A stretch of DNA of 34,143 nt from a virus: positions 1 to 34,143 of IMG/VR virus record IMGVR_UViG_3300020473_000075; one strand, written 5' to 3'. Below, one piece after another: positions 1 through 34,143 of the stretch (position 1 is its first letter; every line of letters starts with the position of its first letter). The notes beneath the pieces were generated by a model. It searched no databases, had not been told where the DNA came from, and worked only from the letters and a program-made list of their open reading frames with translations. The position numbers were made by a program, and so were the translations under genes.

Positions 1-11
1 TTCGGAATTAA
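1..11. repeat. Truncated copy (A) of the CCGAAG/CTTCGG palindrome
   Basis: The first 11 bases, TTCGGAATTAA, are identical to the right half and flank of the full palindrome at 1187-1214 (CTTCGGAATTAA). The left half would lie outside the window. Its polarity matches the copy at 1187-1214 and is opposite to the other five full copies. The window therefore begins inside a dispersed repeat, as an assembly graph would break, although a chance cut cannot be excluded. Confidence 0.55.
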
Positions 12-35
12 CGCTCTAAATCCGACGCAATTCCG

Positions 36-58
36 ACACCCTATAGTACCACCTCACG
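36..58 (-). promoter_or_regulatory. Candidate phage RNA polymerase promoter (SP6-like)
   Basis: On the minus strand positions 58 to 42 followed by G at 41 read AGGTGGTACTATAGGGTG in the core. Against the SP6 promoter recalled from memory (core AGGTGACACTATAG), 13 of the 18 bases from -17 to +1 agree, including the AGGTG block and ACTATAG. T7-like genomes carry such promoters near the genome end. This is a single good match without demonstrated copies of the same specificity elsewhere in the window, so the call is tentative. Confidence 0.35.
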
Positions 59-131
59 CCCATACTGTCAAGCAACTGGCGCGGAGATGTATTGATACTC
101 AAGCCGACTAATCAGCCCATAATTCAGGCAT

Positions 132-172
132 AAAAAAACCCCCCAGCCAGATCGTTAAATCTGACTGGAGGG
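132..172 (-). terminator. Strong intrinsic terminator behind the 267-aa gene
   Basis: On the minus strand a 14-bp stem (139-152 paired with 159-172, two G-U wobbles) with a 6-base loop (153-158) is followed directly by seven T (132-138). It begins nine bases after the stop codon of the gene at 181-984. This is a textbook rho-independent terminator. It suggests that the gene is a separate unit read by host RNA polymerase rather than the tail of the late phage transcript. Confidence 0.9.
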
Positions 173-180
173 TTGGGTTA

Positions 181-984
181 TTACTTGTCTTTATTCTTTT
201 TAGATTTGGTAACAGCCACGTTGGCTGCTTCCCAGTTAGGAATTTCAATTCCGTTACATTCAAGGGCAACTACCAGCTTATGAACAAAGACAGCAAGATT
301 ACCGCCTGCTGGATCGTTCAGTAGGATTACCGCTTGCTGGCAATCATCTTTAGTCGGTGCTACAGGCCATTCAAAGCCTTTCGACTTCTTAGTGGTCTTC
401 GCCTTCAGCCTGTCGTAAGCCTTCGCTTTCGCCGCAGTTTTATTTGCCTTAGTGGTTTGCAAGTTATCGACAAGCCATTCGCCAGCACATGCCGGGTTCC
501 AAGGTATGTTGACCTCAGTACCATCTTCCAAGTCTGTCTCCAGTTTGGCGAATATGCCATCGGCCTTCTTGGCATCGTGCTTTAACGCCTTTTGGAAGTT
601 CGACATATCTTCAAGCGAAGGAATATGTTCCGCGACCATTGGGAAAACGGTACGAAACTCATGGCAGCGGATGTATTTATCTGCCTGAGTATCTGAGAAG
701 CCGTGTTCCTTACAGTACGCGGCCCATGTTGGGATTGCCTTGTTAGCAGTCTTCCCACGGCCCCGCGTTTTAATGATCGCTTTAGCTTCCAGAAAGGCTT
801 TTCCAATCTCTGCCGCAAGTAGCGCCATATTCGATTGCGCCTTTGCGAGGATTTCAAAGCCCTCCTGAATACCGTGTGCGATATCAGTAAGACGATCAGC
901 CGTTGCTGTTTTGACCTGACCTCCGTTGGCCGTGTCGATTTGAGCGATAGCAGGTACGTTGATCGTTTCGATAGTTGTGAACAT
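181..984 (-). CDS. Unknown 267-aa Lys/Ala-rich protein, possible early or accessory gene
   Basis: The ATG at 984 is preceded by an AAGGGAC ribosome-binding site. The N-terminal third (about residues 30-110) is helical in character and has a segment, GKAFLEAKAI...TWAAYCKEHGFS...ADKYIRCHEF, that resembles the layout of DUF3102/KfrA-like DNA-binding proteins (EAK...W..YC...G.S...A..YI). That is an impression, not a firm family assignment. The middle is Lys-rich (about residues 180-205) and the C-terminus is very basic (KSKKNKDK). The gene lies beyond the large terminase, outside the compact late operon, with its own sigma70-like promoter (1126-1154), a ~135-base structured leader and a strong terminator. 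It is flanked by two same-orientation copies of the dispersed palindrome. It may be an early regulator or host-takeover gene, or a moron. Function unknown. Confidence 0.8.
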   Translation of the reverse strand: MFTTIETINVPAIAQIDTANGGQVKTATADRLTDIAHGIQEGFEILAKAQSNMALLAAEIGKAFLEAKAIIKTRGRGKTANKAIPTWAAYCKEHGFSDTQADKYIRCHEFRTVFPMVAEHIPSLEDMSNFQKALKHDAKKADGIFAKLETDLEDGTEVNIPWNPACAGEWLVDNLQTTKANKTAAKAKAYDRLKAKTTKKSKGFEWPVAPTKDDCQQAVILLNDPAGGNLAVFVHKLVVALECNGIEIPNWEAANVAVTKSKKNKDK

Positions 985-1069
985 TTCTGTCCCTTTCGGT
1001 TCGGTTTGGTTTGGAATGTGACCGCTTTGCGAGACCCCTTGGCGGTATGGGCTGGACTACTTTAATCAA

Positions 1070-1100
1070 CTGCCAGTGCAAGCCCGAAGGCGTCCGGCAG
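1070..1100 (-). promoter_or_regulatory. Hairpin in the 5' leader of the 267-aa gene
   Basis: In the minus-strand transcript, CTGCC (1100-1096) pairs with GGCAG (1074-1070), enclosing GCC-UUCG-GGC (1091-1082), a hairpin with the unusually stable UUCG tetraloop. It lies between the predicted transcription start (about 1119) and the start codon at 984. It could stabilise the message or control its expression. No known riboswitch class is recognised. Confidence 0.45.
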
Positions 1101-1125
1101 AGATCAGTCCCTGACCTCTATATGT

Positions 1126-1154
1126 ATTAGAACATAGTGCGCCGCAGAATGCAA
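1126..1154 (-). promoter_or_regulatory. Sigma70-type promoter for the 267-aa gene
   Basis: Minus strand: -35 TTGCAT (1154-1149), a 17-base spacer and -10 TCTAAT (1131-1126). This is four of six and five of six matches to the bacterial consensus with ideal spacing. An overlapping TTGATT-N16-TATGTT pair is also possible. It lies about 140 bases upstream of the ATG at 984 in an otherwise gene-free stretch. Host-type promoters in T7-like phages normally drive early genes or morons. Confidence 0.6.
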
Positions 1155-1186
1155 TCAAGGGCGCAAGTATCGCTCGGCTGTATCAA

Positions 1187-1214
1187 TTAAAACCGAAGTT
1201 GCCTTCGGAATTAA
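1187..1214. repeat. Dispersed palindrome copy B (inverted polarity), possible terminator
   Basis: Stem CCGAAG (1193-1198), loop TTGC (1199-1202), stem CTTCGG (1203-1208), with AAAA on the left and AATTAA on the right. On the minus strand the stem is followed by TTTTAATT, so this copy could act as an intrinsic terminator behind the large terminase gene. Of the six full copies it is the only one with the T-rich side downstream in the direction of transcription. Confidence 0.8.
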
Positions 1215-1497
1215 AATAGACCCCTCCGCGAACACTGGCCGGAATATTTCCAGCAGCGCGAACGAATGGGCCGCAGTACAGAGGATATGCCATCCTCCGT
1301 ATGGTTTTTGAGCATATTTGAAAGGGGCTACGGGGGGCTTTTCGCTGTCCAAAATCACATCATAGGACTTCAGATTTTTAGACCAAATAGCCGGGGTCTC
1401 TATACAGACTCTAAACAGCCTTATAACAAATCTTTAGAGGAAATACTGACTACTCTCTTCTCCCCCGGTCAGCATCTTCTCTACAACAGGTTATCAA
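1215..1497 (-). other. Gene-poor stretch between terminase large subunit and the accessory gene
   Basis: No convincing gene is seen here. A 67-codon open frame (1155-1358) starting with GTG runs through palindrome B and ends exactly at the -35 box of the sigma70-like promoter. It has no clear ribosome-binding site and no recognisable product, so it is not called. On the minus strand a weak stem AGACC...GGTCT followed by AAAAAT lies near 1370-1400. The region probably serves as 3' UTR of the late transcript plus a boundary to the next unit. Confidence 0.4.
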
Positions 1498-1520
1498 CCC
1501 TTCTATAAAGGTCCCTAATT
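1498..1520 (-). promoter_or_regulatory. Candidate phage promoter overlapping the terL stop codon
   Basis: From -17 at 1520 the minus strand reads AATTAGGGACCTTTATAG, then AAGGG. Compared with the SP6 promoter recalled from memory, 12 of 18 bases from -17 to +1 agree, as do the next three (AAG). The last bases of terL and its TAA form the -17 side. T7 carries a promoter (phiOR) in the same place, behind gene 19. The 11-base core GACCTTTATAG recurs inside the gp16-like gene at about 9793-9803, which may be chance. Confidence 0.35.
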
Positions 1521-3177
1521 ACCTGTACATCCAATTCCTGTGGTTTGAGTGAGTAGAATGTATCCTCCCAGCAGACTCCATAAAGTCTGCTAACGCTTCC
1601 TCTAACACTTCGTTTCTGTGATCTTCCAAAGCCATTTCAGCATCCCTATCCATAACCTCTGTCCAGTAGTTCACAGCGATAGCTAACGCATCTAACCTGT
1701 CATCAAACGCTAGAGACCCTCTGTCCCTAGTCAGTCTTGTCATCTGATAGAACAACTGGTGTTTCAGTTCAGCGTTAAAGTCCTCAAGGATAATCTTGTC
1801 ATCCACTATGAGCCTGTGTGAGTTCATGACAGGCTCTAAAGTATCTATGATCCGTTTCTCTTTCTGTATCGAGTGTCTGACTTCTTCGATAGACACAGGG
1901 TATTTCTTGTACAGAACAGGTTTCAGGAGTTGCGTGAACATCCCGTCACCGAAGTTACTTTCTACTATTATCTGGTTTACGTCTTGTTCCGCAGCGACAT
2001 TCACCAAAGTCTCTAAACTCTCTTGGGAATACCCGTTCTTCAGTCCTCCTGCTGCTGTCAGATAAAGAAACCCTGCTTGCATCTTTACGACCGCATACGC
2101 AGTCTCGTCTTGTCCTCGACCACTGGGATCGATGGACATCACTGATCCGTTGAACTCGCACCATTCATCACTCACGTGTAAGGGGTTGACCCAGTAGTCA
2201 CCCTTCAGGGCAACATTGGGCAGATGTTTGGTTCCCTCCATTTGATCGACGCCAGACCCCCATCGAACCGCCACAGGAGCTTCACCCCAACTGCCTGCCC
2301 CAGAGAGGACGCAGAGGTCATTAATCTTGAGTGGGTACTTGTCTTGGTCTGACAGGGTAACGTCGAGCATGAACTGCAAAGCAAAGCCACTGCGACCATA
2401 GGATGCTTCACGTTCAGCCAAGTCGTATTGATTGAACCTCTCAGGGTCCACAGGAGCGCCTTCAGTGTCTTCTTGGCACCCCTCCAGCACCATAGGTGCC
2501 AACATGCCCTCCTGAGCCTCCTGAAGGCGTTTATCGGGGTATCTAGCAGGCCATATACGTGTCTTGTATCCACGGTCCTGTAAATCAGAGTAGATAGACA
2601 TTTCCGTCTGTGGCGTACCAAGGAAAATAATCCTGCCACCCGGCTTAATGATCGCTTCAAATTCTTTGATGGTTTCCGAGAGTTTATCCCTCATCATCTG
2701 TGTCTGAGAGTTGTTGGCAGACTCCACATCATCCGCGACAATCAGATCGGCACGGCTACCTGTAAGTTGCCCAGTGATCCCTAGAGATTTTACAGAGGGT
2801 GCGTGACTGGCCTGTGCAGGTCCGACATCGAAGCTGATCTTCGACATCCGTTGACCATCCTTCGGACGCAGATGCTGGAGTATGGGTACTTCATGGATGA
2901 GGCGTAGGGTAAAGGTACTGAAATCATCTGCCCTAGTCTTAGAGGCAGAGACCACCAGTATGTTCTTCTGAGGGTTCAGGAGGAGTTGGTGACAGACGTA
3001 GGCAGAGGTGATCCAGCTTTTACCAGCACCTCTGAAAGCCTGTATGCAGAGCCTACGCTCACCGTTGTCGATGTACGTACCCATGTCGTACTGGACAGGG
3101 GTAGGGTCAGGTAAGTTCAGGTGCTTCCAGCATATCCACAGGAAGTTTCTGAAGTCCTGAATTTTAGGATCGATCAA
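1519..3177 (-). CDS. terL: Terminase large subunit (T7 gp19-like)
   Basis: This 552-aa ATPase-nuclease pumps DNA into the procapsid and cuts the concatemer. A Walker A motif, FRGAGKSW, is at about residues 48-55 (T7 type with Arg, not the usual GxxxxGK), and a Walker B-like LIVADDVE at about 142-149. The nuclease domain has the acidic start MSIDPSGRGQDETAYAVV at about 345 and the DDRLDALA segment near residue 505, as in the family. Length is close to T7 gp19 (586 aa). The TTG start at 3177 overlaps the terS stop (TTGA). It is the last gene of the late block, and a candidate phage promoter spans its stop codon. Confidence 0.95.
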   Translation of the reverse strand: MIDPKIQDFRNFLWICWKHLNLPDPTPVQYDMGTYIDNGERRLCIQAFRGAGKSWITSAYVCHQLLLNPQKNILVVSASKTRADDFSTFTLRLIHEVPILQHLRPKDGQRMSKISFDVGPAQASHAPSVKSLGITGQLTGSRADLIVADDVESANNSQTQMMRDKLSETIKEFEAIIKPGGRIIFLGTPQTEMSIYSDLQDRGYKTRIWPARYPDKRLQEAQEGMLAPMVLEGCQEDTEGAPVDPERFNQYDLAEREASYGRSGFALQFMLDVTLSDQDKYPLKINDLCVLSGAGSWGEAPVAVRWGSGVDQMEGTKHLPNVALKGDYWVNPLHVSDEWCEFNGSVMSIDPSGRGQDETAYAVVKMQAGFLYLTAAGGLKNGYSQESLETLVNVAAEQDVNQIIVESNFGDGMFTQLLKPVLYKKYPVSIEEVRHSIQKEKRIIDTLEPVMNSHRLIVDDKIILEDFNAELKHQLFYQMTRLTRDRGSLAFDDRLDALAIAVNYWTEVMDRDAEMALEDHRNEVLEEALADFMESAGRIHSTHSNHRNWMYR

Positions 3178-3407
3178 TGTCTGACTTTACCGTCCGGTAC
3201 TTCAGTATCGAAGGGGAGGGAGTCTACTAACTGTTGGAGAGGTGAATCGTTAGTAGCGAAGGCATCGATCCCGTTGTCTTTTAAGAACTGCCTAGCGACA
3301 CTTAGATCAGCCGCTGTAGCTTCCCCTGACTTGATCCGCTGACTTAACTCTGTAGCAAGACTGCTATGCAGTGCTTCGAGGATGTCTTGGGAAGATAGTT
3401 TGGTCAT
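3174..3407 (-). CDS. terS: Terminase small subunit (T7 gp18-like)
   Basis: This 77-aa protein sits directly before terL with a 4-base TTGA overlap. The segment LATELSQRIKSGEATAADLS followed by VARQFLKDNGI is typical of small terminase/DNA maturase A proteins of T7-like marine phages: a helical DNA-recognition region and then an acidic tail. It would recognise the packaging site and stimulate TerL. The start at 3407 overlaps the stop of the preceding basic gene, and the ribosome-binding site is weak, suggesting translational coupling. The family is assigned from motif and position. Confidence 0.85.
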   Translation of the reverse strand: MTKLSSQDILEALHSSLATELSQRIKSGEATAADLSVARQFLKDNGIDAFATNDSPLQQLVDSLPFDTEVPDGKVRH

Positions 3408-3766
3408 TTTTTATTGTTCTTCTGTATTCTTTTTAGAATTTTGTGGGATTCTCTTATGTTCTTAATCTTTTTTGCCATCTTCTGTTCGTAAGGACTTCTC
3501 GCAATATTTTGTTTGTTTACAGCGGCAGCGGCACGGTGTAGCTGTCTTTTCATAGGAGATTTAGCTTTTTTAGCAAACTCCTGATTGACTTCCATAGAAA
3601 TGAACTGACCACCGCGACCAGAAGAAGCCATTCGGTCTACTTGTTGGTTGCGTATATTCTGAAATTCAGTCTCTATCTTTTTACGCTTACCGTCGCGTGA
3701 CCTTACTTCTACAGGTAGCGAACCTTTGGGCTTACCGAAGGTCTTATTTCCTTTATATCCCTCCAT
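3404..3766 (-). CDS. Unknown 120-aa basic protein
   Basis: The start ATG at 3766 follows GGAGGAAACAGT, an excellent ribosome-binding site. The protein is strongly basic throughout (KGNKTFGKPKG at the N-terminus, KKIKNIRESHKILKRIQKNNKK at the C-terminus) and has no membrane segment or recognisable domain. It lies between the holin group and the small terminase, overlapping terS by 4 bases. A nucleic-acid-binding role in packaging is possible but inferred only from charge and position. Confidence 0.75.
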   Translation of the reverse strand: MEGYKGNKTFGKPKGSLPVEVRSRDGKRKKIETEFQNIRNQQVDRMASSGRGGQFISMEVNQEFAKKAKSPMKRQLHRAAAAVNKQNIARSPYEQKMAKKIKNIRESHKILKRIQKNNKK

Positions 3767-3872
3767 ACTGTTTCCTCCATATCCATGCGTTTAATTTACT
3801 AATTAGCTTTGAAACTTTTCTTATAAATTTACTGTTCCAAAATTTATGACGATAGGGTCTGAGTTCTTTCAT
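3753..3872 (-). CDS. Putative 39-aa basic peptide between holin and basic protein
   Basis: A small open frame starts with ATG at 3872, overlapping the holin stop (ATGA), and ends at TAA 3755-3753, which overlaps the next gene's start by 14 bases. The peptide begins MKELRPYRHKFWNSKF and ends WIWRKQYGGI. It is rich in Lys/Arg and Trp, amphipathic in character and has no signal peptide. It fills what would otherwise be a ~100-base gap in a very compact operon. Translation would be coupled to the holin. Function unknown, and it could be non-coding. Confidence 0.45.
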   Translation of the reverse strand: MKELRPYRHKFWNSKFIRKVSKLISKLNAWIWRKQYGGI

Positions 3873-4279
3873 CGACTACTCTTCATATTCTCTCTGGACA
3901 CACCCTTCCATTTCTCTGCGGTTCTCATACCGCCAAGACCGAGTAGTGCCATAATTAGTCCAGTGAGTTCTTCAGTTTCTAGGGCGGGTAATGTGATGGT
4001 TGGATACCAGACTACTAATGCCCAAGACGAAATCGGAGCGAGTATATACTGCCATGCTAATGCAAAGGCGCATATCCACATGATCGCTGGTCTAGCGCCA
4101 GCAACGAACAAAGAAGGATGCTTCGCCTGTTCTATATTAGCTTTAGCTTGTAGAGCATCGAGGTTTATAAGTTGGGACTTTAGTTCAGCATCTAGCTTAG
4201 TTCTAAGGTCTTTATCTTCGACAAACTTATCCAGAACCTTGCCAGCTACGCCGACAACAGAGTCTACAATTCCTAACAT
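3869..4279 (-). CDS. Holin, 3TM family
   Basis: This 136-aa protein has an N-terminal amphipathic region (MLGIVDSVVGVAGKVLDKF), a charged helix, and then the block HPSLFVAGARPAIMWICAF that leads into hydrophobic segments at about residues 62-82, 83-100 and 106-118. The end, LLGLGGMRTAEKWKGVS, is the signature of the HOL_3TMs family (holins of marine phages and gene transfer agents: LLGLGGxRTxEK). It would permeabilise the inner membrane at lysis. It lies before terS, where T7 has its holin gene 17.5. Confidence 0.85.
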   Translation of the reverse strand: MLGIVDSVVGVAGKVLDKFVEDKDLRTKLDAELKSQLINLDALQAKANIEQAKHPSLFVAGARPAIMWICAFALAWQYILAPISSWALVVWYPTITLPALETEELTGLIMALLGLGGMRTAEKWKGVSRENMKSSR

Positions 4280-4281
4280 TT

Positions 4282-4488
4282 TTATACCGAGGGTGTAGTT
4301 TTAAAAATTAATGGAAAACATTTACCGTCGTAATCTACAAATTCACCCTTTTCTCTTCTTATATTCATGTTCATTTGTATAATTTCTACAGGTGGACAAC
4401 CATGATCTACGAGTGTCTTCTCATAGGTGAATGTTCCGTCTGCATGATACAAAACAAGTATCAACAGAAACTTTTGAATAACTGGCAT
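4282..4488 (-). CDS. Unknown 68-aa protein with N-terminal hydrophobic segment
   Basis: The ATG at 4488 overlaps the previous stop (TAATG). Residues 1-14 (MPVIQKFLLILVLY) form a short hydrophobic stretch that could be a signal or anchor. The remainder is soluble, with two cysteines (in DHGCPP and GKCFPL). In the lysis neighbourhood, a small exported Cys-containing protein could be an o-spanin-like partner, but no lipobox (LxxC) is present, so this is not claimed. Confidence 0.65.
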   Translation of the reverse strand: MPVIQKFLLILVLYHADGTFTYEKTLVDHGCPPVEIIQMNMNIRREKGEFVDYDGKCFPLIFKTTPSV

Positions 4489-4835
4489 TAATCTTTCGCT
4501 TTAATTACGGGATGGGAACCGTTGTGCATGGCAAGAATTTTGTCTAAGTCTTTACGATCTTGTTTTAATTGTGTCTCCATTCTTTCTAAAGATCGATGGA
4601 GTTTTTCGCGGTTTTCTGGGGAAAGTATCTGACTTAATACCGCTACTTTGTTCTCAGCAACTTCCGTTGAAATGTTATTTTTTTCTAAGTTGTCATACAA
4701 TTCGGTAATGCTTTTGTGCATCGATTTACAGTCTTCTTCCAACTGTATGCACTTTTGTCGGGTGACAACAAAAGACGTTATTACGCTGACAAGCATGCCA
4801 CCAACTGTAATTAAAAGTCGCGCATCAAGTTCCAT
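4488..4835 (-). CDS. Membrane-anchored coiled-coil protein, possible i-spanin-like
   Basis: This 115-aa protein has one N-terminal membrane segment (about residues 6-25, ARLLITVGGMLVSVITSFVV), followed by a long charged helical region (about 30-105) with heptad-like spacing, for example LEEDCKSMHKSITELYDNL and LSPENREKLHRSLERMETQL. This architecture matches inner-membrane spanins (T7 gp18.5/Rz), and the gene is next to the holin. No sequence family is recognised, so the spanin role rests on topology and position only. Confidence 0.65.
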   Translation of the reverse strand: MELDARLLITVGGMLVSVITSFVVTRQKCIQLEEDCKSMHKSITELYDNLEKNNISTEVAENKVAVLSQILSPENREKLHRSLERMETQLKQDRKDLDKILAMHNGSHPVIKAKD

Positions 4836-5046
4836 TTATCTTGACGCAATCGATAGACTTTATCGGAGTGTCTGCTCCAAAGTGTGACGCAGCGAATGCT
4901 TTTAGTTCCGATAAGTTATTGTGAATGTGTGCGTAGCACTTATCAATTTCTGAAAATTCTAAAGGCTTATTGTGTAAGGTCTCAACCTCAAGAACATCTT
5001 TTTGGACAGGGTTAAGAAGAAACATAAAGATTACAATTTTGTACAT
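4825..5046 (-). CDS. Unknown 73-aa protein with N-terminal hydrophobic stretch
   Basis: The ATG at 5046 overlaps the preceding stop (TAATG), and the end overlaps the next gene by 11 bases. Residues 1-13 (MYKIVIFMFLLNP) could be a short signal or anchor, and the rest is soluble (EIDKCYAHIHNNLSELKAFAA). There are two cysteines and no known domain. It belongs to the cluster of small membrane or exported proteins leading to the holin. Confidence 0.6.
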   Translation of the reverse strand: MYKIVIFMFLLNPVQKDVLEVETLHNKPLEFSEIDKCYAHIHNNLSELKAFAASHFGADTPIKSIDCVKINGT

Positions 5047-5366
5047 TAGGGCTTATCAGGCCAAGTCGGCCAGTTCTCCATTGCATCGATGTCGTCTACC
5101 GGAGGCGTAGGCACCGTGGCTGGGAGATCACGCAGGGCTTGGCGATACGTTGTCTGTTCATCAGTCATCGTTGGACTGTCGCTGCAACTCCACCAATCGC
5201 ATTCAGCAAGTTTTTTGTTTCGCTGGTCGCGCATGACAGCCATTGCTCGGTCAACTCGACCAGCCTCATACGCTGCTTCCGACGCTTCTAAAGCAGCAAG
5301 TTCGTCACCAACGATCTCGACGTTGGTCTGTCCGTCAGGAGTCGCGACCGTTTTATATCTAGCCAT
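5046..5366 (-). CDS. Tail fibre accessory protein, Phage_tail_APC-type
   Basis: This 106-aa protein starts MARYKTVATPDG at the ATG at 5366, behind a GAGGT ribosome-binding site. An upstream in-frame start at 5450 would overlap the adhesin gene by 77 bases and is less likely. The C-terminal half has the signature RNKKLAECDWWSCSDSP...TYRQALRDLP...WPTWPDKP, which is the Phage_tail_APC pattern (R..LLAE.DW...D.P...YRQALRDLP...WP.KP). Such proteins accompany modular tail fibres and are thought to help their assembly or attach to their tips. It directly follows the second adhesin gene. Confidence 0.8.
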   Translation of the reverse strand: MARYKTVATPDGQTNVEIVGDELAALEASEAAYEAGRVDRAMAVMRDQRNKKLAECDWWSCSDSPTMTDEQTTYRQALRDLPATVPTPPVDDIDAMENWPTWPDKP

Positions 5367-5373
5367 TATTACC

Positions 5374-6153
5374 TCAACTATTCGTGATGCCGTAGACGCG
5401 GACGGTGCCTGATGCGACATTTCCGCTGCTGTACTTAATTTGAAAAGCATCGTTGTCGGTGTTACTGCCTACGACCCCGGCACCGGTAATGCGCTGGCGA
5501 TAGTTTGATCCGTCGCCCATGCGGCTGTTGAAATCCCATAAATAACTCGTTCGGTACGTCGTGTCGGTTGGCGAATAAATAAAAATTTGCCCGACTGTGC
5601 CGCCATCGGCGGCAGTCGAGTTGCATGAATTAGCTAAACTCAAATAACTGTTTCCGGTGCTTTCAGTGTTGCCGTCACCGGACGGACCTAGATAAAAGCT
5701 TTTATACACGTACTGGTAGTTGGAGGTTATGTACGACGACCCGTTATCAGAAGAAAACAGCGCCTGCATTTCGACGTTGTTTGATGCCGGAACCAAGTTA
5801 TGCAACGTCACCAAGTATGCGTTATAGGTGTCTGTCAGCGTTGAGTTGATGTCGATGCTTGCAACGTCTGATGCCGTCACAGTCGTGATGTGATTAAGTC
5901 CAGCGGCAACAGCTTTATACGTTTGATCTCCCGCCAGAAATGTCGTTCCGCTGGCGGTTCCTGATCCAAGTCGAGCGGTTGGAACAGTACCAGAACCAAG
6001 ATTGCTGGCATTCAGTGCTGTGACCTGAGAGCCGTTGATCGCTGGCAGCCCAGTGGCGTCAGCCGCAATGACATTGCCGTTTGAAGTACCAATCGTAAGA
6101 CCAAGGTCTGATCGCGTCTGCGATAAATCGGCGGGGTTAAGTCTGATTGTCAT
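5374..6153 (-). CDS. Tail adhesin/fibre tip protein (short)
   Basis: This 259-aa protein begins MTIRLNPADLSQTRSDLGLT. The ATG at 6153 with upstream GGAGC is preferred to an in-frame TTG at 6186 that overlaps the previous gene. The N-terminal module (residues 3-22, NPADL..TR..LGLTIGT) is nearly the same as that of the adhesin at 6463-8094, so both probably dock in the same way. The collagen-like middle (ALNASNLGSGTVPTARLGSG) is a shaft repeat common in marine phage fibres. The C-terminal domain (about 100-259), ending VRVYGITNS, is a recurrent receptor-binding fold of marine phages. The product is probably a receptor-binding protein. Confidence 0.75.
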   Translation of the reverse strand: MTIRLNPADLSQTRSDLGLTIGTSNGNVIAADATGLPAINGSQVTALNASNLGSGTVPTARLGSGTASGTTFLAGDQTYKAVAAGLNHITTVTASDVASIDINSTLTDTYNAYLVTLHNLVPASNNVEMQALFSSDNGSSYITSNYQYVYKSFYLGPSGDGNTESTGNSYLSLANSCNSTAADGGTVGQIFIYSPTDTTYRTSYLWDFNSRMGDGSNYRQRITGAGVVGSNTDNDAFQIKYSSGNVASGTVRVYGITNS

Positions 6154-6154
6154 G

Positions 6155-6463
6155 TTAGCTCCAATGCGCGTCGGCGCGAGCGTCAAAATTAAGAATTTGC
6201 TCGTCAGTCATCGTTGAAATTGATGCCTCGATCTCATCCGATTTTGTTCGGAGTGCCGTGACCTTAGCCCATTCTGATGCCGCTGCTGCTTTTGTGTCGG
6301 CGTTGTCACTGGATAAGTCAGCAATTGTATTGCGTTGTCGCCACTCAGGCATGATCGCAAGGATGCGTCGTTCGCACTCGGCTTTGACGTGCGGTGTGAG
6401 AAGTGTCTGCGCTTCATCAGCATCGAGAAAACGAACAGTACCGTCACTAGATGTTATTGCCAT
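6155..6463 (-). CDS. Tail fibre accessory protein (DUF4376-like)
   Basis: This 102-aa protein starts at the ATG overlapping the previous stop (TAATG at 6463), with GAGGAGCGA upstream. The helical core, CERRILAIMPEWRQRNTIA, followed by ASEWAKVTALRTKSDEIEA, matches the pattern seen in small phage tail-fibre accessory proteins (RI..I.P.WKQRN..A). It lies between two adhesin genes that share an N-terminal module. The role, probably fibre assembly, is inferred. Confidence 0.6.
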   Translation of the reverse strand: MAITSSDGTVRFLDADEAQTLLTPHVKAECERRILAIMPEWRQRNTIADLSSDNADTKAAAASEWAKVTALRTKSDEIEASISTMTDEQILNFDARADAHWS

Positions 6464-8094
6464 TACGCTCGCTCCTCTACGACAAGCTGTGTACTACTAA
6501 CGGCTCGCCCGGCAATTCCAAAACCATCGTTCGATGTTCCAATACTGCCGTCGTTTTTGACGTAATAGGTCGTCCCTGCTGTGAGCGAGCCTTGAGTTGG
6601 GGTAGCGACAGAGCTAGGCAGTTGCACCGTAACTGTTTGGCCGTCAGATGCGCTATTTGAGGCAAACCCGATAAAATTTGTCGCAGTCACATTTGGTGCG
6701 CTACGACCAACACGAACGCCGTATGTCTTCGATGCGGCACTGCTGATTCGAGCGCGGACCAAAAAGCCATCAACGTCTGGTGAATACGCGACACTTAGTT
6801 CGTCAATCGCCGTATCAGTAGAAATTTCGTGTGGACCGTCAACGGCAAAGGAATCCGAAGCCGCTGTTGCTCCTGTGGTGACCGTGACAACCCAGTAGCT
6901 CAAGCGTTCGCTATTTGCGTCATCTGCTCCAAACAAGACAACTTTGTTAGTACCGGGGATTCCGCGTACTTCTTTGTGGTGAGTTGATGGGTAGGCAGAC
7001 TGAATTGTTTGCAGGGCTGACTTAGCGTAGCCGCCCTCCATGCCCAGCGTTCGCATGAATTTTCCATCCCACCATACGGCGCGATTGACGCCAGATTCGT
7101 AGCGAACTTGACCAGCATCGGAAAACCGTTCCGTGTCGCTCCAGTTGTCTTCGCCGTCTTCTGAAAATGTTGCGCTTGCTCCGGTTCCGCTGACAGACCC
7201 GTAATTCAGCCGTGGGCGGTATATGATGCCGCTGGTGTGGTAGGCTATGTGCAGGAACATCATTTTGTCTTCAGTTGGAAAATAAATCGGTGATGCGTAA
7301 TAGTTTCCGTATTGACCATCACTGCTAATTCCCACATCAACTTCACTTCCAGAAAAACTGAAGCTGTCACCAGTTGCGTCAGACCCCGTGGTCAATGCGC
7401 TGAATCTGACGTAAGAAGACGTGGAGGTGTTATGTGGGAAATGAGTGGCAACGGTTGCATCGTTTGTGTGCATGAAGATGCTCGAACCGTAGGCGTGATT
7501 CGCTCCAACCGGACTGCTAATGCCATCGATGTCCAAGCCGTTGCCAGACGAATACGAGATGGTGTTGATGCCAACGTAGTATGACGCGGCGGCGTCCTGT
7601 TGGTACTGCACTAAAAGGCGGTCATGGGTTGCGGAATAAAACGCCGAATAGGCACCGAGAACGCCAGAAACTTGCGTTGGTGCGACAGTCTCGGTAATCG
7701 CCATTGAGCTATCTAAAGCAAGAACCGAAGCGCGTGGTACGTTTGACGATGAGATGGTACTTCTTGCAACAAGCATGAATTTGTCGGCAGTCGTATTGTA
7801 ATCCATCACACCACGATCACTGACTGTTTCGCTCGATGGTGTGTATGCGCTGCCAATAACTTCAGTGATGGCGTTGGCAGAAACTTGCGACACAGTTCCG
7901 TTTGTATTCAAAATCAGCGTTTTCCCCGCCGTCACAGCGCCGCTTGCTGTAAGGTCGATGGTGCCGCCAGAAGCCGGAAGCCCAGTCAAGTTTGCGCCGC
8001 TGCCGTTTGGCGCGAGAACGTCGGTGCCAATGGTGAGGCCGAGCGCCGTGCGTGTTGCAGCGAGATCATCTGGATTAAAGGTTATTGTACCCAT
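6463..8094 (-). CDS. Large tail adhesin/receptor-binding protein
   Basis: This 543-aa protein begins MGTITFNPDDLAATRTALGLT, the same docking-like module as in the adhesin at 5374-6153. After a short Gly/Ala linker comes a region of recurring beta strands (about 80-460) with repeated VxxF/Y-D..F patterns such as DRGVMDYNTTADKFMLVARS and DVDGFLVRARISS, suggesting a beta-propeller or beta-rich receptor-binding domain. The C-terminus (LTAGTTYYVKNDGSIGTSND and following residues) is a short domain I associate with marine phage fibres. It is four bases from the T7-type fibre gene. It probably forms the host-recognition tip on that adaptor. Confidence 0.75.
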   Translation of the reverse strand: MGTITFNPDDLAATRTALGLTIGTDVLAPNGSGANLTGLPASGGTIDLTASGAVTAGKTLILNTNGTVSQVSANAITEVIGSAYTPSSETVSDRGVMDYNTTADKFMLVARSTISSSNVPRASVLALDSSMAITETVAPTQVSGVLGAYSAFYSATHDRLLVQYQQDAAASYYVGINTISYSSGNGLDIDGISSPVGANHAYGSSIFMHTNDATVATHFPHNTSTSSYVRFSALTTGSDATGDSFSFSGSEVDVGISSDGQYGNYYASPIYFPTEDKMMFLHIAYHTSGIIYRPRLNYGSVSGTGASATFSEDGEDNWSDTERFSDAGQVRYESGVNRAVWWDGKFMRTLGMEGGYAKSALQTIQSAYPSTHHKEVRGIPGTNKVVLFGADDANSERLSYWVVTVTTGATAASDSFAVDGPHEISTDTAIDELSVAYSPDVDGFLVRARISSAASKTYGVRVGRSAPNVTATNFIGFASNSASDGQTVTVQLPSSVATPTQGSLTAGTTYYVKNDGSIGTSNDGFGIAGRAVSSTQLVVEERA

Positions 8095-8095
8095 A

Positions 8096-8980
8096 TTAAG
8101 TCCCCACGATATGCCAAGTCGCGCCCGAGCTAACGGTCACGCTTGACCCGCTTGTGATTGTGATTGGTCCGGCGCTCATGCCGTTTGATCCGGTGGGAAC
8201 CGTCAGGCTGACGTTGCCGCTAATTTGATTTTTGTTGGTGCGGATAACGCTCGTTTCTCCGGTGCCGCCGCCGTCAAGAGCAGGACCACCACCTGTCACA
8301 GATGCAGCAGAAGCTGCCGCAGCGGTAGCGGAAGCAGCAGCATTGGTAGCTTGAGTCGTCGCTAGGGCAACTTGAGCCGTCGCTAACGTAACCTGAGCAG
8401 CACCATCAGTTGAAGCAGATGTCGCACTTGATGCGGCAGATGTAGCACTGGCAGCACTATTCGTTGCACTGGTCGCAGCGGCACTAGCAGATGTAGCAGC
8501 GGCTGAAGCATTTGTGGCGACACTGGATACCTGACTATCAGTATAAGCCTTAGTGGCTACATCTTGAGCGCCTGTAGGGTCAGCAATATTTATAATACGT
8601 TTGCTGTTTCCCTCGTACACATCAGAGGCGTTTAGCGTGATAGAGTCATTAGCTGTATCAAGCGACTCCTGCGCCATAAAGAACGCTTGTTCACTGTCTG
8701 TGTCTAAGTCTGTTTCGGTAAGCGTAGCTCCAGCTACATAATCAACCAAACGTGCAGAATGGTTGGTAGCCCGTCGTACTTCTACAACTTGACCATTGGT
8801 AGGTATGTTGCCAGCGGTAAACGTGATCGTGTTGGAGGTAGGAAAAGTGTAATGAGTCGTCAGGGTTTTCGTTACTCCATCTACCTTAACAACAATATCG
8901 CCCGTATCTCTGTAGCTAAATCCTAAAGTTATAGGGGTATTGTTACCGTCAGCGGTACTCCTGACGAGTGCAAAAGCCAT
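8096..8980 (-). CDS. Tail fibre with T7 gp17 N-terminal domain (adaptor)
   Basis: This 294-aa protein starts at the ATG at 8980 behind TTAAGGAAAA. Residues 1-115 match the T7 fibre N-terminal domain (pattern NTPITLGFSYRDTGDIVVKV...VRRATNHSARLVDY...LDTDSEQAFFMAQE) that binds the tail. The middle (about 150-230) is a low-complexity Ala/Ser/Thr shaft with repeated SAAATSATN-like units. The C-terminus is a short beta-rich piece. It is much shorter than T7 gp17 (553 aa) and lacks a large tip, so it probably acts as an adaptor for the two adhesins that follow. Palindrome copy C stands just upstream. Confidence 0.9.
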   Translation of the reverse strand: MAFALVRSTADGNNTPITLGFSYRDTGDIVVKVDGVTKTLTTHYTFPTSNTITFTAGNIPTNGQVVEVRRATNHSARLVDYVAGATLTETDLDTDSEQAFFMAQESLDTANDSITLNASDVYEGNSKRIINIADPTGAQDVATKAYTDSQVSSVATNASAAATSASAAATSATNSAASATSAASSATSASTDGAAQVTLATAQVALATTQATNAAASATAAAASAASVTGGGPALDGGGTGETSVIRTNKNQISGNVSLTVPTGSNGMSAGPITITSGSSVTVSSGATWHIVGT

Positions 8981-8998
8981 TTAAATTTTCCTTAAATA

Positions 8999-9024
8999 TA
9001 ATTCCGAAGTTGCCTTCGGTTTTA
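8999..9024. repeat. Dispersed palindrome copy C
   Basis: Stem CCGAAG (9004-9009), loop TTGC, stem CTTCGG (9014-9019), left flank TAATT and right flank TTTTA. It overlaps the stop codon of the gp16-like gene and lies just upstream of the tail fibre ribosome-binding site, in the interval where T7 has promoter phi17. Read on the plus strand it has a terminator-like T tract, but the genes run on the minus strand. Confidence 0.85.
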
Positions 9025-12000
9025 TTCACTTAATCGATCTACAATAGTGTTTATGAACAAAGCGTTTTGATACGGAAGCCAATCCATAAAATCGCTGCCT
9101 TCAGTATCTGCGTGAGTTGCTATTTTAAAAGGTATCTTACCTAACCCTAGTAACTTATCAGCCGTGGATACGGTAGGGTTTCCAGACCACAGGCTTGTAG
9201 CCATGCCCGTGCTTCTGCCGTACTTGGAGAACATCGGATCTAAACCAATAAACTCTAAAGTAGAGTCAGTTAAACCCGGTATAAGAGAAGCGTAGGCAGA
9301 TCGCTGAAACGCTGCTTTGGCAATAGCGTCCAACTCAAACAATTCAGGGTCTTCTCCTCCTGTGCGTAGATAGGTCTGACCCATGTACGCAAGACCACCA
9401 ATCAAAGAGGTCGTCATAAAGGCTGATAAGTGTGCAAAGTCTCTACGGTGTACTGCTTGCAGAGTTTGCTTTGCATACGACACAAGCATAAAAGTTCTAA
9501 ATTGAGTTATGACTTTACCAAGTGCTGTGGTCATCCAATAACCCATCGCACCTACGTCGTTGGTCTGAATGACACGGTTTGTCCATCTGTATATACCGTT
9601 GGCAAACTCTTCGCGCAGATTGATAGGCCAATCCTGCATATTGAGATCAGTTAGCTTACCGTTGCTAAAGGATGCTTTCCTTAATTGGCCCATAATTTGA
9701 TCGGTTACTTCATCCGACCAGCCGACTTCTCTGAAATTCATGCGGTCACTTTCCTTTAGAGGCTTGTTAGCCAGTGTCCCTAGCTTCCCTATAAAGGTCT
9801 TTCCCGCTAAACGCTGTGAGTACATTGTGATAGGGGTCATACCAGACAGTACGCTGGTAATGCGTTTACCCTTTACACCAATCTCTAACGCTTTCTTCTG
9901 TGCTTCCGTCAGGTTGCTACCAATAACTTCGCCACCTGTAGTGCCTGTATATCTTTCAGACATTGAAGCATAACGTACCCAGTCTGTGCCTATACCTGTC
10001 AGAGACTCAACGTCTCTCAGGATAGCGTCATCCTTAATCTGTCCTGTTGCCATATCACGCTGCACGGCTCTGAGAGCAGGCATGTTAGTTACCATCGCTC
10101 TCCACCCGCCCAACGAGCCTATGTTCCCTAGCTCTGCAAGCTGTGCGAAACCAACTTGGTTCATAACGCGCATGTAGTTGTAGTCTAGGAGAAGCTGCGT
10201 AAAAGTATCGGCAGTGGCAGACCTGTCGTGCAGGGGTTTACCCAGCAATGACCGTATCATTACCTGTGCGCGTTTAACGTCTCTGTTTACTCTCGCTTTG
10301 TTCTTTGGATCGAGGACAGCATCGTCTGTGGCTTGTCGTAGTATCTGATCGAACTCTGCTTCATCAGTGATACCTAGAACTCTGGCAGCGGCGATACGTC
10401 CCGACATCTCCCGTGCATATTTATCCATGCCTGAGTAGGCGTTACTGTCGTACAGGTCTTCCATACGTAGAAGATTACCGTTGACCGTAGCCTCGAATGT
10501 CTCATCGATGTCTAATTTACGGCTTAGACTACTTCCTTTTGTAGCCTTCTTTGATAGCAGTCCGTTGATAGTCTCGAATAATTCTTCGGAGTATTCTGTA
10601 CTGCCATACATTTCCCTTTCATTCTCGAAAAACTTTCGGACATCATCGATGTTCTGTTTTGATACCTGCCCAAAGTTTGCAGCGGTTCCAGCATCAGCCC
10701 TCTTGATACCTTGCACATATAAACGTGCCAGAGCTTTTGCTGTAGCTTCGTCCAGCTTTAGGCCGCGAGGTTTTGACAGGTATGCTTGAGCAACAAAGTC
10801 TACAAAGTTCTCTTCGCCGCCAGCCTTCTGAACCATCTGTCCAAGTTTGCTGATGGATATGCGACGAGGTACGTAGAGGTCGTTGAAGTCAATCTCATCT
10901 GCGTTCTTTACCCCTGCATCTTTTAGGTCTTGCAGGATTCTACGCATCATCTGTCGATACGAGTCTCGCGCCTCTTTGACTAACTTCTTCTGAACATTGT
11001 TGAGGTTGTCTAAGCCATCTATGAAATCGTCACCTTCGCGCCTGACAGCTTGTTCTATAAGTTGTCCGAAGAGGTCACGCTCGTTACCAAAGAAACGTGT
11101 GCCAGCTTCGTTAGCAAACTCCTTTTCGAGAACGAACAGTCTTGCTCCAAAGCTACCGTGATAGGTTTGGTACAGTCTGTCTCCAAGCTCTGTAGCACTG
11201 ATCTTATTGACCTGTCCGTCTCGGACATCAGCCACGACATCTTGAGCTAAACGAGACAACCTAGTTTTAATAATTTCGCTAGGAGATGTTTTAATGGCGT
11301 TTGCCATATCGAACCTGATCGGAATCTTTATATCCGTAAAAGGCAGACGAAAGTGTGACATAGCAGTAGGTGCCAGATCAGCGTCCGGTCCTTTAGCGTT
11401 GTCTACTACTTCTGCCCTAGCAGGTTTGAGGGTGTCTCTCTGTTGTTGTGTAAGAGGGATGCCAGCTTCATCGGCCTGACGTACAAACTGCGTATTTTCT
11501 ACGTCCGTTAGCTTACGTCCTAACGCTGTACCAAAACCTCCCAGCGCACCACCAGCGGCTGTGACCATCAGGATATTCTGTATTGCATCAGAGGTTGTCA
11601 GTGTCTCTTTGTTAGCACTCACAAACCCTTCTAGTGCCGCACCTTCTACAGCACTGATACCTGCCATAGATGCAATCCTACTTGATCGAGTTGCCTGTCC
11701 TATACGGCTGGCAATACCAAACCCGCCTAGCGTTCCTGTACCTAAGCTGGTTATCCACAGTGCAGGATCACCTACGTTGAGAAGAACCCTCGATGCTGTA
11801 CCTGTCCAACCGTGATCCGACAGCTTCTGAGCAAGCTCTTGCTCCTCTAGGATGTCTGCTACAGTTCTGTCCCATTCGTTCTGGTTCTGAACATCAGCAA
11901 GTGCGTGGAAGTTCTGTGGCTGTACACCGCGCTCCTGTGCAGCATCGAACATCTCAGGCGTTGCAACAAAGTCGAGATCGATCTCCGCTGTGCCTTCAGT

Positions 12001-12153
12001 AGCCAGTTGGTAAGCTGTAGGTATTAACCAGTCTTGCTCGATGATCTGCAGGAACAGATCGCTGACTGGTTCTGTAGGTTTTGTTTCTTCTTGTGGGGCA
12101 GGTGCTAGGGATGTGTCTTGTTCAATATTTAAAACATTAAACAGTTCTGACAT
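9022..12153 (-). CDS. Internal virion protein D (T7 gp16-like)
   Basis: At 1043 aa it is the largest gene. It sits directly before the fibre gene, as T7 gene 16 does. In T7 this protein is ejected into the cell and forms the periplasmic/inner-membrane channel. Visible features are an acidic Pro-rich N-terminus, two Gly-rich hydrophobic segments (about 130-150 ITSLGTGTLGGFGIA and about 192-212 ILMVTAAGGALGGFGTALG) and a long helical remainder. I see no N-terminal lytic transglycosylase domain (no catalytic ES or GAxGLxQ motif), and it is shorter than T7 gp16 (1318 aa). Assignment is from size, order and general features. Confidence 0.8.
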   Translation of the reverse strand: MSELFNVLNIEQDTSLAPAPQEETKPTEPVSDLFLQIIEQDWLIPTAYQLATEGTAEIDLDFVATPEMFDAAQERGVQPQNFHALADVQNQNEWDRTVADILEEQELAQKLSDHGWTGTASRVLLNVGDPALWITSLGTGTLGGFGIASRIGQATRSSRIASMAGISAVEGAALEGFVSANKETLTTSDAIQNILMVTAAGGALGGFGTALGRKLTDVENTQFVRQADEAGIPLTQQQRDTLKPARAEVVDNAKGPDADLAPTAMSHFRLPFTDIKIPIRFDMANAIKTSPSEIIKTRLSRLAQDVVADVRDGQVNKISATELGDRLYQTYHGSFGARLFVLEKEFANEAGTRFFGNERDLFGQLIEQAVRREGDDFIDGLDNLNNVQKKLVKEARDSYRQMMRRILQDLKDAGVKNADEIDFNDLYVPRRISISKLGQMVQKAGGEENFVDFVAQAYLSKPRGLKLDEATAKALARLYVQGIKRADAGTAANFGQVSKQNIDDVRKFFENEREMYGSTEYSEELFETINGLLSKKATKGSSLSRKLDIDETFEATVNGNLLRMEDLYDSNAYSGMDKYAREMSGRIAAARVLGITDEAEFDQILRQATDDAVLDPKNKARVNRDVKRAQVMIRSLLGKPLHDRSATADTFTQLLLDYNYMRVMNQVGFAQLAELGNIGSLGGWRAMVTNMPALRAVQRDMATGQIKDDAILRDVESLTGIGTDWVRYASMSERYTGTTGGEVIGSNLTEAQKKALEIGVKGKRITSVLSGMTPITMYSQRLAGKTFIGKLGTLANKPLKESDRMNFREVGWSDEVTDQIMGQLRKASFSNGKLTDLNMQDWPINLREEFANGIYRWTNRVIQTNDVGAMGYWMTTALGKVITQFRTFMLVSYAKQTLQAVHRRDFAHLSAFMTTSLIGGLAYMGQTYLRTGGEDPELFELDAIAKAAFQRSAYASLIPGLTDSTLEFIGLDPMFSKYGRSTGMATSLWSGNPTVSTADKLLGLGKIPFKIATHADTEGSDFMDWLPYQNALFINTIVDRLSE

Positions 12154-12158
12154 TATTA

Positions 12159-14393
12159 TTACCGACCTGTGCGTTCTTTAGTAATACGTACTGCTTCTGC
12201 TATCATACCTTGTCGTCTATCAATGGTCTCTTTTGTTACCTGTGCCGCATATCTTGCTGCATCACCGGGTTTTACAATGAACATAGAAGACTGTGTGGTA
12301 GAATAACTAAGTCCTATAGGCGTTCCTGTTTCAGCATGAATGTACATAAACCTATCGCCGTTAATAGGATCGTTTGTGATAGATAGTTCATCTCTTGGTA
12401 TTTTGTTACGTGCAGCAAATTCATCCATCTGTGCCGCGAGGTAAGCAGGTAACGTAAGGTCTTTTAGTAGCTCCATATTCTTTGGTGATCGAGCCATTAG
12501 AACATGCTCAACACCATTGTGACTGAAGCCAACTAAACGAGGAATGATATCTTTTTTAAGTATATCTACTAACCCATCCCCCTCGTAACTGTTGTAAATT
12601 AATTCGGCTCTATGCTTCAGTATCTGTCTTAGGCGACCCCGCATGTAAGGAGGTAAATTGGCATCACCAAAACTACCTGTCTTTGCAATATCGTTATCAA
12701 TAGAGGAAAGAGCGTCGTCTATATTTTTCTTATTTGCACTTGTTATGCGGAAATCTTTTGTATTAGACCACATAATTTGTAACTGTTCTTTGATGTTTTC
12801 AGCGTTGATTTTACCAATCACTCTTTGCGCGTTAAAGGTCTCAAAGAACCTACGCATAGGGTCGTCAACAGGTAAGTAATGATCGACAAGTGTAGGGTCT
12901 AAAATTTTCAGAGCCTGATAAGTTTCGTATAAACTTTCTTTTCCATCGTTATTCCAGAATACGGAGAATATCTGATCTTTGTTTCCTCCATTCAGGATAG
13001 ACTTGAAGTTATCAAACTCACCTTTGTAATAGTTAAGACCTTCATCTTCACCAATGCGCGACAGCATTGAAAAGATTTTTATCTTCTTATCTAGTGATGC
13101 TATTGGGTTGCCTGTAGCGTCCGTTTCTTGACTGACGCTGGCTATAAGTTTGTTTATTGCAAGAGGTTTGATCTTGTCCCGTTTTCCTTCTACACCGTCA
13201 CTTGCAATAGTGCTGCCCTGTACCTGCGAGTACCAACCAACAGATTTACCTGCACGTAAGTCAGCGACAAGTTTGTCTGCTAAATAGTTACTATTGTCGT
13301 TTTCCTTTAACTTATTCTTCGCTTTCTGTGCTTCATTAAACAGAGCCAGAGCTTCATCCCGAACAAGTTTAGTACCCTTCTCTCCAGTGTTACCAAGCGT
13401 AGTATAAAGCCCTTTATCCAGTAGAAGGCTTGGTACTTGTCCAGTGCTACCTTCCAAGGCGTGCATCGCGATATTAAACTGACCTATCGCATCCTGTGTT
13501 CGACCGTTAGCGGCAGAGACTTTGGCGTTAATTATTATATCTTTAACAAGATTTAACTTAATCTGTTTGAAGTACGCTCTAGGGACGTTGTTATTTCTTG
13601 AAAACTCTTCTAAGGAAGTCTCAAGGCGTCCATGAAAATTATCATAGTAATGCCTACTATCTCTGCCTTCCTCTTGATCTATTTCAGCGAAGTCTTGCAG
13701 CATAGTATAAAGATTCGTTGCTGCGGTCTGTACACGGGCAGAGTCATCTAACTGTTCGCGTACTTGTACAAACTCATCACGCTTCTCCTTAGACCATTTA
13801 GCAAGAACGGTAGAAGCACCATTAGCCAAGTCTAAGTTCTGAGCATTCGTACTGCGAAATTGGTTTGTGATACGCGCTATGTGTTGCTCAAGGGGAAAGG
13901 TCTGGCGTTGGTTGAAGGGTTGGCTTTTATAGTCATCGAGGATTCTTTTGTAATCTTCTGCACCCTTGCCAACTGTTAGATAGTTGGTCGCAGCCGCTGC
14001 GCCAAAGGCATAGTTAAAACTACGTTCCTTTAGAACCGTATCTAGTCGCGGAATGTTACCAGCCTGTCGCTGTCTTTCGATATCCTCGAAGCTCATACCT
14101 TGAGCCAGATACCCGTTAATAATCGAGTCTGCTTCTCTTGCGGCTTGGCTTTCGTATTTCTTACGGTTCTGCTCTTGATAACTCTGTAGTTTTTTTCCAA
14201 GCGCACTTGCCAATGCAGATGCTTTACCCATCGGGGTATTTTCTATACTAGGCATCTGCGGCGCTATAACAGGAGGATTAGGAATCGATGGAGTAAACTG
14301 AGGTGCATCGCCTATACTAAGGGACCGTAACGCTGTACTGCTTACACCTCTGGCATTAGGGTTCTTTCTTAAACCTGTATCCTTTCTCGCCAT
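12159..14393 (-). CDS. Internal virion protein C (T7 gp15-like)
   Basis: This 744-aa, mostly helical, charged and hydrophilic protein starts at an ATG overlapping the previous stop (TAATG at 14393). Position and length match T7 gp15 (747 aa), part of the internal core and the DNA-ejection channel. The N-terminus is Pro/Asn-rich (TPSIPNPPVIAPQMPSIENT), followed by a coiled-coil-like ALGKKLQSYQEQNRKKYESQ at about residues 65-85. No enzymatic motif is seen. Confidence 0.85.
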   Translation of the reverse strand: MARKDTGLRKNPNARGVSSTALRSLSIGDAPQFTPSIPNPPVIAPQMPSIENTPMGKASALASALGKKLQSYQEQNRKKYESQAAREADSIINGYLAQGMSFEDIERQRQAGNIPRLDTVLKERSFNYAFGAAAATNYLTVGKGAEDYKRILDDYKSQPFNQRQTFPLEQHIARITNQFRSTNAQNLDLANGASTVLAKWSKEKRDEFVQVREQLDDSARVQTAATNLYTMLQDFAEIDQEEGRDSRHYYDNFHGRLETSLEEFSRNNNVPRAYFKQIKLNLVKDIIINAKVSAANGRTQDAIGQFNIAMHALEGSTGQVPSLLLDKGLYTTLGNTGEKGTKLVRDEALALFNEAQKAKNKLKENDNSNYLADKLVADLRAGKSVGWYSQVQGSTIASDGVEGKRDKIKPLAINKLIASVSQETDATGNPIASLDKKIKIFSMLSRIGEDEGLNYYKGEFDNFKSILNGGNKDQIFSVFWNNDGKESLYETYQALKILDPTLVDHYLPVDDPMRRFFETFNAQRVIGKINAENIKEQLQIMWSNTKDFRITSANKKNIDDALSSIDNDIAKTGSFGDANLPPYMRGRLRQILKHRAELIYNSYEGDGLVDILKKDIIPRLVGFSHNGVEHVLMARSPKNMELLKDLTLPAYLAAQMDEFAARNKIPRDELSITNDPINGDRFMYIHAETGTPIGLSYSTTQSSMFIVKPGDAARYAAQVTKETIDRRQGMIAEAVRITKERTGR

Positions 14394-15004
14394 TAAATGT
14401 AATCTCCCACACTAGCCCGTCCGCTATAACCACCGGACCATAACGAACCAGTAGCAAAGTCATTATCAACGGAACGCATACGAGTAGGGTCTTTGTAATA
14501 ACCCAACCCTGCTGATGCTATATCAACACCAAGTTCTAATATGCTTGGCCCAGCAACCGGAGTTATCTGTGCATTACGCGACAGGTAGTTTAGGTACGCC
14601 GTCTCACGGTTCGATGACATTTCTGCAACCATGTCGGTCTCGTATTGTTGTAACCGTGCCTGTCCTACCCCACCTTGAAACGCAATATCGTGCATAATTG
14701 TTTCAGGACTGCGGCCAGACATACCAAACTGTCCGTAACCCATTTGATCTAGTTCAGCTTGAGTTTGTCCCTGTACTTGTTTCTTTTCGACAGCTTGTTC
14801 AAATGATTTAGCACCAATTTTTCTGCGTTCTGTACCTTGCTTTCGATCAATGGCTTTCAGTTGTGATTTGTACCCGGCATAAGCAGAGTCATCGATACGT
14901 TGGTTCGTTCGTGTCTGTGCTTTAGCCATATTATCTGACGCCACATAACCTGTAACAGCACTCACAACAGCAAGTGCTAAAGTGGCTTCGGCAACACCAC
15001 ACAT
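14393..15004 (-). CDS. Internal virion protein B (T7 gp14-like)
   Basis: This 203-aa protein (T7 gp14 is 196 aa) starts at the ATG right after the preceding stop (TAAATG). An N-terminal hydrophobic segment (about residues 6-22, EATLALAVVSAVTGYVAS) is followed by a helical basic region and by GMSGRSPETIMHDIAFQGG, the pattern of gp14 relatives (G.SGRSP). In T7, gp14 inserts into the outer membrane during ejection. Order gp13-gp14-gp15-gp16 is conserved. Confidence 0.85.
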   Translation of the reverse strand: MCGVAEATLALAVVSAVTGYVASDNMAKAQTRTNQRIDDSAYAGYKSQLKAIDRKQGTERRKIGAKSFEQAVEKKQVQGQTQAELDQMGYGQFGMSGRSPETIMHDIAFQGGVGQARLQQYETDMVAEMSSNRETAYLNYLSRNAQITPVAGPSILELGVDIASAGLGYYKDPTRMRSVDNDFATGSLWSGGYSGRASVGDYI

Positions 15005-15496
15005 TTACGAACACTCCTTCAAAAATAAATAAAAATCTTCACCGTTGAACCCGTATTTATGAGAGGTCACAACATTAAAGCCACACATCTGTAGCCACTT
15101 TTGACTTTGCCAGTGCGGGGCATGAACAAAATTGTACAGAGCCTCATAGTCTCTGCTTATATGCTTAACCCAATCCCTGCTAAATCGAGCAACCTTAACA
15201 TAAAGGTCTTCGATAGCAGGTGTAGCGACTAACCAAGGTATTCCAAAGTTGTCTACAATTTGAGAATCACTTACACCCCAAACAGCAATGACCTTACCCT
15301 CTAAGACGAGAGAATACTTTTCTTTGGATACATCTGTAGAATATTGAACAGCATCTAAAGTTGTCTTACCCGGTCCCATAATTGCTGCAAGTTCTAATAC
15401 GTCACTGTCTCGCAGGTTTGGGACAATAGTTTCTACATCTTTCTCTTCTAATGGGCGTACATACAAATCTAAATCGTTAGCAGTAATTTTTGGCAA
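15005..15496 (-). CDS. Internal protein gp13-like (acetyltransferase-like, DUF2833)
   Basis: This 163-aa protein has a GNAT-like layout: an N-terminal VRPLEEKDVETIVPNLRDSD, a central SLVLEGKVIAVWGVSDSQ beta hairpin and a C-terminal FVHAPHWQSQKWLQMCGFNV, as in T7 gp13 and DUF2833 proteins. T7 gp13 is needed for virion assembly. The TTG at 15496 lies one base after the gp12 stop. No acetyltransferase activity is implied. Confidence 0.8.
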   Translation of the reverse strand: MPKITANDLDLYVRPLEEKDVETIVPNLRDSDVLELAAIMGPGKTTLDAVQYSTDVSKEKYSLVLEGKVIAVWGVSDSQIVDNFGIPWLVATPAIEDLYVKVARFSRDWVKHISRDYEALYNFVHAPHWQSQKWLQMCGFNVVTSHKYGFNGEDFYLFLKECS

Positions 15497-15497
15497 T

Positions 15498-17579
15498 TTA
15501 TAGCCGTTTCGTTCTGGTTATGTAATTACCCTCCCATTCAGCTTGGATGAACTGAGCGGGTAGATATGAACTGGTTTTTAAATCAATAGTAAAATCTTCG
15601 TTCTTAGACATGATAGGTACTCTAAACGAACCTGTATCCAGCGATACCCTGTCTGGCTGTGCGCCCGGTAAGCTGACCTGTTTATGATCGAAGGTGTAGG
15701 TTTTAAGTGTTCTGCCTTCAGGCTGAACCTCAACCTCGAAGAACCCCGTGTCTTGGTAGGAGATGGTGTATCGACGCATCTGCAAGCGACCTGTTTGCAC
15801 CGTCATCTTCTCACCAATAGAAGTTGATACACCTGTAGCTTCTCTGACGTACTGCTTGCTGAATCTGTATTGCAGGCTGTAAGGGATGCCTAACAGAAAC
15901 ACCTGACCGCTGTGGTCTCCTGAAGACGTTACAGTGGTTGTAGTAGGTCTAGCAGTTGTGACGCTTGTCCCTGCATCTGCACCTGATCCACGCTTTATAG
16001 CGGTAACGGCTGTGCCTGTAGCAAGGGTGTAAGGCAGGGTCCATGTCGTCAGACCTGTACCCGAATCGTATGAACCTGTTAAGGCAGTCTTACGGTCTAT
16101 CCTAGCACTGAAGGTCAGGTTCGTATCGTTAGGACATTGATAGTCTAGCTTATCGATGAAGACGCCATCAGATCGAGAGACCACCATGTACGTAATGTTT
16201 TCTATAATCTCTAACCACAGGATCGTATCAGCAGAATCAAACTCGTAGAATGACCATGCAGCTTGTGTCTTCTCATTGCCTGACCAGTTGTACTTATAGC
16301 AGTAGATACGGTTTCTGTTCTCTGTGGTCAGGAAGTATATCAGTTCTTCAGACGAGGACGCAGCGGCTCTGTAAAGGTTCTTGGGTACGTACTCAGGAAC
16401 GTGAGACGTAACGTCTGCCGCATCGTGAGTGCTTAGGTCTGTCGCTATGAACAGTTCTCTTACCTTTGAGAACTCACCATTCACCTGTGCAAAGTAAACA
16501 TTCACCCCTGACGCGACTGGTGGCAGTACCGTATCCATCTCAAACTCAGACGCAGGGTTGATTGAGATCGATCCAGCGGTCAACGATCCAGAACTCTCTA
16601 CAAAGAACTGACTGGTAGAGGTGAAGAGGAGAAGCTGTTCGTTAAAAGGTACGGCATGTTCGACTTCCGATATCTTTGTATGCGTCACATCGATGTCGAT
16701 GGGATCGCTATCAACCAGTGAGGTAACGGTGGTACGGAAGAAGTTCTGATGCTCACCGGACTCAGAGAAAACAACGCTCTCATCTGCAACCAATCCAAAC
16801 CTGTTCTTGAAGAAGAACATGGCATTCAGCTTCTTGCCTATGAAACCGGGGTCTTCGTTTGTGTTACCGTCACCACAGAGACGGTCAATCCACGTTTCCT
16901 TGTCATAGGTGAAGTTCGATCCTGACTGCGTGAATACGTGAGGCATCGTCAGGGCATCAATTTTAAACTCGTTGTTAGGAGCAACTATCTCCTCGTACAC
17001 AGCGCCGCTTTGGTACTCGACAAAGAATGTAGAGAACTTGTCTGTGCTATCTCCTATGACTTTGAAGATATCTCCTGTGCTTACAGACGTTGTAGGCAGG
17101 TCTTCAAACTTCTGCTTTTCCGTAAAGGTTACGTTTGGCGAAAGCTGCGTAGACATGGCTACGGTCTTCGTCCGGTTCAGTACATAGGTCTCGTCCAAAA
17201 CTGTTAAGAACCGTAGGTCAGACTTTGGATCAGAGCATACGAGATACGACAGGTCAGCAGCGGATACTGTAACGGTAGACTCTGCCCCTGTATCTGCGTT
17301 GAATATCTTTACGCTGGTCCCTCCAAGGGTGTTGTCACTCTGTACAACTACCAGAAACCTGTTGTTCACACCTCGATCAATCATATGTGCGCCAATGTTA
17401 GAGGCAGCAGATGTGAGGATTTTGGCTACGTGTTCGCTGGCTGGACGTTTGTTCAGTCCTTTCTGAATGGAGGACTGTGCGTTTATCTGTATCTCACCTT
17501 GGTAGGGTTTCCGTACTTGGTCTGGTTGCTGGGATATCCCGTGAACCATGAAAGGTATGGAATCGGATACAAGCGTCAT
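15498..17579 (-). CDS. Tail tubular protein B / nozzle (T7 gp12-like)
   Basis: This 693-aa beta-rich protein begins MTLVSDSIPFMVHGISQQPD, the near-invariant start of gp12 relatives (S...L.GGVSQQPD..R). It also has the usual NAQSSIQKGLNKRPASEHVA at about residues 30-50. It forms the nozzle below the gp11 ring and binds the fibres. The ATG overlaps the gp11 stop by four bases (ATGA). It is somewhat shorter than T7 gp12 (794 aa). Confidence 0.93.
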   Translation of the reverse strand: MTLVSDSIPFMVHGISQQPDQVRKPYQGEIQINAQSSIQKGLNKRPASEHVAKILTSAASNIGAHMIDRGVNNRFLVVVQSDNTLGGTSVKIFNADTGAESTVTVSAADLSYLVCSDPKSDLRFLTVLDETYVLNRTKTVAMSTQLSPNVTFTEKQKFEDLPTTSVSTGDIFKVIGDSTDKFSTFFVEYQSGAVYEEIVAPNNEFKIDALTMPHVFTQSGSNFTYDKETWIDRLCGDGNTNEDPGFIGKKLNAMFFFKNRFGLVADESVVFSESGEHQNFFRTTVTSLVDSDPIDIDVTHTKISEVEHAVPFNEQLLLFTSTSQFFVESSGSLTAGSISINPASEFEMDTVLPPVASGVNVYFAQVNGEFSKVRELFIATDLSTHDAADVTSHVPEYVPKNLYRAAASSSEELIYFLTTENRNRIYCYKYNWSGNEKTQAAWSFYEFDSADTILWLEIIENITYMVVSRSDGVFIDKLDYQCPNDTNLTFSARIDRKTALTGSYDSGTGLTTWTLPYTLATGTAVTAIKRGSGADAGTSVTTARPTTTTVTSSGDHSGQVFLLGIPYSLQYRFSKQYVREATGVSTSIGEKMTVQTGRLQMRRYTISYQDTGFFEVEVQPEGRTLKTYTFDHKQVSLPGAQPDRVSLDTGSFRVPIMSKNEDFTIDLKTSSYLPAQFIQAEWEGNYITRTKRL

Positions 17580-18187
17580 ATGTTATATTTCCTAGAGCCA
17601 GTGCGGCGAAGAACTCGATACACACCCCAGTTTCCTGTGAGCATGTTTGCATCTTCAGAGCGAGAGTCGGATTGCTCTAGCTGTACCAGAGCTTCTGTCT
17701 CATCGATCTGTGTAAATCCGTTAAGGCTATCAGAACCAAAGACACGGTTTTGAAAACGTCTAGCTGCCTTGATTGTAATCAGGCGTCTTGCTGGTTGGGG
17801 GAGATCATCCCAAGGAAGAATTAGAATCAGATCGACATACTGTGCATCAGTAAATGTGAACGTCTGATTTTCACGGTCATAGAGTTTTGTACCTCTAATC
17901 ACGACATCTTTATCTGCCGTATTTCCTCTATTAGAAGAATCGGCATACACGGCATTCGCAGGGATGTTTACGTTGCCGTCAGTATCTGGATTGATTTTAA
18001 AATTGTATTCTCTGTTGAAGTTCCATCCTGTTGATTGAACATCAACGACAGTCTCATCTAATATATTCTTAGCGGCAGTCACATCTTCCAGAGAGTTATT
18101 CTCTAGTGTAGATACGGGAGCTTCACCGATTGTGCTTATAATCGTGTTGACTGCCTCTAGTTCCGTAGTCGGATAAAGTTGTCCCAT
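17576..18187 (-). CDS. Tail tubular protein A / adaptor (T7 gp11-like)
   Basis: This 203-aa protein (T7 gp11 is 196 aa) has the family N-terminus TELEAVNTIISTIGEAPVST and the GWNFNREYNFKINPDTDGNV block at about residues 56-75, plus the central DLILILPWDDLPQPARRLIT segment. It forms the ring between portal and nozzle. The ATG at 18187 follows AGGAATTTAG, after the terminator behind the capsid gene. Confidence 0.93.
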   Translation of the reverse strand: MGQLYPTTELEAVNTIISTIGEAPVSTLENNSLEDVTAAKNILDETVVDVQSTGWNFNREYNFKINPDTDGNVNIPANAVYADSSNRGNTADKDVVIRGTKLYDRENQTFTFTDAQYVDLILILPWDDLPQPARRLITIKAARRFQNRVFGSDSLNGFTQIDETEALVQLEQSDSRSEDANMLTGNWGVYRVLRRTGSRKYNI

Positions 18188-18197
18188 CTAAATTCCT

Positions 18198-18232
18198 AAA
18201 AGAAAGTGGGGAGCCTACGAGAGACCCCCCAC
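18198..18232 (-). terminator. Intrinsic terminator behind the capsid gene (Tphi position)
   Basis: On the minus strand a 10-bp stem (18232-18223 with 18215-18206, two wobbles), with six G-C-rich pairs GTGGGG/CCCCAC at its base and a 7-base loop, is followed by TTTCTTTT (18205-18198). It lies between the capsid and gp11 genes, exactly where T7 has its main late terminator. It probably keeps capsid transcript high and tail transcript lower. Confidence 0.88.
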
Positions 18233-18250
18233 AGTTTAAGACGCTACTCC

Positions 18251-19213
18251 TTACGGGGCAGCAGTCCGAATTTGTACAGCCGCTTCTGGGCGCAGAACAT
18301 CGTGGCCTTGAGCGTATTTGGCTACCATGAGCGTACCCTGACGGCGAATGTCATATTCCATCTCGACGGCCAAATCCATGAGCTTGACCGTTCCGACAGC
18401 ACTCGGATGCATAACAAGTGCAACCGTGTTCCGCGCATCCACAACAGCGGACGCAACAGCACCACCCGCATCAACGCCCGTACCAGAAATGTTGGCAGTC
18501 GGGAGGTGAGGGGTCTTAATGAGGTTGATACCTGCAAGTTGCGGTACAACACCAGCGGCAATGGAACCCATGCCACTGAAGTCTACGTTGATCGCGTTAC
18601 TTGCGTTAGCCAGGAGGTAGTATTGCTCTGGCTTCAGGAAGCAGAAACGATCTTCGGCAGGTACATAGTTGTCATCAAGTGCTTCAGCCGCATCGAAGAT
18701 TGCAGTAATCAGATCAGCAGCAGCGGTATTGGAGTTGGTCGATGTGATGATCGTACCTGACGGGTAACTGGTATCACCGACGTTTGCCGTGCTTGTCTTT
18801 GCAGCTTTACAAATGACTTGCAGTACGTGCTTGTCCATCTGGAACGCAAGAGCGCGGCCCATCTCGGTCGTGTACACACTGCGGACATCGTAGTGGTTCT
18901 TAGCTTCTTGGATTGATGCTAAGAAATGGTGGCTAATCAGAAGATCATTGATCGTTATAATCTTCTCATTATGGTTAAGTGCGGAACCTACAATCTCGTT
19001 GCCGGGTGTATGGTACTCGGCTGACGAACGTCCCATAACAGGGAACTGTGCCGACTTCCCTGAAGGAATGGCGCGAACCATATGTTTGTCGGCAGTAACG
19101 GTGTACTGCTCGAAACTGGAAAGAACTTCACCAGCCCAAACTTTCAGGAAAAGAGCATCTGCGGTTCCAGCATTATTAACCTTGCCAAGATCAGAGATCG
19201 TAGCGTTAGACAT
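18251..19213 (-). CDS. Major capsid protein (T7 gp10-like)
   Basis: This 320-aa protein has the HK97 fold of T7-like capsids. N-terminal block DALFLKVWAGEVLSSFEQYT, then FPVMGRSSAEYHTPGNEIVG and KIITINDLLISHHFLASIQE are conserved in gp10 proteins. The C-terminal segment EMEYDIRRQGTLMVAKYAQG and the end HDVLRPEAAVQI are also typical. The ATG at 19213 is behind TTAGGA. Upstream is a 133-base leader with palindrome D and another small hairpin; downstream is a strong terminator, as expected for the most highly expressed gene. Confidence 0.95.
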   Translation of the reverse strand: MSNATISDLGKVNNAGTADALFLKVWAGEVLSSFEQYTVTADKHMVRAIPSGKSAQFPVMGRSSAEYHTPGNEIVGSALNHNEKIITINDLLISHHFLASIQEAKNHYDVRSVYTTEMGRALAFQMDKHVLQVICKAAKTSTANVGDTSYPSGTIITSTNSNTAAADLITAIFDAAEALDDNYVPAEDRFCFLKPEQYYLLANASNAINVDFSGMGSIAAGVVPQLAGINLIKTPHLPTANISGTGVDAGGAVASAVVDARNTVALVMHPSAVGTVKLMDLAVEMEYDIRRQGTLMVAKYAQGHDVLRPEAAVQIRTAAP

Positions 19214-19245
19214 TTCTTATAGTCCTAAGATTAAAATGTTGGAAA

Positions 19246-19272
19246 TAATTCCGAAGTTACCTTCGGTTTTAA
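19246..19272. repeat. Dispersed palindrome copy D (upstream of capsid)
   Basis: Stem CCGAAG (19251-19256), loop TTAC, stem CTTCGG (19261-19266), left flank TAATT and right flank TTTTAA. It lies 38 bases upstream of the capsid start codon in the scaffold-capsid interval, where T7 has promoter phi10. Polarity is the same as copies C, E, F and G. Confidence 0.85.
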
Positions 19273-19306
19273 AGTGTGTGCTTACTCCACTTTTCTCACA
19301 GATTGT

Positions 19307-19318
19307 CCTCCGTAGAGG
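19307..19318 (-). promoter_or_regulatory. Small hairpin in the scaffold-capsid interval
   Basis: On the minus strand CCTC-TACG-GAGG forms a 4-bp stem closed by a UACG tetraloop, of the stable UNCG class. It lies about 30 bases behind the scaffold stop, without a T tract. It could be a message-processing or stabilising element ahead of the capsid leader. A weak feature. Confidence 0.3.
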
Positions 19319-19346
19319 GTCATAGGTACTCAGATTTGTAATGCAG

Positions 19347-20099
19347 TTAAGAAGCCAGTGGGCCTGATCTAGCCAACCGCTCCTCGACCGCTGCCCTGTA
19401 AGCAGGGTCAGCTTTGTACTGATCCGAAGACATATCCCTAGAGACCTGCGCCCATGAATCGTAGATATCACCTTGATGATATTCAGAGGCACCATGACGT
19501 AGGTTAGGGGCTTGCCCGAAGTCAGCTTGATAACGGCTATGCAGGCCGCGTACAGCCATCATAATCGCGTCTCTGTTACCGCTTTGCATAGCGGTGTTGT
19601 ACTGTTGCTGTTCGCCTTCTGATAGGTTTTGAGATGCCCAGTTCACCATGTCACCATACGACTCTGAGCCACCAGCAATACTCTCTGCTTCTGAACGCAG
19701 TTGGTTTCCTACAGCAGATTGACCAGCGATATAACTATCAACAATGTCGCGAGGAATGCCAGCACGTTCCAGTTGGTCATAACGCTCAGAACTAAGCGAC
19801 TGGTTTCTGCCAAACTCTTCAGCCATCTCTTCAAAATTAAGCGAAGTTTGTGGTTCGCTGACATCACTCTGAACTTGAGGCACTTCCAGCGTTTCTGGAT
19901 TCGGTTCTGCAAGTTGCTGATTAGCTCTTGTATTTTGAGCTTCAAGTTCTGCATACGCTTTTGCTAAATCCTCCGCGCTATTAAATTTCTCAGGTAGCCA
20001 CTGAGGTCGTTCAGGCGCTTCTTGTGGTTGCTCCACAGCTTCTTCGACGGGAGCGTCCGGTCCTGTTTCAGCGGCTTGAATTACTACTTCTTCAACCAA
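19347..20099 (-). CDS. Scaffolding protein (T7 gp9-like)
   Basis: This 250-aa, acidic, Gln/Glu/Pro-rich protein lies between portal and capsid. It has the typical N-terminal motif RPQWLPEKFNSAEDLAKAYA at about residues 31-50 (W.PEKF.S.EDLA.AY.ELE). A helical middle and a basic C-terminal region (DQYKADPAYRAAVEERLARS) follow. It guides capsid assembly and leaves the shell. The TTG start at 20099 is supported by GAAGGGTGA seven or so bases upstream and overlaps the preceding 50-aa gene by 8 bases. Confidence 0.88.
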   Translation of the reverse strand: MVEEVVIQAAETGPDAPVEEAVEQPQEAPERPQWLPEKFNSAEDLAKAYAELEAQNTRANQQLAEPNPETLEVPQVQSDVSEPQTSLNFEEMAEEFGRNQSLSSERYDQLERAGIPRDIVDSYIAGQSAVGNQLRSEAESIAGGSESYGDMVNWASQNLSEGEQQQYNTAMQSGNRDAIMMAVRGLHSRYQADFGQAPNLRHGASEYHQGDIYDSWAQVSRDMSSDQYKADPAYRAAVEERLARSGPLAS

Positions 20100-20244
20100 C
20101 TAAATCACCCTTCATAATGAGTGTTCCATTTGCTTTCTGATACTGAACACCCGGCTCTGCATCCACTGATCCCGGCCACAGAGGGTACTCAGTCTTCTCT
20201 TCAATCTTCTCTTCTTTTTTGACGGGTTTCTTATTCTCTACCAT
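20092..20244 (-). CDS. Small 50-aa charged protein between head genes
   Basis: An open frame from ATG at 20244 overlaps the previous stop (TAATG) and ends at TGA 20094-20092, just past the scaffold start. The protein is MVENKKPVKKEEKIEEKTEY, then PLWPGSVDAEPGVQYQKANG and a short end. The N-terminal half is Lys/Glu-rich and disordered; the C-terminal half looks like a small folded or strand-forming piece. The tight overlaps on both sides argue that it is translated. No family is recognised. Confidence 0.6.
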   Translation of the reverse strand: MVENKKPVKKEEKIEEKTEYPLWPGSVDAEPGVQYQKANGTLIMKGDLVG

Positions 20245-21098
20245 TATCTTTTCTTCAATAGATTGATTGGGCGTTTCTTCTTCTGCTTAGGCTTGTTAGG
20301 TTTCTTGTAATCTGTCGTATAGGTCCCTGTTTTCCCGGTGACAGGATTCTTGAACTTGAAAGTTCCTCCCGGTCCCTGCTTCTTCCGTTCAGCCGCAAAC
20401 TTCTTATCAAAAGCTATACGTGTTTGAGACTTACCCGTTTGCAGTTTATCTACAGGATGCGTACTAACTGTCCGTGTAGCTAGAGGCTTCGATGCAGCAG
20501 GCTTCGGGGCATTTAACCTTTGCATGGTAGCTGGCATAATTTGCTCAAATTTGGATTTAGCTACAGGTGAAGAAGCTGGACGCTGCGGTCGAACGGAGAC
20601 TGGTGCATTGGAACCTGCGTTTGAGAGAGGCACAGACGGCCTGTTATCAAACTTGTTCATGTCCGCTAAAGCTCTACGAGTGTTAGCTTTCCAAGTTGCC
20701 CTGCCCATGTATCCTTTCTTTGGATTGTCTCCTCCAAGTTCAGGAGACCCCATCGGATTAGCTTTTAAATACCTCTGCGATTTTCGTAGAGCATACATCT
20801 CGGCCTTGTCTAGCTGACTGCCAAGATACCCTACCGCAGTGATAGCGCCTGCCTGAATACCTCGACCACCAATACGGCGTAGCGCACCCGGTCCTTTCGG
20901 AGTCTGGGGAGAAATTCGGTCTGCTTTGTTAGCCGTTAAGGAAGTTTTAGGTTTAGCCGGGCCTTTGCCTTTTGGTTTTCTTGGCTTGCGAGTTTTACGT
21001 TTCTGCGTAGCTCCATCAGTAGTGAACCAGTCTGTACCGCTTACGTTACCGGACGGTTTCCAAGTAGAACCGCCGCGACCTCCATATCTACTCGACAT
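20244..21098 (-). CDS. Unknown 284-aa very basic, disordered protein
   Basis: Start chosen at the ATG at 21098, behind TGGAGGACTATC. A TTG at 21122 would add eight residues. The protein is Lys/Arg/Pro/Gly-rich throughout (KRKTRKPRKPKGKGPAKPKT near residue 34; NKPKQKKKRPINLLKKR at the C-terminus), with a short possible helix/hydrophobic segment IQAGAITAVGYLGSQLDKAE at about 95-115. It overlaps the portal end by 11 bases and precedes the scaffold. A virion or DNA-condensing protein is possible, but nothing beyond charge and position supports it. Confidence 0.75.
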   Translation of the reverse strand: MSSRYGGRGGSTWKPSGNVSGTDWFTTDGATQKRKTRKPRKPKGKGPAKPKTSLTANKADRISPQTPKGPGALRRIGGRGIQAGAITAVGYLGSQLDKAEMYALRKSQRYLKANPMGSPELGGDNPKKGYMGRATWKANTRRALADMNKFDNRPSVPLSNAGSNAPVSVRPQRPASSPVAKSKFEQIMPATMQRLNAPKPAASKPLATRTVSTHPVDKLQTGKSQTRIAFDKKFAAERKKQGPGGTFKFKNPVTGKTGTYTTDYKKPNKPKQKKKRPINLLKKR

Positions 21099-22662
21099 TT
21101 TGTGATAGTCCTCCAGACTCAATCATTTGTTTAGCCGCAGGACCAGCAGCACCTTTGACGCCTTCGACCATAGCGGTCTGCATCATTTGCTGTTGTTGCA
21201 TTTGCTGCATGAGTTGCGCCATCTCTTGCTCAGATCGCACAAGTCCTTCAACTTCTATACCGTGTCCCGTTGCGAGACGTTTAATAAGATCACCAGTGTT
21301 AATTCTTTGAATAGATTGGGGTGACGCTCCAGTAAGCTGAATGAGATCGGAGAGAAAACTCTTCAACTTCTGGAGGTCATTGCCCCTACCCAATGCGGCG
21401 GTGCCTGTAACAATGACAGGTCTTACCGCGCCTTTTGGAAGCGTTGGTATTTGTCCCTTCGACTGCATTCGTTTGATAAGGACACTTACCAAAGGCAGTT
21501 GGAACTCGACGGAAAGGAGAGAATAAACGCCGGATAAACTCTGTTCCAATTGCTCTGCCATAAAGCGGATTTCTTCCGCTGTTACCCGGTCAGCTTTACG
21601 CTGTATTGATTCGTTGAGGAGAAAAACAAACTTCAAGCGTTCTTCTATACGCTGGACCGAATCTAGTACGACACGCATGTCGTTGTATTTGTTTGTCTGG
21701 AGAACGGCTACGTCATTAACATCACCTGTAACAACGTCACCATTGTTAGCATCAGAAAGGTCAGACTTTCTGGTTGTAGCATTTGGCCTCACTAAGAAAA
21801 CGAGCTTAGAGGCAGCGGCAGCGAACTCCACCAGAGCTTGTGTCAGTGCTTCAAGACTCTTCAGATCGCCGTGTACTTCCTCGCAGAAACTTCTGCCATA
21901 GTCTTCACCATCGACACGTACCATCCGCAATGCCATCCAAGGCAGGCTATCGGCAGGGTATTCGCCGTAGCTGTCAGGCAGAATGACATCATCGATTTCT
22001 TGGTAGACCTGATACCTGTCCTCGACCCTTATAATCTTGGTGAAGAGAGGAATGGCGTCAGTGTTTGAATAGCTGTTTGATAGTTGTGCATCTACGGCAA
22101 CTTGTGACTCAAGCGGAGTAGTCCCGCCCATCTCTTCCCGCGATACCATCTCTTTGACGATGATCTCTAGTATCTTACCGTCAGGATCGCGGCGGCATAC
22201 GTAGTTCGTAATCGGGAATATCTTCAGTGCGCCAGTTGGCGGTAGATGTATAAGAACATTACCCGTGATGAGTAGGTGTTTCAGAGCTTCAAAGACAGAT
22301 ACTCGAATAGCCTGTGCTTCAATCTCATCCATCACCTCGCGCTCGATCTTCGACAAAGCTGACTCAACTTCCGCTTTAACTTGTGGATTGTTGTTGAGTT
22401 CCTGTGACGTTTCGTTGTCAGGCATCAACCTGAAGAACGGTACGTTAGGTGGGAGGAGGAGCATCAGAAGTTTTGATGCGAGATTGTTTACGCCTCTAGC
22501 ACCTACCGATTGATAGGGAGTGTATAGATCGGTGCTAGAGGTAAACCCTTCTGGTGGGAGAAGTGCAGGGATTGTGAGTTCTGATACTTCTCGCGCTCTG
22601 TCTAGGTATCTTTCTCGTTTACCTTCGAGTTTGTTGTACCTAGCCGAGCAACCTAAAACCAT
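21088..22662 (-). CDS. Portal / head-tail connector protein (T7 gp8-like)
   Basis: This 524-aa protein (T7 gp8 is 536 aa) starts at the ATG at 22662 behind AGGGGAATTTT. Typical gp8 features are LEGKRERYLDRAREVSELTI near the N-terminus, GVNNLASKLLMLLLPPNVPF at about 55-74, and the C-terminal RVTAEEIRFMAEQLEQSLSG at about 355-375. The Gln/Met-rich QEMAQLMQQMQQQQMMQ tail is common in relatives. It forms the dodecameric DNA portal. Confidence 0.95.
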   Translation of the reverse strand: MVLGCSARYNKLEGKRERYLDRAREVSELTIPALLPPEGFTSSTDLYTPYQSVGARGVNNLASKLLMLLLPPNVPFFRLMPDNETSQELNNNPQVKAEVESALSKIEREVMDEIEAQAIRVSVFEALKHLLITGNVLIHLPPTGALKIFPITNYVCRRDPDGKILEIIVKEMVSREEMGGTTPLESQVAVDAQLSNSYSNTDAIPLFTKIIRVEDRYQVYQEIDDVILPDSYGEYPADSLPWMALRMVRVDGEDYGRSFCEEVHGDLKSLEALTQALVEFAAAASKLVFLVRPNATTRKSDLSDANNGDVVTGDVNDVAVLQTNKYNDMRVVLDSVQRIEERLKFVFLLNESIQRKADRVTAEEIRFMAEQLEQSLSGVYSLLSVEFQLPLVSVLIKRMQSKGQIPTLPKGAVRPVIVTGTAALGRGNDLQKLKSFLSDLIQLTGASPQSIQRINTGDLIKRLATGHGIEVEGLVRSEQEMAQLMQQMQQQQMMQTAMVEGVKGAAGPAAKQMIESGGLSQNVE

Positions 22663-22674
22663 AAAATTCCCCTG

Positions 22675-22914
22675 TTAAACAGTGGTGGAGGTGTTGGCTT
22701 TCTTCTTGGTGCCGGGAATGCTTAAAGCGCCCGTTCCTACATCAAGCCCACCTTCGTTAATCGTTCCGGTGTCCTGCTGTACTTCATCCGCTGACGCCAC
22801 TACCGTTTCTTCACCTTCAGGTGTACGAGTTTTAAGGATAGGCGCTGGTTCAGGAGCTTCTTTCTCGACAATCATGGGCTGTGCCGCAGGTGCCGCAGGT
22901 GCTGACATGCACAT
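22675..22914 (-). CDS. Unknown 79-aa Ala/Pro/Glu-rich protein
   Basis: The ATG at 22914 directly follows the preceding stop. The N-terminus is Ala/Pro-rich (SAPAAPAAQPMIVEKEAPEP), the middle is acidic, and the end is GTKKKANTSTTV. It appears largely disordered. T7 has small virion proteins (gp6.7, gp7.3) in the same interval before gene 8, and marine relatives carry similar low-complexity proteins here. A head/tail assembly role would follow from position only. Confidence 0.6.
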   Translation of the reverse strand: MCMSAPAAPAAQPMIVEKEAPEPAPILKTRTPEGEETVVASADEVQQDTGTINEGGLDVGTGALSIPGTKKKANTSTTV

Positions 22915-23121
22915 TTATTCTGTCCTCTCTTGTAAATGGAGTACCCAATCAACCACAGATCGCTGACCAGCCCTGTAATAGAAGTCTTTCAACTCTTCAT
23001 GATATTTTGGAGAGACGTTTGGAAAGGCTTTGTCTAATAGCTCTATGAGTTCGTCTACGTTATCGGGTAACGCTTCTAATTCCGAAGCCGACTTCGGATT
23101 TATCGATATGTTCACTGACAT
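22915..23121 (-). CDS. Unknown 68-aa acidic protein carrying palindrome copy E
   Basis: Start at the ATG at 23121. An AAGGA lies 16 bases upstream, longer than usual. Residues 8-15 (NPKSASEL) are encoded by copy E of the dispersed palindrome. The rest, LPDNVDELIELLDKAFPNVS followed by PKYHEELKDFYYRAGQRSVV, looks like a compact helical protein. It lies between RNR and the structural genes. No family recognised. The repeat is in frame and at the N-terminus, so the protein appears to tolerate it. Confidence 0.65.
   Translation of the reverse strand: MSVNISINPKSASELEALPDNVDELIELLDKAFPNVSPKYHEELKDFYYRAGQRSVVDWVLHLQERTE
23077..23103. repeat. Dispersed palindrome copy E, inside a coding gene
   Basis: Stem CCGAAG (23082-23087), loop CCGA, stem CTTCGG (23092-23097), left flank CTAATT and right flank ATTTAT. 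It lies within the N-terminal codons of the 68-aa gene and is translated on the minus strand as Asn-Pro-Lys-Ser-Ala-Ser-Glu-Leu. Confidence 0.8.
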
Positions 23122-23151
23122 AAAATTAAATTGGTTTCCTTAATTGGTCCC

Positions 23152-24825
23152 TTATACGTTACACACTCCACCGTGACCGCTGATTTCGCAGATATCATGC
23201 GTTTCAATCGACTCTTCAAACTCTTCTCCGAGCTTATCAATTGCTTCTGAATAACTGCACTGAGTCAAAGGTTGTCCACCTCTGGCACCGTCTGGATAGC
23301 ACGTAAATCCACGCAGTCCGTGGGCATACTTTGCCAAAGTGTTTGCAAAAGGCTTTACCGTATCAGGGTTGTTTAGTTTTGTTCCCCATTTCGGCAGATT
23401 GATTGTCGAACTAATCGACATATCCACGTACTTCTGAACATCGAACTGAAACTTGATCCTGCGCTCGTAGTCTTCTGCGAGATTAAGTGCGGACTCAATA
23501 TCGTCAGGCTTAACATCGTATAGTTCCACCATTTCTTGTGCGGTGGAATCAATGACGTATTGGTAGTGCCACCTTTTGTTTCCTTTAAGATACCGACGTT
23601 TGTAGGCAACGGCGAAAATAGGTTCGATACCGGAGGAAGTTCCGCCGACGATAGCTATCGAACCCGTGGGAGCAATGGCGCGATTGGCAACAGGGCGGCT
23701 AATAGAAAGAGAGTCAGCAAAAGAACGACTAACAGTATCAGATACGCCTTGGTAAATCCCCAACCATCTATGAAGTTTCGGTGTAACTTCGTACTTTTCA
23801 TTTCTTTTAATGAGCCACTCATGTAGTCCCATAAGTCCAAGTCCGAGCCGCCTATTTTTCTCTCTGACTTCATATACTTTCTGATACGGCAGTTCTGCGC
23901 GAAGGGTGCCGCAAATAAGGAACTTTGTAGCCAACTCCGTAATAGTTCGTAGTTCAGCAAGGTTATCTATTCTCCCAAGGTTTATACTTCCTAAATTGCA
24001 GACATCGCTGTCATCGGCGCTGGTAACTTCAGTACAAGCGTTCCTTGCTGTCTCGTCCTCTTTATCGAAGAAGTTGAAACTGAAACCGGGTTCTGCTGTA
24101 CGCAGGGCTTGCTCGACGTTCTTAACGAATACGTCTCCAAGCTCTCCCGTGTTCCAATACTGCATTAGCCATTCGGTGTCGTAGTTGACCGAGATGTTTG
24201 TGTGATCCAATGGACACTTAAAGTTGAAGTCCTGTTCCTTCGCCTGTGCCATTGTGATGTTACCGACAGGCATGTCGTCCCAGTTCTTTGCAACAAGGAA
24301 GTCCTCGATGTCACCATGCTTATGGTTAAGGCTGGCATAGATAGCGGATCGTCGTGACCCGCCTTGCATTACAGATCCCCCAATGTGATCGACAAACTTC
24401 ATAGCTGGCAGGGGTCCGCTCGCCATACCCCCAGTAGACTTCAGCGGAGTACCACTAGAACGATACACCGAATAGTCGTTGCCAATGCCACCCCCTGTCA
24501 TCAGACAGGAGGCAGCTTTCCAAGCAAGGTTAGACCATGACTCACGGGTATCTTCAGAAGACTTTAACAGGTAGCAGTTGTTGAAGAACTTCTTGTCTCG
24601 ACCAGCGTAGTAGAGATACCTACCACCGGGGATAAACTTGAGGGCAGCAATGGCTTCGGTGAGTGTTTCTTTCTCGTCTGCCGTCAGGTGTTCCTGACAA
24701 ACATCCTCGACCAGCGTCTTAGCTAGTTCACTGAATGTCTCTGCACCGTCATGCCGATACTTGTGGTTGAAGATGTCCTCCGCAAACTTTGAGCGGAACA
24801 TTGGATTGGTATTCGATCTAAACAC
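23152..24825 (-). CDS. nrdJ: Class II (adenosylcobalamin-type) ribonucleotide reductase
   Basis: This 557-aa enzyme would reduce ribonucleotides to deoxyribonucleotides for phage DNA synthesis. Visible active-site elements are the first redox Cys84 (FNNCYLLK), the radical triad N262-C264-E266 (NACTEV), the second redox Cys276 (DVCNLGSINL) and a C-terminal cysteine pair C546/C555 for re-reduction. The later loop APTGSIAIVGGTSSGIEPIF is the phosphate-binding PTGS signature. No NrdB-like radical subunit gene is next to it, and the single-chain size fits class II. The GTG start at 24825 follows the previous stop directly and has GGGAG six bases upstream. Marine T7-like phages often carry it. Confidence 0.9.
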   Translation of the reverse strand: MFRSNTNPMFRSKFAEDIFNHKYRHDGAETFSELAKTLVEDVCQEHLTADEKETLTEAIAALKFIPGGRYLYYAGRDKKFFNNCYLLKSSEDTRESWSNLAWKAASCLMTGGGIGNDYSVYRSSGTPLKSTGGMASGPLPAMKFVDHIGGSVMQGGSRRSAIYASLNHKHGDIEDFLVAKNWDDMPVGNITMAQAKEQDFNFKCPLDHTNISVNYDTEWLMQYWNTGELGDVFVKNVEQALRTAEPGFSFNFFDKEDETARNACTEVTSADDSDVCNLGSINLGRIDNLAELRTITELATKFLICGTLRAELPYQKVYEVREKNRRLGLGLMGLHEWLIKRNEKYEVTPKLHRWLGIYQGVSDTVSRSFADSLSISRPVANRAIAPTGSIAIVGGTSSGIEPIFAVAYKRRYLKGNKRWHYQYVIDSTAQEMVELYDVKPDDIESALNLAEDYERRIKFQFDVQKYVDMSISSTINLPKWGTKLNNPDTVKPFANTLAKYAHGLRGFTCYPDGARGGQPLTQCSYSEAIDKLGEEFEESIETHDICEISGHGGVCNV

Positions 24826-25032
24826 TCAAAGCTCCCGTAAATTATCTGCAAGTTGTTCAAGGGATTTCTCCATCCCCGATAGACAGAGCCGTAAATCTTT
24901 ACGCTGTTTCCAAGAGGGGTGGTGGTTACGATACATGGTGACGAGAGTTGCGGAGATGGATCGAGCAAGTGAAGAAAAATGATTCTGACAATCTTCAAAG
25001 GACTCTGCCAAAGGTATAGGGCTCTTAGACAA
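24826..25032 (-). CDS. Unknown 68-aa protein before RNR
   Basis: The TTG start at 25032 is supported by GGAG six bases upstream and an 8-base overlap with the DUF3310 gene; the stop abuts the RNR start. The protein looks helical (SFEDCQNHFSSLARSISATL; GMEKSLEQLADNLREL). No domain recognised. Position suggests that it belongs with the nucleotide-metabolism genes. Confidence 0.6.
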   Translation of the reverse strand: MSKSPIPLAESFEDCQNHFSSLARSISATLVTMYRNHHPSWKQRKDLRLCLSGMEKSLEQLADNLREL

Positions 25033-25342
25033 CGGGTTCTCCTTTGATGTCTTTGATACGCATGTCGATATATTCCTTGGCTTTCTCTAGGTCTTTGACT
25101 TCATCTTCCCAAGTCGATCCTTTGTACCCAGCCCTCATCGCATACTTGACGATGTTGCCTCTCCAAAACTCCACTTCATTTGTAAGAATGAACTCGATGG
25201 GTTGCACCTTCCATCTTGCGTAGTGGCGAGGTGCGCTGATCTCATCGAAGAGTTCGTTCTGCTCTGCGATACCTGACGTATTGTACATTGCTTCTTCCGC
25301 TGCCTGCTGCATTTGCACACTTATTGAGTTGGAGGTTGCCAT
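25025..25342 (-). CDS. DUF3310 protein (nucleotide kinase-like, T7 gp1.7 family)
   Basis: This 105-aa protein has the DUF3310 signature HYARWKVQPIEFILTNEVEF...GNIVKYAMRAGYKG...EDLEKAKEYIDMRI at about residues 40-98 (H...QPIE.I......GN..KY..RAG.K....DL.KA..Y). T7 gp1.7, which has a related domain, acts as a dTMP/dGMP kinase; whether this short relative does so is unknown. It overlaps the exonuclease end by 22 bases. A GGTGA precedes the ATG at 25342. An internal GTG at about 25318 is an alternative start. Confidence 0.8.
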   Translation of the reverse strand: MATSNSISVQMQQAAEEAMYNTSGIAEQNELFDEISAPRHYARWKVQPIEFILTNEVEFWRGNIVKYAMRAGYKGSTWEDEVKDLEKAKEYIDMRIKDIKGEPVV

Positions 25343-26073
25343 AGGTTCACCGTGTTCGTTTTCATGTTGTAGTCATTTGCTTTGAGCAGGTATGCAAGTC
25401 GTGCATTTTCGAGAGCGTCATCCTCGTTGAGACCTGCCTTCTCGTAAGCACCCACGGTCTTCTCCCACATCCAATAGTCGTTAGATGTGCTGCCATCAGG
25501 ACGGTATCCTCCAAAAGGTGTAAGAAGCCGCTCTGCTTTTACCGGACCAATGCCGGGACAACCTTTATAGTTATCTGAGCTATCACCCATCAAAATCTGC
25601 ATATAGAACCATCGTGTACATTCGTCTGGTTCCCGCTTGACCAGATCACCATCGACAAAATGATAGCCCGGTACTTGTAGTAGGTCTTTGTCAGGTGAGA
25701 CGACTATCGTGTCTTCATCTGCCAGCATCGAGATAACATCATCAGCTTCGAGTGCTGGTATAACTCTCGTATCGTAGGTCTCGCGCAGGTGGTCTCTCGC
25801 TGCGTTCAGACACAGAGGTTTACGCTGTGACTTACGATTAGCTTTGTAGTCAGAGCTTATGTTCTTACGAAAGTTCTCCCTGTCGGTTAGGGCGACGATC
25901 ATTCCGTCTGCTTCCGTCTCTTCCATTAACCAGCCGAGATAGTTGTCTATCTCTGCGTTCACTTCTTTGGCATCGCTGTGCAATGTCCAGAAGTCTTCGT
26001 ACCATTCTATAGGTTCTTCAAATGCCGCCGCTGTACGGTAGGCAACAATGTCTCCATCAACTAACAGTCTCAA
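25321..26073 (-). CDS. 5'-3' exonuclease (T7 gp6-like, FEN family)
   Basis: The 250-aa protein degrades host DNA and removes RNA primers. Metal-binding acids are visible in LRLLVDGDIVAYR (residues 1-13), PALEADDVISMLADE, and VVSPDKDLLQV. The helix-hairpin region MGDSSDNYKGCPGIGPVKAE follows, as in the FEN superfamily. Start chosen at TTG 26073: AGGAGA lies five bases upstream, and the TTGA overlaps the stop of the homing endonuclease gene. The longer frame from 26160 lacks this support and lies inside the upstream gene. Confidence 0.9.
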   Translation of the reverse strand: MRLLVDGDIVAYRTAAAFEEPIEWYEDFWTLHSDAKEVNAEIDNYLGWLMEETEADGMIVALTDRENFRKNISSDYKANRKSQRKPLCLNAARDHLRETYDTRVIPALEADDVISMLADEDTIVVSPDKDLLQVPGYHFVDGDLVKREPDECTRWFYMQILMGDSSDNYKGCPGIGPVKAERLLTPFGGYRPDGSTSNDYWMWEKTVGAYEKAGLNEDDALENARLAYLLKANDYNMKTNTVNLWQPPTQ

Positions 26074-26474
26074 CTGTCTCTCCTGTCTAAATGTTCGTAA
26101 TGGGTTTTCTTCTGAGAACTGAGAAAGTCTTTGACTTCCACAGATTTCGTACCCCTCCACGCAATCAGTGCGAGGGCTTGGACATGCTTTTCTTTGAGGT
26201 GGTTCAGTAGCGTTTCACAGAGAACGATTGCTCGATCCCCGTAAACAGCCCATGTCCAGCTTGCTCTGGAATTGCCTTTGGCTTTTCCGTGAGTTGTGAT
26301 CGAACCACCAAACTGATCTTGAATGCTACATAGTATGTCATAGTTGCAGCTATTCACTTTGACGCAGACGGTATGCCTCTTCGTAATAAAGCAACCTTCC
26401 CCGTCGAGGTATCCAGCTAACCACTCAAGGCTAATGTGTTTCGGACCAGTTCCTTCCGATACGATATTCAGCAT
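26070..26474 (-). CDS. LAGLIDADG homing endonuclease (free-standing)
   Basis: This 134-aa protein from the ATG at 26474 has one LAGLIDADG motif, SLEWLAGYLDGEGCF (about residues 15-29), followed by the usual strands (VCVKVNSCNYDILCSIQDQF and SWTWAVYGDRAIVLCETLL) and a C-terminal helix. A single motif means it would act as a homodimer and make a site-specific double-strand cut. It is inserted between polymerase and exonuclease, overlapping the polymerase 3' end by 44 bases and the exonuclease start by four. The ribosome-binding site is poor. The exact start is uncertain, because the frame stays open upstream inside the polymerase gene. Confidence 0.85.
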   Translation of the reverse strand: MLNIVSEGTGPKHISLEWLAGYLDGEGCFITKRHTVCVKVNSCNYDILCSIQDQFGGSITTHGKAKGNSRASWTWAVYGDRAIVLCETLLNHLKEKHVQALALIAWRGTKSVEVKDFLSSQKKTHYEHLDRRDS

Positions 26475-28188
26475 CGAGGGGTGTTCTAATACCGAAGTAG
26501 TCTCCTGCTTTTTTAATAGATCGTACTGCGAGTTCACCGAATAATTCTCCTGCATCTTCATCACATTCCCACTGGACTTCATCATGAACCCACGCCACCT
26601 GTCGGCAGCGGTCACGCAGACCTTGGATGTGAACTTCTTTATTGATTTCGATAAGCCAGCGTTTGCAGATCAGAGCGCCAGCGGATTGAATAATGAGGTT
26701 GGGAGAACTGTGAGGGCTACGAACCTTCAACAGTCTGCCATCGAGACCAGTTAGATATCCTTGGTCTTCTGCCTTCTGTTTAACTTTGGTTATGAAGGAG
26801 TCGAGGGCTGGCAATTCCTTGAAGAAACGCTTCTTCAATTTAGCCCCGGTTGCCCTCGTACCTCCAACTATCTGCCCCAGCTTCTCAGCACCTGCCGAAA
26901 AGATCAGAGCATAGATAAATGTCTTGGCTTGATCGCGTGTTTCTAACCCAGCCTTCTGCTGATTAAAGGTGTGAATATCACCTTCGAGTATGGCTTTGGC
27001 ATACGCACCTTTATCGATTGGATGCATAAAGTGGGCGAGGACACGTAGCTCAAGACCTGATACGTCAGAGCCAACGAGTACCTTACCCTCTGGAACCGTG
27101 AACAACTCTCGACACTCTTTGCCGAAAGGCACACGGCAGCTAGGTATCTGAGCCATGTTGGGGTTCCGGTGTGTAGCTCTGCCTGTTACAGCACCATTAA
27201 CCAGAACCCTGCCATGTATGCGGTTATCTCCTTTCACATTCGATAACCAAGCCTGCCGACCTTCACTCAAAGCTGCGATACGTTTGGCTACAAGAAAGTA
27301 ATCAGCCAGCTTCTTGGCTTCGGGGTAGTTCAACGACTGAAGTATGGTCTCATCGATCTTCGGTTGACCGTTTGGCGTATGCTCCTTCGGCTTCCAACGA
27401 TACTTGTGCTTCAGTCTGTTTGCTATGTGGTGACGAGACTGCGGGTTGAAGGTCACTGTCGTTACCTTCTCCGTCATCTCCCCCTTCACGTACCCGTACT
27501 TTGAGTTTGTTGCCTTCGGCATGAACGGTGTACGTACTTCGTATGGCGGGAATATCTCTTGGAGTTCTTTCTCCAGTTTCTCTCGCTGTTCTTCGAGAGA
27601 TGTTGCGAGATTCCATGCCTTGTCTTTGTCGAACAGAAAACCGTGATGCTCTTGCGCGGAGCATATTCGATGCACGGCGTGTTCGAGCGCGATACTTTTT
27701 TTTGAGAACTTCTTAGAAGCTAAGTAATCGTGGAGTGCGTGAGTGACATGCACATCTTGCACGGCATACTCCAGCATCTCTTCGGTGAGAATATCCCACG
27801 GTCCTTCAAAGTCTCCTTTCAATTTATCAAGCCGAAGACCCCATGCCTTGAGGCTATGGGAACCGTTGAGCCGGGGAGGTAAATCTTTCTTGTCGAAGTC
27901 TCGACGCGATATGTCTGGAGCTACTAGCCTAGCCCACACCAAGGTATCTAATACCGAAGCTGACTTCGGTTTAAAGTCAGGTTCAAACTTCTGTATGACA
28001 GGTATGTCGAAGTCGATAATGTTGTGACCGATAATCTCATCGGCTTCCAACAGAACAGGCAGAGCGTCACGCCAGTTAGATGTATAGGTCGTGATGTTGT
28101 CGTCTGCTTTATCGATGTCCTTGGTAATCAAACAGTGAATGACATCAGGGTCGAGACCGTTTGTTTCAATATCAAAGACAAGCCTAAT
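26431..28188 (-). CDS. DNA polymerase, family A (T7 gp5-like), apparent ATT start
   Basis: The 585-aa replicative polymerase has an N-terminal proofreading domain with exo I motif VFDIETNGLDP (D5/E7), GHNIIDFDIP (exo II) and YAVQDVHVTHAL (exo III). The polymerase domain has motif A SDVSGLELRVLAHF (about 373-386), motif B KTFIYALIFSAGAEKLGQIV, and motif C WVHDEVQWEC (about 530). It ends GRNWSETH, like T7 gp5. The exo I motif lies upstream of every in-frame ATG/GTG/TTG. The only start giving the family N-terminus is ATT at 28188, with GGAG seven bases before it. It is shorter than T7 gp5 (704 aa). Palindrome copy F is read in frame at about residues 72-79. Confidence 0.93.
   Translation of the reverse strand: MRLVFDIETNGLDPDVIHCLITKDIDKADDNITTYTSNWRDALPVLLEADEIIGHNIIDFDIPVIQKFEPDFKPKSASVLDTLVWARLVAPDISRRDFDKKDLPPRLNGSHSLKAWGLRLDKLKGDFEGPWDILTEEMLEYAVQDVHVTHALHDYLASKKFSKKSIALEHAVHRICSAQEHHGFLFDKDKAWNLATSLEEQREKLEKELQEIFPPYEVRTPFMPKATNSKYGYVKGEMTEKVTTVTFNPQSRHHIANRLKHKYRWKPKEHTPNGQPKIDETILQSLNYPEAKKLADYFLVAKRIAALSEGRQAWLSNVKGDNRIHGRVLVNGAVTGRATHRNPNMAQIPSCRVPFGKECRELFTVPEGKVLVGSDVSGLELRVLAHFMHPIDKGAYAKAILEGDIHTFNQQKAGLETRDQAKTFIYALIFSAGAEKLGQIVGGTRATGAKLKKRFFKELPALDSFITKVKQKAEDQGYLTGLDGRLLKVRSPHSSPNLIIQSAGALICKRWLIEINKEVHIQGLRDRCRQVAWVHDEVQWECDEDAGELFGELAVRSIKKAGDYFGIRTPLDAEYRIGRNWSETH
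27949..27975. repeat. Dispersed palindrome copy F, inside the DNA polymerase gene
   Basis: Stem CCGAAG (27954-27959), loop CTGA, stem CTTCGG (27964-27969), left flank CTAATA and right flank TTTAAA. It is translated as Lys-Pro-Lys-Ser-Ala-Ser-Val-Leu in the loop between exo II and the next conserved block DTLVWARLVAP. The reading frame relative to the palindrome is the same as in copy E. Confidence 0.75.
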
Positions 28189-28414
28189 GGACTGTCTCCA
28201 AAACTAACTCGATGTTGTCTACCTCTTCATGATAGACGGCTAGGTCATTCAAGAGGTCTTCGACAACATCTTTCGTTTCGCTATCGAATAGATGGATTTC
28301 GATAATGTCTGTTGGATTATCGATAGCATCTTGCACCGCAGCGAACACGGTGTGGTATGCGTCTCTTACTTCAGCAGTGAAGTCGGACGCTTTGATGTCT
28401 GCATCAAAAATCAT
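28184..28414 (-). CDS. Unknown 76-aa acidic protein between helicase and polymerase
   Basis: The ATG at 28414 has AAGGAG nine bases upstream and gives MIFDADIKASDFTAEVRDAY. An ATG at 28438 is possible but less well placed. The protein is acidic and helical (VFAAVQDAIDNPTDIIEIHL; DVVEDLLNDLAVYHEEVDNI). Its stop TAG overlaps the ATT start of DNA polymerase, so polymerase may be translated by coupling to it. Function unknown. Confidence 0.7.
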   Translation of the reverse strand: MIFDADIKASDFTAEVRDAYHTVFAAVQDAIDNPTDIIEIHLFDSETKDVVEDLLNDLAVYHEEVDNIELVLETVH

Positions 28415-30011
28415 TTGATGTTTCTCCTTCTTCTTCATAACTACATTCTCGTAACTGTGTCGTGGATGGATCGAATTGAATACGACAAGCCACACCTGTA
28501 TCTCCGCTGAAGCGGTTCTTCAGGACACGTACAACACTGATGTTCTGTTCATCGGATAGGTCTCGTTCGATGCCCAGTACGCTGTCTGATAACTGGCTAA
28601 TGGAATGACTGCCTCTCAAGGCAGAGAGACTTAACTCCATTCCGTTTTCGTATCCTTTATTGCCGTCAGGTCTTCGGAGGTGTGAGACGAGAATTAAACC
28701 AATGTTCGTCTCCTCAACCAGAGATCGAAGAGTGGTCATAGTCTGGTCAATCAGCCGCCGCTCATCGCCATCAGCAAACGCTGACGACATGATGGACAGG
28801 TGATCGAGGACAACCCAATGCACATCGCAGGCTTTCGCCATGAACCTGATACGATTGATTAGGTTCTGACTGTCGATACTACCGAAGTGGTCGTAGCAGT
28901 AGAGACCTTTGAGTTCATGATAGACCTGCATTCGCTCTGTCTGCTCATCGTCCGACAAGTCAGACCAGTCACGGGTGTCCGTATGGATTGCTTTGCCCAG
29001 CCGCAGAGACATCAGTCCCTCGACTGTGCGCTGCACACTCTCTTCGAGGGCTATGTATCCAACCTTCTCTCCATCTCTCAGAAGAGTGTCGGTCACTTGC
29101 CGACAGAATTGAGACTTACCCACACCCGTACCAGCACAGACAGTTACGAGTTCGCCTCGACGCAAGCCATGCGTCTTATCTGTCAGGCCATCGAAGGGGT
29201 AGGGCTTGCTCTCTTTATTCTTCGGTCGCCTGATGTATTCCAGAAGACCAGCGTGATCGACAATACCGTCAGGGTGATAGGGTCGAGCACCCCATAAGGC
29301 ATCGACTAGCTCACTCTCTTTATTGCCTTGCAGCATGTCGCTCGCGTCCTTACTTGGCAGCGTTACGATGTACGCCTTGCCGGGTGTAAAAAGTTGAGCA
29401 ACCTTCTTGGCTTTCTCTTTGCCAAGCTCATCGTTATCGAAGCAGATGTTAATCCGCTCGAACTTCTCTAACCATTCCAAGCTACGCTTACATGATTTCT
29501 CTGCGTTAGCTATGCCATTAGGAATGGAGACGACTGCATATTTGTTATGACCGAATACCTGACTGATGGTCAGTGCATCGATCTCACCTTCTGTGACAGT
29601 CACCATCTTCCCGCCTTCTCTCCACAGCCACTGTCCGTAGAGTTCTGTTTGTTGCGGGTATCCTTTCCAAGAAAACTTCTTGTCGGGTGTCCGTAGTTTT
29701 TGAGCGACCAGATTCTTCTGATCGTCAAAGTAGTTTGCTATATGGACGGTCTTCTCTCCGTCCTTACCAATCTCGTAATTAAACAAGCTCGCGGTATCTG
29801 ATGTGATACGTCGAGAGTTTAACGGTTTAGACTTTCCTCTAATCATTTCTGTTTTGATCTCTCCTTGAGGTTGGTCAGGGTGTTCGTAGTATTTGCATCC
29901 AAAACAAAAGCCGTGACCGTCAGAGTAGCGAGCGAGATTATCTTTGCTGCCACAATGCGGACACGGCTCATGCTGAAGGAACTCGGAGTCTGGTCTATAT
30001 TCTGTTTTCAT
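28404..30011 (-). CDS. Primase-helicase (T7 gp4-like)
   Basis: This 535-aa protein unwinds DNA and makes primers. From the ATG at 30011 the zinc-ribbon cysteines fall at C17, C20, C36 and C39, the same numbers as in T7 gp4A as I recall them, which supports this start over one at 30071. The Toprim region has VTVTEGEIDALTI (about 137) and INICFDNDELG (about 190). The helicase has Walker A VCAGTGVGKSQFCRQ (about 280-294), Walker B HWVVLDHLSIM (about 390) and the acidic C-terminus EEEGETSNDF, which in T7 binds the polymerase. The amidase stop overlaps the start by 17 bases. Confidence 0.95.
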   Translation of the reverse strand: MKTEYRPDSEFLQHEPCPHCGSKDNLARYSDGHGFCFGCKYYEHPDQPQGEIKTEMIRGKSKPLNSRRITSDTASLFNYEIGKDGEKTVHIANYFDDQKNLVAQKLRTPDKKFSWKGYPQQTELYGQWLWREGGKMVTVTEGEIDALTISQVFGHNKYAVVSIPNGIANAEKSCKRSLEWLEKFERINICFDNDELGKEKAKKVAQLFTPGKAYIVTLPSKDASDMLQGNKESELVDALWGARPYHPDGIVDHAGLLEYIRRPKNKESKPYPFDGLTDKTHGLRRGELVTVCAGTGVGKSQFCRQVTDTLLRDGEKVGYIALEESVQRTVEGLMSLRLGKAIHTDTRDWSDLSDDEQTERMQVYHELKGLYCYDHFGSIDSQNLINRIRFMAKACDVHWVVLDHLSIMSSAFADGDERRLIDQTMTTLRSLVEETNIGLILVSHLRRPDGNKGYENGMELSLSALRGSHSISQLSDSVLGIERDLSDEQNISVVRVLKNRFSGDTGVACRIQFDPSTTQLRECSYEEEGETSNDF

Positions 30012-30417
30012 CTCTCCATTTCTGTACGTCGAAGCACGGGCAGTCCTTCTTCGATAGCTCGTTGTGTCCAACGATCTCGACGCCGGGGTACTGCTCGACT
30101 AAATCTTCGAGGAGTTCACGGAGAATATCCCACTGGATATCGGTGTAGTTGTCGGCGCTCTTACCATTTGGATCGAGACCTCCAGCCAGAGCTACACCAA
30201 TCGACGTAGAGTTATGACCGTAGGCATGTGCGCCTACCTCTTCGATATCTCTACCTGTTTCAATTTCTCCGTCTCTGTTGATTAAGAAGTGATAACCAAT
30301 CGTTCTGAAACCACGCTGGATATGCCACTTCTTAACGATGTCAGCATTCACTTCTTGATCGGCTCTCGTTGCCGTACAGTGAATGACAATCTTTTCAGTT
30401 TCTTTTCTTAATTGCAT
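29995..30417 (-). CDS. N-acetylmuramoyl-L-alanine amidase (T7 lysozyme, gp3.5-like)
   Basis: This 140-aa zinc amidase cuts the amide bond in peptidoglycan; in T7 it also binds and inhibits the phage RNA polymerase. Zinc ligands and catalytic residues appear as H13 (IVIHCTA), Y42 (IGYHF), H118 (VGHNE), K124 and C126 (SKKDCPC). Each is exactly four less than the T7 numbers H17, Y46, H122, K128 and C130. It has no signal peptide, so lysis would need the holin. It overlaps the endonuclease end by 23 bases. The ATG at 30417 has AAGG directly before it. Confidence 0.95.
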   Translation of the reverse strand: MQLRKETEKIVIHCTATRADQEVNADIVKKWHIQRGFRTIGYHFLINRDGEIETGRDIEEVGAHAYGHNSTSIGVALAGGLDPNGKSADNYTDIQWDILRELLEDLVEQYPGVEIVGHNELSKKDCPCFDVQKWRDENRI

Positions 30418-30943
30418 CCTTGATTAAATCGCTTAATGAATTGAGATCGGCATACTTGAAGCCGTGCTTCTCACACCACATGGCGTAAGTTGTTTTAGAT
30501 TTTTTTGATATGCGGGTATTCGGATTCGAGAATAGAAACCGGATGTCGAGACCACCGTCTTCGGGTGAACCGTAGTGCTTACGGATCATCAGGTGTTTGG
30601 CTCGATCAGAACTATCGAACCTACCTTTAACCTCGACGTATACATTTCCGATTTGAAAGTCAGGTTTATACTTGTGGAGCTTCGCTGGCTTGAGATATTC
30701 AATCCAGTGCGGCTCATACGAAAAGGTGACTCCCAAGTTTTGCAACCCAAGAGCCACCTTTTCTTCCAAACCTGACCGAAAGGTCAGACCAAACAGCGTA
30801 CTAAAAGTCTTCTTCGCTGTCCATCTCGTCTGTCGTTTCTTCTGATTCCGAAACCGACTCCTTCGATACGTCTTCGTCTCGACGGACGTATCCTTCTTCT
30901 TCGGTTTCAAAGCCAAAGCCTTCCATGCCGTTAGCACCACCAC
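30395..30943 (-). CDS. Endonuclease I, Holliday-junction resolvase (T7 gp3-like); start uncertain
   Basis: The conserved domain (about residues 50-180) has the catalytic pattern FRSGLEEKV, then YKPDFQIGNVYVEVKGRF (PD...ExK), HLMIRKHY and the end WCEKHGFKYADL, all as in T7 endonuclease I. It resolves branched DNA and breaks down host DNA. The start is unclear. No ATG, GTG or TTG lies between the domain and GTG 30943, which overlaps the SSB gene by 143 bases and would add a very basic extension (YRRSRFRNQKKRQTRWTAKK). T7 gp3 has only about 16 residues before FRSG. A non-standard start near 30800-30830 is an alternative. Confidence 0.88.
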   Translation of the reverse strand: MVVLTAWKALALKPKKKDTSVETKTYRRSRFRNQKKRQTRWTAKKTFSTLFGLTFRSGLEEKVALGLQNLGVTFSYEPHWIEYLKPAKLHKYKPDFQIGNVYVEVKGRFDSSDRAKHLMIRKHYGSPEDGGLDIRFLFSNPNTRISKKSKTTYAMWCEKHGFKYADLNSLSDLIKDAIKKRN

Positions 30944-31409
30944 TCACAAGATCGAGAACTTGAATCGCCCTCAGTCTCATGGATATCCCTGCACCTATCG
31001 GTGCGACGTAGGGGTTAAGCCAACTCGACACTCGAAGTTTAGAACCTGACCAAACCTCTATGTTTTCCATTGGCGTACCCTGACTGTCGTAGAGGGGTAT
31101 GCGTGGCTTGGCTTTAGCCTTCGACTTAAACTTAAACTGTACGGCACCAGTCGGATTGCCGTCATCGTCTTCTTCGTCTTGGTAGGGACGAGGTGCTTCC
31201 TTTACTTTCTTCTTACCTTCGCTCTTTAGATCAGACACAAGCTCATCGATCTGATCCTCGATGGTTTCGATAAAAGGTTTGGCATCCTCTTTATCTAAGA
31301 CGAGAGTTACAGAGAACTCACCGTCTGCATCCCACTTATAATTAGGTTTCGTAATCCAGCACCATTTAGCAACGCCTGCTGGTGAGGTGTATTGTAATCC
31401 TCTTTTCAA
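30801..31409 (-). CDS. Single-stranded DNA-binding protein (T7 gp2.5-like)
   Basis: This 202-aa protein (T7 gp2.5 is 232 aa) starts at TTG 31409, eight bases behind GGAG. The OB-fold region includes WCWITKPNYKWDADGEFSVT and SWLNPYVAPIGAGISMRLRA (about 131-150), followed by VQVLDLV-like strands. The acidic tail ESEETTDEMDSEEDF with C-terminal Phe is the hallmark that binds polymerase and helicase. It directly follows palindrome G behind the RNA polymerase. Confidence 0.92.
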   Translation of the reverse strand: MKRGLQYTSPAGVAKWCWITKPNYKWDADGEFSVTLVLDKEDAKPFIETIEDQIDELVSDLKSEGKKKVKEAPRPYQDEEDDDGNPTGAVQFKFKSKAKAKPRIPLYDSQGTPMENIEVWSGSKLRVSSWLNPYVAPIGAGISMRLRAIQVLDLVSGGANGMEGFGFETEEEGYVRRDEDVSKESVSESEETTDEMDSEEDF

Positions 31410-31428
31410 AATAGGTTCTCCGAATAGG

Positions 31429-31454
31429 TAATTCCGAAGCTAACTTCGGTTTTA
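31429..31454. repeat. Dispersed palindrome copy G (behind RNA polymerase)
   Basis: Stem CCGAAG (31434-31439), loop CTAA, stem CTTCGG (31444-31449), left flank TAATT and right flank TTTTA. It overlaps the RNA polymerase stop codon and stands 20 bases upstream of the SSB start. T7 has a promoter pair and an RNase III site in this interval. Confidence 0.85.
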
Positions 31455-33929
31455 TGAGAAGAAGTGATCTGACTTCAGAACACTTTCGATATTAAAATCC
31501 CCTCGCTTCGGTACGTCTGGTAAACGATCATGAAACTTAGAAGAAAGAAGGGGTTTAAGATGGTCCCTAATTGCCTGTAGGTGATCGGTGTCACGATACA
31601 GTTCGACAAACGCCTCACGGGTACACTGACTGAGTATCGGAGTATCAACGGCAGTGGTTCCGTAGCTGTCGTGGATCATACAGAACGCCTGCACACCCTG
31701 ATCCATCGCCTTGTTCATCGTCATGTACATGGCACTGGCATCAAGTGAGTGAATGAAGTTCGCAGCGATACCGTTGACCATCGCATGACGGTCATAGCGG
31801 TACTTCGTAGACACATTCAAGGAAAGTCGAATCGAGTCACCAAGCAGGCGCATCTTCACCCGACTAGGCTTCATGTCGTGGTAAGCCTGTCGAACGTACA
31901 TGCCTGTCGGTGTGATCCAAGAGATCGGTATGCCGTGTTGAAGACAGACACTGGTCAGGTCTTGCAGGTATTTCATACCCACCATAGCACTTCCGACAGT
32001 CTGCTTGATCGATGCCCATATCTCATTCGTCAACCAGATGGCTTGCTTGAAATATTTTCCACCAAAAGGCTCGGGGATTCCTTGGTCGAGACGATCAGCA
32101 ATCCACTCATCGATACCATCTGTCATCGAGAATCGCTTGGCACCGTAGGATAGCGTCATCGTTGGCGTCTTTGCCAAGGCACGATCCAATCCGTAGTCCA
32201 ACCAGCCTTGCGCTATCTCTTTACCTTCGAGGTCAAGCTCAACGATACGCTTCAGTCGATCTATGAGAATGTCGAGCGCCGCTACGTAGGCATCTCCCGG
32301 TTTGTCGCCGGGTGCTAGGTTCACCAACTCTGCGGCAACGGGATCGAGCAGGTTCGCTGCCCAGTGTTGTATCGAATTGCATGTCCCGTCACGCATGACC
32401 GGGAGTGTCGTATAGAATGCGCTGCCGTCACGCTTCCATCCTAGCCACTCCTTACAGAAGGCGAGGGCTGTGAAAGATTTCTTCCCAGCCTCACACCAGA
32501 ACCTGTTATCGAACGGGTTGTCGCCTGCCTTACAGATTTCTTCGGAGTGCTGCTCGATCCACTCAACACGTTCATCGAGTGTGCCTTTGTCCTCTCCAAA
32601 GAGTGAAGCGCCGTAGATAGCAAGCTCTCTGGCACCCTCGTCGGTCATCGCCTTGCCTTCTGCGTCACCAAACCTCAACAGACTACGACCAAGGTCAGCG
32701 CCTTGCGGCTGAAGGTACGATGTCATTGGATATGCCCGGCCTCGAAAGTCACAGGTGTAGACAAAGTACATTTCGTCGTGGTGACAGAATTGTTGCGCGA
32801 CCCTCAACGTATCGCCAACAAGGCGACGATGGCTTTTGCTTCTCGCCTTCTTGGTTCGAGCTTTCACCGCTTCATGCTTCCACAGCTTCCGCGCTTCAGC
32901 GTTGGTCTCAATGTCGTGTGGCTTCGGTGGTAAGATCACTTCGCCTTGCGCTGGCAATCGACCAAGAGTGCTTTCATTATCCCAAAGTTCTTGCACGACC
33001 TTGAGCATGTCCGCATCGACACGCCATCGAGTGTCTTGCAGAGCGTTGATCGGTCGAAGCATATCGGACAGATCGAAATTGCTCAGTTCATGTAGATACT
33101 CAGTAGAGCGTGCCTTTATGAGCGCAGGTTGTTTGATGTTTGGTGTAATGTACCCACCCGTCATGTTTTTCGACGGGTCTCGATCAGGCATCACACCACC
33201 CCAAGGACGAGGACGCACCACCATCGGCAGGTACTCGGGTTCGTTGAGACCTTGGAGGAAATCTTTGTGACTGATCCACTTCACTGCCTGTTCCGACAGT
33301 TCGATACACCACTGCTTCTTCTTCTGTGTATCCTTGCGGTAAATCTCGATCAGATCGGTATGGTCATGGATAGCCTCAAGCATACGAACGCCGACCATCG
33401 CTTTCTGTTTCTGTGTCCAAAGCCTCAAGTCTATGCCGTGTGTTGTAGCTGACTGAAATAACTTTCGACGCTTGTAGCGGTAGCCGAAACTCCGCGAGAA
33501 CACATCAGCGTATGTGATTTTGTAGAGTTGCGGGTTCGCTTCCTCAAAGATACGCGCCTTGATTTCATCTTCGATCTTGCGACCAACATCAGACGCAACT
33601 TTAGTTAAACTCGTAGACTTGAAGGTTGAGTTCAGCATAGCTGACAAAGCTATACCCGCTGTGACATCTGGTTCGATCATCTGAAGCAGTTTAATTGCCT
33701 CGACCTTTCGACCAGCTTTGCCGTTCTCCATGATGTCTGTGGTCTGTTCACGTATCGAAGCGGCAATCGTATCGATGTAGTGAGCAACCATTGCACGACC
33801 TGATTTGGTCATGCTCATGTTCTCTGATTCTTTGAGTTGTTTGTTGCGCGACTTCACTCTCTCGATGCCGCGCTGTCTCGATTGCTTTTCGAGAGCAATC
33901 TGTTCGTTAAATTTTGTTCCTAAATCCAA
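31452..33929 (-). CDS. T7-type single-subunit DNA-directed RNA polymerase
   Basis: This 825-aa protein (T7 gp1 is 883 aa) would transcribe the middle and late genes from phage promoters. Catalytic elements are motif A RDGTCNSIQHW (Asp about residue 513), the O-helix region LAKTPTMTLSYGAKRFSM (about 585-602) and motif C MIHDSYG (about 750). The DFRGRAYPMTSYLQPQGADL block (about 390-410) is also typical. It ends in SDHFFS, comparable to the aromatic C-terminus of T7. The start is TTG 33929, with AGAGGA seven bases upstream; this ribosome-binding site is inside a perfect 7-bp hairpin. The next in-frame Met is residue 38. Confidence 0.96.
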   Translation of the reverse strand: MDLGTKFNEQIALEKQSRQRGIERVKSRNKQLKESENMSMTKSGRAMVAHYIDTIAASIREQTTDIMENGKAGRKVEAIKLLQMIEPDVTAGIALSAMLNSTFKSTSLTKVASDVGRKIEDEIKARIFEEANPQLYKITYADVFSRSFGYRYKRRKLFQSATTHGIDLRLWTQKQKAMVGVRMLEAIHDHTDLIEIYRKDTQKKKQWCIELSEQAVKWISHKDFLQGLNEPEYLPMVVRPRPWGGVMPDRDPSKNMTGGYITPNIKQPALIKARSTEYLHELSNFDLSDMLRPINALQDTRWRVDADMLKVVQELWDNESTLGRLPAQGEVILPPKPHDIETNAEARKLWKHEAVKARTKKARSKSHRRLVGDTLRVAQQFCHHDEMYFVYTCDFRGRAYPMTSYLQPQGADLGRSLLRFGDAEGKAMTDEGARELAIYGASLFGEDKGTLDERVEWIEQHSEEICKAGDNPFDNRFWCEAGKKSFTALAFCKEWLGWKRDGSAFYTTLPVMRDGTCNSIQHWAANLLDPVAAELVNLAPGDKPGDAYVAALDILIDRLKRIVELDLEGKEIAQGWLDYGLDRALAKTPTMTLSYGAKRFSMTDGIDEWIADRLDQGIPEPFGGKYFKQAIWLTNEIWASIKQTVGSAMVGMKYLQDLTSVCLQHGIPISWITPTGMYVRQAYHDMKPSRVKMRLLGDSIRLSLNVSTKYRYDRHAMVNGIAANFIHSLDASAMYMTMNKAMDQGVQAFCMIHDSYGTTAVDTPILSQCTREAFVELYRDTDHLQAIRDHLKPLLSSKFHDRLPDVPKRGDFNIESVLKSDHFFS

Positions 33930-33935
33930 CGGTAT

Positions 33936-33959
33936 ATCCTCTGTAATGTGTCAGAGGAT
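33936..33959 (-). promoter_or_regulatory. Hairpin sequestering the RNA polymerase ribosome-binding site
   Basis: On the minus strand ATCCTCT (33959-33953), a 10-base loop and AGAGGAT (33942-33936) form a perfect 7-bp stem. The downstream arm is the Shine-Dalgarno sequence for the TTG start at 33929, and the upstream arm contains CCTC, an anti-Shine-Dalgarno copy. Closing the hairpin would block translation of the RNA polymerase; a ligand, protein, RNase or upstream folding could open it. Confidence 0.6.
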
Positions 33960-33964
33960 GGTAG

Positions 33965-34125
33965 CGAAGGTGTATTCGACACAGATGTTGGTATTGATAA
34001 GGTAGGTAGATCACTCTAGCGGTGGTGTATTAGGCATACAGCGGATTTGCAGTCCTCCGCATAGCCACTCTGCCACCGGACCTTCGTTTAATATCAATAA
34101 CTTAGCTGTGTTTCATACACCTTCG
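33965..34125. repeat. Large imperfect inverted repeat around a tRNA-like core (candidate attP)
   Basis: The 20-base arm CGAAGGTGTATTCGACACAG (33965-33984, plus strand) recurs inverted as CGAAGGTGTATGAAACACAG (34125-34106, minus strand), 17 of 20 identical. Both are followed, after 7 or 6 bases, by TATTGATA (33992-33999 and 34099-34092). Inside lie inverted CGGTGG/CCACCG (34020-34025 and 34073-34078) and a hairpin around a tRNA-Cys-like anticodon. Nested inverted arms around a tRNA-derived core are the layout expected of a tyrosine-integrase attachment site. No integrase is in the window. Confidence 0.6.
34020..34082 (-). other. tRNA-Cys-like fragment (5' half and anticodon arm only)
   Basis: On the minus strand the sequence GGCAGAGTGGCTATGC reads as a typical D arm. 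Next come an anticodon stem and the loop CTGCAAA with anticodon GCA (Cys). Downstream the T arm (GTTCGA-type loop) is absent and the acceptor strands do not match a normal cloverleaf, so this is not a functional tRNA by eye. Instead the 3' part pairs back to the 5' part as one long imperfect hairpin. It could be the host-derived core of an attachment site or a decayed tRNA gene. Confidence 0.5.
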
Positions 34126-34143
34126 ACAACCACCCAGTGGATG

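What the first reader, a model, noticed from the sequence alone, without database searches (positions are those of the whole stretch)
33965..34125. Nested ~160-bp inverted repeat built around a tRNA-Cys-like anticodon hairpin, next to the RNA polymerase gene
Seen: two 20-base arms (17/20 identical, inverted), each followed by TATTGATA; inner CGGTGG/CCACCG arms; and a central anticodon-loop sequence CTGCAAA (GCA) inside a D-arm/anticodon-arm segment with no T arm. Known: temperate T7-like marine phages can integrate into tRNA genes with attP close to the RNA polymerase end, and integrases bind inverted arm sites around a core that often lies in the anticodon stem-loop. Inference: this is attP of a temperate T7-like phage, or else a structured leader RNA or terminus. 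Unusually, the matched part looks like the 5' half of the tRNA, whereas most tRNA attP cores match the 3' half.
Basis: partly seen in the sequence, partly recalled or inferred. Interest (0 to 1): 0.75.

Follow-up and report, generated by a model that had tools for sequence, protein, structure and literature searches.

The report
Temperate T7-like phage's tRNA-Cys attachment site
This is the DNA site through which a T7-like marine virus inserts itself into a bacterial cysteine-tRNA gene, unusually replacing the front half of that gene with its own copy, and two marine bacterial genomes still carry the scar of such an insertion.

Summary
The structure is real, and it is attP of a temperate T7-like (Autographiviridae) phage. 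The window, an IMG/VR fragment, stops 18 bp past it. Relatives continue into a tyrosine integrase, in the order MarR-type regulator, int, structure, RNA polymerase. A 40-nt core (34082 to 34043, minus strand) is the 5' half of an alphaproteobacterial tRNA-Cys. A scan of 84,980 genomes with this core (two C/T positions left open) found three loci, all intact tRNA-Cys genes. Two carry an attR scar: the 3' end of this integrase gene and the phage left arm, fused to tRNA-Cys. The phage therefore supplied the tRNA's 5' half and its upstream DNA.

The nested inverted repeat is attP architecture. Outer arms span 161 bp here and 150-162 bp in several cultured pelagiphages. The int-side TATTGATA box is a perfect IHF consensus in six phages and in the scar. 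The tRNA-mimicking inner hairpin is not significant in the window (p=0.25), so a folded-RNA reading is weak.

Carrying the 5' tRNA half is rare among bacterial integrases generally, but recurs in P-SSP7 and pelagiphage attP sites. A new member of a known kind, now with natural integration evidence.

The parts
33965..34125 (-). attP: concentric inverted repeat between int (beyond the window end) and RNAP
   Evidence: same span (161 bp) in L001 and L002
34043..34082 (-). attP core: 5' half of tRNA-Cys(GCA), GGTCCGGTGGCAGAGTGGCTATGCGGAGGACTGCAAATCC
   Evidence: matches intact tRNA-Cys genes in L011, L012, L013
34046..34052 (-). anticodon loop CTGCAAA, near the centre of the concentric repeats; probable strand-exchange region (inferred)
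34106..34125 (-). outer arm on the int side, CGAAGGTGTAT..., probable integrase arm site (inferred)
   Evidence: kept in the L012/L013 scars
33965..33984 (+). outer arm on the RNAP side, inverted copy of the int-side arm
34092..34104 (+).
   Evidence: perfect match in L001, L002, L007, L008, L014 and the L012 scar
33992..33999 (+). TATTGATA, inverted partner of the IHF-like box; not a full IHF consensus on this side
34020..34025 (+). CGGTGG, inner arm; pairs with 34073-34078
   Evidence: pairing of this side with the tRNA half is not above chance in the window
34073..34078 (+). CCACCG, inner arm, part of the tRNA acceptor/D region
31452..33929 (-). T7-like single-subunit RNA polymerase gene, first gene downstream of attP (TTG start)
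   Evidence: Pfam RNA_pol and RPOL_N; phrog_414

Best explanation
It is the attP of a temperate T7-like phage that integrates into the tRNA-Cys(GCA) gene of a marine alphaproteobacterial host. The tyrosine integrase gene lies just outside the window, beyond 34143. The proposed mechanism is lambda-like: integrase binds the two inverted outer arms, IHF bends the DNA at the conserved site between arm and core, and strand exchange takes place in the anticodon region of the core. [quoted passage not shown] Shown: anatomy, conservation, gene order in relatives, the host tRNA match, and attR scars with an intact hybrid tRNA. Inferred: which proteins bind which boxes, the exact crossover point, the attL side for this phage, and how the rebuilt tRNA is transcribed.
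For: Tyrosine integrase (PF00589) immediately upstream in L002 and L001, then this structure, then RNAP. The 40-nt core found in only three of the scanned genome loci, all intact tRNA-Cys genes. L012 and L013: integrase 3' end plus phage arm fused to an intact tRNA-Cys whose 3' half is host sequence; 307 bp at 91.5% identity to L001. Only one tRNA-Cys match in each of those genomes. Same concentric layout in pelagiphages, outer spans 150-162 bp against 161 here, with tRNA 5' halves at the centre. Arm complementarity z -6.4, core self-pairing p=0.25. Perfect IHF consensus at the same place in six phages and the scar.
Against: The window itself lacks int, which is inferred from relatives. The scars come from two MAGs that share one event; a chimera is unlikely because two assemblies agree, but reads were not checked. 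No whole prophage of this lineage was found. No convincing promoter for the rebuilt tRNA is visible in the phage arm.
Confidence: 0.95

Rival explanations
1. A structured RNA in the int-RNAP transcript: a leader, an RNase III-type processing site as in T7 early mRNA, or a tRNA mimic. It could coexist with attP function.
For: Strong fold on either strand. Three compensatory changes in the outer arms among window, L001 and L002.
Against: The tRNA half does not pair with its 3' neighbour above chance in the window and most relatives. Six of 49 consensus pairs are broken among three close relatives. Identity to a host tRNA and the attR scars are unexplained by it. Matching arms are also expected if both must bind the same integrase.
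Confidence: 0.12
2. A recombination site used as a folded single strand, like integron attC or the CTXphi attP hairpin.
For: Long imperfect hairpin with bulges centred on the recombination core.
Against: The core pairs as an ordinary 40-nt duplex with attB and does not fold on itself above chance. A perfect IHF consensus and paired arms point to the lambda-type duplex mechanism.
Confidence: 0.03
3. A genome terminus or a decayed, captured tRNA without a role in integration.
For: An incomplete tRNA at the contig end.
Against: L001 and L002 continue through the same site into int, so it is internal. The 5' half is conserved in phages whose integrases are about 45-50% identical, while the sequence after it diverges. 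Scars show it was used.
Confidence: 0.02

Closest known systems
attP of T7-like cyanophages P-SSP7 and S-TIP37 (tRNA-Leu)
   Same: attP directly downstream of int and upstream of RNAP; in P-SSP7 the core reads as a tRNA-Leu 5' half; integration needing int and attP was shown for S-TIP37 (PMC8776855)
   Different: tRNA-Leu instead of tRNA-Cys; cyanobacterial hosts; flank complementarity in P-SSP7 is not significant; no stable lysogens were found there
attP of HTVC019P-type pelagiphages (HTVC019P, 105P, 109P, 201P, 309P)
   Same: MarR, int, attP, RNAP order; concentric inverted arms with spans 150-162 bp; tRNA 5'-half cores in those where the half could be assigned
   Different: different arm sequences and tRNAs (Leu, Arg, Cys); in HTVC201P and similar phages the tRNA-Cys half lies on the other strand; no perfect IHF consensus found there
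LUZ100, vTRX32-1 and the G351 prophage (T7-like phages carrying a complete tRNA-Leu near int)
   Same: T7-like prophage or phage with int next to RNAP; in G351 the host tRNA promoter side faces RNAP after integration
   Different: they carry a complete replacement tRNA and a short core (15 bp in G351), rather than rebuilding the host tRNA from a 5' half
pTN3-like archaeal integrases (5'-half attB; PMC8371274)
   Same: the element supplies the tRNA 5' half, so the rebuilt tRNA is expressed from element DNA
   Different: archaeal elements; in the suicidal pTN3 type integration splits the integrase gene, whereas here attP lies outside int
Lambda attP
   Same: paired arm sites, IHF site between arm and core, tyrosine integrase (the lambda features are from general knowledge)
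   Different: core in a tRNA gene, one symmetrical pair of long inverted arms, no Xis identified

Membership tests
attP of temperate T7-like (Autographiviridae) phages, P-SSP7/HTVC019P type | tyrosine integrase directly next to the site, site between int and T7-like RNAP | tested here: met
   L001 and L002; the window itself is cut before int
attP of temperate T7-like (Autographiviridae) phages, P-SSP7/HTVC019P type | core identical to part of a host tRNA gene | tested here: met
   40 nt in three intact tRNA-Cys genes
attP of temperate T7-like (Autographiviridae) phages, P-SSP7/HTVC019P type | natural integration junction at that tRNA | tested here: met
   attR scars in L012 and L013
attP of temperate T7-like (Autographiviridae) phages, P-SSP7/HTVC019P type | MarR-type regulator upstream of int | tested here: met
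   L002:1507-1896, phrog_9665 transcriptional regulator, E 2e-27; Pfam gave no family
attP of temperate T7-like (Autographiviridae) phages, P-SSP7/HTVC019P type | integration demonstrated experimentally | not testable with these tools
   needs recombination assay
Lambda-type (heterobivalent Int plus IHF) attP | repeated arm sites on both sides of the core | tested here: met
   inverted arms, flank duplex z -6.4
Lambda-type (heterobivalent Int plus IHF) attP | IHF site between arm and core | tested here: met
   consensus match only, conserved in six phages and the scar
Lambda-type (heterobivalent Int plus IHF) attP | Int N-terminal arm-binding domain binds the arms | not tested
   Pfam matched only the catalytic domain; no binding data
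functional tRNA gene | complete cloverleaf | tested here: not met
   ARAGORN and Rfam find none
folded single-strand recombination site (attC/CTXphi type) | core self-pairing above chance | tested here: not met
   z -0.6, p=0.25 in the window

The most novel reading that the evidence does not exclude
[quoted passage not shown] DNA that leads into the phage RNAP in the free phage comes to lead into the host's tRNA-Cys in the lysogen, and the host tRNA promoter comes to face RNAP. The nested hairpin (or, in relatives such as the G351 prophage, a terminator-like hairpin) would then keep that promoter from switching on the lytic polymerase. Lysogeny in T7-like phages would thus be set partly by recombination itself. 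The geometry is shown by the scars and by G351; the regulatory effect is untested.
Probability: 0.25. Interest if true: 0.75.

Novelty: new member of a known kind. Interest (0 to 1): 0.5.

Why it matters
Whether integrase-carrying marine T7-like phages are inherited as prophages in nature is debated; for T7-like cyanophages, integration without stable lysogeny was reported (PMC8776855). The scars in two marine alphaproteobacterial MAGs show that an integration by this lineage was inherited, and that the bacteria kept the phage-supplied half of the only tRNA-Cys gene found in them. Recurrence of tRNA 5'-half cores here, in P-SSP7 and in pelagiphages marks a mode of integration described as seldom encountered in bacteria (PMC8371274). 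The position of attP between int and RNAP makes a promoter-exchange model of lysogeny directly testable, and the core gives a host for an otherwise unassigned phage group.

Tried and rejected
ARAGORN and Rfam gave nothing. Sigma-70 promoter and terminator scans found no convincing promoter for the rebuilt tRNA. Search for whole prophages of this lineage: the integrase in the family, order and 385 class members gave only the L012/L013 remnants and one unrelated integrase, L030; a host 3'-half pattern in viral contigs found nothing. I first read the G351 prophage as another 5'-half case; corrected, it carries a complete tRNA-Leu and a 15-bp core, so it supports the geometry but not half-tRNA restoration (the attP and attB strings printed used the wrong core and are superseded). 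The tRNA-like inner hairpin as a selected structure was rejected after shuffling only the non-tRNA side. Covariation in the arms rests on three sequences and is equally expected if two arm sites must stay alike, so I did not build on it. HTVC019P's core half could not be assigned with confidence.

Full report
Observation. The 17/20 inverted pair is the only one of its kind within 200 nt in the whole window, and the int-RNAP gap folds 4.7 standard deviations below shuffles. There is no complete tRNA.

Where it lies. The window is a linear IMG/VR record that ends 18 bp past the outer arm. Three viral contigs carry RNAP relatives at 80-94% identity. In L002 the order on the RNAP strand is: MarR-type regulator, tyrosine integrase (344 aa), this structure, RNAP. 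L001 begins inside the integrase and then runs the same way. The window has no integrase of its own, because its end cuts the locus. More distant relatives L007, L008 and L014 (integrases 45-50% identical to that of L002) keep the same order.

What the core is. Between relatives the conserved stretch runs from GGTCCGG to GCAAATCC and then diverges, most clearly in L008. A scan of 84,980 species genomes with this 40-nt core (two C/T positions left open) gave three loci, all intact tRNA-Cys(GCA) genes in alphaproteobacterial MAGs. The core is the 5' half of that tRNA: acceptor strand, D arm and anticodon arm.

Integration scars. L011 (SP8) has ordinary host DNA and a TTGACC-N17-TATACC promoter-like pair upstream of tRNA-Cys. 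L012 (SAT126) and L013 (UBA6544) have instead the 3' end of this integrase gene, then the phage arm GTCGAAGGTGTACGAAACG, then the IHF-like box, then the tRNA-Cys, whose 3' half is host sequence. In L012, 307 bp are 91.5% identical to L001. Both MAGs show the same join of the integrase remnant to a fragment of the host gene that lies beside tRNA-Cys in L011, so most of the prophage has been deleted while the tRNA side was kept. Each of these genomes gives one tRNA-Cys match; the assemblies may be incomplete. The phage therefore supplied the 5' half and upstream DNA of a tRNA gene that the bacteria still keep intact.

What the nested repeats are. In the int-RNAP gap of cultured pelagiphages the same layout appears: outer inverted arms spanning 156 bp (HTVC019P), 161 (HTVC105P), 162 (HTVC109P), 150 (HTVC201P) and 151 (HTVC309P), against 161 here, centred within a few bases of a tRNA anticodon-loop sequence. 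With the core set aside, the two flanks are complementary far beyond chance: z -6.4 here and -3.8 to -8.0 in the other phages tested, except HTVC201P (-1.9) and P-SSP7 (-0.9). In contrast, the tRNA half pairs with the sequence after it no better than shuffles here (p=0.25) and in most others; the lowest p values are about 0.02, in L002 and L007. So the arms are under selection and the tRNA-like hairpin is, at best, weakly so, which is what integrase arm sites around a host-derived core should look like. The int-side box is a perfect WATCAANNNNTTR IHF consensus in all six window-type phages and in the scar; by simple arithmetic such a match is expected in under 1% of stretches this long. Arm and IHF function are inferred from the lambda precedent.

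The 5' half. A review states that rebuilt bacterial tRNA genes keep their own promoter with very few exceptions, and that 5'-half sites, where the element's DNA drives the tRNA, are seldom met in bacteria (PMC8371274). Another paper describes the usual case, a shared core that includes the 3' half (PMC10865867). Here, in P-SSP7 and in the pelagiphages where the half could be assigned, the core is the 5' half. I did not find this stated for the group in the papers I could read.

Independent check of the geometry. A T7-like prophage of about 40.5 kb in genome G351 has, at one end, a host tRNA-Leu 5' half facing RNAP across a terminator-like hairpin (AAACCCTAGGCTTTCTGCCTGGGGTTTTTC, read by eye and folded; the pattern scan did not list it). 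At the other end lie int, a complete phage tRNA-Leu, and the host tRNA 3' part. Joining the two flanks over the shared 15-bp core gives an intact tRNA-Leu(CAA). This phage restores tRNA function with a whole tRNA rather than a half, but it shows that integration does place RNAP behind the host tRNA promoter.

How it most likely works. Int binds the two outer arms, IHF bends the DNA, and exchange occurs in the anticodon region. The host tRNA-Cys is rebuilt with a phage 5' half, and RNAP is moved behind the displaced host tRNA promoter. What transcribes tRNA-Cys after integration is open: no good promoter is visible in the phage arm, so read-through from int is possible.

Limits. Binding, recombination and expression are not measured. 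The scars are two MAGs that share one event. Papers outside the open library could not be read, including the primary papers on pelagiphage integration and on tRNA sublocation of integrases.

Noticed in passing
window 33936-33959 (minus strand), just upstream of the RNAP start at 33929: An 8-bp hairpin ATCCTCTG/CAGAGGAT covers the Shine-Dalgarno-like AGAGG of RNAP. Similar hairpins covering the SD-like sequence occur in L001, L002, L008 and L014, which suggests translational control of RNAP.
   Followed up: partly
window 26070-26615 (minus strand); L008:13381-13863: A LAGLIDADG-like homing endonuclease ORF (Pfam E 0.0011, below the curated cut-off) lies between the DNA polymerase and exonuclease genes, overlapping both; a similar ORF sits at the same place in L008.
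   Followed up: partly
window 23152-24825 (minus strand): A ribonucleotide reductase large-chain gene (Ribonuc_red_lgC, E 3e-49).
   Followed up: no
L085:1-760: A relative of L014 keeps the same attP, but the sequence upstream carries only the last bases of an integrase and another ORF instead: attP apparently retained after loss of int, or a rearranged contig.
   Followed up: no
HTVC021P, 022P, 131P, 201P, 304P int-RNAP gap (L036, L071-L073, L076): The tRNA-Cys 5' half lies on the strand opposite to int, so in these phages the DNA upstream of a rebuilt tRNA would come from the RNAP side.
   Followed up: partly
L100:3128-3480 and L102:9066-10300 (genome G351): Complete T7-like prophage of about 40.5 kb in an alphaproteobacterial chromosome, in tRNA-Leu(CAA), with a complete replacement tRNA-Leu beside int and a terminator-like hairpin between the host tRNA half and RNAP.
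   Followed up: partly
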